Part shown: in pieces, positions 1-46,458 of the stretch | Numbering within the stretch: position 1 is the stretch's first letter | How the letters are laid out: every line of letters begins with the position of its first letter | NCBI RefSeq assembly: GCF_002007215.1 | Contig: NZ_MUHX01000020.1 | Coordinates: 1-46,458 of the forward strand | Source of the DNA: Pyramidobacter sp. C12-8 | GTDB lineage: Bacteria > Synergistota > Synergistia > Synergistales > Dethiosulfovibrionaceae | Direction: 5' to 3' | Length of the DNA: 46,458 bases | Made by a program: the position numbers and the translations under genes | Notes under the pieces: model-generated | What the model saw: the letters and a program-made list of their open reading frames with translations, nothing else | Databases searched by the model: none | Told to the model about the DNA's origin: nothing

Positions 1-2374
1 TGTTGTTGGTGATGGCGGTGTTCAGCGCCGTGGTGTTGAGGCTGTACTTCACGCCAGCCGTGCCGACTTCGGATTCGATGATGTTGCCGTCGCCGGCGAA
101 TTTCACGGTCTGTGTGCCGGTCTTGTCCGCGGTGACGGTTGTCGTGCCGGTGCCTTCGTCGGCCAGTTTGAACTTGGCTTCGACGTTGGTGATCGTGGTG
201 CTGTTGTTGTTGAGCTGGGTGATCAGCTTGGTCTTGTCGATGCCGTAGGTGACTTTCGTCCCGGTCAGGTCGACGGTGACGGTGTCGTCGGCGCCCGCGA
301 ATTCCACGGTCGGGGCTGTCGCTCCGCCTAAGGCGACGTTGTTGGTCGTGCTGCCGGCTTTGAGGTCGAAGCCGCCTTGCAGTTTGGTGATGTTGCTGGT
401 GTTGGTGGCGATGTTGGCGGTGTTTCCGCTCACGGTGTTGCTCAGGTTCGTCACGGTCGCGTTGTTGCTGATGTCGAGGTTTGTTCCGAGGTTGGCGTTG
501 GCTGTCACGGTCACTTTTGCGCCGTCAGCCCCGTCGGCCGCTACGGTCACGTCGATCTTGTCGGTTTCGCCTTCGAACTTGATGTTCTTCTTGGTCGCGC
601 CGCCGAGGGTGATGTCTTGTTTCGTTCCTGCGGCGTTGCTGACGGTGAAGCCGTTCTTGAGCGCGGTGATGTCGGTGCCGTGTTGGGTGACCGTGGTGTT
701 GCTGTTCACCTGATTGTTGATCTGGCTGTTCAGCGCCGTTGTGTCGAGGCCGACGGTCAGTTTCTTGGCGGCGGCGTCGTAGGAGGTCTGGATGTAGTTG
801 ATGCCCGCGAACTCCAGGGTGTCGCCGGCCACGATCGGGCCTACGCTGCTACCGGATTTGACGTTGAAACCGGCTTTCAGGGCGGTGATGTCGGTGGTGT
901 GCCCGTTTACCGTGGTGTTCAGACTGGTGATGGCGCCGTTGTTGGCGATGTTGAGGTGAGTTCCGAGGTTGGGGTCGGTCTTCACGGTGACGGTGGCGCC
1001 GTCGGCGGCGCTCGCCACTTCGACGAGGATTTTGTTGGCTTCGCCTACGAACTGGATGTTCTTCTTGGTCGCGCCACCGAGGGTGATGGTCTGTTTGGTG
1101 CCGGCGGCGTTGCTGACGGTGAAGCCGCCTTTGAGGGCGTTGATGTCAGTGGTGTGTCCGGTGACGGTGGGGTTGGTGTTCACCTGGGCGTTGATCTGGC
1201 TGTTCAGCTTGGTCTGGTCGAGGGTGAAGTTCAGCCCGGCGGCGTTCACCACCGGTTTGATGTAAGCGTCTCCCTTGACCACCAGCGGGGTGCTGACGTC
1301 GATGACTTTGGAGCCGGGCGTCGGGGTCTGGCTGTCCTTGATGGTCCAGGTGGCGGCGCGCTTCAGCTGCGCCACGTTGACGGCGTCATCGTTGTCGGTC
1401 CCGGCCGCCACGCCGGTGATCTGGCGGGTAATGTTACCGGCCAGGTTGCCCACGGCGACGGCGTTGCGCGTGGAGATCCACGCCGCACCGCTCTGCCCGG
1501 CCCCCAGAAACGCCGCTTTCCCGGCGGCGGTATCCGCCATCGCCCCGCTGCCGAGGGCGACGGAATCGGCCCGCACGGCGCGCGCCCCCACGCCTACGGC
1601 GAAGGAATTCACCGCCGCGGTTTCGACGATGCCTCCCGACGCCGCCAGGGAGTTTATAGCCTTCGCCTGCGAACTTGAACCCATCGCGGTGGAATAGTTG
1701 CCCTCGGCAAGGGTATTGCTCCCCATCGCGGTGGAAGCGGCGCCAGTGGCGCGGGTCACGTTCCCCATCGCGATGGAAGCGTAGCCGGCGGTTTGGGCTT
1801 TGTACCCCATCGCGACGGAAGAACCTCCCTTGGCTTCGCTCTCAACCCCCATTGCGGTGGAAACGTTGCCGATGGCTTTGGACTTGCTCCCCATCGCGGT
1901 GGAAGACTCGCCCTCGGCACTGGTTTCGTTCCCCATCGCGGTGGCATAGCCGCCCTTGGCAACCGTTTTGAACCCGAGCGCGACGGAAATTTCGCCGGTG
2001 CTCTCGGCTTCTCTCCCTATCGCGATGGAACCTTCGTTGGTCGCTTTGGTATTCGTACCTATCGCATAGGAACTGTTGCCTTCGGCGCGGGCCACAAGCC
2101 CGAGAGCGAAGGAATTTTGCCCTTTGGCGTAGGACGACTGCCCCATTGCGATAGCGTTGACGCCGATCGCTTCGGCGCCCGCCCCTATCGCGGCAAGAGC
2201 GTGCAAGCCCACAGAAGGAGAGCCATTCGGGCCGATCTTCAGCTTTCCTCCCTCGACCCAGTCGACCCAGGCGCCGAAAGCGCTTCCCGTTCCCCCCAGC
2301 GCCAACGCCAGAAGCAGCGCCGCCGCCTTCCGCACGGCGGGCGGTCTGCTCCGCTGCATAAACTTTCCCATCAT
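1..2374 (-). CDS. Trimeric autotransporter adhesin (YadA/Hia-like), C-terminus outside window
   Basis: The frame is open from the ATG at 2374 to the window edge, about 791 codons, so the C-terminal membrane anchor is not seen. A signal peptide (basic MQRSRPPAVRK, then an Ala/Leu-rich core, likely cut near residue 34) is followed by about a dozen 14-residue YadA head repeats of the type S-x-A-x-G. A neck follows with the NVAQLK motif (in ITGVAAGTDNDDAVNVAQLK), then a stalk with repeated GGATKKNI modules. The family forms outer-membrane homotrimers that bind host matrix or cells. A GAGGAGGT ribosome site lies 8 nt upstream of the chosen start; a second ATG follows directly. Long plus-strand frames here are shadows of the repeats. 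Family assignment is firm; the ligand is unknown. Confidence 0.93.
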   Translation of the reverse strand, partial: MMGKFMQRSRPPAVRKAAALLLALALGGTGSAFGAWVDWVEGGKLKIGPNGSPSVGLHALAAIGAGAEAIGVNAIAMGQSSYAKGQNSFALGLVARAEGNSSYAIGTNTKATNEGSIAIGREAESTGEISVALGFKTVAKGGYATAMGNETSAEGESSTAMGSKSKAIGNVSTAMGVESEAKGGSSVAMGYKAQTAGYASIAMGNVTRATGAASTAMGSNTLAEGNYSTAMGSSSQAKAINSLAASGGIVETAAVNSFAVGVGARAVRADSVALGSGAMADTAAGKAAFLGAGQSGAAWISTRNAVAVGNLAGNITRQITGVAAGTDNDDAVNVAQLKRAATWTIKDSQTPTPGSKVIDVSTPLVVKGDAYIKPVVNAAGLNFTLDQTKLNSQINAQVNTNPTVTGHTTDINALKGGFTVSNAAGTKQTITLGGATKKNIQFVGEANKILVEVASAADGATVTVKTDPNLGTHLNIANNGAITSLNTTVNGHTTDITALKAGFNVKSGSSVGPIVAGDTLEFAGINYIQTSYDAAAKKLTVGLDTTALNSQINNQVNSNTTVTQHGTDITALKNGFTVSNAAGTKQDITLGGATKKNIKFEGETDKIDVTVAADGADGAKVTVTANANLGTNLDISNNATVTNLSNTVSGNTANIATNTSNITKLQGGFDLKAGSTTNNVALGGATAPTVEFAGADDTVTVDLTGTKVTYGIDKTKLITQLNNNSTTITNVEAKFKLADEGTGTTTVTADKTGTQTVKFAGDGNIIESEVGTAGVKYSLNTTALNTAITNN
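451..750 (-). repeat. Adhesin stalk module, copy 2 in coding order
   Basis: This stretch is similar to 925-1224 at a constant in-frame offset of 474 nt (158 codons). Both encode a module with the sequence GGATKKNI and the following helix. It reflects internal duplication of the stalk and could support length variation. Confidence 0.8.
925..1224 (-). repeat. Adhesin stalk module, copy 1 in coding order
   Basis: Partner of 451-750 at a 474-nt offset. The stretch around 1055-1105 is nearly identical to 581-631. The copies have diverged at many third positions, so the duplication is not recent. Confidence 0.8.
1556..2165 (-). repeat. 42-nt YadA head repeat array
   Basis: Units of 42 nt (14 residues) recur in phase, each with a Ser-x-Ala-Met/Ile/Leu-Gly core. 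The + strand shows CCCCATCGCG-type words at 42-nt spacing, for example near 1760 and 1802. This is the left-handed beta-roll head of the adhesin. Confidence 0.88.
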
Positions 2375-2507
2375 CGTATACGACCTCCTCTGAAATCTTC
2401 CCAACGCACCGGGCGCCGTTTCGCTTTTTCCGCGTCTTTCGACGCGCGCTGCGCTCCATGCCGGCATACAACACGCCATCATAAGAGTGTTCACAAACAT
2501 ATCATAC

Positions 2508-2558
2508 CCCCGTGTAAAGATAACGAGTTGTTTGTGTTTATACTTTACCCCGAGTAAA
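2508..2558. promoter_or_regulatory. Pair of CCCCGWGTAAA direct repeats 40 bp apart upstream of the adhesin
   Basis: CCCCGTGTAAA at 2508-2518 and CCCCGAGTAAA at 2548-2558 have their starts exactly 40 bp apart, which would place them on one DNA face. They lie 130-190 bp upstream of the adhesin start, in the region expected to hold its promoter. No clean -35/-10 pair is visible for that gene. A regulator-binding role is inference. Confidence 0.35.
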
Positions 2559-2669
2559 CAAAAGCCGCGACGCTTTCAAACGCCTGCGGCCGGCTCGGAA
2601 TTCCCCGCGCAAAGAACGGAGACACGAAGGGGAAAAGTCGAAATATTCTTCAACATTTTTCAGCGCTTT

Positions 2670-2698
2670 TTGACAAAAATACGCGAAAAAAATTTATT
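2670..2698 (+). promoter_or_regulatory. Candidate sigma70 promoter for the phosphoesterase gene
   Basis: TTGACA at 2670-2675, a 17-nt spacer and TTTATT at 2693-2698, in an AT-rich stretch about 180 nt upstream of the GTG start at 2876. The rest of the 2375-2875 gap shows no gene. Confidence 0.5.
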
Positions 2699-2779
2699 CA
2701 GCCCGCTTTTGCGGCCGGCGTCGCAGTCTTTTATGAATTTATCTACAATCACGACGGGGACGCCCGTACAAAAAGGCGC

Positions 2780-2808
2780 TTGACCTGAAGCGGACTTTCA
2801 GTGTTAAA
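2780..2808 (+). promoter_or_regulatory. Second, weaker candidate promoter
   Basis: TTGACC at 2780-2785, a 17-nt spacer, and GTTAAA at 2803-2808, about 70 nt upstream of the phosphoesterase start. The -10 match is poor. Confidence 0.3.
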
Positions 2809-2875
2809 TTATTCGAGGTTTTCGGCCGGGCAGGTTCCGGTCGCCATAGACGATCAAAAGTGACGGAGGTTCTCT

Positions 2876-4000
2876 GTGCGCATCATCATCGCAGTTTCAG
2901 GCGTTATTTTCCTGTACGAGGCGTTCAGCATGATCTGGCCGCTGCGGCTGCATCTCTGGGGCAAGCTGGCCGCCGCGGCGCTGCTGCTGGCGGGGGCTTT
3001 CAAGAATTCCATCTACCAGCGGCTGGGCGGCGGCATGTTCTTCGCCCCCGATCTGCCGCGCTGGGTCATGATCGCGGGCTCGCTGCTCTACAATCTGCTG
3101 ATCGTGGCGCTGTTTCTGCTGCTGGTCAAGGACGCGGTCTGGCTGCTGTGGAAGCTCTGCGCCCGCCGCCCGTTCCCCGCCGCGGAGGCCTCGCTGCTCG
3201 CCCTCGTCTTCGCCGCGGCGCTGACCGCTTACGGCACGTGGGAGGCGATCCGCGTGCCGGACGTCGCCGAGCGTCCCGTGACGATCCGCGGGCTGGCGCC
3301 CGAGTTCGAGGGGCTCAGGGTGGCGCTGCTCGTCGACCTTCACGCCAGCGCGCTGAACCGCCGCCCGCTGATCCAGGCCATCGTCGACAGAACGATGGCG
3401 CTCAAGCCCGACCTGATCCTGATGCCCGGCGATTTCGTCGACGGGCTGGTCAGCCAGCGCAGGGAGGATCTGGAGCCGCTGGCGCAGCTGAAAGCGCCGC
3501 TGGGCGTTTTCGGCTCGTCGGGCAACCACGAATATTACTCGGGCTTCGACGCCTGGATGAAGCAGCTGCGCAAATTCGGCGTCACGATGCTGGAAAACGA
3601 ACACCGCGTACTGGCCCGCGGCGAAGGGCGGCTGGTGCTGGCCGGAGTGCCCGACCAACAGGGGGCGCGCATGGGCCGCGCCGCGCCCGATCCGGACAAA
3701 GCGCTGGCCGGCGCGCCTCGGGGCGTCCCCGTCATCCTCATGGCCCACCGCCCCGAAGCGGCGCGCGAAAACGCGGCCCGCGGCGTGGCGCTGCAGGTAT
3801 CCGGGCACACGCATGGCGGCATGATGCCGGGGCTCGACCGGCTCGTCGCCCGGTTCAACGGCGGTTTCGTCAAGGGCTGGTACGACGTCGGCGGCATGAA
3901 ACTGTTCAACAGTCCCGGCACTTCGCTTTGGAACGGTTTCCCGCTGCGGCTCATGGATCCCGCCGAAATCACGCTGCTCACGCTCCGCGCCGCGCCGTGA
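2876..4000 (+). CDS. Membrane-anchored metallophosphoesterase (YkuE/YaeI-like)
   Basis: 374 aa. The N-terminal third is hydrophobic with about four membrane segments. A calcineurin-like phosphoesterase domain follows with all metal motifs: VDLHAS near residue 152, GDFVDG near 184, GNHEYY near 215, MAHRPEA near 288 and GHTHGG near 309. Such proteins hydrolyse phosphomonoesters or phosphodiesters with two divalent metals; YkuE-type relatives act at the envelope, and YaeI-like relatives have been tied to lipid turnover. The GTG start is chosen for the GGAGG 6-7 nt upstream. Single-gene transcription unit with two terminators behind it. Substrate unknown. Confidence 0.88.
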   Translation: MRIIIAVSGVIFLYEAFSMIWPLRLHLWGKLAAAALLLAGAFKNSIYQRLGGGMFFAPDLPRWVMIAGSLLYNLLIVALFLLLVKDAVWLLWKLCARRPFPAAEASLLALVFAAALTAYGTWEAIRVPDVAERPVTIRGLAPEFEGLRVALLVDLHASALNRRPLIQAIVDRTMALKPDLILMPGDFVDGLVSQRREDLEPLAQLKAPLGVFGSSGNHEYYSGFDAWMKQLRKFGVTMLENEHRVLARGEGRLVLAGVPDQQGARMGRAAPDPDKALAGAPRGVPVILMAHRPEAARENAARGVALQVSGHTHGGMMPGLDRLVARFNGGFVKGWYDVGGMKLFNSPGTSLWNGFPLRLMDPAEITLLTLRAAP

Positions 4001-4032
4001 TCCTGCGGCAAAAAACCCGTGATCCTGCGGCA

Positions 4033-4089
4033 AAAAACAAAGAAGCGCGCTTCCGCGGTCGAAACGATCGCGAAAACGCGCTTCTTTTT
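4033..4089. terminator. Bidirectional terminator between phosphoesterase and M28 peptidase genes
   Basis: AAAGAAGCGCG (4039-4049) pairs with CGCGCTTCTTT (4077-4087). A T-rich tract follows on the + strand, and on the minus strand the hairpin is followed by TTTGTTTTTTG. It can end both the plus gene and the convergent minus operon. Confidence 0.75.
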
Positions 4090-4118
4090 CGTCTCTCTGA
4101 CTCTCTTCGCCGATCGAA

Positions 4119-4147
4119 AAAAATCGTTCGGCTTTTTCGTTGAAAAC
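4119..4147 (+). terminator. Second terminator of the phosphoesterase gene
   Basis: GCCGATCGA pairs with TCGTTCGGC (one mismatch) around an A-rich loop, then TTTTT. It lies in tandem with the hairpin at 4039-4087. Confidence 0.65.
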
Positions 4148-4163
4148 CGGCTTCTCTCAGCAA

Positions 4164-5801
4164 CTACGATGCCAGACTCTCAAGCGCGCAGATCAGATCG
4201 CCGAGGCGGTTGAGCTGCGCGCGCCGGAACGACCGGATCATCAGCCGCGCGCGCTCCGTGCGCGGAGAGGCGTCCCGCGCCAGGGCCAGCCCCGGCAGCC
4301 AATCGAGCGGCAGGGCCCAATCCTGCTGCGGCGCGTCCTTGAAGGCGTAGAGCGCGCGATTCAAAAGCCGCGTGGCGCGCAGGGGCTCCATCCGCGGCAG
4401 CGGCAGTCCTTTCAGCCGCGCGCGCAGGTCTTCCGTGTCTTCGTAACGGGGCAGCTCCCGTTCCAGCGCCGCGGTCAGGGCCGGCACGTCGAAGGGGAAT
4501 CTTTTCGGCGACGCCAGGCGGCTCAGCGCCAGCGCGTAAAGCCGCGCGTCCTGCTTCATGACGACGGGATCGACGTGTTCCATCACGTCCTCTTCGGTGT
4601 GCCACCACCAGCTCATGAAGCCGTTCGCCGTGCCGTCCGGCGAACCGTCAGGCAGCGTCGAGCTCCAGCTCATGCAGCTGGAAACGCCGATATTCTTGAA
4701 CGACAGGTCCCAGCCCGTCACGAAGCCGCCGGGGCGCAGTTTTTGGCCGGTCACGTCGGCCACGACGGAAGCGTACAGACCGCGCAGGTCCGGCCCCGAA
4801 GAGCCGCGCGCGAAGTCGTCCGCGCCGCGCAGCCCCGGCATGTCGGCGTTGCACAGCGCCAGGCAGCGGCGCCGCAGCGAATCGAAATTATCCGCGGCGA
4901 AGGCCGACGAGCCGGCGTAGCGTCCGTTCGAGTGTCCCGACCACCAGCAGATCTTGATCCCCCGCGCCAGGGGGCGTGCGGCGAAAAGTCCGGCCATGGC
5001 GAGCGCGACGGCGTTGCCGGTGGCGTTGTCGCAGGCGCCGTAATGCCACGAATCCAGATGGTTGCCCAGCAGCACGTACTCTTCGCTTTCGCCGGGCAGG
5101 TCGGCTTCGAGCACGGGGATCTCGCGAACTCCGTTCTCCACGCGCGTTTCGAGTTCGAGAACCGCATCTCCGGCGCAGGCGCGGCGGATCAAGGCCTCGC
5201 CTGCGCCGCGCGGCATGACCGCGACCGGCAGCGCGGGATAAAGCGAACTTTCCCACGGGTCGGGCTGTCCCCAGATAAAATTGACGTTGCCCTCGTGGAT
5301 CAGCGTTTCGTCGCCCTGTTCCCAAACGCAGACCAGCGCCGCCGCGCCGCGGTCCTGAGCGTCCATGGCCGCGACCGGCGACGCGGTGCGCGCGACGACG
5401 ATCTTTCCCAGCAGGTCGCGCTCGCGCGGGGCGCCGCGCGCGGCCAGAAGGTCGAGCGGATTGTGCAGCAGCTCCGTCTTTTCGACGAAGACCGGCGTCC
5501 CCCGCACGGGCTCGCGCGTCGAAGCGCAGAAGCTCCACGTCTTGCACGGCAGGCGGCGCTCGCTCCCGTCCGCATCGAGCAGCGTCAGCCGCGCCGAGAC
5601 GGGGTCGCTGAGCCAGGCGGGATAACGATGCAGCGTCCACTTCACGCCGGCGCGGCTGAGGCGGTCGGCGACAAATTCCGCCGCCTTCGCCTCGCCCTCG
5701 CGCCCCGACCTGCGGTCGAAAGAGGCGATCGTTTCGACGTCCTTCCAGACGCGGCCGTGGTCGATCGCGCCAAGCAGACCTTTCTCCGCCGCCGTCAGCA
5801 T
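4164..5801 (-). CDS. M28-family metallopeptidase (aminopeptidase-like)
   Basis: 545 aa. Zinc-ligand motifs of M28 are present: GNHLDSWHYGACDNATGN (His and first Asp), CNADMPG (Asp) and WWWHTEEDV (C-terminal His). A protease-associated region precedes them (residues about 90-200). No signal peptide is evident, so probably cytoplasmic. The catalytic Glu-Glu seen in most M28 enzymes is replaced by SGHSNGRYAGS, a variant I recall in a creatininase-linked subfamily. ATG at 5801 overlaps the creatininase stop (ATGCTGA), which argues for coupling and sets the start. Probably cleaves or deamidates a peptide-like compound imported by the linked symporter; the substrate is inference. Confidence 0.85.
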   Translation of the reverse strand: MLTAAEKGLLGAIDHGRVWKDVETIASFDRRSGREGEAKAAEFVADRLSRAGVKWTLHRYPAWLSDPVSARLTLLDADGSERRLPCKTWSFCASTREPVRGTPVFVEKTELLHNPLDLLAARGAPRERDLLGKIVVARTASPVAAMDAQDRGAAALVCVWEQGDETLIHEGNVNFIWGQPDPWESSLYPALPVAVMPRGAGEALIRRACAGDAVLELETRVENGVREIPVLEADLPGESEEYVLLGNHLDSWHYGACDNATGNAVALAMAGLFAARPLARGIKICWWSGHSNGRYAGSSAFAADNFDSLRRRCLALCNADMPGLRGADDFARGSSGPDLRGLYASVVADVTGQKLRPGGFVTGWDLSFKNIGVSSCMSWSSTLPDGSPDGTANGFMSWWWHTEEDVMEHVDPVVMKQDARLYALALSRLASPKRFPFDVPALTAALERELPRYEDTEDLRARLKGLPLPRMEPLRATRLLNRALYAFKDAPQQDWALPLDWLPGLALARDASPRTERARLMIRSFRRAQLNRLGDLICALESLAS

Positions 5802-6580
5802 TTCGCCGCCGGCAGAGGGGCTTTCAGGAACTCCTCGACGAAATCGCCCAGGTAGCGCACCGTGCCCTCGAAGATCTCGCGCCCCCACGCCGCGTCGGCT
5901 TTGGCGCAGCTGTCGTCGCCGCCGCCGAAGGTGCCGGTCTTGGTGAACGCCGCCGTCGAGCGGATAATCTTCACCGTCGCGCCCTTGAAGGTGATGGCGT
6001 TGCCGTACGTGCTTTTCAGCTCCGGCGTCAGCGAGCGGATCTCCTCGGGGACAAAGTTCTTTTCCTTGCGCACCCAGTCGGGGCGCAGCGCCATCATCAC
6101 CGCCGCCTCCTGCCCGCCGCCGTGCCCGCCGCCCCAGCGCGGATCCAGCTCGCGGGCGATCGTCCACCAGTCCAGGATCGCGCCCAGGCCGCCGCGCCCG
6201 TAGATCCGCAAACACGCCGCCTCCAGCGCCGGATCGTTGCCGCCGTGGCCGTTGAGAAAGACGAAACGGCGCACGCCGGCGTCCATCAGATGCACGGCGA
6301 CGCTCGTCATCACCGACTGCAGCGCCGCCGTGCCGATGTCGATCGTGCCGCTGAACTCCGTGTGATAAGGGCACACGCCGTAGGGCATCGTCGGCAGCAC
6401 GACCAGACGGTCGGCATAACGCGCCTCGAGCCGCCGCGCCATCTCTTCCGGGATCGTGAAGTCGGTGCCCAGCGGGCCGATCGAGCCGTGCTGCTCGGTG
6501 CTTCCCAGCGGGACCAGCGCCAGCAGCTCGTCGGAAGCCGTTTCGTGGAACTCGTGCCACGTCATCGAAGCCAGATACAT
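5795..6580 (-). CDS. Creatininase-family amidohydrolase
   Basis: 261 aa. Family metal motifs are visible: PLGSTEQHG near the N-terminus with a following TDF, PYGVCPYHTEFSGT, and FLNGHGGND. Members open cyclic amides (creatinine, formamidopyrimidines) or cleave related C-N bonds; mycofactocin MftE also belongs here. ATG at 6580 is preferred over an upstream in-frame GTG because GGGAGGG lies 7 nt upstream and creatininases begin at this point. It sits between a symporter and an M28 peptidase in one operon, suggesting catabolism of an imported amide or peptide. Exact substrate not predictable. Confidence 0.88.
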   Translation of the reverse strand: MYLASMTWHEFHETASDELLALVPLGSTEQHGSIGPLGTDFTIPEEMARRLEARYADRLVVLPTMPYGVCPYHTEFSGTIDIGTAALQSVMTSVAVHLMDAGVRRFVFLNGHGGNDPALEAACLRIYGRGGLGAILDWWTIARELDPRWGGGHGGGQEAAVMMALRPDWVRKEKNFVPEEIRSLTPELKSTYGNAITFKGATVKIIRSTAAFTKTGTFGGGDDSCAKADAAWGREIFEGTVRYLGDFVEEFLKAPLPAAKC

Positions 6581-6677
6581 TTTCAATCCCTCCCGCACTT
6601 CCCGAACAAAAGCAAAGAGAGATCCCGCCGCGCGCCGGGCGGCTGCGGCGGGGACCTCCGTCATGACTGGGCGAGCC

Positions 6678-8153
6678 CTAGGCGAAATGGCGCTTCAGCG
6701 TCTCGTCCGAAGCCCTGCGGGTCGCCAAGCTGACGACGATCATGACGATCATCGCGTACGCCCAGCAGACCATCAGCGGGTTGAAGCCGAAGGCCCAGCC
6801 GGGATGCTTGAGCGTCATCAGCACGAACAGCGCCTCGCCCACCGCCACGCCGGCGAAAGCGCCCGCACGGGTCGCGCCCTTCCAGTAGAGCCCGAGCAGC
6901 ACCGGCGCCGTCCAGATCCCCAGACCGCCGAAAGCGAACAGGATCAGCTTGAAGATCGTCGCGGGACGCGAAACGCCGAAGCAGATGGCGATCACGCCGA
7001 TGATCACCGTGACGTAGCGCGACATACGCAGGATCTGGCCGTCGGTCGCCCGCGGGTTGACGCGCCTCTGGTAAATGTCGCGGGTGATCGCGCCCGTGGC
7101 GGAGATCAGCAGCGAATCGATCGTCGACATGCCGGCCGCCATGATGCCCGTGATCAGCAGCGAGGAAATGACGGGCGAAAGGCTCTTCTGCAGCAGCAGA
7201 GGCACGATGAAGTCGATATCCTTGCCCTGCAGCCCGGGAATGGAAACGATGCCGTTGACGCCCGACCACTCGATCAGCGTCGCGGCGATCCACATGCCCA
7301 GCGTGCCGAGAATCGTAGCCTTGAACATGACCTTATAGTTTTTCATGGCGAAGAACTTCGTCACCAGCGTCGGCTGCGAGATCGAGAAAAAGCTCCACAG
7401 CACGATCATCGACACGTAGTTCGCCCAGCCGTAAGCCCCGCCAACGCCGGGATGCGACATGTACGCAGGATTGAGCTCGAGCAGCTTGGCCGAAATCGCC
7501 TCGAAGCCTCCGCCCAACCTGATCGACACCACAAACGTGACGATCGCCGTGGCCAGCATCAGACCGCCCTGGATCACGTCGGTCAGCATGGCGCCGCGGA
7601 TGCCGCCGCTCATGCAGTAAAGGATGACGACGATCCCCATGCCGACGATGCCCACCCACTCGGGCGCGCCCGTGTACACGCGCAGGATCACGCCGGCGCC
7701 GATCGTCTGCGCGCCCATCATCGGGATCATGAAAATGATCATCAGCAGCGCCTGGAACGTGCGCAGGCCGTTGGACTCGAAACGGTCGCCCAGATAATCG
7801 GCCAGCGTCAAGAATCCCTGCGTGTGCCCGAGCTTGATGAGCTTGCGCCCCACCAGCAGCGCCGGGATGATCATGGAAAACACCAGCCCCGGCACGGAAA
7901 TGGACAGCCCCGCGAAGCCGACCTTATAGCAGGTCGCCGGACAGCCCATGAACGTGCTCATGCTGTACTGCGTGGCGAAATAGGCGAAGCCGCTGACGAT
8001 GGCGCCGGCTTTGCCGCTCATGACGAAGAAGTCCTTCAGCGTGGTGGTGTTCTTCGCCGAAAAGTATCCGATGCCCGCCATCAGCACGAAATAAAAAGCG
8101 AGAACTCCGTAAAACACCGACGGGATCGGCTTGAGCATTGTCCCTACGTCCAT
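6678..8153 (-). CDS. Sodium:solute symporter (SSS family)
   Basis: 491 aa, about 13 hydrophobic segments, typical length of the SSS family (PanF/PutP fold). Family signatures include the early FYFVLMAGIGYFSAKNT segment, ATQYSMSTFMG, and YCMSGGIRGAMLTDVIQGG. The ATG has AAGGAGAG just upstream. It follows a small DUF997-type membrane protein by 6 nt, the usual arrangement for PanF-like carriers. The solute is unknown; the creatininase and M28 genes downstream suggest an amide or peptide derivative. Confidence 0.9.
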   Translation of the reverse strand: MDVGTMLKPIPSVFYGVLAFYFVLMAGIGYFSAKNTTTLKDFFVMSGKAGAIVSGFAYFATQYSMSTFMGCPATCYKVGFAGLSISVPGLVFSMIIPALLVGRKLIKLGHTQGFLTLADYLGDRFESNGLRTFQALLMIIFMIPMMGAQTIGAGVILRVYTGAPEWVGIVGMGIVVILYCMSGGIRGAMLTDVIQGGLMLATAIVTFVVSIRLGGGFEAISAKLLELNPAYMSHPGVGGAYGWANYVSMIVLWSFFSISQPTLVTKFFAMKNYKVMFKATILGTLGMWIAATLIEWSGVNGIVSIPGLQGKDIDFIVPLLLQKSLSPVISSLLITGIMAAGMSTIDSLLISATGAITRDIYQRRVNPRATDGQILRMSRYVTVIIGVIAICFGVSRPATIFKLILFAFGGLGIWTAPVLLGLYWKGATRAGAFAGVAVGEALFVLMTLKHPGWAFGFNPLMVCWAYAMIVMIVVSLATRRASDETLKRHFA

Positions 8154-8159
8154 GATGAA

Positions 8160-8411
8160 CTACTCTCCTTTCCGTTCTTCGTCAAATTCGTGGTACTCGG
8201 GACGGCGCATGGCCTGTACATAAAAAACGACGATCAGGACCATCGTGATCGCCGTGTGGACCGTCCAGCCCACGATGAAACCGGGCAGCCCGTAAATCAC
8301 GGGGATGTACCGGGTCGCGTAAAAGAACGGGAACGGGACCATGATGATGAAGAACAGAAAACCGAAAACCAGCGCCCATTTTTTTTCGAAACTGTTGCTG
8401 AAAATATCCAT
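8160..8411 (-). CDS. Small two-helix membrane protein (DUF997/YhdT-like), symporter partner
   Basis: 83 aa with two strong hydrophobic segments (about residues 10-32 and 42-66) and a charged tail. Genes of this type commonly precede SSS carriers, as here with a 6-nt gap. ATG at 8411 is chosen for AAAGGAG about 9 nt upstream; a longer in-frame extension is unlikely. Probably helps assembly or stability of the symporter; function is inferred from context. Confidence 0.75.
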   Translation of the reverse strand: MDIFSNSFEKKWALVFGFLFFIIMVPFPFFYATRYIPVIYGLPGFIVGWTVHTAITMVLIVVFYVQAMRRPEYHEFDEERKGE

Positions 8412-8563
8412 CCAAGCCGCTCCTTTCAAAAAAAATGCCTCTGCCGCACCTCCGCCGTCGTCCCTAAAGATCCCGCGCCTCCTTTCCGGGCCTGAAAACA
8501 GCGCGCGCCGCAAAAACGGCGTCGTAAACAAAAAATAAATGTATCCAAAAAACCCTCGGCTTG

Positions 8564-8592
8564 AGTATAATAATTTTCCCTGAGTGTGTCAA
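8564..8592 (-). promoter_or_regulatory. Near-consensus sigma70 promoter of the symporter operon
   Basis: On the minus strand, TTGACA (8587-8592), a 17-nt spacer and TATACT (8564-8569). The start would fall near 8557, giving a leader of about 145 nt before the ATG at 8411. I recognise no riboswitch in that leader. Confidence 0.85.
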
Positions 8593-8676
8593 TGGATCCA
8601 TTTTTCCGAACGGCGCATGGACGCTTGATATCTCTTTCACGATCCGTTTCCGGAGCGGCCGTTTCATCAAGAAACG

Positions 8677-8722
8677 ACGGCCCGGCGGGCGTCTGAAAAA
8701 CTTTCAGAGTCCGCCGGGCCGT
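8677..8722 (-). terminator. Terminator after the ahpC-flavoprotein operon
   Basis: Perfect 12-bp stem ACGGCCCGGCGG (8677-8688) with CCGCCGGGCCGT (8711-8722), then a short T-containing tract on the minus strand. It lies 25 nt past the stop at 8748. Confidence 0.8.
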
Positions 8723-8747
8723 TATCGTTTTATGTACAATGATTCGC

Positions 8748-10391
8748 TTAAAGCTGCGCCAGCAGTTCCTCGACGGTCTTCTTGCCGAACATCGGCTGGC
8801 CATCGTTGACGACGTAGCAGGGAACGCTCATGACGTTGTACTTTTCGCGCAGTTCCGGGAAGTGGTTGAGATCGTAGACGTCGACGGAGACGCGCGGATT
8901 CAGCGAAGCGATGCGCTGCGCCGCGGTCACCAGCTCCGGGCACATCGTGCAGGTCAGGCTGACCATGATCGTCATATGCACGTCGCGATCGAGTTTTTCG
9001 ATCAGGGTTTTGGTCCGGTCGTCGATGCGCTGTCCGGGGCCGGCGAGGTTGTACAGGCCGAGCACGAACGAGGTGAACTCGTGCCCGCCGGGAACGCCGT
9101 GGAACGCGATCCCCGCCTCGCGGCCGTCGGCGCGGCACACTCTGACGCAAGGGGCGCCGTCGCCCGCCGTGGCGGATTTTTCCACGGTCAATTTGTCCGT
9201 CAAGGCCGCCAGCGCGTCCATGTAATTCTCCAGTTCGCGCGAGACGGGCCGCTCGTCCAGGGACAGGCGCAGGATCAGCGGCGACTCCATCTTGGCGAAC
9301 AGCGCGTCCAGCTGCTGAACCATATCGGCGCTGAAGAGGCCGTCGCCTTGGGGCGCCGTCGCCGGCGCACTCTCGCCGCGCCCGGAATCGGCGGGCCGAT
9401 GCGCGGCTGCGCGCCTGTGGGGAACTTCGGGCTTCAGACCGGTCTTCTTCTGCATGGCCGCGCAGTACTTTTCAAGCTCGGTGGCCGCCAGCGCGCCGTC
9501 GCCGACGGCCGTGACGACCTGACGCAGGTTTTTGATGCAAACGTCGCCGGCGGCGTAGACGCCGTCTACCGAGGTCTTCTGCTGCCGGTCGGTGATCACG
9601 TAACCGCGCTCGTCCAGATCGACGACGCCCCTGAAAAGCTCCGTGCTCGGCGAGTAGCCGGCGAAGACGAAGACGCCGAAAGTATCGCCGTTCTCCGGCT
9701 CGAAGACCGTGCGCTCGCCGGTCTTGCCGTTGACGTAGACCAGGCGGCGCAGCACGGAATCGCCCGAGACGCTTTCCACCGAGGTGTTGGTGAGCACGGT
9801 GATCTTCTCGTTCCGCCGCGCCTCGTCGGCCGCCGACTTGGCGCAGGAAAAATCGTCCTTGCGGATCAGCACGGTGACGTGCGAGGCGTACTTGGTCAGG
9901 AAAACGCTCTCCTCCGCCGCCGCGAAACCGCCGCCGACGACGAAGACCGGCTTGCCGGTGAAGAACTCGCCGTCGCAGGTGGCGCAGTAGGCGACGCCGT
10001 GCCCGCGGAAATCCAGCTCGCCCTCGAAGCCGACCGTGCGCGGATGCGCGCCCGTGGCGACGAGCAGCCCGAAACATTCGAAGACGCCGCGGCTGGTCAC
10101 GACCCGACGCACGTCGCCATCGACCTCGACGGCCGTCACCTCGGCCAGCAGGAACTCCGCGCCGAAGCTCTCCGCCTGGCGGCGCATCCTGTCCGTCAGA
10201 TCCGCGCCGCTGGCGCGCTCGACGCCCGGATAGTTGACGACTTCGGACGTGATCGTGATCTGTCCGCCGAACTTTTCCTTCTCCACGACCAGCACGCGGT
10301 AGCAGGCCCGCGCCAGATAAAGAGCGGCGGTCAGTCCAGCCGGACCGCCGCCGATAACGATGACGTCGTAGAGATTTTCGCCCACGCTCAC
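8748..10391 (-). CDS. Thioredoxin-reductase-like flavoprotein with C-terminal AhpF-NTD-like domain
   Basis: 547 aa. Residues 1-310 form a TrxB-type reductase: FAD motif GGGPAGLTAAL near 14, redox centre YCATCDG near 135, NAD(P)H motif GGGFAA, and a C-terminal AAGDVCIK FAD motif. A Pro/Ala-rich linker (about 325-365) leads to a two-lobed thioredoxin fold with CTMC near residue 470, resembling the AhpF N-terminal domain but placed at the C-terminus. It likely passes electrons from NAD(P)H to the AhpC encoded just upstream. The GTG start directly abuts the ahpC stop, with GGAG 8 nt upstream inside ahpC. No gap or frameshift is seen. Confidence 0.9.
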   Translation of the reverse strand: MSVGENLYDVIVIGGGPAGLTAALYLARACYRVLVVEKEKFGGQITITSEVVNYPGVERASGADLTDRMRRQAESFGAEFLLAEVTAVEVDGDVRRVVTSRGVFECFGLLVATGAHPRTVGFEGELDFRGHGVAYCATCDGEFFTGKPVFVVGGGFAAAEESVFLTKYASHVTVLIRKDDFSCAKSAADEARRNEKITVLTNTSVESVSGDSVLRRLVYVNGKTGERTVFEPENGDTFGVFVFAGYSPSTELFRGVVDLDERGYVITDRQQKTSVDGVYAAGDVCIKNLRQVVTAVGDGALAATELEKYCAAMQKKTGLKPEVPHRRAAAHRPADSGRGESAPATAPQGDGLFSADMVQQLDALFAKMESPLILRLSLDERPVSRELENYMDALAALTDKLTVEKSATAGDGAPCVRVCRADGREAGIAFHGVPGGHEFTSFVLGLYNLAGPGQRIDDRTKTLIEKLDRDVHMTIMVSLTCTMCPELVTAAQRIASLNPRVSVDVYDLNHFPELREKYNVMSVPCYVVNDGQPMFGKKTVEELLAQL

Positions 10392-10955
10392 TTACAGCGC
10401 TCCGACGAGGTCGAGGCTCGGCTTCAGAGTCTCCGCGCCCGGCTTCCACTTGGCGGGGCAAACCTGGTCGCCGTGCTCGGCGACGAACTGGCAGGCCTGC
10501 AGCTTGCGCAGCAGCTCGTCGGCGTTGCGGCCGACGTTGCCGGAATTGACTTCGTAGGCGACGATCTTGCCCTCGGGATTGACGATGAACGTGCCGCGCT
10601 CGGCGATGCCAGCCTCCTCGATGAGGACGTCGAAGTCCTTCGCCAGCGCGTGGGTCGGATCGGCCAGCATCGGATAGGTCAGCTTGGAAATCTTCTCGGA
10701 GTGATCGTGCCACGCCTTGTGCACGAAATGGGTGTCGCAGGACACGGAGTAGATCTCGCAGCCGGCGGCCTTGAACTTCGCGTAATTGTTTTCCAGATCT
10801 TCGAGTTCGGTCGGGCAGACGAAGGTGAAATCCGCGGGATAGAAGAAGAACACGCTCCACGTGCCGAGGATGTCGGCCTTGGTCACGGTCTTGAACTCGT
10901 TGTTCTGATAAGCGGAAACCTTGAAATCGGAAACTTCCTTGTTGATAAGAGACAT
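10392..10955 (-). CDS. ahpC: Peroxiredoxin AhpC
   Basis: 187 aa, the usual length of typical 2-Cys AhpC. The peroxidatic cysteine lies in DFTFVCPTE (near residue 47) and the resolving cysteine in QVCPAKW (near 168). It reduces hydrogen peroxide and organic peroxides in the cytoplasm; the downstream flavoprotein is the likely electron donor. First gene of a two-gene operon with its own promoter. In an anaerobe this pair is an expected oxygen defence. Confidence 0.97.
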   Translation of the reverse strand: MSLINKEVSDFKVSAYQNNEFKTVTKADILGTWSVFFFYPADFTFVCPTELEDLENNYAKFKAAGCEIYSVSCDTHFVHKAWHDHSEKISKLTYPMLADPTHALAKDFDVLIEEAGIAERGTFIVNPEGKIVAYEVNSGNVGRNADELLRKLQACQFVAEHGDQVCPAKWKPGAETLKPSLDLVGAL

Positions 10956-11006
10956 CTTGAATGACCCCCTTGATGTTTTTGGATTAGCATTAATTAACCC
11001 TGACTA

Positions 11007-11034
11007 AAAATATCATATTTCTACGCAATGTCAA
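11007..11034 (-). promoter_or_regulatory. Promoter of ahpC operon
   Basis: On the minus strand, TTGACA (11029-11034), a 16-nt spacer and TATTTT (11007-11012), about 52 nt before the ahpC start. The leader contains TTAG...CTAA half-sites but no clear PerR box. Confidence 0.6.
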
Positions 11035-11097
11035 GAGGGGGATCAGCAAAAAAACGATTTTTTACGATCCCGCGGCGACAAAGGGAGCCGTCTCGAA

Positions 11098-12366
11098 TCA
11101 CAGATCTTTCTCCTTGACCGCGGGGCCGACGTACTGATCCATCACGAGCGCCAGATAGAGATTGAGGCAGGTGCGGAAATCTTTCAGGTTCAAGCCCGAC
11201 TCCTTGTCGAGCTTGTCGAGGCGGTAGATCAGCGTGTTGCGGTGCACGTGCATGCGCCGCGCCGCTTCGACCAGCGAAAAGCCGCTTTCGCACCATTCGC
11301 GGATGGTCTCGCGCATCTGTTCCCAGTCGGGATAGCGGCGGAAAGCGCCCGTCACGGCCTGGACGAAACGGGTGCGCACGGGCGAATCGATCGTGGTGAT
11401 CACGTCTTCGAGGCGGTAATCGGCGATGTTGTAGACGCCCGGCTGCTGACGGAATTTCTTGCCGAGGAACAGGGCTTTCCACGCTTCCTGATAGCTGACC
11501 GCCAGCGCGGAAATGCCCAGCGCCGGCGAACCGATGCCGATGGCGGCCTTGAGATCGAAGGCTTCGATGGCCTGCAGGATCTTGCGCGCGCGCGCCGCGG
11601 CTTCGTCGGCCATGGAATTCCCGTGCTCCGTCTTCTCGCCGCCGGCCGCGAAAAGGATCACGAAACGGTTGTTGCCGAGCATGGCCGAAAGGTCGCGCGG
11701 CTCGGCGAAGAGCTTGCGGATCGACGCGAGCACGGCTTTCTTCACGTTGAGGATGCGCGTTTCGGCGTTCTCGCTCTGGCGGCGCATCTGCTCGCGCACC
11801 TGCAGGGCGAAGCGGCCGAACTGGTACAGGTCGACGGCGATGGGAATGTAATGCCAGGTGCGGTCGTAACCGTATTCGGACGCGCGCGACAGCAGCAGCG
11901 CCTCGTTGCTGACGCCGGGGACGAAGGAGCCGATGTCCTGGACGAGATTCTGCAGCGTGCTCTCGCGATTGACCGAGTAGGCGTACAATTCGCGCTCGCG
12001 CAGCAGCAGTTCGACCTGCTGCTTCACGATCGCGGCGAAGGGAACGACTTTTTCGGGCTCGCCGGCGATCGCCACCGTGCCGGCGATCTGCCCGTTCATG
12101 CTCCGGACCGGCGCGGTGACGCCGGGCAGCGTGCCTCTGAGCTGCTGCGCCTGCCTTTCGCCGGTACGAGCGTTCTGTCCGCTGGCGACGACGGATAGCG
12201 ATGCCTCGTGAAACTGTTCGAGGCGGTCCGTGTTGCTGGAACCGACGATAACGCCTTCCGCATCGGTGATGATCACGTCGAAATTGATGGCCGAGGCGAC
12301 GGCGGCGGCGATTTCCTGGGCGCATTTGCGCAGCAGGATGTTTCCCTCAGAGTTCTGTTCATACAT
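11098..12366 (-). CDS. CdaR-type transcriptional regulator (sugar-diacid recognition + PucR HTH)
   Basis: 422 aa from the ATG at 12366, chosen over a GTG three codons upstream because AAGGTG is 6 nt away. Residues about 1-135 match the putative sugar-diacid recognition domain (ALRKCAQ-like start, FDVIITDAEG). The C-terminal 60 residues form the PucR-type helix-turn-helix, with AARRMHVHRNTLIYRLDKLD. CdaR of E. coli activates glucarate/galactarate/glycerate genes. Here it is monocistronic and not beside a diacid pathway, so its regulon is unknown. It is divergent from tyrS. Confidence 0.88.
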   Translation of the reverse strand: MYEQNSEGNILLRKCAQEIAAAVASAINFDVIITDAEGVIVGSSNTDRLEQFHEASLSVVASGQNARTGERQAQQLRGTLPGVTAPVRSMNGQIAGTVAIAGEPEKVVPFAAIVKQQVELLLRERELYAYSVNRESTLQNLVQDIGSFVPGVSNEALLLSRASEYGYDRTWHYIPIAVDLYQFGRFALQVREQMRRQSENAETRILNVKKAVLASIRKLFAEPRDLSAMLGNNRFVILFAAGGEKTEHGNSMADEAAARARKILQAIEAFDLKAAIGIGSPALGISALAVSYQEAWKALFLGKKFRQQPGVYNIADYRLEDVITTIDSPVRTRFVQAVTGAFRRYPDWEQMRETIREWCESGFSLVEAARRMHVHRNTLIYRLDKLDKESGLNLKDFRTCLNLYLALVMDQYVGPAVKEKDL

Positions 12367-12516
12367 TTTTCTCACCTTGTGCTTAAAGTATAAATACAGT
12401 TAATATTTAGCCATAAATTTTATATTTTTGCAATAGCATATTGAGTGATATTTCACGAACAATCCTCCGAAGTTGTCAGCCAAAGTCCGCTTATGCCTTC
12501 TTTGACCGAATGAAAA

Positions 12517-12553
12517 ACGGGAAACGTGTCGCGGCGCATGGAACATTTCCCGT
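12517..12553 (-). terminator. Inverted repeat in the cdaR-tyrS gap
   Basis: ACGGGAAA (12517-12524) and TTTCCCGT (12546-12553) are a perfect 8-bp inverted repeat; on the minus strand it is followed by TTTTTC. It looks like a minus-strand terminator or insulator just upstream of the tyrS promoter. The rest of 12376-12516 is AT-rich with no gene; a TATACT-like -10 for the regulator gene lies at 12387-12392. Confidence 0.4.
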
Positions 12554-12560
12554 CCGAATG

Positions 12561-12569
12561 TGTTAAGAT
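12561..12569 (+). promoter_or_regulatory. Extended -10 candidate for tyrS
   Basis: TGT-TAAGAT at 12561-12569 fits an extended -10; no good -35 is visible. The leader to the tyrS start is about 60 nt, too short for a T-box. Confidence 0.35.
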
Positions 12570-12634
12570 GTACTCTACTGACTCGTTCATCGGCAAATTT
12601 TTATTCTTCGAAGGCGAAAGGATTTGATCTAAAA

Positions 12635-13912
12635 ATGGCAGAAAATGCGCTTGAAGTGCTTCGCGCGCGCGGCTTCATCGACTGGACCACGGACGACGCC
12701 GGCGTCAGGGAATTGTTCGACACAGGCATGGTCACGGCTTACGTGGGCTTCGACCCCACCGCGGACAGTCTGCACGTCGGCCATCTGATCCCGCTGATGG
12801 GCTTGGCCTGGCTGCAGCGGCTCGGGCACCGGCCCATCGTGCTGGCCGGCGGCGGCACGGGCATGATCGGCGACCCGTCCATGAAGAGCGCGGAGCGCAA
12901 TCTGCTGACGATGGATCAGATCCGCCACAACGTTGAAGGCGTCAAGAAGCAACTCATGCACTTCGTCAGCTTCGACTGCGGCGAGAACTCCGCGCTGCTG
13001 GTCAACAACTACGACTGGCTGAGTTCCATGAACTTCCTCGAGTTCCTGCGCGACGTGGGCAAGTTCTTCACGATCAACAAGATGATCGCCAAGGAACACG
13101 TCAGGAGCCGCATCGAGGACCCGACCAAGAGCCTGTCCTTCACCGAGTTCGCCTACACGCTGCTGCAGTCCTACGACTTCTACCATCTCTACACGACTTA
13201 CGGCTGCCGCCTGCAGCTGGGCGGCAACGACCAGCAGGGCAACATCACCAGCGGCATCGACTTCATCCGTAAGCACGAAGAGGGCGCGGCGGTGTACGGC
13301 GGCACCAATCCGCTGCTGCTGACTTCCGCCGGGCACAAGTTCGGCAAGACCGAGGGCGGCGCCGTCTGGCTCGATCCGGCCAAGACCTCGCCCTACCAGT
13401 TCTACCAGTTCTGGGTCAACAGCGAAGACGCCACGATCGCCAAGACGCTGCGCTATTTCACGTTCCTGCCGCTCGACGAGATCGACGCGCTGGTCGCGCG
13501 CCACATGCAGTCGCCCGAGAAACGCGAAGCGCAGCGCGTGCTGGCCTACGAGATCACCAGGCTCGTCCACGGCGAAAACGTGGCGGCCAACGTCCGGCAC
13601 GCCAGCGAGATCCTCTTCGGCGGCGCTTACACGCCCGAAGATCTGACGGAAGAAATGCTCCACACGCTGGCGGCCGAGACGCCCTGCGGCAAAGTCGCCT
13701 CGCTGCCCATGCCGCTCGCCGACGCGCTCGCCGAGGTGGGCGCGTGCAAGAGCAAGGGCGAAGCCAAGCGCCTGATCGCCGGCGGCGGCGTGTCCGTCAA
13801 CGGCGTCCGCGCCGACGACGGCGCGCAGATCGAGGAGAAGGACGTGCTCTGCGGCTACTCCTCGCTGATCCGCCTCGGCAAAAAGAAATATTTTATGATC
13901 GGCCGCAAATAA
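12635..13912 (+). CDS. tyrS: Tyrosyl-tRNA synthetase
   Basis: 425 aa. Class I signatures are present: HVGH (HIGH-type) near residue 50 and KFGKT (KMSKS-type) near 235. YVGFDPTADSLHVGH is typical of TyrS. The C-terminus carries an S4 RNA-binding domain (about 355-420, KSKGEAKRLIAGGGVSVNG). It charges tRNA-Tyr. ATG at 12635 is preferred over an upstream GTG at 12560 because conserved sequence begins here and GAAAGGA lies upstream. The stop is one base from the next ATG, so the acyltransferase gene is probably cotranscribed. Confidence 0.97.
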   Translation: MAENALEVLRARGFIDWTTDDAGVRELFDTGMVTAYVGFDPTADSLHVGHLIPLMGLAWLQRLGHRPIVLAGGGTGMIGDPSMKSAERNLLTMDQIRHNVEGVKKQLMHFVSFDCGENSALLVNNYDWLSSMNFLEFLRDVGKFFTINKMIAKEHVRSRIEDPTKSLSFTEFAYTLLQSYDFYHLYTTYGCRLQLGGNDQQGNITSGIDFIRKHEEGAAVYGGTNPLLLTSAGHKFGKTEGGAVWLDPAKTSPYQFYQFWVNSEDATIAKTLRYFTFLPLDEIDALVARHMQSPEKREAQRVLAYEITRLVHGENVAANVRHASEILFGGAYTPEDLTEEMLHTLAAETPCGKVASLPMPLADALAEVGACKSKGEAKRLIAGGGVSVNGVRADDGAQIEEKDVLCGYSSLIRLGKKKYFMIGRK

Positions 13913-13913
13913 G

Positions 13914-14801
13914 ATGAGCTTCGCCGTTTCGGCCGTCGAATTCCTGCGCAAAACGCTCGCCTACCCCGACTGGCGCGGACGCGCGCTCTACGGCTTGTGC
14001 CGCGGCGTTTTCGCTCTCGTGCCCATCCGCCGGCGGCTGATGCTCGACGCGTTCAAAACCTCGTTTCCCGAAAAGGACGAAGCGTGGCACAAAAAAACGC
14101 TGCGCGGCGTGTACCGCCACTTCTCCTGGATGATCGTGGAATTCCTCGCCTGCCAGAACGATCCCTCTCTCGTCAGCAAGATGGTCGTCGAGGTGGAAGG
14201 GCGCGAATGCGCCGACGCGCAGAAAGCCTCCGGCGCCGGCTGCTTTATGCTCACCGGCCATTTCGGCAACTGGGAGATCCTCGGCGGCTGGCTGCCGCAG
14301 AACGGTTATCCCGTCCAGCCCGCCGCGCGCGACGCCGACAATCCCGAATTCGCGGCGCTGATCGAGCGCTACCGCGCCAACCTCGGCGAAACCACGCTGC
14401 GCAAGGGCGCCATGAACGTGCGCCACATGATCCGGCAGGCGCAGGCCGGCACATGGGTCGCCCTGCTCGCCGATCAGGACGCCGGGGACCGCGCCGTGCC
14501 CGTGACGTTTTTGAACCGCCGCACCACCATGGTCGAAGGCCCCGCCGCGCTGGCGCTGACGGCCAAACTGCCGCTGCTCACTGTTTACTCGCTGCGCCTG
14601 GCTCCGTTCAAATACCGCGTCGTCTTCCTGCCCGACCTCGTCGGGGATCCGCAGGAACGCAGCCGCGAGAACGTCGCCGCGCTGACGCAAAAAGCCAACG
14701 CCGTGCTCGAAGAGATGGTGCGCCTCGCCCCCGAGCAGTGGTTCTGGTTCCACCGCCGCTGGAAGACCGACCCCGATCATCCCGGCGTGAAAATGCAGTA
14801 A
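13914..14801 (+). CDS. Lipid A biosynthesis acyltransferase (LpxL/HtrB family)
   Basis: 295 aa. The HX4E catalytic motif appears as GHFGNWE near residue 116. LADQDAGDRAVPVTFLN and the C-terminal WFWFHRRWKT are also typical of LpxL/LpxM proteins. It transfers a secondary acyl chain to lipid A at the inner membrane. Its presence supports a cell with lipopolysaccharide. It starts one base after the tyrS stop. Which acyl chain or position is used cannot be told. Confidence 0.92.
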   Translation: MSFAVSAVEFLRKTLAYPDWRGRALYGLCRGVFALVPIRRRLMLDAFKTSFPEKDEAWHKKTLRGVYRHFSWMIVEFLACQNDPSLVSKMVVEVEGRECADAQKASGAGCFMLTGHFGNWEILGGWLPQNGYPVQPAARDADNPEFAALIERYRANLGETTLRKGAMNVRHMIRQAQAGTWVALLADQDAGDRAVPVTFLNRRTTMVEGPAALALTAKLPLLTVYSLRLAPFKYRVVFLPDLVGDPQERSRENVAALTQKANAVLEEMVRLAPEQWFWFHRRWKTDPDHPGVKMQ

Positions 14802-14832
14802 TCCTGCGGCGAAACTTTACGACAAAAAAATA

Positions 14833-14876
14833 AAACAGGGCGGCTGAGCGAGAGTTTTCGTTCAGCCGCCCTGTTT
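14833..14876. terminator. Bidirectional terminator between convergent operons
   Basis: Perfect 15-bp stem AAACAGGGCGGCTGA (14833-14847) with TCAGCCGCCCTGTTT (14862-14876). T-rich tracts follow on both strands. It serves the tyrS operon and the ABC transporter operon. Confidence 0.92.
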
Positions 14877-14901
14877 GTTTTTCTTGTTCGATCCAGCCGC
14901 G

Positions 14902-15555
14902 CTATTTCACCTTCCAGCGGTTTTCGAGCAGCTGCAGCGCGCCCGAGGTGACGCTGGTCAGCACCAGATAGACCACGGCCACGAAGATGAACGTCTCGAA
15001 CGAGGCGTAGGTGACGCTGCGCACCTGCTGGCCGACCATGGTCAGGTCGCTGATGGCGAGCACGGAGAGCAGCGACGATTCCTTGATCAGCGTCACGAAC
15101 TCGTTGCCGATGGCCGGCAGCATGTGGCGGATCGCCTGCGGCAGGATGATGCTCTTCATCGTCTGCCAGTAGGACAGCCCCAGCATCTTGGCCGCTTCCC
15201 ACTGCCCCTTCGACACGCCTTCGATGCCGCCGCGCACGATCTCGCCCACGTAACCGGACGAGTTGATGCCGATGCCGAGGATGCCGGCCGTGGCCGCGTC
15301 GAGGTTCACGCCCAGCGCCGGCAGGCCGAAGTAGATCAGAAACAGCTGGATCATCAGCGGCGTGCCGCGCAGCACGTAAATGTACGCCGCCATCAGGTAG
15401 CGCAGCGGCTTGAACGGCATGACGCGGAACGAGCCGATGAAGATGCCCAGCGCCGAACCGAACAGCACGCCGAGGAACGAGGCCTGAATGGTCACGCACA
15501 CGCCCTTCCAGAACATGTGCAGATACGGGATCAGCACGGAAAAGTCCAGTTCCAT
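14902..15555 (-). CDS. Polar amino acid ABC transporter permease (HisM/GlnP family)
   Basis: 217 aa with about five membrane segments. The family EAA loop appears as SKGQWEAAKMLGLSYWQTMKS fragments (EAAKMLGL near residue 135), and YVLRGTPLMIQL is the typical upstream motif. It forms the membrane channel with the ATPase encoded directly upstream (adjacent, no gap). A 126-nt part of its 3' end is duplicated at 22265-22390. Likely substrate is a polar amino acid by family. Confidence 0.93.
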   Translation of the reverse strand: MELDFSVLIPYLHMFWKGVCVTIQASFLGVLFGSALGIFIGSFRVMPFKPLRYLMAAYIYVLRGTPLMIQLFLIYFGLPALGVNLDAATAGILGIGINSSGYVGEIVRGGIEGVSKGQWEAAKMLGLSYWQTMKSIILPQAIRHMLPAIGNEFVTLIKESSLLSVLAISDLTMVGQQVRSVTYASFETFIFVAVVYLVLTSVTSGALQLLENRWKVK

Positions 15556-16323
<768 letters not shown>

Positions 16324-16351
16324 ATTCGCTCACCTCCATTGAAATGCGTTC

Positions 16352-16380
16352 ATTATAAATCAACTATCAGTTTATTGCCA
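16352..16380 (-). promoter_or_regulatory. ABC operon promoter with internal inverted repeat
   Basis: Minus strand: a perfect TATAAT -10 (16352-16357), a 17-nt spacer and a weak -35 TGGCAA (16375-16380). Between them lies AACT-GAT-AGTT (16361-16371), a perfect inverted repeat that could be an operator. Confidence 0.7.
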
Positions 16381-16384
16381 GATG

Positions 16385-16398
16385 AAAATTGCAATTTT
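16385..16398. promoter_or_regulatory. 14-bp palindrome upstream of ABC promoter
   Basis: AAAATTGCAATTTT is a perfect palindrome sitting 4 bp upstream of the -35. It could bind an activator or repressor; no specific regulator is recognised. Confidence 0.4.
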
Positions 16399-16442
16399 GT
16401 TTATTTGTTTTCACAAGAGAGGGATCGCCGCTCGAAGCGCCG

Positions 16443-16477
16443 CACAAAAAAACAGGCTGGCGCGTCGGCCAACCTGT
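16443..16477 (-). terminator. Terminator of the TRAP transporter operon
   Basis: On the minus strand ACAGGTTGGC pairs with GCCAGCCTGT (one wobble), followed by seven T. It lies just after the dctM stop at 16492 and separates it from the ABC operon. Confidence 0.85.
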
Positions 16478-16491
16478 CTTATAATATTTTT

Positions 16492-17784
16492 CTACAATCC
16501 CATGACGCGAGGGAGATAGGTCGTAAAGACCGGAAACGTCACGATGATCAGCTGCACAGCCAGCGCCACGAGCACGAACGGCCAGATCCGGCGGAACATC
16601 TCGCCCAGCGGCACCTTGCCCACCGCGGCGACGATGTAGTTGCAGGCCCCTACCGGCGGCGTGATCAGAGCGATCGTCACGTTCAGCGTCATCACCACGC
16701 CGAAGTGGAAAGGGTCGATGCCGGCCTTGGCCGCCAACGGCGCGAATACCGGCGTCAGCAGCGTCATCACCGAGATCTCCTCCATGAACATGCCGATCAC
16801 GAAGACGATCAGGCTGAGCACGACCATCAGCAGCCAGGGATGCCCCAGCAGCCCGGCTTCGACGACGAACTGGCTGAACGCCTGCGTGACGCGCTCCCAC
16901 TTGAGATACCAGCCGACGACCGAGGCCGCGCCCATGATCAGAAAGATCGCGCTGGTCAGGCGCACCGTCTCGCCGACCGCCTCGGCGAAACCGCGCAGCG
17001 TCAGCCGCCGCGTCACCGCCACGCCGGCGAAAACGCAGTAGACCGCCGCCAAAGCGCCCGACTCCGTCGGCGTGACGATCCCCGACATGATGCCGCACAT
17101 GATGATGCACGGCGCCAGCAGGGCCAGAAACGAGCGGAACAGGATCCGCCACTTCTGCGCGTATACGCCCGCCAGGTCGGTCTTGGGCACGTCGTATTTG
17201 CGCGCGTAGTACCAGTTCATGGCCATGTAAGCCAGCCCGAGCGCGATCCCCGGCGCCACGCCGGCGGCGAAGAGCCCGCCGATGGACGTGTTGGTCATCG
17301 AGGCGTAGATGATCATGAAAATGCTGGGAGGAATGATCGGTCCGATCAGCGAGCTGCCCGCCGTGATCCCCGCCGCGTACGACGCGGGAAAGCCTTCCTT
17401 CACCATGGCGGGGATCAGGATCGAACCCAGCGCCGAGGCGTCGGCCGCGGCGCTGCCGTTGACGCCGGCGAAGATCACGCTGCCGACCACGTTGACGTAA
17501 CCCAGCCCGCCGCGCACCGAACCGACCGCCAGACGGCTGAAGTCGATGAGGCGGTCGGTGAGTCCGGAGCGGTTCATCAGCGTGCCCGTGAGGATAAAAA
17601 AGGGAATCGCCATCAGCGAGAAGGAATCCATGCCGCCGAAAAACTGCTGCGGGACGACGCGCAGCAGCGTCAGGTCGCCCGCGCCGAGGATGCCGAGCAG
17701 CCCCGCCATCGTCAGCGAAGCGTAGAGCGGCACGCCGAGAAGCATCAGCGCAAAAAACGCCGCCAACAGAAGGAAACCGCTCAT
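16492..17784 (-). CDS. TRAP transporter large permease (DctM family)
   Basis: 430 aa with about 12 membrane segments, normal for DctM. Typical motifs include MAIPFFILTGTLMNRSG, GPIIPPSIFMIIYA and TPPVGACNYI. It carries the ion-coupled transport path. ATG at 17784 overlaps the small-permease stop by 4 nt (ATGA). Together with DctQ and DctP it forms a sodium-driven uptake system, probably for an organic acid; the substrate cannot be read from sequence. Confidence 0.95.
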   Translation of the reverse strand: MSGFLLLAAFFALMLLGVPLYASLTMAGLLGILGAGDLTLLRVVPQQFFGGMDSFSLMAIPFFILTGTLMNRSGLTDRLIDFSRLAVGSVRGGLGYVNVVGSVIFAGVNGSAAADASALGSILIPAMVKEGFPASYAAGITAGSSLIGPIIPPSIFMIIYASMTNTSIGGLFAAGVAPGIALGLAYMAMNWYYARKYDVPKTDLAGVYAQKWRILFRSFLALLAPCIIMCGIMSGIVTPTESGALAAVYCVFAGVAVTRRLTLRGFAEAVGETVRLTSAIFLIMGAASVVGWYLKWERVTQAFSQFVVEAGLLGHPWLLMVVLSLIVFVIGMFMEEISVMTLLTPVFAPLAAKAGIDPFHFGVVMTLNVTIALITPPVGACNYIVAAVGKVPLGEMFRRIWPFVLVALAVQLIIVTFPVFTTYLPRVMGL

Positions 17785-18266
17785 CGGCTTTCATCCCCGC
17801 TTTCGGAGCCGTACCGGCACTTGCAGAGAACGACGATCATCAGCATGGCCATACCGAGGGGCACCGCCATCAGCGGCACCGCCTTGGGCACGCCCAGCGC
17901 CATGGTCTTCATCCTCCACCCGCCCATCACGTTTTGAGCGCCGAACCAGACCATCACGCCGAGGACCGCAGCCTGGACCGCCGCCGACAGAAGACAGCAA
18001 AACGTCCTGCCGCGCGGCGGCAGCGCGTTCGCCACGAAATCGATCGACATCTGGTCGCCGTTGAGAGAAGCCGCCGCCGCGCCGATCAGCGCCATCCACG
18101 CCAGCGAAAAACGCGCCAGCTCCTCCGTCCAGATGGGGGCGGCATGATAAAAATAGCGCAGCACCACGCCCATGACGATGTCGCCGATGTTGATCAGCAG
18201 CAGCACCCCGCCGAACCAGAGGCTGAGGAGCCCCACCCAACGGCTCAGCCGTTCGAGAAAATCCAT
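17781..18266 (-). CDS. TRAP transporter small permease (DctQ family)
   Basis: 161 aa with four membrane segments and the usual WTEELARFSLAWMALIGAA motif near residue 45. It partners the large permease downstream (ATGA overlap). The ATG at 18266 has no strong ribosome site and lies 13 nt after the binding-protein stop. Confidence 0.93.
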   Translation of the reverse strand: MDFLERLSRWVGLLSLWFGGVLLLINIGDIVMGVVLRYFYHAAPIWTEELARFSLAWMALIGAAAASLNGDQMSIDFVANALPPRGRTFCCLLSAAVQAAVLGVMVWFGAQNVMGGWRMKTMALGVPKAVPLMAVPLGMAMLMIVVLCKCRYGSESGDESR

Positions 18267-18279
18267 GCGCTGCCGGGCC

Positions 18280-19323
18280 TCACTTCGCGGAGGCTTTTTC
18301 GTTGGCCGCCTTGGCGTCGCGCAGGGCCGCTTCGAGCCATTCGGCGGAGACCTTGCTCTTCAGCCACTCGATGTACGCGGGCTGGCCGATGCCGCGGAAC
18401 TGCTCCATCTCCTCCGGCGTGGGCGCGTAGACCTGCATGCCCAGCTGACGGCATTTTTCCACCTGCTGGGAATCTTCGGCTTCGATGCGAGCGCGGGTGA
18501 GGCGGTTGGCCTCCTTCGCCGCTTCGAGGATGACGGCGCGCTCCTCGTCGCTGAAGCTGTCGAACAGGTCGCCGTTCATGACCAGGAATTGGTCGGAGTA
18601 CTGGATGTTCGCCAGCGTCATGTACTTCTGCACTTCCGTCAGGCTGCCCAGCAGCACGTAGAAGGCCGGGTTCATCTGCCCGTCGACGACGCCCGTTTTC
18701 AGCGCCATGTAGAGTTCGCCCCAGGGGATAGGCGTGCCGCTGGCGCCGAACGCCTTGAAGATCGCCACCTGGCCCTCGTCCATGCCGCGGAACTTCAGGC
18801 CGGGGAAATCGGCGGGGCTGCGGATCTCGCGCTTGGAGTTGGTGAAGGCGAGGAAGCCGCCTTCCTCCACCGCTTCGATCAGCACGCAGCCCGTGCGCTC
18901 GCGGAACAGCTTTTTCAAATTGGCCCAGTATTCGCTCTCGTCGAAGAAAACGTGCGCCGCCTCGTAGCTGTTGAACATGAACGGCACCGACGAGGGATAC
19001 AGCTCCGGCAGCACCGTGCCCATGGCGGCGAACGAGGAGACGTCGGCCACCGGCTGATTCAACCCGTCCTTCATCATCAGCTCCATGCGCTGCTCTTCGC
19101 TGCCCAGCTGCTCGTCGGGGTACAGTTCGAACGTGATGTTCCCCTGCGTGCGCTCCGTGACGCGCGAAACGAATTCCTTGACGAAGTAATGCACCACGTT
19201 GTTCTCGACGTTCGCCGGTCCGATGTACGACATCTTCACGACCGTCGCCGCGCCCGCCGCGCCGCTCAGCCCCAGCGCCAGCGCACAGGCCAGCGCTATT
19301 TTCCCGATAACGGTTCTTTTCAT
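18280..19323 (-). CDS. TRAP transporter solute-binding protein (DctP family)
   Basis: 347 aa. A signal peptide (MKRTVIGK, Ala/Leu core, cut near ATA-VVK about residue 25) precedes a DctP domain. Conserved parts include LKFRGMDEG with the substrate-carboxylate arginine, and GELYMALKTGVVDGQMNP. It is periplasmic. ATG at 19323 is chosen for the signal peptide and GAGAGGT 8 nt upstream; longer in-frame starts lack these. First gene of the dctP-dctQ-dctM operon. Probably binds a carboxylate. Confidence 0.94.
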   Translation of the reverse strand: MKRTVIGKIALACALALGLSGAAGAATVVKMSYIGPANVENNVVHYFVKEFVSRVTERTQGNITFELYPDEQLGSEEQRMELMMKDGLNQPVADVSSFAAMGTVLPELYPSSVPFMFNSYEAAHVFFDESEYWANLKKLFRERTGCVLIEAVEEGGFLAFTNSKREIRSPADFPGLKFRGMDEGQVAIFKAFGASGTPIPWGELYMALKTGVVDGQMNPAFYVLLGSLTEVQKYMTLANIQYSDQFLVMNGDLFDSFSDEERAVILEAAKEANRLTRARIEAEDSQQVEKCRQLGMQVYAPTPEEMEQFRGIGQPAYIEWLKSKVSAEWLEAALRDAKAANEKASAK

Positions 19324-19450
19324 TATCCCATACCTCTCAGCTTGAATTTTCCAATCAAATACTTCCGACATTTTATCCCAAAGGACGCAAAAAAGACAGC
19401 GCTCCCGCAAGAAACAATCTTTCTCAAGCGCGCGCCAATCCTTCGCGGCG

Positions 19451-19915
19451 CTATTTCAAGTCCGCCGGGAGCGCGATCTTCTCGATCCGGTAATTTCTCC
19501 CGTCGACGCGCATCATCGCGAAGGAAAGTTCCAGGCCGAAACGCCGCCGTCCGCAGCTGCCGGGGTTCAACCACAGCACGCCGCCGCGCAGCGCCTCGCA
19601 ATAGCGGTGCGAGTGTCCGAAGATCACCGCGTCCACATCGTCCAGGTCCGTCGGCACGTCGGCAAGACGGTGCGCCATGAAAAAATTCAGCCCTTCGATC
19701 CGAAAGCGCAGCGACAACGGCAGACGGCGCGCCAGCTCCCAGTCGTTGTTCCCCCGCACCGCGTACAGCGGCGCCAGTTCCCCCAGCCAGTCGAGCGTGT
19801 CCTCGTCGTCGAAATCGCCGGCGTGGACGATGCAGTCGCAGCGTTTCAGTCGCTCCAGTACCTGCGGGCGCAGCAGCCCGTGCGTATCGGAAATAATCGC
19901 GGCAAGCGCCGCCAT
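19451..19915 (-). CDS. YfcE/MJ0936-family phosphodiesterase
   Basis: 154 aa. All short-form metallophosphoesterase motifs are visible: SDTHG near residue 9, GDFDD near 36, GNND near 57, MAHR near 84 and GHSH near 103. Relatives hydrolyse phosphodiesters with Mn2+. ATG at 19915 has AAGGTGAG upstream; the longer upstream frame lacks support. Monocistronic. Substrate unknown. Confidence 0.88.
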   Translation of the reverse strand: MAALAAIISDTHGLLRPQVLERLKRCDCIVHAGDFDDEDTLDWLGELAPLYAVRGNNDWELARRLPLSLRFRIEGLNFFMAHRLADVPTDLDDVDAVIFGHSHRYCEALRGGVLWLNPGSCGRRRFGLELSFAMMRVDGRNYRIEKIALPADLK

Positions 19916-20089
19916 GCTCTCACCTTCTCCGAAAAATCTCGTCATATTATAAAGCAAAGTGCCCGCCTTTTCGCGCCCGACCTCATCGCCGAAAGTCCGT
20001 CCTTCAGATCGAGGTAAAATTTCTATGTGCTTATCCTTGTCACGAAATTCATTTGCATTATAGCACTTCTTAAAAATTAAAATATATCA

Positions 20090-20103
20090 CTAACACATGT
20101 TAG
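20090..20103. promoter_or_regulatory. Palindrome before the dhaL-like remnant
   Basis: CTAACA-CA-TGTTAG is a perfect inverted repeat immediately upstream of AAAGGAG. A possible promoter TTGTCA-16-TATAGC precedes it (about 20036-20063). It may be a surviving operator of the broken gene. Confidence 0.35.
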
Positions 20104-20116
20104 AAAGGAGTCCCCC

Positions 20117-20226
20117 ATGGAAATGCAGAGCTGAATTCTTGAAACGGATCGTCGGCGCGGCCGAGGCCGTCGCAAACGCGGAAAAGGAACTGACGGAGAT
20201 CGACTCGCGCTTCGGCGACGCCGATG
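20117..20226 (+). pseudogene. dhaL-like N-terminal fragment, frameshifted and truncated
   Basis: A good ribosome site and ATG at 20117 give only five codons before TGA. In another frame the sequence continues as EFLKRIVGAAEAV...KELTEIDSRFGDAD, which resembles the start of dihydroxyacetone kinase subunit DhaL (its metal-binding Asp cluster). Similarity ends at about 20225, where unrelated sequence begins. Fragment identity comes from memory of the family and is moderately sure. Confidence 0.5.
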
Positions 20227-20488
20227 ATGAAGATCAACGATGGCGATCTCATCGTCTTTGTTCATGCCGAGACATGGATCCCCGGGAACATCGCCATTGT
20301 CCAGCCCGATAGAAAACTGGAGTGTTCAGGAGTAAAAACGGCTGTATTCTAGGTCACAGAACAAAGATCATGCCGATATCGAGGTCAGCGAAGACAATGA
20401 TTTTTCGGGAGTCAGCCGCACCGTGAGGATCATCGCCGACCGCGATCCGAAACCGGTTTTACAACAAGAAATAAAAATCCGGCAGTAA
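20227..20488 (+). pseudogene. S24/LexA-like phage repressor C-terminal remnant
   Basis: From ATG 20227 the frame reads INDGDLIVFVHAETWIPGNI then AIVQPDRKL, typical of the S24 peptidase fold of repressors. It stops at 20352; in another frame the text resumes as NKDHADIEVSEDNDFSGVSR and VRIIADR, matching the usual C-terminus of such repressors, ending at TAA 20486-20488. The N-terminal HTH and catalytic Ser/Lys segments are missing. It is fused to the dhaL remnant, so this is rearranged debris. Confidence 0.5.
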
Positions 20489-20490
20489 AA

Positions 20491-20655
20491 GTGTTCAATA
20501 ACATGATCAATAACGCGACTCTTGCAGATCGCGAAAAGGTTGTTAATACCGATAAACTTCTTTTAACCTATGTTATTACAAAGCAGTTTAAACAAAATTT
20601 TAATAATATCTATGAAGTTAAGTTTTTGATAGCGCCTCTCAACGTATCACCTTGA
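20491..20655 (+). other. Possible 54-codon remnant ORF, unrecognised
   Basis: An open frame from GTG 20491 (ATG 20503) to TGA 20653-20655 in AT-rich DNA, rich in Asn, Lys and Thr. There is no ribosome site and its end overlaps the padR promoter. I recognise no family; it is probably decayed sequence. Confidence 0.2.
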
Positions 20656-20702
20656 CTTTTACTATCAACAATAGTAATATCATTAATAGTAAAAAATGGA
20701 GG
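20652..20702 (+). promoter_or_regulatory. padR promoter with repeated half-sites
   Basis: TTGACT (20652-20657), a 17-nt spacer and TAATAT (20675-20680). Half-sites TTTACTAT (20658-20665), ATAGTAA (20671-20677) and ATAGTA (20686-20691) cover spacer, -10 and start region, suggesting PadR autorepression. GGAGG at 20698-20702 is the ribosome site. Confidence 0.7.
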
Positions 20703-20709
20703 CGTCGCT

Positions 20710-21234
20710 ATGTCATCAATAGATTTAGTTATACTCGGTATCGTATTGGAAAAACCGCAAAGCGCCTATGACATTCAAAAAGATGTGGAGTACCACCATT
20801 TTTCCCGTTGGACGAAAATAAGCGTGCCTTCCATTTATCGAAAGGTACTCCAGTTGAGCGAGAAAGGTTATCTGCAAAGCGATATTGTTAAAGGCGATAA
20901 GTTTGCGGATAAGGTAATCTATTCCATCACCGATAAGGGCAGAGCATATTTCAAGGAATTGATGGCTTCTTGTGCCGCGGGCTCGGTGCCCCTGTTATTC
21001 GATTTCAATGTAGTCATTACCAATCTGAACAAAATGGATAAAGCTGAAGCAATGGAGCTGCTTTCTACTTTGCGCCAGAGCATACAGTCCTCCACTGAAT
21101 TAATTGAGGGATATGCTCAGGAATTTTCAGACATTCCTTTGCTGGGAAGAACGATTTTCGAGCAGCAGCGGCTCCTCTATCGCGCCCTTCTGGAATGGCT
21201 GGATCACTTTGAAGGGCGGTTTTTACAAGAATGA
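20710..21234 (+). CDS. PadR-family transcriptional regulator
   Basis: 174 aa. Residues about 1-80 form the winged helix (LVILGIVLEKPQSAYDIQKD, then SVPSIYRKVLQLSEKGYL), and the C-terminal helices resemble PadR/Vir dimerisation regions. Such regulators repress genes for detoxification of phenolics or drugs. First gene of a three-gene cassette; its stop overlaps the yjdF start. GC content is clearly lower than in flanking genes, and the product looks Firmicutes-like, so transfer is likely. Probably self-regulated via the repeats in its promoter. Confidence 0.88.
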   Translation: MSSIDLVILGIVLEKPQSAYDIQKDVEYHHFSRWTKISVPSIYRKVLQLSEKGYLQSDIVKGDKFADKVIYSITDKGRAYFKELMASCAAGSVPLLFDFNVVITNLNKMDKAEAMELLSTLRQSIQSSTELIEGYAQEFSDIPLLGRTIFEQQRLLYRALLEWLDHFEGRFLQE

Positions 21235-21653
21235 GCGTAGGCCCTCAAAGCAGCTTAACCATCCTGTTTGAAGCTCCATTTTGGATCGCCCTATATGAAA
21301 GAACTGATAACGGCAAGTATGAGGTATGCAAAATCACTTTTGGATCAGAACCCAAAGATTATGAGGTCTATGAGTTTCTGCTGAAGTATCGGCACAAGCT
21401 GAAATTCAGCCCACCGCTCCAGGCCGAAGCAGCCATGGAACGGAAAATCAATCCCAAACGTATGCAGCGTGAAATTCATAGTCAACTGCAAGATAAGGGC
21501 ATTGGCACAAAGGCGCAGCAGGCGTTAAAACTCCAGCATGAGCAATGCAAGCTGGAAAGGAAAACAAAGAGCCGAGAGCGGAAAGAAGCAGAGAAAGATC
21601 GCCAGTTTGCGACACGGCAGGAAAAGAAGAAAGCCAAACATAGAGGAAGATGA
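21231..21653 (+). CDS. YjdF-family protein (DUF2992)
   Basis: 140 aa. The N-terminal part (LTILFEAPFWIALYER, then EPKDYEVYEFLL) matches the YjdF family, and the C-terminal third is a highly charged Lys/Arg/Glu helix. In Bacillus, yjdF lies behind a riboswitch that senses azaaromatic compounds; here no such RNA precedes it, and a padR gene takes that place. The ATG overlaps the padR stop (ATGA). Molecular function is unknown; a role in responding to toxic aromatic compounds is inference. Confidence 0.8.
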   Translation: MSVGPQSSLTILFEAPFWIALYERTDNGKYEVCKITFGSEPKDYEVYEFLLKYRHKLKFSPPLQAEAAMERKINPKRMQREIHSQLQDKGIGTKAQQALKLQHEQCKLERKTKSRERKEAEKDRQFATRQEKKKAKHRGR

Positions 21654-21654
21654 C

Positions 21655-21840
21655 ATGAGGATAGAATGGATTTTATGCCCCTTTTGCGGCAATAAAACGC
21701 GATTAAAAATCCGTGATGATACAGTCCTTGAAAATTTTCCGCTGTATTGTCCCAAATGTAAACACGAAACCTTGATCGCGGCACAACAACTGAATCTATC
21801 AATTATCCAAGAGCCGGACGCACAGACGCGGAGCCGATAA
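21655..21840 (+). CDS. Cysteine-rich KTR-domain protein
   Basis: 61 aa. Two CxxC pairs, CPFCGNKTR and CPKCKHE, would form a zinc ribbon; the KTR triplet is diagnostic. Small proteins of this kind are frequent cargo of Tn916-like and other Firmicutes conjugative elements. It starts one base after the yjdF stop, with GAGGA upstream. Too short for many gene finders. Function unknown. Confidence 0.8.
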   Translation: MRIEWILCPFCGNKTRLKIRDDTVLENFPLYCPKCKHETLIAAQQLNLSIIQEPDAQTRSR

Positions 21841-21878
21841 CACAAAGGGAAACCTCGGATGTTATCGGCTCTGTTTTC
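21831..21878 (+). terminator. Terminator of the padR-yjdF-KTR cassette
   Basis: GAGCCGATAAC (21831-21841) pairs perfectly with GTTATCGGCTC (21861-21871), then TGTTTTCTT. The stop codon of the KTR gene lies in the 5' arm. Confidence 0.88.
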
Positions 21879-21967
21879 TTGATATTCTCTATGATCTGCC
21901 AAGCGGCAGAAAAAAACGCCGCAAGGCAGACGGCTTTCTGCGCTCAAAAATAGTTTAGTTTCTTCAC

Positions 21968-21997
21968 GGCGGTTCAATTCGAGCCGCCGTTTTTCTT
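21968..21997 (+). terminator. Terminator-like hairpin in element remnant
   Basis: ACGGCGG (21968-21974) and CCGCCGT (21986-21992) followed by TTTTC. No intact gene lies directly upstream, so it is probably left over from an integrated element. Confidence 0.6.
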
Positions 21998-22040
21998 TGT
22001 TCCGACAACTTACACGGCGGCATAGAAGGAGGATGCCGCC

Positions 22041-22130
22041 ATGTTACGCCGGATTCTATCCCAGCCTGATCTGACGAGAGCTAGCTGCTCAAAAAAGCCC
22101 ATCCCCGTCGGCGGACAGTTTTGGCCATGA
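22041..22130 (+). other. 29-codon ORF with strong ribosome site, element remnant
   Basis: AAGGAGG is well placed before ATG 22041; the frame begins MLRRILSQPDL and ends at TGA 22128-22130. It is probably the decapitated start of a mobile-element gene or a leader peptide. Product not recognised. Confidence 0.3.
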
Positions 22131-22174
22131 ATATGAACTATACCATGTAAATAAACTTCATATTGCATACCATC

Positions 22175-22210
22175 GCGCCCGGCGGGGTTGCGACCCGCCG
22201 GGCGCTTTTT
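22175..22210 (+). terminator. Strong terminator in element remnant
   Basis: GCGCCCGGCGGG (22175-22186) pairs with CCCGCCGGGCGC (22194-22205), followed by TTTTT. It marks a former transcription unit in the scar. Confidence 0.8.
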
Positions 22211-22264
22211 GTCGTTTCCTATGGCTGAGATGGCTGGCGGTTGCTTTTTCTGGATTTTTTTCAA

Positions 22265-22456
22265 ATCAGCGACCTGACCATGGTCGACCAGCAGGTGCGC
22301 AGCGTCACCTACGCCTCGTTCGAGACGTTCATCTTCGTCGCCGTGATCTATCTGGTGCTGACCAGCGTTACCTCGGGCGCGCTGCGGCTGAACGTCATCG
22401 ACACGCTGATCCTCCCGGCCCCGCTGGCCGTCAAAACGCTGGAACTCGTCAGCTGA
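22265..22456 (+). pseudogene. Fragment of amino acid ABC permease gene (HisM-like)
   Basis: Nucleotides 22265-22390 match the 3' part of the permease gene at 14929-15054 (opposite strand) at 121 of 126 positions. The frame reads ISDLTMVDQQVRSVTYASFE onward, then diverges into 21 unrelated codons to TGA at 22454-22456. No N-terminal part or start exists. It is either a copied piece of the linked gene or the stub of a second, deleted permease paralogue at an element junction. Confidence 0.9.
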
Positions 22457-22475
22457 CGGCCGGACACTTCAACGC

Positions 22476-22522
22476 AAAATCGCCCTCAAAGCCTTTGTAA
22501 TAAAGGTTTCGAGGGCGATTTT
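22476..22522. terminator. Long bidirectional terminator hairpin
   Basis: AAAATCGCCCTC (22476-22487) pairs with GAGGGCGATTTT (22511-22522), and the inner part adds further pairs. It lies between the permease fragment and the tRNA 3' end and may terminate the tRNA transcript. Confidence 0.85.
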
Positions 22523-22557
22523 CAATCGACCTTGAATCAAGCCGAATCGTTATCATT

Positions 22558-22634
<77 letters not shown>

Positions 22635-22652
22635 GTTCTCAAAAGCGGATTC

Positions 22653-22681
22653 ATCATAACACAAGCGCTTCAAAGCCGCAA
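22653..22681 (-). promoter_or_regulatory. tRNA-Arg promoter
   Basis: Minus strand TTGCGG (22676-22681), a 17-nt spacer and TATGAT (22653-22658), ending 19 nt before the tRNA 5' end. Confidence 0.55.
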
Positions 22682-22700
22682 GGAACGAACGCGGGCTTCC

Positions 22701-23324
22701 TTACTTCCCGACGGTCCACGGCGCGTCGGGATCCGCCACGATCACGGTTTTATTCAGCGCGCGCGTTTCGTTGCAGCGAAAGCAGTCGTGCAGATGATCG
22801 TTGATCACGCCGCAGGCTTCGAGAAAGGAGAACATGCTCACCGTGCCGACGAATTTGAAGCCGCGCCGGCGCAGGTCGCCGCTGAACGCATCGGAGAGGG
22901 CGCTGCGCGTCAGGCGCTGTTTCTGATAGGCGGGATAGATCACGGTGCGCCCGCCCGTGAAGCTCCAGACGTACGCGGCGAAGCTGCCGAATTCCCGGCG
23001 CACGTCGAGAAAGCGCCGGGCGTTGTTCACAACGGCGCGCACTTTGCGTTCGGCGTGGATCATCTCGGGATCGGCCATGATGCGGGCGACCGTTTCGTCG
23101 TCGTATCCGGCCACCTGAGCGTAATCGAACCGGCTGAAATTGCGCGCGAAGCACCGGCGCTTGCGCAGCATCAGCAGCCAGCTCAGCCCGCAGCTCATGG
23201 ATTCCATCAGCAGATGTTCGAAAAGGACTTTGTCGTCATGCTGCGGCACGCCCCATTCCCCGTCGTGATATTTTCTCAGCAGCGGGTCGGCACCGCTCCA
23301 CGGGCAGCGCTTTTCAGACGTCAT
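22701..23324 (-). CDS. tag: DNA-3-methyladenine glycosylase I
   Basis: 207 aa. The N-terminal RCPW and YHDGEWGVP motifs and the C-terminal INDHLHDCFRC cluster (zinc ligands) are diagnostic of Tag. It removes 3-methyladenine from alkylated DNA. ATG at 23324 has GGAGG about 5 nt upstream, inside the 12-nt gap after the iron-sulfur protein gene. Last gene of the ribU-like/iron-sulfur/tag group. Confidence 0.95.
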   Translation of the reverse strand: MTSEKRCPWSGADPLLRKYHDGEWGVPQHDDKVLFEHLLMESMSCGLSWLLMLRKRRCFARNFSRFDYAQVAGYDDETVARIMADPEMIHAERKVRAVVNNARRFLDVRREFGSFAAYVWSFTGGRTVIYPAYQKQRLTRSALSDAFSGDLRRRGFKFVGTVSMFSFLEACGVINDHLHDCFRCNETRALNKTVIVADPDAPWTVGK

Positions 23325-23336
23325 AGGCTCCTCCGC

Positions 23337-24200
23337 TCACTGCGCAATGGTTCGTTCCCCGCAAGGGCTGCGGAATTCGCACGGCACCGCTGTCTGACAC
23401 TTGCCGCAGCCATAGCGCGGCGCGTATTTTCGCTTCTGCGTTGCCAGATAAGCGGCGCACAACGGATGCTTCTTTCCCTGTCTCAGCGAAATCGCGTGCG
23501 CCGGGCAGCGACGCACGCACGCCCCGCACTGAATGCAGCGCTCGTAAACAGCGTCGTATTCTCGCGACGTCGGTTCAATCTGCGCGTCCACCACCACGCT
23601 GCCCAAGCGGCCGGCCATGCCCTTTTCCGTGATCAGCCCCTTGCTGAGCCCAAACGTTCCCAAGCCGGCGGCAAAAGCGACATGACGCTCGGACCAGTTG
23701 CTCGCGTAGGTATCCGCGCTGACGCCGGGGAATCCAGCCAGCGTCCCCTGTCCGCCGCGCGCCACTCGAAAGCGACTATCCCGCGACGGCGCCACAGCGC
23801 GGACGCCTTGAGCCTGCAGCCACGCGCAGAGCTCGTCCAACAGAGAGGAGAGGAACTCCTGCCCCTCGATACGGCCGTAAAGCCATTCCAATGAGGTCCG
23901 CTCGGGCGCGATGCGGTTGCTCGCTCTCACGCGCTCGGAGAACGGAAAAAAGAAAGACAGCACGCTGCGCGCCTCCGGCAGCCAGTCCCGCGGCGAAAGA
24001 TGCCATGGCCCCACCACTTCCGCACTCTTGAACTTCTCAAAAAGAGGATCATCCGCCGCGGCGATGCCGATCAGCGGCCTGTCAAAAAAAACCGTTCCCG
24101 CCAGTTCAGGGTGTCCGTCCGCTATTGCCGCGGTAAGCACGTTGCCCGAGCCGGCGGCAAAACGCTCTTTCATCCACGCATCCAACTGTACGCGGTTCAT
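23337..24200 (-). CDS. 4Fe-4S protein related to epoxyqueuosine reductase (QueG-like)
   Basis: 287 aa. Residues about 180-245 hold RHVAFAAGLGTFGLSKGLIT, as in QueG-type proteins, followed by CIQCGACVRRCPAHAI and a second Cys cluster (CGKCQTAVPCE). QueG reduces epoxyqueuosine in tRNA, but this protein is shorter and lacks the C-terminal HEAT repeat, so another reductase role is possible. ATG at 24200 is fixed by AAAGGAGGT 8 nt upstream. It lies between the ribU-like and tag genes. Confidence 0.8.
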   Translation of the reverse strand: MNRVQLDAWMKERFAAGSGNVLTAAIADGHPELAGTVFFDRPLIGIAAADDPLFEKFKSAEVVGPWHLSPRDWLPEARSVLSFFFPFSERVRASNRIAPERTSLEWLYGRIEGQEFLSSLLDELCAWLQAQGVRAVAPSRDSRFRVARGGQGTLAGFPGVSADTYASNWSERHVAFAAGLGTFGLSKGLITEKGMAGRLGSVVVDAQIEPTSREYDAVYERCIQCGACVRRCPAHAISLRQGKKHPLCAAYLATQKRKYAPRYGCGKCQTAVPCEFRSPCGERTIAQ

Positions 24201-24219
24201 TCGAAGAAACCTCCTTTGC

Positions 24220-24855
24220 TCACGCCCCCCGCCAGGGGAGCGCAAAAAATCGTTTCAGCCGTTTGTACGCTATGAACGCCAGCAGCGACGTGACGCCGTA
24301 TTTGAACAGGTTGAACGGCAGCAGCGCGTAGACCATCAGCGTATAAAGATCCGTCACCGCGGCATTGGCAGCGTGCCCCATGCCGATCACCGTCTCCATT
24401 TTCAGTCCCAGCAGGCGCGCGTAAGCGGGAAAAAAGACGAAAAAGTTGCCCAGCACGATCAGCGACGAAGCGCACAGCGTGCCCCAAAGCAGCGCCTGCG
24501 CAGCGGCGCGTTTCGTGCGCCGGCGGCCGTACAAAAGCGCCGCGGGCACGACGTAGCACAGACTGCCCCACAGGTTTGCCGCCTCGCCGACGCCCATGGT
24601 CGTCGTGCCGTTGAGCAGGAAATTGAGCGTTACCTTGACGACCGCCGCAAAAGCTCCGGCGCCGGGACCCATCATGCAGCCGCCGAGGATCACCGGCAGC
24701 TCGGAAAGATCGAACTTCACGAACGGCGGCACAAAAGGCACCGGAAATTCGAGGATCATCAGCAGCGTGCCGACCGCTCCAAGCATACCCGTCAGAACAA
24801 GCGAATGCAGCGAAAAACGCCGGCAGCGCGCCAGCGACATGGTGTCATCCTTCAT
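24220..24855 (-). CDS. ribU: ECF transporter S component, RibU-like (riboflavin)
   Basis: 211 aa, five to six hydrophobic segments. The RibU-like motif VKFDLSELPVILGG, then MGPGAGAFAAVVKV near residues 50-80, supports riboflavin specificity. RibU binds riboflavin in the membrane and uses a shared EcfAAT module encoded elsewhere. The gene follows ribF across a terminator and has its own promoter, consistent with flavin supply. No FMN riboswitch is recognisable upstream. Specificity is probable, not certain. Confidence 0.78.
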   Translation of the reverse strand: MKDDTMSLARCRRFSLHSLVLTGMLGAVGTLLMILEFPVPFVPPFVKFDLSELPVILGGCMMGPGAGAFAAVVKVTLNFLLNGTTTMGVGEAANLWGSLCYVVPAALLYGRRRTKRAAAQALLWGTLCASSLIVLGNFFVFFPAYARLLGLKMETVIGMGHAANAAVTDLYTLMVYALLPFNLFKYGVTSLLAFIAYKRLKRFFALPWRGA

Positions 24856-24896
24856 CCAAGTCCCTCGCAGAATACCGAAATGATTTTCTTGCGAAT

Positions 24897-24925
24897 ATCA
24901 TACTCCGTCCCGCCCAATTTACCAA
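24897..24925 (-). promoter_or_regulatory. Promoter for ribU-like operon
   Basis: Minus strand TTGGTA (24920-24925), a 17-nt spacer and TATGAT (24897-24902), about 40 nt before the start codon and just after the ribF terminator. Confidence 0.6.
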
Positions 24926-24954
24926 TCGTCAGTTTTTCCATCTTGGTCGAGATC

Positions 24955-24997
24955 ATAAAAATTCGGAACGCCCGGCAACAGGCGTTCCGAATTTTCT
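24955..24997 (-). terminator. Terminator of the rimP-to-ribF operon
   Basis: ATTCGGAACGCC (24961-24972) pairs perfectly with GGCGTTCCGAAT (24981-24992), followed on the minus strand by a run of T. T residues on the + side make it potentially bidirectional. Confidence 0.88.
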
Positions 24998-25122
24998 TGT
25001 GTCCATACTGATCCTGATTTTCAATAAAAAGACATCGTTGAAACGCCGCGCAGTGCTCTGCGACGCGGCACAAGCCCTTCAGAGCGCTTCGAAGAAGCGT
25101 ATCTTCATTGAGCTCTTTTAGT

Positions 25123-25137
25123 TGAGAACGAGTATCA
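25123..25137. promoter_or_regulatory. Fur-box-like 15-mer at ribF 3' end
   Basis: TGAGAACGAGTATCA resembles the 7-1-7 Fur consensus (about 13 of 15 to TGAGAATGATTATCA). It overlaps the ribF stop and has no promoter of its own in view, so it may be chance. Confidence 0.25.
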
Positions 25138-26055
25138 ATCAAACGACGGCAGGCAATGGAAAACTTTCAACAACGGCTGCGAAGCGCCGAAAACGCGCTG
25201 CGTTTCCTCGCAGTCGAGCGCCAGCTGCTTCATCAGGCTCATGCGCCCGCTGAAGCGCGTCATCAGGCGCAGCCGCTTCAAAAAGGCCAGCAGCGGCCGG
25301 CGGCCGTACAGATCGCCGTGAAAACCGATCACGTGCGTTTCGATGCGCAGGCTGCCCTGAACGAGAAACGTCGGATTGCGCCCGACCGAAACAGCCGCCG
25401 GCCACCATCGGCCTTCGTGCCACATCGCGCCGGCATACACGGCCTCGCCGGGCGTCAGTTTCTTCTCGTCGGGAAGCATGTTCGCCGTAGGATAGCCCAT
25501 GGCGCGGCCGCGGCGCTCGCCGCTCACCACCCGGGAAAAGAGGAACCACGGATAACCGAGCAGTTCGGCCGCCTGATCCACGTTGCCCGCCTGCACCATG
25601 TCGCGGACGCGCGTGCTGCTGACGACGATGCCGTCGTCCATGACCAGCTGCGGCATCAGCGCCAGCTCCAGGCCGTGCCCGGCGCAGTAGCGCGTGAGAA
25701 ATTCGCCGTCGCCGGAGCGACCGCGCCCGAAGCGGAACTCGCGCCCGACGACGATCCCCGTCACGTCAAGACGCGCGCGCAGTTCGTCGAGGAACTGCCG
25801 CGGCTCCGTCGAGGCGAATTCTCTGGTAAAGGGGATCTCCAGCGGCTCGGGAATGTCGAAGTTGCGGCGCAGGAACGCGGTGTCCTCGCGCGTGAAAAGC
25901 CGGGCCTTCAGCCCCCCCAGCACATAACGGGGATGCGGCGAAAAGGTCACGACTTTCCATTCGGTATGAGCGCGCGCGGCCATTTTCCGCGCCTGACGGA
26001 ACAGGGAAAAATGGCCACGGTGATAGCCGTCGAAGGCCCCGATGCAGACGATCAC
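25135..26055 (-). CDS. ribF: Bifunctional riboflavin kinase/FAD synthetase
   Basis: 306 aa. The N-terminal adenylyltransferase domain has GAFDGYHRGH (family GxFDGxHxGH) and SSTRVRDM; the C-terminal flavokinase domain has GRAMGYPTANM. It makes FMN then FAD. The start is a GTG whose GTGA overlaps the truB stop. The N-terminus is about 15 residues shorter than usual, beginning directly at the nucleotide-binding strand. Last gene of the translation operon. Confidence 0.95.
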   Translation of the reverse strand: MIVCIGAFDGYHRGHFSLFRQARKMAARAHTEWKVVTFSPHPRYVLGGLKARLFTREDTAFLRRNFDIPEPLEIPFTREFASTEPRQFLDELRARLDVTGIVVGREFRFGRGRSGDGEFLTRYCAGHGLELALMPQLVMDDGIVVSSTRVRDMVQAGNVDQAAELLGYPWFLFSRVVSGERRGRAMGYPTANMLPDEKKLTPGEAVYAGAMWHEGRWWPAAVSVGRNPTFLVQGSLRIETHVIGFHGDLYGRRPLLAFLKRLRLMTRFSGRMSLMKQLALDCEETQRVFGASQPLLKVFHCLPSFD

Positions 26056-26978
26056 AGGCGCACCGCCGTGGGGATGTTGGCCTGCGGGCAGATCACGGCG
26101 CGGCCGTTTTCGACTCTCAGCGCGCCGAGGCAGAGATGCTCTCTGCCCACGACCATCACGCCCTCGTCCACCGGCACTACGCCGGGATTGCGGAACCGCA
26201 TGAAGCTCACGTACACGCCGAGGCCGTTGCTCAGCCGCTTCTCGCAGAAAGCGTTGGCGTCGTAACTGTAATACTGGGAAGCCAGCGATTCGACGGACTG
26301 GATGCGGGCGGCGAGCTCCGCTTCGCTCGCGGGAGCCTGCGGATTGTAGGGCAGCGCCTCTTCGGCGCGGTAACAGCCCACGTTCAGGCGGCGCAGTCCC
26401 GACAGATGCGCGCCCGCTCCCAGCGCGCGGCCGAGGTCGCGCGCCAGGCTGCGCACGTACGTGCCGCGGTGGCAGCGCACCAGCAGACGGGCTGCGCCCG
26501 TTTCGTCGCGGCCGAGATAGCGGATCGAAGTGACGTTCACGGGCCGGGGGCGGATATCCGGTTCCCGTCCGGAACGCGCCAGCTTGTGGGCGCGCGCGCC
26601 GTCCACCTTCACCGCGGAGACGCGCGGCGGCGTTTGCAGGCGCACGCCCTGAAAAGCCGGCAGCGCGCCCAGCAGCGCCGGCTCGTCGTAAGCGGCCGGT
26701 GCCGGCTCGCTCAGCGGCTCGCCGGTCGCGTCGTCGGTGCTGGTCTCCCAGCCGAACGTCACGCGCGCCAGATAACTTTTCGGCAGATTCATCACTGCTT
26801 CGCTCAGGCGCGTGGCGCTCCCGGCCAGCAACACAAGCGTTCCCGACGCCGAGGTGTCCAGCGTGCCGGCGTGTCCGATTTTCTGTTTCCGTCCGCCGAG
26901 CGCCTTCGACACCGCGGTAACGCAGCCGCGGCTGGGCGCGCCGTAAATTTTGTCGAGGACGAGGATCCCGTTATACAC
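26052..26978 (-). CDS. truB: tRNA pseudouridine-55 synthase
   Basis: 308 aa. The catalytic aspartate lies in GHAGTLDTSASG near residue 41. It modifies U55 of tRNAs. The GTG start overlaps the DHH-protein stop by 8 nt, and the stop overlaps ribF, so these genes are coupled. The C-terminal 70 residues probably form a PUA-type domain. Confidence 0.96.
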   Translation of the reverse strand: MYNGILVLDKIYGAPSRGCVTAVSKALGGRKQKIGHAGTLDTSASGTLVLLAGSATRLSEAVMNLPKSYLARVTFGWETSTDDATGEPLSEPAPAAYDEPALLGALPAFQGVRLQTPPRVSAVKVDGARAHKLARSGREPDIRPRPVNVTSIRYLGRDETGAARLLVRCHRGTYVRSLARDLGRALGAGAHLSGLRRLNVGCYRAEEALPYNPQAPASEAELAARIQSVESLASQYYSYDANAFCEKRLSNGLGVYVSFMRFRNPGVVPVDEGVMVVGREHLCLGALRVENGRAVICPQANIPTAVRL

Positions 26979-27906
26979 GGCTCAGTTCCTCTTCCAGGGC
27001 TTTCAACCCCTCGCCGAGCGGCAGATGGATCTTGCAGCCGGCCGCATAACGGTGGCCGCCGCCGTTCCACTTCGCGGCGATCGCCTGAGCGGAAACGGGG
27101 CCGCGAGAACGAACGCTGCAGCGCAGACAGTCTTTGACCTCGCTGACCATCACGGTGACGTCGGCGCCTTTCATATGCGTCAACATATTGATAAGCCCAT
27201 CGGTATCGCTTTCGAGCGCCCCCGTCTCGCGGAAATCGTCGCGCGTGATCCACGAGAGCGCGGCACGCGCGCCGACCGGTCTGACGCGGGCCATGCAGCG
27301 TCCCCACAGGCGCAGTTTCGCCGGCGTATCGTTGAAATGCAGCCGTTCGTCCAGTGTGGCGGGGACCGCGCCGGCCTTGACCAGCTCCGTCGCGATCCGC
27401 ATGGTGTCGGCGGTGGTGTTGGAAAACTTGAACCAGCCGCAGTCCGTCGCGATCGACACGTAGAGCGCTTCGGCGATGTCCGCGTCGAGCGCGCAGCCGA
27501 GCGCGAGGACGACCTCGTAAATCATCTCGCCGGTCGCCGCGGCATGCGGCTCGATCCAGTTCACCTCGGCGCCGAACCGTTCGTTGCTTTCGTGATGATC
27601 GATGCTGATGCGCGGCTCCAATCCGGGCACGCCGCGGTCGCGGGAGCTGACGTCGACGGCGATCACGCAGCGTCCGTCGTCGGTCGCGGAAGCGCCGGAC
27701 CGGTACTCGCCGCTGTGGGGCAGAAAGGCGTACAGCGGCGGCAGCGGATCGACGCCGCCCCAGATCACGTCGCGCCCCAGTTTTTTCCCGGCCGAAACAA
27801 GGGCGCTGCCGCAGCCGAGCGTGTCGCCGTCGGGCTTGACGTGGCAGACGACGCGCCATTTCGGCTCGGCCAGAAGGATACGCGCGATCTTCTCGGCTTC
27901 AGTCAT
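26971..27906 (-). CDS. DHH-family phosphoesterase (NrnA-like oligoribonuclease/pAp phosphatase)
   Basis: 311 aa. HVKPDGDTLGC near residue 22 and IDHHESN near 103 are the metal-binding DHH motifs; WNGGGHRYAAGC near 283 is the DHHA1 signature. NrnA-type enzymes degrade nanoRNA and pAp. It sits between rbfA and truB, the common order in many bacteria. ATG overlaps the rbfA stop by 8 nt. Confidence 0.93.
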   Translation of the reverse strand: MTEAEKIARILLAEPKWRVVCHVKPDGDTLGCGSALVSAGKKLGRDVIWGGVDPLPPLYAFLPHSGEYRSGASATDDGRCVIAVDVSSRDRGVPGLEPRISIDHHESNERFGAEVNWIEPHAAATGEMIYEVVLALGCALDADIAEALYVSIATDCGWFKFSNTTADTMRIATELVKAGAVPATLDERLHFNDTPAKLRLWGRCMARVRPVGARAALSWITRDDFRETGALESDTDGLINMLTHMKGADVTVMVSEVKDCLRCSVRSRGPVSAQAIAAKWNGGGHRYAAGCKIHLPLGEGLKALEEELSRV

Positions 27907-28294
27907 CGGATTCCTCCGATGCGTCTTCTAACGCTTCCGATTCCTCAGGCGGCAGCTCGGCGCTGATGCGGTCGAGCACGCGGTCCATCTCGCGGGCCAG
28001 CTCTTCGCTGTCGTCGAATCTGAACGTCAGCTCCGGCACGGTACGGTACGACAGCACGCGTCCCAGCGACGAACGCACGTAGCCCGAAACTTTTTCGAGC
28101 AGCTTGGCGACCTCGGCGCGTCCTTCCTCGCGGAGCGTGGTGTAATAGACCTTGGCGTACTTCAGATCTTTCGAACACTCCACCGAGGTGACGATCACCT
28201 CGGCCAGTTTCTCGTCGCGCACTTCGCGCGAGAGGATCAGCGAAATCTCGCGCTGGAGCTGGCTGTTGATTCTTCCCATTCTGAAACGAGGCAT
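27899..28294 (-). CDS. rbfA: 30S ribosome-binding factor A
   Basis: 131 aa with the RbfA KH-like fold (MGRINSQLQREISLIL, SVECSKDLKYAKVYYT, PELTFRFDDS) and an acidic tail rich in Glu/Asp/Ser. It acts in 16S rRNA 5'-end maturation. AAGGA lies 5 nt before the ATG. The 101-nt gap to infB (28295-28396) contains only weak inverted repeats. Confidence 0.95.
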   Translation of the reverse strand: MPRFRMGRINSQLQREISLILSREVRDEKLAEVIVTSVECSKDLKYAKVYYTTLREEGRAEVAKLLEKVSGYVRSSLGRVLSYRTVPELTFRFDDSEELAREMDRVLDRISAELPPEESEALEDASEESDD

Positions 28295-28396
28295 CCGTTT
28301 CCTTCCTCTCTTGCGAACCGGTCCTTCCTGCTCGACGCGCCGGCGCTGAGATGTCCCTTCAGTCTGCCGGCACGCGAACGGTTCTTTTACAAAATT

Positions 28397-30467
<2,071 letters not shown>

Positions 30468-30475
<8 letters not shown>

Positions 30476-31076
30476 CGGCATTTCCTCCTTCTGGAAGCAG
30501 TCCTTTTATTTTCTCTGCAAAGCCGCTCTGCACCGGAAGGGCGACTATCTGAGCCTGTCGCAGTCCCAGGAGTTGTCCGAGTTCCAAACGGCTTACCCCC
30601 GCCAAAACGTGCGTGGTGACAGTTCTGGCGTCAATGGATCTTTTCAACGTAACGGAATGATCGTGCGTCAGCAGGACGAACAGGTTCTGCCCGGTGGAAA
30701 GCGCCCCCAGCACGCGGTCCTGACCGACGATCAGCTCGCCGGCACGCCGCGCCAGCCCCAAAGTGCCCTTGATTTCCTCAAAGAGCTCCGCCGCATCGGG
30801 GAGCGCGTCGCATTCTTCGAGGTTCACCGCGGCGCGAAGTTTGGCCTGCACCTCCGCGGGAACGGAACATTTAAGAGATTTTTCCAGCAGCCGCCTCTTC
30901 AGGCAGAGGGCTACGCACTGAGGATCGGGACAGACGTACGCGCCCCGTCCCGACGTTTTTCCCTGTTCGTCAAGTGCGACCTGTCCGTCGGGCCGGCGCA
31001 CCACGCGCAGCATCTCGCGGGGCGCGCGCTCGCGGCGGCAGGCCACGCATCGGCGGGGATTCACGGATCGCCTCAA
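30468..31076 (-). CDS. YlxR (DUF448) - L7Ae-family fusion protein
   Basis: 202 aa. Residues 1-85 match YlxR ([20 protein letters not shown], then GRGAYVCPD), and residues about 100-195 match the YlxQ/L7Ae RNA-binding fold ([17 protein letters not shown]). In Bacillus these are separate genes in the same place between nusA and infB; fused forms occur in proteobacteria. Likely RNA-binding or nucleoid-associated. TTG at 31076 overlaps the nusA stop (TTGA); GTG at 31064 is an alternative start. Confidence 0.9.
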
Positions 31077-32161
31077 GCCCGCTCCCCCTCTTCGGTCTCG
31101 GGCTTTCCGGCGGGCGCGGCGTCGGTGTTGATGTCCACTTTCCAGCCTGTCAGGCGGGCGGCGAGGCGCACGTTTTGTCCGGCTTTGCCGATGGCCAGCG
31201 AGAGCTGATCGGCGGGAGCGTACACCTTGGCGGTGCGGTCCTGTCCCTCGACGGCCTCGACGCTGGTCACGCGGGCGGGCGAAAGCGCGTTTCTGATGAA
31301 CTCGAGAGGATCTTCGTTCCAGACGATGATGTCGATCTTTTCGTCGCAGAGATCGGCGCTGATGTTCCTGATGCGGGCGCCGCTGTTGCCGACGCAGGCT
31401 CCCACGGAATCGACGGCGGGATCGGTGGAGGCCACGGCGACTTTGGCGCGGGCGCCGGCCTCGCGCACGATGCCTTTGATCTCTACGGTGCCGTCGTGGA
31501 TCTCGGGGATCTCCAGCTCGAGCAGCTTCCTCAGCAGCCCGGGATGGGTGCGCGAAACGACGATGCGCGGGCCGCGCCCGGTCTGGCGCACATCGAGCAG
31601 GAAGAATTTCTTGCTCTCGCCGGGCGTGTAGACTTCGCCGGCGATACGTTCTTCGCGGGGCAGCACGGCCTCGCTGCGCTCGCTCAAGCGGACGAGGATC
31701 TGATCGTTCTCGGCCTTGAAGATGGTGGCCGTGATCAGGTCGCCGATCTTGTCGTTGAACTCATTATATACGATTTCGCGCTCGGCGTCCTTGAGGCGCT
31801 GAGTGATCACCTGACGGGCGGTCTGAGCGGCGATGCGTCCGAAGCTCTTGGGGTGCTCGAGCACGGGCACCTTGACGCTGTCTCCCGCCTGAACGTCGGG
31901 GTAGCCGAGGGCACGCGCTTCGCCGAGGCTGATCTCGCTGTCGCTGTGCACCTCGGCATCGACCGCCCGGCGCACGTCGAAAATGGACACGCTGCCGGTC
32001 GCGCGGTCGATGGTGACGACGGGATCGAACTTGCCGTCCCTGAATTTCCGATAGGCCAGCGCCAGCGCCGCCTCGATGCTGGCGAGGATCACTTCTTCGG
32101 AGAGGCCCCGCTCCTCGCCCAGCTGTTTGAGCGCCCCCAGAAAATCAACACCCAGTTCCAT
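31073..32161 (-). CDS. nusA: Transcription termination/antitermination factor NusA
   Basis: 362 aa, the short form without C-terminal acidic repeats. N-terminal RNA-polymerase-binding domain (ALALAYRKF), S1 domain (about 130-200), and two KH domains with [11 protein letters not shown] and [12 protein letters not shown]. It modulates pausing, termination and antitermination. ATG starts one base after the rimP stop. Second gene of the rimP operon. Confidence 0.97.
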
Positions 32162-32162
32162 T

Positions 32163-32660
32163 CTAACTTTTTCCTCCCCTTTTCTTGAAGGTCTTCTTCT
32201 GCCCCTTTTCTTCCTCGTAAACCAAATGGGCTTTCTGGATTTTCGCCAACGGAAGATCCAGCGGTTCGCCGCCGCAGTCCAAAAGGACCGCGCCGTCCTT
32301 TATCCCCTCGATCACGGCCGTGACGCGCCGTCTCCCCTCGTAAACGTCTCTCAGGCGGATGCTGACGGAACGTCCCGCAAAACGCGCGTAGTCCTCCGCT
32401 TTGAACAGCGGACGTTCCAGTCCGGGCGAACTGACCTCGAGCAGATAATGGTCCTCGAAGACGTCCGCCGCGGTATCGAGCAGAGCGCTGATGTCCTTGG
32501 CGCACCGTTCGCAGTCGTCGAGACCAACGCCGCCGTCGCGGTCGATGTACACGCGCAGGATCTGCGAGCCGGCTTCCTTGACGGTCTCTGCGCCGACGAA
32601 TTCATACCCCAGCGATTCGACGAACGCCTTCAGTTGTTCGGAAATCTTTTCCATGTCCAT
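32163..32660 (-). CDS. rimP: Ribosome maturation factor RimP
   Basis: 165 aa. LRVYIDRDGGVGLDDCE and LEVSSPGLERPLF are family hallmarks; the C-terminus ends in a Lys-rich tail. It acts in 30S assembly. ATG at 32660 has GAGG 7-8 nt upstream; the longer upstream frame runs into a terminator and is rejected. First gene of the operon that runs to ribF. Confidence 0.95.
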   Translation of the reverse strand: MDMEKISEQLKAFVESLGYEFVGAETVKEAGSQILRVYIDRDGGVGLDDCERCAKDISALLDTAADVFEDHYLLEVSSPGLERPLFKAEDYARFAGRSVSIRLRDVYEGRRRVTAVIEGIKDGAVLLDCGGEPLDLPLAKIQKAHLVYEEEKGQKKTFKKRGGKS

Positions 32661-32691
32661 GACGATGCCTCGCTTTATGATTGGCCGATTT

Positions 32692-32725
32692 ATAAAAAAC
32701 GAAGAGTGGGCACAGCCCACTCTTC
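32692..32725 (-). terminator. Terminator of the V-ATPase-like-to-ispDF chain
   Basis: GAAGAGTGGGC (32701-32711) pairs perfectly with GCCCACTCTTC (32715-32725) over a 3-nt loop, followed on the minus strand by GTTTTTTA. It lies only about 32 nt upstream of the rimP start. Confidence 0.9.
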
Positions 32726-32836
32726 ACTCCCAGCCTCCAAATTCTTCGCGTATTGTAACATGAAAGTTTTCAGATAGCAACCTGTTTCGTGCAAAAAAAT
32801 TCTCTTTGCTCCCCTCCGGCCAACGCCGTCTGGACG

Positions 32837-33946
32837 TCAGCGGCGCAACGTCGCCGACGCCCAGACGAAGACGGCCTGCGCCTCGCCGGCCGGACCGACG
32901 CGTTCGCCCGATTTGAAGGTCACGCTCAGCCGTCCGCTGCCGAGAACCGTTTCCAGCGAACGGACGATCGCGTCTTTCCACGGCGCCAGCCGCGGCGTCT
33001 GCACAGTCAGCACGGCGCTCAGCCATTCGAGCCGCCAGCCTTCGGCGTTGACTTTGGCGAGCGCGTCGCGAAGCAGCGCCATGCTGTCGGCGTCTTTGAA
33101 CTTTTCGTCGCCGGCGGGATACAGCGTGCCGATGTCCGGCAGTCCCGCGGCGCTGAGCAGGGCGTCGGCCGCGGCGTGAGCGAGCGCGTCGGCGTCGGAA
33201 TGGCCGTCGAGCCCCAGCGGTGAGTCGACGGTGACGCCGCCGAGGATCAGCCTTCGCTCCGGCACGAGCGGATGCACGTCGTAGCCGAGGCCGGTACGGA
33301 TCTCGCCGGCATCGGCAATTTTCCGCGCTATTTCCCAGTCGCCGCCTTCCGTCACCTTGAAGTTCACGCTCTCGCCCGCCACCCAATCAAGAGTCCCGCC
33401 CCGCTGCAACCACAACTCGGCCTCGTCTTTGAAGTCGGCGCGGGGGGCGTTCTCGAGCAGTTCCCGCAACGCTGCGCGCGGAAAAAGCTGCGGCGTCTGG
33501 GTGATGTAAACGCCGTCGCGGTCGAGCGATTCGATGCGTCCGTCTTCGATCTTTTTCAGCGCGTTCGCTTCCGGCAGCAGCGGGACCACGGCGTTTTTCC
33601 CCGTCGAGGCGGCGATCAGACGCCGGCACAGCGGCACGCCAGCAAACGGGCGCGCGGCGTCATGCAGCAGCACTTCGTCCTCATCGCAGGCGCGCAGCGC
33701 CGACAACACGGACAGCGCGCGCGACGCGCCGCCGGCCGCGACGGTCACGCCGTCGGGCGCCGTCAGCGCGTTTTCAGGCGGCAGGACGAGCACGATCCGG
33801 TCGATCATCTTTTCCCGCCACAGTATCCGCGCCGTTTCCAAACTCCATCCCCAGACGGGACGCCCGCCCAAAAGGCGGAATTGTTTGGGTTCGCCGCCGA
33901 GACGCGTTCCTCTTCCCGCCGCGAGGATGACGAAAGCGCGGCTCAA
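32837..33946 (-). CDS. ispDF: Bifunctional MEP-cytidylyltransferase / MECDP synthase
   Basis: 369 aa. The IspD half starts FVILAAGRGTRLGGEPKQF and contains HDAARPF; the IspF half from about residue 213 has GYDVHPL, GHSDADAL and TFKSGERVG. Together they carry out two non-consecutive steps of the MEP isoprenoid pathway. A fused ispDF is known in several lineages. The TTG start overlaps the PIN-protein stop (TTGA), with GAGGTG about 5 nt upstream. Last gene before the terminator. Confidence 0.95.
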   Translation of the reverse strand: MSRAFVILAAGRGTRLGGEPKQFRLLGGRPVWGWSLETARILWREKMIDRIVLVLPPENALTAPDGVTVAAGGASRALSVLSALRACDEDEVLLHDAARPFAGVPLCRRLIAASTGKNAVVPLLPEANALKKIEDGRIESLDRDGVYITQTPQLFPRAALRELLENAPRADFKDEAELWLQRGGTLDWVAGESVNFKVTEGGDWEIARKIADAGEIRTGLGYDVHPLVPERRLILGGVTVDSPLGLDGHSDADALAHAAADALLSAAGLPDIGTLYPAGDEKFKDADSMALLRDALAKVNAEGWRLEWLSAVLTVQTPRLAPWKDAIVRSLETVLGSGRLSVTFKSGERVGPAGEAQAVFVWASATLRR

Positions 33947-35088
33947 CTTTTCACCTCGCGTTTGACGCGGCCGAAGACCATGCGCCCGGCCGAGGTCTGC
34001 AGCAGCGACGAGAGCGTCACCTCCACCGTCTTGCCGATGTAGGGGCCGCCGTCTTCGACGACGAGCATCGTGCCGTTGTCGAGATAGCCGATGCCCTGAC
34101 GCGCGTCCTTGCCTTGTTTGATCAGATCCACCGTCACCTCGTCGCCGGGCAGCAGAGCGGGTTTCATGGCGTTGGCCAGATCGTTGACGTTCAGCACGCG
34201 TACGTTCTGGATCTGCGCGACTTTGTTGAGATTGTAATCGGTGGTGAGCACGTCGTAACCGAATTTTTTGGCCATGGACACCACGCCCGAATCCACGAAC
34301 TCGGTGTGATAATCGGCCAGCGAGGCTTCGATCAGCGCCAGCTTCACCTGTTGAAGTTTCTGCAGCTCCTTGACCACATCCAGTCCCATGCGGCCGCGGG
34401 CGCGGCGGTTCTGGTCCTTCGAGTCGGCCACGGTCTGCAGTTCGAGCAGCACGAACGACGGCAGGATCAAAGTGCCCTGAAGGAATCCCGTCTTGGCGAT
34501 GTCGAGGATGCGTCCGTCGATGATGACGCTGGTGTCGAGGATCTTGCGCGGCACCGGATCGGCCGCCGGTTCAGCGTCTTCGCTCTCTTCCGCCGGGACT
34601 TTTCCGGCGCGGCTCTTCCGCTTCTGGCTGAGGCGCTCTTTCACCGAAGCCATGGCGCCGCGGATGTCCCCCTGACGGGTCACGAAGATCCAGGCCATGA
34701 CGAAGCCGATCAGCACGTTCAACAGCACCGTCAGGTACGGGCCGAAGGGCGTGTCGGAAAAGGGCAGCACCAGCAAATTGGCCAGCACGAGCCCGACGAT
34801 CATGCCCGTCAGCGCGGCGACGATCTCGGGCCAGGCCGTGCTGCGCAGCTGACGTTCGAAAAGCAGGCCCACGTCGTGGAGCAACTTCATAAAATACGGC
34901 GCCAGAAGGACGCCAATAAAGCCGAAAACGGCAATGGAAAGGACGATCGCCAGTCCATGGAAAAGAAACGTGTCGGGGAAATATGCCCTGAGCAGCGGCG
35001 CCCCCGCCTGATAACCGGCCAAAGCCCCCAGCAGTCCGAGCAGGGCACCGCAGCTGTACCTGACGATTTTTTTCAGTCCGTCGGTCAT
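33943..35088 (-). CDS. Membrane PIN/TRAM-domain protein (YacL-like)
   Basis: 381 aa. Four membrane segments (about 10-150) are followed by a Glu/Lys-rich linker, a PIN nuclease domain starting ILDTSVIIDGRI near 184 and containing LTTDYNLNK, and a C-terminal TRAM domain (about 320-375). Bacillus YacL has the same layout and lies near ispD. Probably an RNase or RNA-binding protein at the membrane. It precedes ispDF with a 4-nt overlap. Confidence 0.92.
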   Translation of the reverse strand: MTDGLKKIVRYSCGALLGLLGALAGYQAGAPLLRAYFPDTFLFHGLAIVLSIAVFGFIGVLLAPYFMKLLHDVGLLFERQLRSTAWPEIVAALTGMIVGLVLANLLVLPFSDTPFGPYLTVLLNVLIGFVMAWIFVTRQGDIRGAMASVKERLSQKRKSRAGKVPAEESEDAEPAADPVPRKILDTSVIIDGRILDIAKTGFLQGTLILPSFVLLELQTVADSKDQNRRARGRMGLDVVKELQKLQQVKLALIEASLADYHTEFVDSGVVSMAKKFGYDVLTTDYNLNKVAQIQNVRVLNVNDLANAMKPALLPGDEVTVDLIKQGKDARQGIGYLDNGTMLVVEDGGPYIGKTVEVTLSSLLQTSAGRMVFGRVKREVKS

Positions 35089-35154
35089 GATTGGTTTTCC
35101 ACCTCCTTTGAACGAAACGAGAGCGCCCGAAAAGCGCTCCCGAAACTCCGCCGG

Positions 35155-35760
35155 CTATTCCCTGATTTCCTGCCGGCTTTCCAGCGCCGCGTGGAGCGTG
35201 ACGCGATCGGCGAACTCGATGGAACCGCCGACCGGCAGGCCGTACGCCAGGCGCGATTTTTTTACGGGGATATCCCGCAGCGCCTCCAGCAGCGCGTAAA
35301 AGGTCATGTCGCCTTCAATGCGCGGATTCGTGGCGATAATCGCCTCGCGGATCGGATACTCTTCGAAGCGTTTGCGCAGCAGGCGCACTGTCTCCTCGGG
35401 GAGCGATTCGCGGTCTTCCAGCGGCGAAAGCGACGTGCCGAGCACGAAGTACAGGCCGTTGAAAAGCCCCGACTGTTCGATACTGACGAGGTCCTCGATG
35501 GTTTCGGTGACGCAGAGCAGCGAACGGTCGCGCAGCGGATCGCCGCAGATGGGGCAGGGCTGTGTCTCGGTCAGGTTGCCGCACTTCTCGCAGGTCGTCA
35601 GGCGCCGGTTCAGCTCGCCGACGGAACGCGCCAGGTCGGCGCCGAAGCCCTCGCCCTCCTGGAGCACGTAAAAGGCCATGCGCCGGGCGCTCTTTTCGCC
35701 CACGCCGGGAAATTTTTTCAGCAGCGAGATCAGACGTTCGATCGGTTCAGGCAGAGACAT
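35155..35760 (-). CDS. recR: Recombination protein RecR
   Basis: 201 aa. Helix-hairpin-helix FPGVGEKSARRMAF near residue 15, a C4 zinc finger (CEKCGN...CPIC) near 57, and a Toprim domain with TNPRIEGDMTFYALL. It acts with RecO/RecF in gap repair. It starts 9 nt after ybaB, the universal pairing. dnaX, often next to ybaB, is not present; rlmH and the V-ATPase-like genes are there instead. Confidence 0.97.
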   Translation of the reverse strand: MSLPEPIERLISLLKKFPGVGEKSARRMAFYVLQEGEGFGADLARSVGELNRRLTTCEKCGNLTETQPCPICGDPLRDRSLLCVTETIEDLVSIEQSGLFNGLYFVLGTSLSPLEDRESLPEETVRLLRKRFEEYPIREAIIATNPRIEGDMTFYALLEALRDIPVKKSRLAYGLPVGGSIEFADRVTLHAALESRQEIRE

Positions 35761-35769
35761 CGCCGGTCA

Positions 35770-36099
35770 CTAAAACGGCAGCTTCATGCCGCCGGTCAGA
35801 GAGCCCATGCGCTGTTCCATCATTTCCCGGGCTTTGTTGGCCGCGTCGGACACTGCCGCGAGGATCAGGTCTTCGAGCATTTCCACGTCTTCGGGATCGA
35901 CCACCTCTTTGGAGATCTTCACGCCGACCAGTTCGCCCTGCCCGTTGACCGTGGCGCTGACCATGCCGCCGCCGGCATTGCCTTCCACTCGGGCCTCCTT
36001 CAGCTCTTCCTGAGCCTTCATCATCTTCGCCTGCATCGCCTGAGCCTGCTTGAGCATCTGGCTCATGTTGCCCATACCGCCTCTGCCGCCAAAGTTCAT
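35770..36099 (-). CDS. YbaB/EbfC nucleoid-associated protein
   Basis: 109 aa. A Met/Gly-rich start, then the coiled MLKQAQAMQAKMMKAQEEL helix, GGGMVSATVNGQGELVGVKI, and the PEDVEMLEDLI segment are typical. A small DNA-binding dimer, regularly paired with recR. Confidence 0.95.
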   Translation of the reverse strand: MNFGGRGGMGNMSQMLKQAQAMQAKMMKAQEELKEARVEGNAGGGMVSATVNGQGELVGVKISKEVVDPEDVEMLEDLILAAVSDAANKAREMMEQRMGSLTGGMKLPF

Positions 36100-36129
36100 T
36101 TTTCTTCAATCCTTTCGCAAAATACGATT

Positions 36130-36600
36130 CTAATGATGATATTTCGAGCCCTCGTGGATCATGGCCGCGCGATAGATCTGCTCGCTGAGAAGCAGCAGCG
36201 CCATCTCGTGCGTGAAAGTCATCTTCGACAAAGATATTATCACGTTTCCGCGTTTTTGCAGCGCCTCCGAAGTGCCGTAGGGACCGCCGATCAGGAAAAC
36301 CAGCCGTCCCCGCCCGCCGCCAAGCAGATCGTAGATCCTGCTCGAGAGCTCTTCGCTGCCCAGCGCTCGCCCGCGCTCGTCCAGCAGAAAAAGAACGTCC
36401 TCGCCGCCGATGCGCTTGAGGAACTCCTGCCCCTCAAGCTCTTTGCGCTGCTCGACGGTCAGTTTTTTCCCTTTGCCCGGTTCGGGCAAAAAAGTCCACT
36501 CTACCGGCAGCAGCGGCTTCAAACGCGTCCGATAGTGTTCCAGACCTTTGACGATGAACGGCTCGCGCGGACGCCCCATGGCCAGCACCTCGATTTTCAT
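36130..36600 (-). CDS. rlmH: 23S rRNA pseudouridine-1915 N3-methyltransferase
   Basis: 156 aa. Motifs FLLDERG, FLIGGPYG and ISLSKMTFTHEMALLLLSEQ are diagnostic of the SPOUT enzyme RlmH; the C-terminus ends in the expected KYHH. ATG overlaps the preceding D-like gene stop (ATGA), so it is coupled to the V-ATPase-like genes despite having an unrelated job. Confidence 0.96.
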   Translation of the reverse strand: MKIEVLAMGRPREPFIVKGLEHYRTRLKPLLPVEWTFLPEPGKGKKLTVEQRKELEGQEFLKRIGGEDVLFLLDERGRALGSEELSSRIYDLLGGGRGRLVFLIGGPYGTSEALQKRGNVIISLSKMTFTHEMALLLLSEQIYRAAMIHEGSKYHH

Positions 36601-37163
36601 CGTCCTTCGCTCACTTTCCTCCGGTGCCGTTCCGTTTCGAAAGCGCGCTCGCGGGCGACACGCCGCGCCGCAAACGAACGGACAGCCTGCTCGCGCGCCC
36701 GCTCCGCCTGTTTCAGGCTGCGCCGCAGCCGGCGGATCAGATGATCCGCCGAACGCAGTTCCATCACGCCGTTGATATATTCCCACAGCGAGCGCACCAG
36801 TTCTTCGATCTGGAGCGAAGCGCTCTCCTCCTGAGGCGAGGTGAGCAGCGAAGTATAGCGCGGCAGCAGGCCGTGCCGCATGCCGGCGTCCGCACGGTAA
36901 AACTGCGGACACTCCACGCCGGAACGGATTTCCTTTTTCGATTCGACGGCGATCGGGGAAAAACTGAGCCGGAACAGCTCGGCGCTCTGCGGCCCGCTGT
37001 AAATGTTCAGCATCGCCAGAGCGGAAGCGGTCCGCGTTGTCAGTTCGGCCAGCCGCCGTTTCTGTTCGAGACTCCGGGCGCCGAGGCGCTCCCGGCTGAC
37101 GATCAGCCGACGGATGCGCTGGCGCAGCCTCTCCGGCAAAGAGCGGACGTCTTCTCCGCTCAT
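36597..37163 (-). CDS. V-type ATPase subunit D-like protein
   Basis: 188 aa, mostly helical: basic N-terminal coil (residues 8-50), a central less regular region (about 55-105), and a long C-terminal coil with many Arg (130-188). This is the layout of the V/A-ATPase rotor shaft D. Sequence similarity is weak, and the call leans on position: it directly follows the B-like gene, as D does in known operons. The ATG overlaps the B-like stop (ATGA). Would form the central stalk with F. Confidence 0.7.
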   Translation of the reverse strand: MSGEDVRSLPERLRQRIRRLIVSRERLGARSLEQKRRLAELTTRTASALAMLNIYSGPQSAELFRLSFSPIAVESKKEIRSGVECPQFYRADAGMRHGLLPRYTSLLTSPQEESASLQIEELVRSLWEYINGVMELRSADHLIRRLRRSLKQAERAREQAVRSFAARRVARERAFETERHRRKVSEGR

Positions 37164-38371
37164 CGTGACGCCTCCCCGCCGTCATTGCGGCCGTATTCCC
37201 GCAGCAACGACAGCGGCACACGGCTGATGCGGCTTTCCGGCATCAGGGCAAGGATCCGCCAGATCCGCTGCGGCGAAGCGTCGGCGTGCGGTTCCAGATC
37301 GCTCAGGAACTCGTGCAGGGCGCGGTCGAACGCCCGCTCCTCCTCGCTGAGCGGATATTCGTCCATGCGCCGGCGTTTCAATTCCGCTCTCAGTTCCTTG
37401 CACTGGCGGCGCAGCAGGCAGGCGAACTCGACCGAACGGTCCATCCCCCGCGGGAGCTGGGGCATGTAACCGTTCAGCGACAGCGCGCCGTCGCCGCGCA
37501 GGGGCAAAACGCCGTCGAAAAGATCGCGCAGCGCCAGCAGCTCCGAAGGCAGTCCCGCCACTTTACGTTCCGAGAGCAGCATCGCCACGGTGATGCGTCC
37601 CTTGTGGCCGTACAGCAGCTGCATGTGAGTGCTCAACGCGTTTCTGAAACCGTTCAGAGCTCCGGCGCGGCTGCGGTAATAACCTCGCAGCGCCAGATCT
37701 TCCTGATAGAAGCGCGCCCACGATTCGAGGTCGAGCACCATCAGGAACACGTCGCGCCCTTCGTCGGCGCGGCCGATCGCCGCTTCCCAGCCCAGGCGCA
37801 GCGGCGTCATGCTCTGATAGAGCTGGTCGCGGCTGTCGGAAACAAACAGCCCTTCGTCTTCCAGCCCATAATGATCCCAGATACGGCGGATTTCCTCCGC
37901 CTCGTTTTTCGACGTGTCGAGCGAGATCAGGCACGGCCACTGATGATCCGAAAGCGCGCCGTGCAGCAGCGCGGAAAAGAATCCCAGCGAGCGATAGAGC
38001 GACACTCCGGCCACAAAGATCGAATGACCGTGCTGCAAGGGAAAAAGAGCGTCCACCGGCGCGATCCCCGTCTTGAAGACCGAGCGGCGCGTCAGCCGCG
38101 AAGCGGCCAGCGGCGGCTCGACCGGCAGTTCCAGTTCGTTGCTGCCCAGCCAGACCTGCAGCGAATCACGACAGAGAGAATGCTCGCCGTCGCAGATACG
38201 CACATGACAGCGGTCGTTTTGGACTTCGACGACGCGCCCCACGAAACTGTCGCCGGAATCGTCCCGGATCGTCACCAGATCGTTCAGCGACGCGCCGGCG
38301 AGGCGCTCGACCCAAAGCGACGAAGCAGAGAGAAAACTGACGTTGTTCGAACCGCGGCGAAGCAGTTTCAT
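37160..38371 (-). CDS. V-type ATPase subunit B-like protein, degenerate
   Basis: 403 aa against about 460 in normal B. A beta-barrel start (residues about 5-75) and the entry motif KTGIAPVDALFPLQHG (100-115) match B. The loop after it reads AGVSLYRSLG, with no P-loop Gly/Lys pattern. The segment VLDLESWARFYQEDLALRGYY (residues about 210-230) corresponds to the usual DMTNYCEALREI region, but the GRRGYPGYMY part is eroded. ATG at 38371 overlaps the A-like stop (ATGA), with GGAGGAA upstream. Normal B already has a non-catalytic site; the loss of surrounding motifs is what is unusual. Confidence 0.8.
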   Translation of the reverse strand: MKLLRRGSNNVSFLSASSLWVERLAGASLNDLVTIRDDSGDSFVGRVVEVQNDRCHVRICDGEHSLCRDSLQVWLGSNELELPVEPPLAASRLTRRSVFKTGIAPVDALFPLQHGHSIFVAGVSLYRSLGFFSALLHGALSDHQWPCLISLDTSKNEAEEIRRIWDHYGLEDEGLFVSDSRDQLYQSMTPLRLGWEAAIGRADEGRDVFLMVLDLESWARFYQEDLALRGYYRSRAGALNGFRNALSTHMQLLYGHKGRITVAMLLSERKVAGLPSELLALRDLFDGVLPLRGDGALSLNGYMPQLPRGMDRSVEFACLLRRQCKELRAELKRRRMDEYPLSEEERAFDRALHEFLSDLEPHADASPQRIWRILALMPESRISRVPLSLLREYGRNDGGEASR

Positions 38372-39690
38372 GGCCGTTCCTCCTCCTGCGCGCGCAGCCA
38401 GTCGATAAAGCTGCGGCGGCGCACATCGGGCCATTCGCGAAAGTTCAGCTGCAGTTCGGCGCGAATCTTCAGCACCGACGCCAGCAACGCCGGACCGGCC
38501 CGGGACGCCAGTCTCAGAAGCGTCTCACCGTCGGCATCGCTCCACTGCACGTGATTCTCCGGCTCCATCGCAAAGCCGAGCGGAGAATACTCCACGAAGA
38601 GCTCCCCGAAAAGTCCTGTCAGCGCTTCCAGCGCGTGACGAATGTCCTCGTCGCATTCCTCGGTCAGGCGGCACAGTTGCCGCCAACAGCGGCCGGCGGG
38701 CGACAGATCACCCCAGGAGTCCGCCGACGGTACCAGATTCTCCGAAAACTCTTCAAGGATGATGCCTGTGCGCATAAAACGCGGCAAACGCCCCATATAG
38801 GGATGCTCCGCAAGCGGTGAAAAGCCCTCTTCATAGCGCCAGCCGACGATCAGCGACGTGGAGCGACCGTCTCCATCGGGCCGCGACTTGAGGTCCAGCA
38901 GATCGCCCAACTGACGCCGGGCCGTATAAGGATAACCGTCGGGGAGCAGCGGCTCGCCCGAACTTTCGCCGTATTCACGCGCCGATTCCAGCCAGTAATG
39001 CAGATCGTCGATCAGGACCAGCCGTCGCCGGATGGCGTGAGGACGCCCCGTCAGATACGTGAGTGCCCGCGGCACCAGAGTCTTTATCGCCGGCACGTTC
39101 CACGGCGGCGTCCAGAGGATCGTGCAGCTCTCCGCACTGCCAGCCATCTGCACGGCGCGGCAGTAACGATACAGTTCGTGGTAACCGCCTTGGCAGAAAA
39201 TATACAGAAAATCCGCCCGCTGCGCCGCGGCGACCTGGCTGAACAACAAAGCGAAACCGCCCGGCGGTGTGCCCAGCAGCGCCACGCCCTCGCCGTCGTG
39301 CAGGTTCATGAATTCGCCCAGCGTTTTCAGCCCCCAGAAACTGCCGCCAGCCGTCTGCTGAGGAACCGCGGAAAAGTTGAGATTGCCCATCGACACGTCG
39401 CCGATCTTTATGATCTGCCGTCCCAGCGGATCGATCACGGCGCCCGGCTCCGCGCGGGCAAGGCGTTCTTCCAGCGTCTCGCCGCTCAGGCGCAGCAACT
39501 CGCCCGGCCGGATCTTTTCCGGAAGATCCAGCGGCAGGATGCGCACGGTCCGTCCGTCATGACTCTGCACCTGCCCATACCACGAGTTGTCTTCGGTGCA
39601 GGCGAATTCGCCCAGCACGACCGGAAATCCGGCTTCGATGCAAACGCTTTCGGCGCAAACCGACTGAACCGGCGCAGAATGCCCCTTTAT
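38368..39690 (-). CDS. V-type ATPase subunit A-like protein without catalytic motifs, AUA start proposed
   Basis: 440 aa from the proposed AUA at 39690 (a GTG at 39618 would give 416); normal A is about 580. N-terminal barrel (IKGHSAPV, then VLGEFACTE and IRPGELLRLSGE), then a jump to GLKTLGEFMNLHDGEGVALL; the large A-specific bulge is missing. The P-loop position reads GTPPGGFA instead of GPFGxGKT, near residue 142, with no Lys or Thr. The GERGNE glutamate motif reads QGGYHEL. LIDDLHYWLESAREYGESSG and LPDGYPYTARRQL still align to the region after Walker B, proving kinship. ATP hydrolysis looks impossible. See findings for the start. Confidence 0.82.
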   Translation of the reverse strand: MKGHSAPVQSVCAESVCIEAGFPVVLGEFACTEDNSWYGQVQSHDGRTVRILPLDLPEKIRPGELLRLSGETLEERLARAEPGAVIDPLGRQIIKIGDVSMGNLNFSAVPQQTAGGSFWGLKTLGEFMNLHDGEGVALLGTPPGGFALLFSQVAAAQRADFLYIFCQGGYHELYRYCRAVQMAGSAESCTILWTPPWNVPAIKTLVPRALTYLTGRPHAIRRRLVLIDDLHYWLESAREYGESSGEPLLPDGYPYTARRQLGDLLDLKSRPDGDGRSTSLIVGWRYEEGFSPLAEHPYMGRLPRFMRTGIILEEFSENLVPSADSWGDLSPAGRCWRQLCRLTEECDEDIRHALEALTGLFGELFVEYSPLGFAMEPENHVQWSDADGETLLRLASRAGPALLASVLKIRAELQLNFREWPDVRRRSFIDWLRAQEEERP

Positions 39691-39947
39691 TTCAACTCGC
39701 CTCCTTCCACCGCAGGCAAGGGGATCCAGTAAGGATCGACCGACTCCTGAAAATATTTTTTTTCCAACGAAGAAAAGCTCTTCACGAGCGTTTCCTCGTA
39801 TAAGACGGCCTCCGCTCCGGAGGCGAGTCCGGCTTCTTTCAGTTCCTGAAATCCGACCCGAGCGGGAACGATTTTTTCCATACAGCCCAGCACCGACCAG
39901 AGACGGAGAAACGACGCCGAACCGATCAAAAGCGCATGATTTTTCAT
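39687..39947 (-). CDS. V-type ATPase subunit F-like protein
   Basis: 86 aa, slightly below the usual 100. It begins with a hydrophobic strand (HALLIGSASFLRLWSVLG), as F does with its Rossmann-like first strand, and has an ETLVKSFSSLEKKYF segment. Assignment rests on size, fold pattern and position between C and A. GGGGGAG lies just upstream of the ATG. Rotor subunit binding D by family. Confidence 0.65.
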   Translation of the reverse strand: MKNHALLIGSASFLRLWSVLGCMEKIVPARVGFQELKEAGLASGAEAVLYEETLVKSFSSLEKKYFQESVDPYWIPLPAVEGGELK

Positions 39948-39955
39948 GTCTCCCC

Positions 39956-41029
39956 CTAACGGCCGACGAGCAGCACGCTCTGCAGCGCCGCGCGGTCCAA
40001 GCCGCTCTGCAGTCCGGAAACGACGGTCATCAGATCGCGCCACTCGCAGAATAAGCGCGCCCGATAGGATATGATCACCGATACGCCGAGCGGGTCTTCA
40101 CGGCGCAGCGTCATCTGCCAGAGCAGATACTGCCGTTCCAACTCGAACAGCGAACGTTCGTCGGGTTCCGCGCCGCGGGAACGCCAGAACGTGCCGCGCA
40201 GCAGCGCTTTATAGCTCTTTGCGAAGAGCAGACGCTCCAGCGGCAACGAACCGCCTTCGAGAAAACGCGCCGGTTCGTCCGGCGCGCCGGAGCCGTAATG
40301 GACACTCAGCCAGACGCGCAGATTCCACAAGTCGATCAGATAGCCGAGACATTGCGAGACAACCATCCCATTCGCGCCGCGGCACCGTTTCAGCACGCCG
40401 CCGGCCCAGTCAAAAGAGCTCTTCATGTAGGACCACTCGGCTTCCCAGAGCCGTCCCGACTCGTCAAGCAGTTTCACTGCCGTGCTGAGCGCATTGGACA
40501 GCTCCGTCGGATCGTAGCGGCACAGTTCGTCGATCTGTTCCCGGTCGCCGCCGGCGCCGGCCAGCTGCCGCCAGAATTCCGGGCTCAGTTCGCCGCAGCC
40601 GGGCATAGCCGGCTCGTAATCGTTCCGCCCCGATTGGAGCGCGCGCAAAAAGAGCTGGCCGTTTTCCAGATCCGACTGGATCGAAAGCACCGACGTGAGC
40701 AAGCGCACCGTGCCTTTGCCCCAACTTTTCAGTTCGCCGAAACGCTGTCGGGCGGAAGCGGAGATCAGGCTCTCCAGTTTCAGCGCCAGCGGCATGTCCG
40801 AGAGCATGAAGTCCCGGCGGTACAGCGGGCCGTAAACCGTATCGAGCAAATATCGTTCCACGCCTTGCAAATCCGCACACGCAAGTTCGGCAAAAACCTG
40901 AGTCGGGAGGAAATCCCGCGTGCGGGCGCGCAGACGCCCGTTCACGTATTCGTAATTAGCCTCTTCCCTGACGGTGGACGACAAGCTCGCAGCGGTATTG
41001 CTCCCAGCGGGTCTGAAAGGTGCAGTCAA
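39956..41029 (-). CDS. V-type ATPase subunit C-like protein (AC39 family)
   Basis: 357 aa from TTG 41029. The family motif YEYVNGRLRART and DTVYGPLYRRDF are followed by long helices and a C-terminal ENxxRxW-like stretch (LFCEWRDLMTVVSG). C couples the central stalk to the membrane ring. TTG 41029 has GGGAGG 8 nt upstream but overlaps the E-like gene by 74 nt; GTG 40945 would cut the YxYxN motif and is less likely. A TTG at 40984 is another option. Confidence 0.8.
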   Translation of the reverse strand: MTAPFRPAGSNTAASLSSTVREEANYEYVNGRLRARTRDFLPTQVFAELACADLQGVERYLLDTVYGPLYRRDFMLSDMPLALKLESLISASARQRFGELKSWGKGTVRLLTSVLSIQSDLENGQLFLRALQSGRNDYEPAMPGCGELSPEFWRQLAGAGGDREQIDELCRYDPTELSNALSTAVKLLDESGRLWEAEWSYMKSSFDWAGGVLKRCRGANGMVVSQCLGYLIDLWNLRVWLSVHYGSGAPDEPARFLEGGSLPLERLLFAKSYKALLRGTFWRSRGAEPDERSLFELERQYLLWQMTLRREDPLGVSVIISYRARLFCEWRDLMTVVSGLQSGLDRAALQSVLLVGR

Positions 41030-41528
41030 AGAGCGCGCCTCCCTCCTCGATCAGGATAAAGCCGCCCCAGCGCCCGGGATCTTTTTCTTCCACGTTGAAT
41101 CCCGCGGCACGAAGCAGTCCGGCTTCGCGCGGCCCGGCGCGAAACGTTCCCGCGCCGGAAAATCCGGCGCGACGGCATTGCTCCGCCATTCTCGCCAGGA
41201 ACGCGCCGTAGCTCTCGCTGCTTCGAAAAAGTTCGATTCTCCGCCGCAGTTCCCGTTCGAGCCGCCGCAGATGCTGCGCTTCGAGCTCTTTCTGCACGCT
41301 GCTCTCCAGCGCGCGCACCAGACGGCGACGGCGCATGCTCAAGCGCTCCAGCGCCTCTTCGCAGGCGGCGGTGCATTCCTTCACAGCGGCGGCCGCCTCG
41401 TCACGGCAGGCGGCGATCAGCCCGCCCATGCGGCTGTCCGCGGACGCCCGCATCGCCTCGTGCTGCGCCGCAAGTTCCGCCTCCATGGCGCGCAGAAACG
41501 CCGGAGGCAGAAGTTCCTCGCCCGTCAA
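40956..41528 (-). CDS. V-type ATPase subunit E-like protein
   Basis: 190 aa. A long amphipathic helix (about 10-105) rich in Ala, Glu and Arg is followed by a mixed globular end with GGFILIEEGGALFDCTFQTR, matching the E subunit C-terminal fold. E and G form the peripheral stalk. The TTG start is supported by AGGAG 7 nt upstream, 10 nt after the K-like stop. Confidence 0.8.
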   Translation of the reverse strand: MTGEELLPPAFLRAMEAELAAQHEAMRASADSRMGGLIAACRDEAAAAVKECTAACEEALERLSMRRRRLVRALESSVQKELEAQHLRRLERELRRRIELFRSSESYGAFLARMAEQCRRAGFSGAGTFRAGPREAGLLRAAGFNVEEKDPGRWGGFILIEEGGALFDCTFQTRWEQYRCELVVHRQGRG

Positions 41529-41538
41529 CGGAAAACTC

Positions 41539-41757
41539 CTAGGCGAACTGCAAGATCAGCATGATGGCCACGACGAAACCGAGAATGACCATCGTCTCCG
41601 GGATCGCTTCGAGAATGATCATCGTGCCGGCCGTTTCCGGTTTTTCCGCCACGCTGCCGGCCGCCACGCTGCCGATCCTGGCCTGGGCGAAAGCGGTCGC
41701 AAGCGCGGGGATCCCCACGGCCAGCGCTGCCGCCAATGCTACGAGTCCTTTTTCCAC
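41539..41757 (-). CDS. V-type ATPase subunit K-like proteolipid, single hairpin
   Basis: 72 aa, two membrane helices (about 5-32 and 47-70). The ion-binding carboxylate is Glu54 in AIPETMVILG; Gln25 on the first helix faces it in similar rings. Q plus E-T is a partial fit to known Na+ sites, but specificity is not settled. The short one-hairpin form differs from 4-helix eukaryotic and Enterococcus K. The GTG start has AGGAGG 8 nt upstream and lies inside the end of the I-like gene (19-nt overlap). Confidence 0.9.
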   Translation of the reverse strand: MEKGLVALAAALAVGIPALATAFAQARIGSVAAGSVAEKPETAGTMIILEAIPETMVILGFVVAIMLILQFA

Positions 41758-43634
41758 GATAGTTTCCTCCTGTATATAAAAGGATGATAATCTTTTCCCT
41801 GAGCAGCGTAAAAATTGCCCATGAACTCCACATAATGAAGACGCGCCGCGTGCAGCCCCGACTCGGCGAACGCCAACACGAAATTGAGCAGATGGATCGC
41901 CAGCGCGACGAAAAGTCCCAGCGCCGAAACGCCGAGAACGTCCACGAACTTCGAAGCGGCCACCGCAAGGATAGCCGACGACAGGCCGATGGCGCCGATG
42001 CGCACATAACTGAGGATGTGCCCGAAAGAACTCATCGCTTCGATCAGTCCGCCGATGCCGCCCCCGGCCGTCAGCAGCACCAAGCCGACGACGAGCGCCG
42101 CGATGCCGCCCGGAAAAGCTTGCGGCGGCAAAAGCCGGCGCACGGACATGAGCGCCGCCACCATAGCCAGGATCACCAGCATGGCGCCCAGCTTTTCCAT
42201 GGCGTGCTTTTTATGGCGAGCTTTCAGACCGTGGATCAGCCCCACCGCCAGACCGAGCAGCACGTGCCCCAGCCCGAGGGCCACCGAAAACATCAGCACC
42301 GGCATGACGGCCTGAGAACGTTCCACCCAGAGCGGTTCCACGTGGAACATCCGGTGCGCGAAATCGCCGAAGAACTCGCCGAAGGCGGCGCCCCAGAGAA
42401 TGCTCCAAACGCACATGGTCATGAGAACGAAAGCCACGTCGCGCACCGCTTCGCTTTTGGCGCGGCGGCGCACGAGACACGTCAGGATCATCATGACCAG
42501 TCCGTAGCCGGCGTCGCCGATGATGCAGCCTGCGAAAAACGGGAAAAACACGCCGATCAGGCTGGTGGGATCCGCCGTGCCATAAGCCGGCGGCTGCACG
42601 AGTTTGAGAAACACCGCGAAGGGCGCAAAGAATGCGCCGTGGCGGAGAGCGGTCGGCACCTGTCCATATTCGTCGGGTTCCGGTTCGCGGCTGTGAAGCG
42701 CGACGCGCCCGGCAAATTTTTCTTCCAAACGGACACGGAAATCTTCCAGACCACGCTGCGGCATCCAGCCTTCGATCAGCAGCACGCCGCCGAGGCGGTC
42801 GCAGCGGCTGAAGACCTGATACTGGTCGACCTTGCGATCGATCAGCAAAAAAAACGCCTTCTGCCGAGGACCCCACTGCTTTCTCATGGCGACAAGTGCA
42901 GACTGCTCCGCCTTGAGAAGGGACTGGATCTCCGACAGACGGCGTTTCATCAGTTCCATGCTTTCAGCATAATTTTTTCCGGCATATTGAGGCGGCGGCG
43001 TCCACAACGCAGCGCCGATGTCATGCAGGATTTCCGTCACAGCGGAAATCCGAGCCGCCGGCACCGAAAGCTCGACCAGCAGCTGATCCTCTTTGGCGGT
43101 ATCGTGCACGTGAAACAGCGTTTTCTCGCCGTCAGCACACTGGCGTTCGATCTGTCTCAGCGCCAGCGGCCAAAGGTCTTTCGCTACCCACCAGAGCAGA
43201 CAGCGACGTCCCAAAGAATCCTTAAAAGCGAGCGTTCCCAGCTGCGCAAGAATACGTTCCAGCAGTTTTTTCTCATCAGTAAGACGGTCATGCCCTTTCA
43301 TGATGCAGGCTAGCTCCGCCTGAAATTTTTCTACGCTTTTTTCCAGCTCGGGAACGGTGAGAGCGAAGGATTCGGACAGGATCCGCTCCACCTCGGCGTC
43401 GGCCGCAGCAGGAACGCTTTCCGCCGAAGCGGGAACGGCAATTCCCTCCAACGTTTCCACCACGGCGCGCAGCTTCTCGCGCAGCACCAAGAGCCGATCT
43501 GCCAGATCGACGTTGTGCTGTTCTTCAGAAGGCAGGATCAGATGGACGCGCCCGTCGGCCTGCAAGAAGTCGATCAGCTCCATCCCCAGAGATTCGGGGA
43601 GCGCCAACGACAGCCGGCACATTTTTTCGATCAT
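41739..43634 (-). CDS. V-type ATPase subunit I-like (membrane a-type subunit)
   Basis: 631 aa. The N-terminal half is cytoplasmic and helical; the C-terminal half has about eight membrane segments. The essential ion-path arginine is present (LSYVRIGAIGL, Arg545). FFPFFAGCIIGDAGYGL and ESGLHAARLHYVEFMGNFY are family hallmarks. This subunit forms the ion half-channels against the K ring. Nothing looks degenerate, in contrast with the A- and B-like subunits. ATG overlaps the G-like stop (ATGA). Confidence 0.95.
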   Translation of the reverse strand: MIEKMCRLSLALPESLGMELIDFLQADGRVHLILPSEEQHNVDLADRLLVLREKLRAVVETLEGIAVPASAESVPAAADAEVERILSESFALTVPELEKSVEKFQAELACIMKGHDRLTDEKKLLERILAQLGTLAFKDSLGRRCLLWWVAKDLWPLALRQIERQCADGEKTLFHVHDTAKEDQLLVELSVPAARISAVTEILHDIGAALWTPPPQYAGKNYAESMELMKRRLSEIQSLLKAEQSALVAMRKQWGPRQKAFFLLIDRKVDQYQVFSRCDRLGGVLLIEGWMPQRGLEDFRVRLEEKFAGRVALHSREPEPDEYGQVPTALRHGAFFAPFAVFLKLVQPPAYGTADPTSLIGVFFPFFAGCIIGDAGYGLVMMILTCLVRRRAKSEAVRDVAFVLMTMCVWSILWGAAFGEFFGDFAHRMFHVEPLWVERSQAVMPVLMFSVALGLGHVLLGLAVGLIHGLKARHKKHAMEKLGAMLVILAMVAALMSVRRLLPPQAFPGGIAALVVGLVLLTAGGGIGGLIEAMSSFGHILSYVRIGAIGLSSAILAVAASKFVDVLGVSALGLFVALAIHLLNFVLAFAESGLHAARLHYVEFMGNFYAAQGKDYHPFIYRRKLSWKKDS

Positions 43635-43966
43635 CGGCGCGCTTCCTCCTCTCCGTTCATTGCCGCCCAGGCGCGGTCCAGTTCCGCATCCATCGGCGCG
43701 CAGGCGGCTTCGACGCGGCGGCGCTCCGCTTCCTCGCGCATCCGTTCGAGAAGCAGCTGAGTCTCGCGCTCATAAGCGGCAACTCTGGCCTTCTGCATCT
43801 CGTCGCAGCGTTTCAGCGTGTTCTCCACCATCAACCGCGCCCGCCGTTCCGTCTCGTCGACGCGAGCTTCGAGCTCCCGTTCCAGGTTGAGCGTCTGCGT
43901 CCGCTGAGACGCAACGAGTTGGCGCAACCGCTCTTTCCAGCGCGATTCGCTTTCCTTCGGCGTCAT
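43631..43966 (-). CDS. V-type ATPase subunit G/H-like coiled-coil protein
   Basis: 111 aa, almost entirely charged helix (Glu/Arg/Ala heptads from about 10 to 95), the expected form of the peripheral-stalk partner of E. ATG at 43966 overlaps the CBS-protein stop (ATGA). The call rests on fold type and its place directly before the I gene. Sequence alone is not diagnostic. Confidence 0.65.
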   Translation of the reverse strand: MTPKESESRWKERLRQLVASQRTQTLNLERELEARVDETERRARLMVENTLKRCDEMQKARVAAYERETQLLLERMREEAERRRVEAACAPMDAELDRAWAAMNGEEEARR

Positions 43967-44430
43967 GAGGCGCCTCTGGAATTCATCAGATACTCGCACA
44001 GATCGCCCCGGTCGATGATCCCGACGAGAAGCCGCCCGTCGAGGACGGGCAGGCGCTTGACTCTGAGCCGCAGCATCAGGTCGGCCACGTTCATGATGTT
44101 CGCCGTCGTCTTCACGGACTGACAGTTTATCTGCATATAGTCGCGCACCGTGCCGGCGCGGACCTGCGAGAATTTTTTCGTCAGCAGTTCGTGCTCGCCG
44201 TAGAGGAAGGAATCCTGCGCAAGGATCTCCAGATACGACGGCAACACGGAACGGAGGATGTCCGATTCCGAAAGGAAACCCACCAGACGCCACCGCTCGT
44301 CCACGACCGGAACGCCGCTCAGGCTGTGACTGTGCAGCACGTGCATGGCGTCTTCGACGGTGTCTTCGGCCATCACCGCGGTCAGATCGCGCTTCATCAG
44401 CTGCTCGGCGGTCACCATTTCGTTACTCAT
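43963..44430 (-). CDS. Tandem CBS-domain protein
   Basis: 155 aa. CBS1 (about 8-66: DTVEDAMHVLHSHSLSGVPV, then LVGFLSESDILR) and CBS2 (about 95-150: VADLMLRLRVKRLPVLDG, then LVGIIDRGDL). Such pairs bind adenosine nucleotides and often regulate transporters. It overlaps the glycosyltransferase gene by 8 nt and the G-like gene by 4 nt, so it is made with the V-ATPase-like complex; a regulatory role is inference. Confidence 0.88.
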   Translation of the reverse strand: MSNEMVTAEQLMKRDLTAVMAEDTVEDAMHVLHSHSLSGVPVVDERWRLVGFLSESDILRSVLPSYLEILAQDSFLYGEHELLTKKFSQVRAGTVRDYMQINCQSVKTTANIMNVADLMLRLRVKRLPVLDGRLLVGIIDRGDLCEYLMNSRGAS

Positions 44431-46162
44431 GATCTTTTTCTCTCCACGGGAAGACGTTGAGCCGCTCGCGAAACACCGCCAGCACAAAAGCCAGCAGCTG
44501 GAAATCGCGCTTCAGCCGCCACGGCTCCTGGAACAGGCGATAGAGCCATTCGCAGCCGATTTTCTGCCAGAAGCGGGGCGCCCGCTTCAACACGCCGGCG
44601 TAAACGTCGAAGCTGCCGCCCACGCCCACGCAGAGGACCCCGTCAAGATTCGCGCGCTGCGAGTCGAGCCACTTCTCCTGTGCCGGCATGCCCAGCGCCG
44701 CAAACAGGATCTTGGCGCCGCTTTTGCGCACGTTGCCGGCCACTTCGTCGGAAAACGCGCGGTCGAAATAGCCGTCGTAACAGCCCGAAACGACCAACCC
44801 GGGATATTCTCTTTGCAGGCGTTCCGCGGCGCGGCGGGCAATGCCCGGGCGGCCGCCCAACAGGTACACGGGCAGCGATTCGGACGCCGCCAGACGGCAG
44901 AGCCGATCCATGTAATCGATGCCAGCGATGCGTTCCACCACAGGCACTTTCAGTTTTTTCAACGCCCATACCAGCCCCGCGCCGTCGGGAAGATTCAGAT
45001 CGGCCGCGTTGGCGATGCGGCGGAACTCCGCGTCGGAGCGCGTCTCGTTCAGCCCCAGCGCGTTCATCGTCACCACCATGTGGAAGCGCGGCTCGGAGCT
45101 CTTGAGCCAGGCCAGACTCTTCGACAGCGCGTAGTTCATGGAGATCCCGTCGATCCTCACGCCCCACAGCGCATGGTCATCGGCGCGCGCGCGGCGGCCG
45201 CCGTGCACGCCCCACAGCACCAGCAACAGCACGCCGGCCATCGCCGGCACCGCCATTTTCAGCGCGGCGGAATCCGGGATCAGCTGCATCAGCGCCACCG
45301 AGGCGCCCACCAGCAGGCAAATCTCCGTCACCAGACGCACTGCCGCCGGATGATCCACGCCGCGCTCGATCACGCGGCTGTAAAGGTCAGGCGCCACGCG
45401 AGTCTGTCCATGCGTGAACGCGTGACTGACCAGCCCCAGCGACAGCTCCACCAACGGCACAGCGTAAAATCCCAGCGGGATCACCATCAGCGCCGTGAGC
45501 GTGATACCCTTGCTGACGCCGATGATGGAAATGCCCGCCACCAGCGTGCCCCACAGGGACGCCAGCGGCGTTCCCAGCTGACGGAACTGATGGCCGAGCC
45601 GGCTCCAGTACGCGCCGACCAGCACCAGAGACACGACCGAGACCAAAAACGCCTCGCCCAGATTCTGGCGCGAAAAATACGTCACCGCGACCATCAGCGA
45701 AAGGCTGACGCCCAGCAGATGTCCCGCCAACCCCGGCACCTGGTCGAGCCGCCGGAACAACACGGGGAACAGCGTCATCCACGCCGTGGTCAGCAGGATA
45801 GACTGCCATGAAGACAGGTAGAGGAACGCGGAGCCGCTGGAAGAGACGAATGAGATCGGCTGCCCCGTCAGGGCGAAGATCAGCCCGGGCAGAACGATAA
45901 AGGCAAAGAAACCTTTTCCCGGTCGAGCCCGCTCCGCCAGCCCCACGACCATGGACAGCAGCGAACAGGCCACCAGCGCTTCGATGCGGTCGCTGCCGCT
46001 CCACAGGGCCAGCAGCATCATCACCGTCATCAGCGAGAGGTCCCTCATGTAGAAATATTGATCTCGGCTCAGTTTTTTCCTGAAAAAACGCTGAAGCGCC
46101 ACGCACCCGATCGCCACCAGAAGCAGCGGCACGATCGCGTCAGCGCTGAAGGGCAACGTCAC
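44423..46162 (-). CDS. Polytopic membrane domain fused to WecG/TagA/CpsF glycosyltransferase
   Basis: 579 aa. Residues about 1-320 hold roughly ten membrane segments; near residue 260 a VIERGVDHPAAVRL stretch recalls the HxHH region of WecA/MraY-type phosphoglycosyl transferases, but their Asp-rich catalytic motifs are not seen. Residues about 335-565 are a complete WecG/TagA domain: MNALGLNETR, NLPDGAGLVWALKKL, ERIAGIDYMDRLC, GVGGSFDVYAG and the C-terminal EWLYRLFQEPWR. The enzyme class adds a sugar to a polyprenyl-linked precursor. GTG start with GGGAGG 8 nt upstream. First gene of the long chain. Confidence 0.87.
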   Translation of the reverse strand: MTLPFSADAIVPLLLVAIGCVALQRFFRKKLSRDQYFYMRDLSLMTVMMLLALWSGSDRIEALVACSLLSMVVGLAERARPGKGFFAFIVLPGLIFALTGQPISFVSSSGSAFLYLSSWQSILLTTAWMTLFPVLFRRLDQVPGLAGHLLGVSLSLMVAVTYFSRQNLGEAFLVSVVSLVLVGAYWSRLGHQFRQLGTPLASLWGTLVAGISIIGVSKGITLTALMVIPLGFYAVPLVELSLGLVSHAFTHGQTRVAPDLYSRVIERGVDHPAAVRLVTEICLLVGASVALMQLIPDSAALKMAVPAMAGVLLLVLWGVHGGRRARADDHALWGVRIDGISMNYALSKSLAWLKSSEPRFHMVVTMNALGLNETRSDAEFRRIANAADLNLPDGAGLVWALKKLKVPVVERIAGIDYMDRLCRLAASESLPVYLLGGRPGIARRAAERLQREYPGLVVSGCYDGYFDRAFSDEVAGNVRKSGAKILFAALGMPAQEKWLDSQRANLDGVLCVGVGGSFDVYAGVLKRAPRFWQKIGCEWLYRLFQEPWRLKRDFQLLAFVLAVFRERLNVFPWREKDHE

Positions 46163-46458
46163 AGCCGATTCCTCCCTTCACGGTTTCCCCTAAAAATTTT
46201 ATCAGCCCGCAAACTTGGGAACGGACGAGAAACGCTCGTCCCGACTCATCTTAAACATTATATCAGGAGTTCCCGATAAAAAAAATCCCTTTTCGCGTCC
46301 TGGACCGCGAAAACACCGAAAAAACGCTCGCAGACAAACCGTCGCGGCAAAAGCGTCCGCTTCTCTCAAAGCGATCACGACGCGGCGGCTGCGATTCATC
46401 CCAGATTCCCGAAACACCACCCTAGGAGTTCATCGTTAACTCAACTTTCTGGTTTAGC
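46163..46458. other. Upstream region of the long minus-strand chain, no gene seen
   Basis: A perfect TATAAT lies at 46257-46262 on the minus strand with only a T-rich -35 (46280-46285); it could be the promoter, giving a leader of about 90 nt. Within the leader GGACGAG/CTCGTCC forms a hairpin (about 46223-46240). Small open frames here lack ribosome sites. Confidence 0.45.

Follow-up and report, generated by a model that had tools for sequence, protein, structure and literature searches.

A decayed conjugative-element remnant beside tRNA-Arg(CCT) in Pyramidobacter and a related Clostridia family that carries a spare tRNA gene

A low-GC piece of DNA in Pyramidobacter sp. C12-8 (positions 20650-22264) is very probably the decayed remnant of a conjugative element (ICE) whose family uses a tyrosine integrase to enter the tRNA-Arg(CCT) gene at its anticodon loop. 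Coordinates refer to the window, by which we mean the whole stretch of DNA analysed, 46,458 nucleotides of contig NZ_MUHX01000020.1 (C101 in our numbering), from a 2.67-Mb genome in 182 contigs. The scar in the window is ordinary debris of a decayed ICE, and the part of interest is its tRNA-carrying source family. We consider it likely that this ICE lineage uses tRNA-dependent integration, in which an element disrupts the tRNA-Arg(CCT) gene and brings the sole functional copy, on which the host then depends, with later elements stacking in the carried tRNA. A like insertion with Lamassu-like defence genes would then have become stuck in a conspecific genome, G041, after integrase loss, and the strain would now depend on a tRNA gene of foreign origin.

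Composition and layers of the patch

The GC content of 20650-22264 is 45.6%, against 62.6% elsewhere in the window, and the 1,615-bp blocks with the lowest GC content all lie within the patch (43-45%, versus a window mean of 61.8, sd 4.3). Over its whole length the piece shows 86-87% identity to a right-end module found in ICEs from Clostridia. A preliminary description of this DNA had proposed a foreign mobile-element scar of lower GC content extending from 19960 to 22557, where it was thought to stop at the 3' end of a tRNA-Arg gene. The foreign scar is borne out by composition and by the match to ICEs, but its right border is not. Foreign DNA ends at 22264 and is followed by filler and native DNA, and therefore the tRNA 3' end is not the edge of the element.

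Several layers can be told apart. At 20097-20250 (+) lies a putative N-terminal scrap of DhaL from a native dha operon, whose NCBIfam match is weak (E 0.08-0.3). It is followed at 20251-20649 by AT-rich debris without a relative among the other 40 genomes; one frame in this debris looks like an S24 peptidase by eye, a likeness that no search supported. The ICE remnant (+), representing the inner part of the right-end module, is a contiguous match to five Clostridia loci (L058, L060, L063, L067 and L068). Exactly between it and the tail of a SorC-type regulator gene is a filler at 22265-22390 (+), an inverted 126-bp duplicate from an ABC permease gene of the same window (96% identity to 14929-15054 on the minus strand), whose right join falls in an 11-bp stretch common to the SorC gene. 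The SorC tail at 22375-22456 (+) matches sister genome G003 at 93% from 22375 onwards; the gene is complete in that genome and encodes a Sugar-bind domain. The 183 bp adjoining the tRNA (22375-22557) are 92% identical in G003 and thus native, and include a terminator hairpin at 22476-22522 common to both genomes. The tRNA-Arg(CCT) gene itself (22558-22634, minus strand) is intact, and carries the crossover core CTTAGGAG at 22595-22602. The preliminary description's gene fragments are real: the permease copy and the SorC tail are well founded, and only the likeness to DhaL is weak. Its strong terminators were recovered as well: 11 terminator-like sites were observed against 3.8 (sd 2.5) in shuffled sequences, two of them very strong (21966-21990 and 22175-22205), and the hairpin at 22476-22522 is a third long one.

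Sister species reveal the native state of this interval. In G003, the stretch from the TRAP binding-protein gene to the tRNA contains a Dak1 fragment (in the interval that corresponds to that of window 20097-20250), an aldolase gene that, as read from the sequence, is interrupted by an in-frame stop, a small gene and the complete SorC-type regulator gene, whereas G001 has only ~0.4 kb. The window retains the regulator tail with its terminator, and perhaps the DhaL scrap. Decay of a native operon was therefore under way here, and the foreign piece sits in its ruins. The region of the ICE piece is absent from both sister species, and the gene order is accordingly not conserved across the genus, while the flanking genes are native and syntenic. 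This comparison used G001 and G003; G002 (a short contig) and G004 were left out, neither matching over the tag gene. In conspecific G041 the layout of the patch is the same, with 98-99% identity, apart from ~121 extra bp at 20477 flanked by an 8-bp repeat, and all layers are therefore older than the split of the two strains.

Some further differences lie nearby. The tRNA-Arg 3' end is the exact point at which G001 and the window part (L022 9827-10246), perhaps a mark left by a different insertion. The gene at 23337-24245 (minus strand), which we take to be of 4Fe-4S type, lies between the tag gene and a transporter gene, and is missing at that place in G001 and G003. A YfcE-type phosphodiesterase gene (19451-19957, minus strand) is likewise absent there from both, and so the variable stretch may begin to the left of the AT-rich part.

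The padR-yjdF-KTR cassette and its RNA features

The cassette of the preliminary description was confirmed by Pfam. It comprises a padR-type regulator gene (20710-21234; PF03551, 8.6e-08), yjdF (DUF2992; 21231-21653; PF11208, 2.5e-52) and a cysteine-rich KTR gene (Cys_rich_KTR; 21655-21840; PF14205, 6e-31), all on the plus strand. Ahead of padR is a promoter-like site with a self-complementary repeat (20652-20695, +), and an inverted match at 20655-20694 is present in relatives; this repeat is likely the PadR operator. Li et al. (2016, PMC4793209) report that PadR substitutes for the azaaromatic riboswitch ahead of yjdF, and propose a part in defence against toxic compounds. The cassette probably serves, under the control of PadR, to counter aromatic compounds that are toxic. 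We found no yjdF riboswitch in the window.

Downstream of the cassette, positions 21872-22009 (+) resemble the SQ2397 cis-regulatory RNA at 46.3 bits (E 3.3e-06), under the Rfam cut-off of 100, and the corresponding region in ICE relatives scores 50-55 bits. Further Rfam matches (E 0.16-0.56), besides this one and the tRNA, were taken as chance. The element-like leader ORF of the preliminary description lies at 22041-22130 (+) and has relatives in Clostridia ICEs, although the window's copy is frameshifted relative to them. Positions 22088-22215 align with the part of Tn1549 that precedes its sigma gene. The terminator at 22175-22205 (+), with 12 G-C pairs and then a T run, is a putative attenuator 3' of the leader. 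In Clostridia ICEs (L063 5589-7143) and at the Tn1549 locus (L024 3778-5298), an SQ2397-like RNA and a leader ORF precede sigma, and a pemK RNA precedes xis; together these could perhaps form an attenuator chain controlling excision. Against plasmid and phage collections the window sequence had no long match; what was found was confined to KTR, YjdF and the leader region of Tn1549.

A source family among Clostridia elements

A scan for YjdF yielded 91 loci, of which 80 were kept. The padR gene lies directly upstream of yjdF in at least 47 of these and KTR directly downstream in at least 39, with both in at least 35, counts that are lower bounds because 9 of the 80 loci start near yjdF. A MATE pump gene is upstream of the padR-yjdF pair in 8. 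The match to the window continues past KTR, reaching 22248-22265, in just the five loci named above, which are also the sole carriers among the 80 of a tyrosine integrase at >80% identity (Phage_integrase domain, 1.8e-14). The module in which the window's piece finds its match runs padR-yjdF-KTR, leader and terminator, sigma, HTH, xis and tyrosine integrase (int). Other carriers of YjdF-KTR have serine recombinases instead, so the cassette alone is no proof of the type of parent. One whole element, in G187 with ends ~44 kb apart, encodes MobA/MobL (1.4e-92), TrbL_2 (1e-51) and P-loop_TraG (2.4e-06). Judging by gene content, a relaxase and transfer genes between the ends of this one element, the source family consists of ICEs.

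The window itself holds a remnant and not an ICE. No integrase, xis, sigma, transfer genes, att repeat or carried tRNA was found in the patch, and the intact native tRNA shows no tRNA-dependent integration there. As the preliminary description had found no integrase or repeated tRNA end, so we detected the tRNA 3'-end pattern once in its own genome at up to 3 mismatches, and the core CTTAGGAG once in the window, within the tRNA.

Integration site and carried tRNA

At the right end of the source ICEs, a complete tRNA-Arg(CCT) comes next after int; beyond it lie a short element end, the core TTAGGAG and then the 5' half of a second tRNA-Arg. The left ends carry a tRNA-Arg 3' half. The crossover of the family is in the anticodon loop. 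The preliminary description, which had regarded the tRNA as a site of the kind used by integrases, was right about the gene, since both the source family and the insertion in G041 use tRNA-Arg(CCT), but had placed the border of the scar at the 3' end. In A. colihominis the two host halves rejoin to tRNA-Arg(CCT) and neither junction by itself is a tRNA, with linkage inferred for this element as its ends are on separate contigs. Rejoined halves in G193 and G194 also give a tRNA, although tandem copies make the pairing of ends ambiguous. Element ends are stacked at L067, L153 and L160, and at L060, L157 and L163 the carried tRNA has itself been cut by a further insertion. L163, with an 85% identical integrase fragment and no tRNA, was considered as an exception; this was refuted, because the 3' half of its carried tRNA is cut at the core as well. 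The carried tRNA is identical in L058, L067, L068, L153 and L154, whereas the host halves differ where shown.

A search for the integrase in 197 genomes from the order of A. colihominis gave 18 matches. Each of the 11 loci with at least 58% identity has tRNA-Arg(CCT) at its end, complete in 10 and split by a further insertion in one; in the 7 with ~50% identity or less, no tRNA-Arg(CCT) follows the locus's own integrase. In a tree, the 15 integrases that use the tRNA-Arg(CCT) site form one group (support 100/99), which shows clustering and not a dated origin, as its rows hold near copies and one very long branch. None of 183 genomes in the window's phylum matched; there are no positives there for the query, which does match in the order of A. 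colihominis.

On sequence grounds, the source family has several features of tRNA-dependent integration, namely a tyrosine integrase acting at a tRNA att site, a short core, a host tRNA left unrestored and a complete like tRNA carried. Since only a short core is common to element and target, insertion breaks the host tRNA gene without restoring it; the complete tRNA-Arg(CCT) beside the integrase would take over, and can become the target of the next element. The carried gene presumably replaces the split host tRNA-Arg in function, and would then be needed for survival.

An insertion in the conspecific genome

The native tRNA-Arg(CCT) of G041 is split at CTTAGGAG by a 9,067-bp insertion (L139 3144-12220, ~C1:2006140-2015220). 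Neither junction is a tRNA, and the rejoined site is identical to the window at 264 of 267 positions. The insert contains a complete tRNA-Arg(CCT), IS4/5- and IS110-type transposases, an AAA/DUF4143 gene, DUF5688 fragments and Lamassu-like matches to LmuA (2.9e-62), LmuB (1.3e-144) and LmuC (1.3e-14). No further tRNA-Arg(CCT) was found in G041 at E up to 1e-3, and the one place with further tRNA matches holds tRNA-Arg(ACG). None of the 8 proteins scanned in the insert is an integrase, so that the insert is at most a candidate member of the Clostridia ICE family.

How the scar may have formed

Where the parent ICE sat is less clear than what it was. That the patch is an ordinary native region of locally low GC content, as its native, syntenic flanking genes might suggest, has almost no probability left: it is contradicted by the identity to Clostridia ICEs, the absence from sister species and the Tn1549-like leader region. 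The polarity of the family, with the int end toward the tRNA, and the nearness of the piece to the target favour a parent in the window's own tRNA-Arg(CCT), whereas the native SorC tail and terminator between remnant and tRNA argue against simple decay in place. Deletions, whose order is conjectural, would have removed the MATE pump and transfer genes to the left of the remnant, and sigma, HTH, xis, int and the spare tRNA to its right. The remnant would so have come to lie among relics of the native operon, joined to native DNA by the permease filler. Two routes seem about equally probable: replacement of the right end by incoming native DNA, joined illegitimately at its left, or the joining of fragments at the site of a break. 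On the second route, which we put slightly below even, the parent would never have occupied this tRNA, and linear ICE and permease fragments would have been joined end to end during break repair in the decaying operon. The native DNA separating remnant from tRNA favours this, the filler and its 11-bp shared stretch look like repair, and there is no att trace. Against it stand a source family that targets tRNA-Arg(CCT), a piece that lies ~300 bp from that gene in the family's orientation, and the same cassette beside a split tRNA-Arg in Faecalibacterium gallinarum. In that species (L070 5648-5780) <100 bp separate the cassette from the 3' half of the tRNA-Arg, and the cassette is on the outer side of that half, an arrangement close to the window's.

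The cassette might also no longer be debris, selection having retained it as an operon for detoxification in the host, but we regard this as unlikely. All three genes are open in the window and G041, their proteins are 98-100% identical between the two strains, and dN/dS against the Clostridia copies is 0.06-0.11, although most of that divergence may be older than the arrival of the cassette. Changes between the two strains (3 silent ones in padR; 3 amino-acid changes in yjdF plus KTR) are too few to judge. The genome does hold a second copy (87%) on contig C122 (L020 8605-9737 = G000:C122:38604-39736), as does G041, but its padR is stopped at codon 6, and it lies next to a serine recombinase gene with a frameshift and to a sigma gene. 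Decayed ICE debris remains our preferred reading of the piece.

Significance and comparison with known systems

The source family would extend to conjugative elements of gut bacteria a rule of phages: enter a tRNA gene, leave it unrestored and bring one's own. Such a principle would account for the difficulty of losing these elements, for their accumulation at one tRNA, and for the way in which a strain could end up relying on a tRNA gene of foreign origin. One study reportedly treats Acidithiobacillus ICEs and the tRNA anticodon stem/loop, and could bear on precedent among ICEs. Breaking a tRNA gene and carrying a spare is published for phages, and we found no such report for ICEs in the literature searched, which included few subscription papers and, for some sources, partial texts.

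Among known systems, Tn1549-type ICEs (the vanB element) share the leader region and the subsequent order sigma, HTH, xis and int, and the DNA ahead of sigma in NZ_LR135359.1 and pMG2200 shows 74% identity to window 22088-22215. However, the integrase of the Clostridia family shares only ~23% identity with theirs, and they carry van cargo where that family has padR-yjdF-KTR and the window only a fragment. In its available excerpts, the account of tRNA-dependent lysogeny in actinobacteriophages (Guerrero-Bustamante & Hatfull 2024, PMC10865867) resembles the Clostridia family in the tyrosine integrase, tRNA target, short core, unrestored host tRNA and carried like tRNA, although our family consists of conjugative elements, known here by sequence. 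The usual tRNA-gene islands, as outlined in portions of the Islander paper (PMC4383910), also combine a tyrosine integrase with a tRNA target, and anticodon-loop crossover is a known class among them, but there an attP fragment restores the tRNA, whereas the Clostridia elements carry a whole separate tRNA gene. Tn6194-like elements, which are Tn916-related ICEs (PMC7168690), likewise reside within a tRNA-Arg gene of Firmicutes; a carried tRNA goes unmentioned in the excerpted description, with which, and not with sequence, the comparison was made. Finally, the padR-yjdF pairs of PMC4793209, so far as its excerpts describe them, also have PadR substituting for the azaaromatic riboswitch ahead of yjdF, whereas here the pair occurs with KTR, in some loci with the MATE pump gene upstream, and inside mobile elements.

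What the first reader, a model, noticed from the sequence alone, without database searches (positions are those of the whole stretch)
43963..46162. CBS sensor and a glycosyltransferase fusion translationally linked to the V-ATPase-like genes
The CBS protein overlaps the genes on both sides (8 and 4 nt), so its dose is tied to the complex. CBS pairs sense AMP/ATP/S-adenosyl compounds, which would give a head that cannot hydrolyse ATP an external nucleotide sensor. The envelope glycosyltransferase at the head of the chain hints at a link with cell-surface synthesis. The coupling is seen; the role is inference.
Basis: partly seen in the sequence, partly recalled or inferred. Interest (0 to 1): 0.6.

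Follow-up and report, generated by a model that had tools for sequence, protein, structure and literature searches.

The report
CBS gene in a V-ATPase operon
A small protein with two CBS domains (modules that often bind AMP or ATP) is encoded at the front of a second V-type ATPase operon in every Synergistota genome found to carry that operon, so it is probably a dedicated regulator of the complex, whereas the glycosyltransferase gene beside it is only a neighbour.

Summary
The overlaps are real: GT fusion/CBS 8 nt, CBS/next ORF 4 nt. Overlap alone is weak evidence, but conservation is strong. In 167 Synergistota genomes, 58 carry the window's type of V-ATPase subunit I and all 58 carry the CBS orthologue. 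In 55 the two genes lie 331-528 bp apart on one contig, with one coiled-coil ORF between. Two more are cut by contig ends and one is truly split. The glycosyltransferase link is not supported: GT stays where the cassette is absent. Two same-genus genomes have GT followed 12-13 nt later by rlmH, without CBS or any V-ATPase gene. The stated rationale, a sensor for a head that cannot hydrolyse ATP, is wrong as an origin: CBS accompanies intact, P-loop-bearing heads in most relatives. A termite-gut clade lost rotor subunits C, F and D from the operon yet keeps CBS, I, K, E, A and B. Best reading: CBS is a dedicated regulatory partner of the membrane/peripheral-stalk side, probably sensing adenine nucleotides. 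The gene association is shown; binding and mechanism are inferred. I found no description of it in the papers searched.

The parts
44423..46162 (-). GT fusion: about 330 aa N-terminal multi-TM region without a Pfam family plus C-terminal WecG/TagA/CpsF glycosyltransferase; conserved neighbour, judged not part of the cassette
44423..44430 (-). 8-nt overlap of GT stop and CBS start
43963..44430 (-). CBS-pair protein, 155 aa; first gene of the cassette
43963..43966 (-). 4-nt overlap (ATGA) of CBS stop and next start
43631..43966 (-). 111-aa coiled-coil ORF in the place of peripheral-stalk subunit G (NtpF position); 4-nt overlap with I
   Evidence: (weak F0 b-subunit hit)
41739..43634 (-). V-type subunit I, 631 aa; essential-type Arg (SYVR) kept
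41539..41757 (-). V-type subunit K (c-ring), 72 aa; Q and E of the ion site kept
40956..41528 (-). subunit E-like (ORF from TTG; true start uncertain)
39956..41029 (-). V-type subunit C (start uncertain)
39687..40043 (-). subunit F-like (start uncertain)
   Evidence: orthologues in L036 and L089
38368..39618 (-). A-like head protein, 416 aa, no P-loop and no CGERGNE
37160..38434 (-). B-like head protein (start probably near 38371)
36597..37163 (-). subunit D-like; last gene of the cassette
36130..36600 (-). rlmH, flanking housekeeping gene; abuts GT where the cassette is absent
35770..36099 (-). ybaB, flanking housekeeping gene

Best explanation
The CBS gene is the first gene of a ten-gene cassette (CBS-G-I-K-E-C-F-A-B-D): a second, paralogous V-type ATPase operon of Synergistota that lies between GT and rlmH-ybaB-recR. 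SHOWN: it is always found with this operon, adjacent to it except in one split case, is lost with it, and is kept when the head or the rotor decays. INFERRED: the protein, probably a homodimer, binds an adenine nucleotide in its CBS cleft, most likely through the conserved CBS1 motif G-x-x-S-E-x-D, and binds the peripheral stalk or subunit I to set the activity, coupling or assembly of the complex according to cell energy state. This would be the way AcuB, encoded in the acuABC operon, binds AcuC according to AMP/ATP/Ap4A. GT is a neighbour in a housekeeping operon.
For: Co-occurrence 58/58; 55 within 331-528 bp. Clean empty sites in two same-genus genomes and in other families. CBS kept next to heads without P-loops (window genus, L022) and in operons without C/F/D (L049, L050, L056, L063, L064, L070, L094, L095). 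In the one split operon CBS stays with the G-like gene (L092/L060 vs L091). Purifying selection in the window genus: CBS dN/dS 0.24. After regressing out GT distances, CBS distances correlate weakly with I, E and G (0.25-0.29) and not with D (0.01). The CBS1 S/D motif is conserved in nearly all orthologues. Closest folds are AcuB with AMP/ADP/Ap4A and CBSX2 with AMP; AcuB precedent PMC13121692, PMC13039410. A CBS paralogue sits 54-76 nt downstream of a CitMHS/ArsB-type ion transporter in two genomes.
Against: No binding, interaction or activity data. The second CBS motif (D/N position) is lost in most relatives, and AcuB's bridging Arg-His pair appears absent (mapped by eye), so ligand binding may be single-site or lost. 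AcuB binds its partner through an ACT domain, which is absent here. Inheritance is mostly vertical, so the 58 genomes are not 58 independent tests. Mirror-tree differences are small. One genome (G128) has the operon split from CBS.
Confidence: 0.7

Rival explanations
1. CBS is only co-transcribed with the V-ATPase operon and regulates something else, for example GT, or IMPDH (guaB) downstream; the linkage is frozen gene order.
For: Most inheritance looks vertical (GT-I distance correlation 0.88-0.91). GT and guaB lie in the same wider neighbourhood.
Against: GT and guaB stay while CBS vanishes exactly with the V-ATPase genes. No cassette-bearing genome has lost CBS, although C, F, D and catalytic motifs have been lost.
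Confidence: 0.15
2. One reading: CBS was recruited to give a head that cannot hydrolyse ATP an external nucleotide sensor.
For: The window's A-like and B-like proteins lack nucleotide motifs. In the P-loop-less lineage (window genus, L022) the second CBS motif has an Asp that other orthologues lack.
Against: CBS is present with intact GGFGTGKT/CGERGNE heads in most relatives, so it predates the loss. The Asp difference is probably one event in one lineage.
Confidence: 0.1
3. CBS, GT and the V-ATPase form one system linking ion transport to cell-envelope synthesis.
For: Always adjacent where all three exist and the contig is intact.
Against: GT is present in 58 of 61 genomes with or without the cassette, next to rlmH/ybaB when it is absent. 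GT dN/dS is 0.07 against 0.24 for CBS.
Confidence: 0.04

Closest known systems
Bacterial V-type (Na+) ATPase operon, ntp type (Enterococcus hirae)
   Same: Gene order G(F)-I-K-E-C-F(G)-A-B-D as recalled for ntpFIKECGABD; most relatives have intact A and B; K has the Q and E of the ion site.
   Different: A CBS gene leads the operon; no ntpH/J seen; the window's A and B lack nucleotide motifs; a second canonical V-ATPase exists in the same genome.
AcuB (acuABC operon, Bacillus), energy-charge/Ap4A sensor
   Same: CBS pair as operon-encoded regulator; nearest fold match (PMC13121692, PMC13039410).
   Different: No ACT domain here, different partners, different ligand-contact residues; 21-27% identity.
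CBSX1/CBSX2 (Arabidopsis), stand-alone CBS pairs binding AMP
   Same: Single CBS pair; CBSX1/2 rank high by profile and by fold.
   Different: Act on thioredoxins (own knowledge); no link to an ATPase operon.
Mycoplasma F1-like ATPases (atypical clusters)
   Same: A rotary-ATPase relative adapted to another role (PMC3369863, PMC12994834, seen as search results).
   Different: F-type, keep ATPase heads as far as I know; no CBS partner.

Membership tests
V/A-type ATPase | Membrane subunits I and K with ion-path residues | tested here: met
   Pfam I 3.1e-21, K 2.8e-16; invariant Arg and Q/E
V/A-type ATPase | Catalytic A subunit with P-loop and catalytic Glu | tested here: not met
   Window A-like has GTPPGGFA in place of GGFGTGKT and CQGG in place of CGERGNE; P-loop and Glu are intact in most relatives
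V/A-type ATPase | Operon order and a full set of stalk subunits | tested here: met
   G-I-K-E-C-F-B-D recognised in order in the window genus (L036, L089); A is too divergent for the intact-A profile
CBS-pair (Bateman) proteins | Two CBS domains | tested here: met
   PF00571, two stretches; confident model, pLDDT 87
CBS-pair (Bateman) proteins | G-h-x-[ST]-x-x-[DN] nucleotide motif | tested here: inconclusive
   Met in CBS1 in nearly all; in CBS2 the Asp is present only in the window genus and L022, and Ser/Thr is absent in the window
CBS-pair (Bateman) proteins | Binding of adenosine ligands | not testable with these tools
   Needs a binding assay
AcuB | C-terminal ACT domain | tested here: not met
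   155 aa, CBS pair only
WecG/TagA/CpsF glycosyltransferase (GT) | WecG/TagA domain | tested here: met
   PF03808 1.8e-60; TIGR00696 above cut-off

The most novel reading that the evidence does not exclude
In the window's genus and in the termite-gut clade the complex is no longer a rotary pump but a Na+ channel or ion-gradient-responsive device built from I, K and the peripheral stalk, in which CBS, not the A/B head, is the nucleotide-responsive element.
Probability: 0.15. Interest if true: 0.85.

Novelty: new variant of a known kind. Interest (0 to 1): 0.52.

Why it matters
Bacterial V-type ATPases are not known to me to have a dedicated nucleotide-sensing subunit, and the library searches found no report of one. 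An obligate CBS partner would be a simple, testable way to tie a V-type pump to energy charge. Its retention after loss of ATP-binding motifs, or of rotor subunits, gives natural variants in which the role of CBS can be separated from ATP-driven rotation.

Tried and rejected
AlphaFold model of the A-like protein (4 sequences) was poor (pLDDT 45); its fold search gave no significant match, though ATPase heads were among the weak ones: not used. hhalign of A-like against intact A aligned only the N-terminal region, at low probability; its homology rests on operon position, a weak Pfam hit and the L022 homologue. The CBS scan of 84,980 species gave only Synergistota, Bipolaricaulota/Acetothermia and one Thermotoga bin; in the non-Synergistota loci no V-ATPase gene was recognised within the DNA held, and a sugar-kinase-like gene precedes CBS. 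That scan is sequence-specific: an unrelated CBS gene next to a V-ATPase in another phylum is not excluded. Plasmid search gave only generic CBS proteins. Literature searches found no CBS-V-ATPase link. The promoter scan found none; the terminator-like hits are near chance.

Full report
OBSERVATION. The finding's anatomy is correct. On the minus strand the GT fusion stop overlaps the CBS start by 8 nt and the CBS stop overlaps the next start by 4 nt. The gene after CBS is a 111-aa coiled-coil ORF in the position of peripheral-stalk subunit G; it overlaps subunit I by 4 nt. Overlaps of this size are ordinary in compact operons, and the GT-CBS spacing varies among relatives, so the overlap alone says little.

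The window lies in a Synergistota genome. Across 167 genomes of the phylum, subunit I of the window's type was found in 58 and the CBS orthologue in 59. The single excess, G028, has both as fragments. In 55 of 58 the two genes are on one contig, 331-528 bp apart, with one small ORF between them. Only G128 is truly split: CBS and the G-like gene on one contig, I-K-E-A-B on another (L092/L060, L091). The hypergeometric value (1e-44) ignores shared ancestry and should not be read as independent evidence.

INSERTION SITE. The usual order is serS-GT-[CBS-G-I-K-E-C-F-A-B-D]-rlmH-ybaB-recR-PIN/TRAM-ispDF-guaB. Where the cassette is absent, GT lies next to rlmH or ybaB. Two same-genus genomes show this with gaps of 12-13 nt (L096, L097), and other families show it too (L037, L038, L039, L041). 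GT is present in 58 of 61 relatives regardless. CBS therefore travels with the V-ATPase genes and GT does not.

HEAD STATE. In most relatives A is 570-600 aa with GGFGTGKT and CGERGNE, and B is intact. A and B without these motifs are found in the window genus and in L022 (G006). CBS thus predates the loss, and cannot have been recruited to compensate for it. In a clade of termite-gut Synergistaceae bins (gut origin guessed from record names), own-type C is absent from ten genomes, own-type D scores only at the level of canonical V-ATPase copies, and no F is recognised in the operon; one further genome, G124, keeps C and D. In several of these A keeps GTGKT but has CGGRG for CGERG. CBS, I, K and E are kept throughout, and K keeps its Q and E. 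The window genome also has a canonical V-ATPase elsewhere (C133). Purifying selection acts on the whole cassette in the window genus: dN/dS is 0.10-0.24 for most genes, 0.39 for the G-like ORF and 0 for K.

THE CBS PROTEIN. Two CBS domains; AlphaFold model pLDDT 87. Best fold matches are AcuB with AMP, ADP or Ap4A and CBSX2 with AMP. Among orthologues the CBS1 motif G-[FY]-[LIF]-[SA]-E-x-D is nearly invariant. In CBS2 the acidic end of the motif is missing except in the window genus and L022. In AcuB, Asp52 (type II site) and Asp122 (type I site) hold the ribose (PMC13121692); by motif position these correspond to D57 and D143 here (inference). A single working site per chain is therefore plausible in most orthologues. 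Ligand binding is not shown.

MECHANISM. Shown: obligate association, co-loss, and retention when catalytic and rotor parts are lost. Inferred: direct binding to the complex. The weak extra distance correlation with I, E and G, and none with D, the retention with I-K-E, and the stay of CBS with the G-like gene in the split operon all point to the peripheral stalk or subunit I. AcuB is a precedent for an operon-encoded CBS regulator that binds its partner according to energy charge (PMC13121692) or Ap4A (PMC13039410). A CBS paralogue in the same phylum lies just downstream of a CitMHS/ArsB-type transporter in two genomes, so this branch of CBS proteins keeps company with ion transporters.

VERDICT. 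The link between CBS and the complex is supported; the glycosyltransferase link and the compensation story are not. The arrangement is a V-type ATPase operon with an added, obligate CBS gene: a new variant of a known kind. I found no report of it in the open-access library, which lacks most subscription papers.

Noticed in passing
L049, L050, L056, L063, L064, L070, L094, L095 (G081, G119-G123, G125-G128): V-ATPase operons without the rotor subunits: own-type C absent genome-wide, no own-type D, no F in the operon, while I, K, E, A, B and CBS persist; A often has CGGRG for CGERG. G124 keeps C and D as an intermediate.
   Followed up: partly
window 37160-39618; L022, L036, L089: A-like and B-like heads without P-loop or catalytic motifs, under purifying selection.
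   Followed up: partly
L087:5530-6009 and L090:5303-5773: CBS paralogue 54-76 nt downstream of a CitMHS/ArsB-type transporter.
   Followed up: partly
window 44423-46162, N-terminal ~330 aa: Conserved multi-TM region of the GT fusion matches no Pfam family, with invariant D, G, R, W residues; possibly a diverged polyprenyl-phosphate sugar transferase (own guess).
   Followed up: no
L095:7512-8405: PD-(D/E)XK family transposase gene inserted between I and K; L070 has the same 955-nt gap.
   Followed up: no
window CBS residue 143 (codon in 43963-44430): Asp at the end of the second CBS motif only in the window genus and L022, the lineages with P-loop-less heads.
   Followed up: partly
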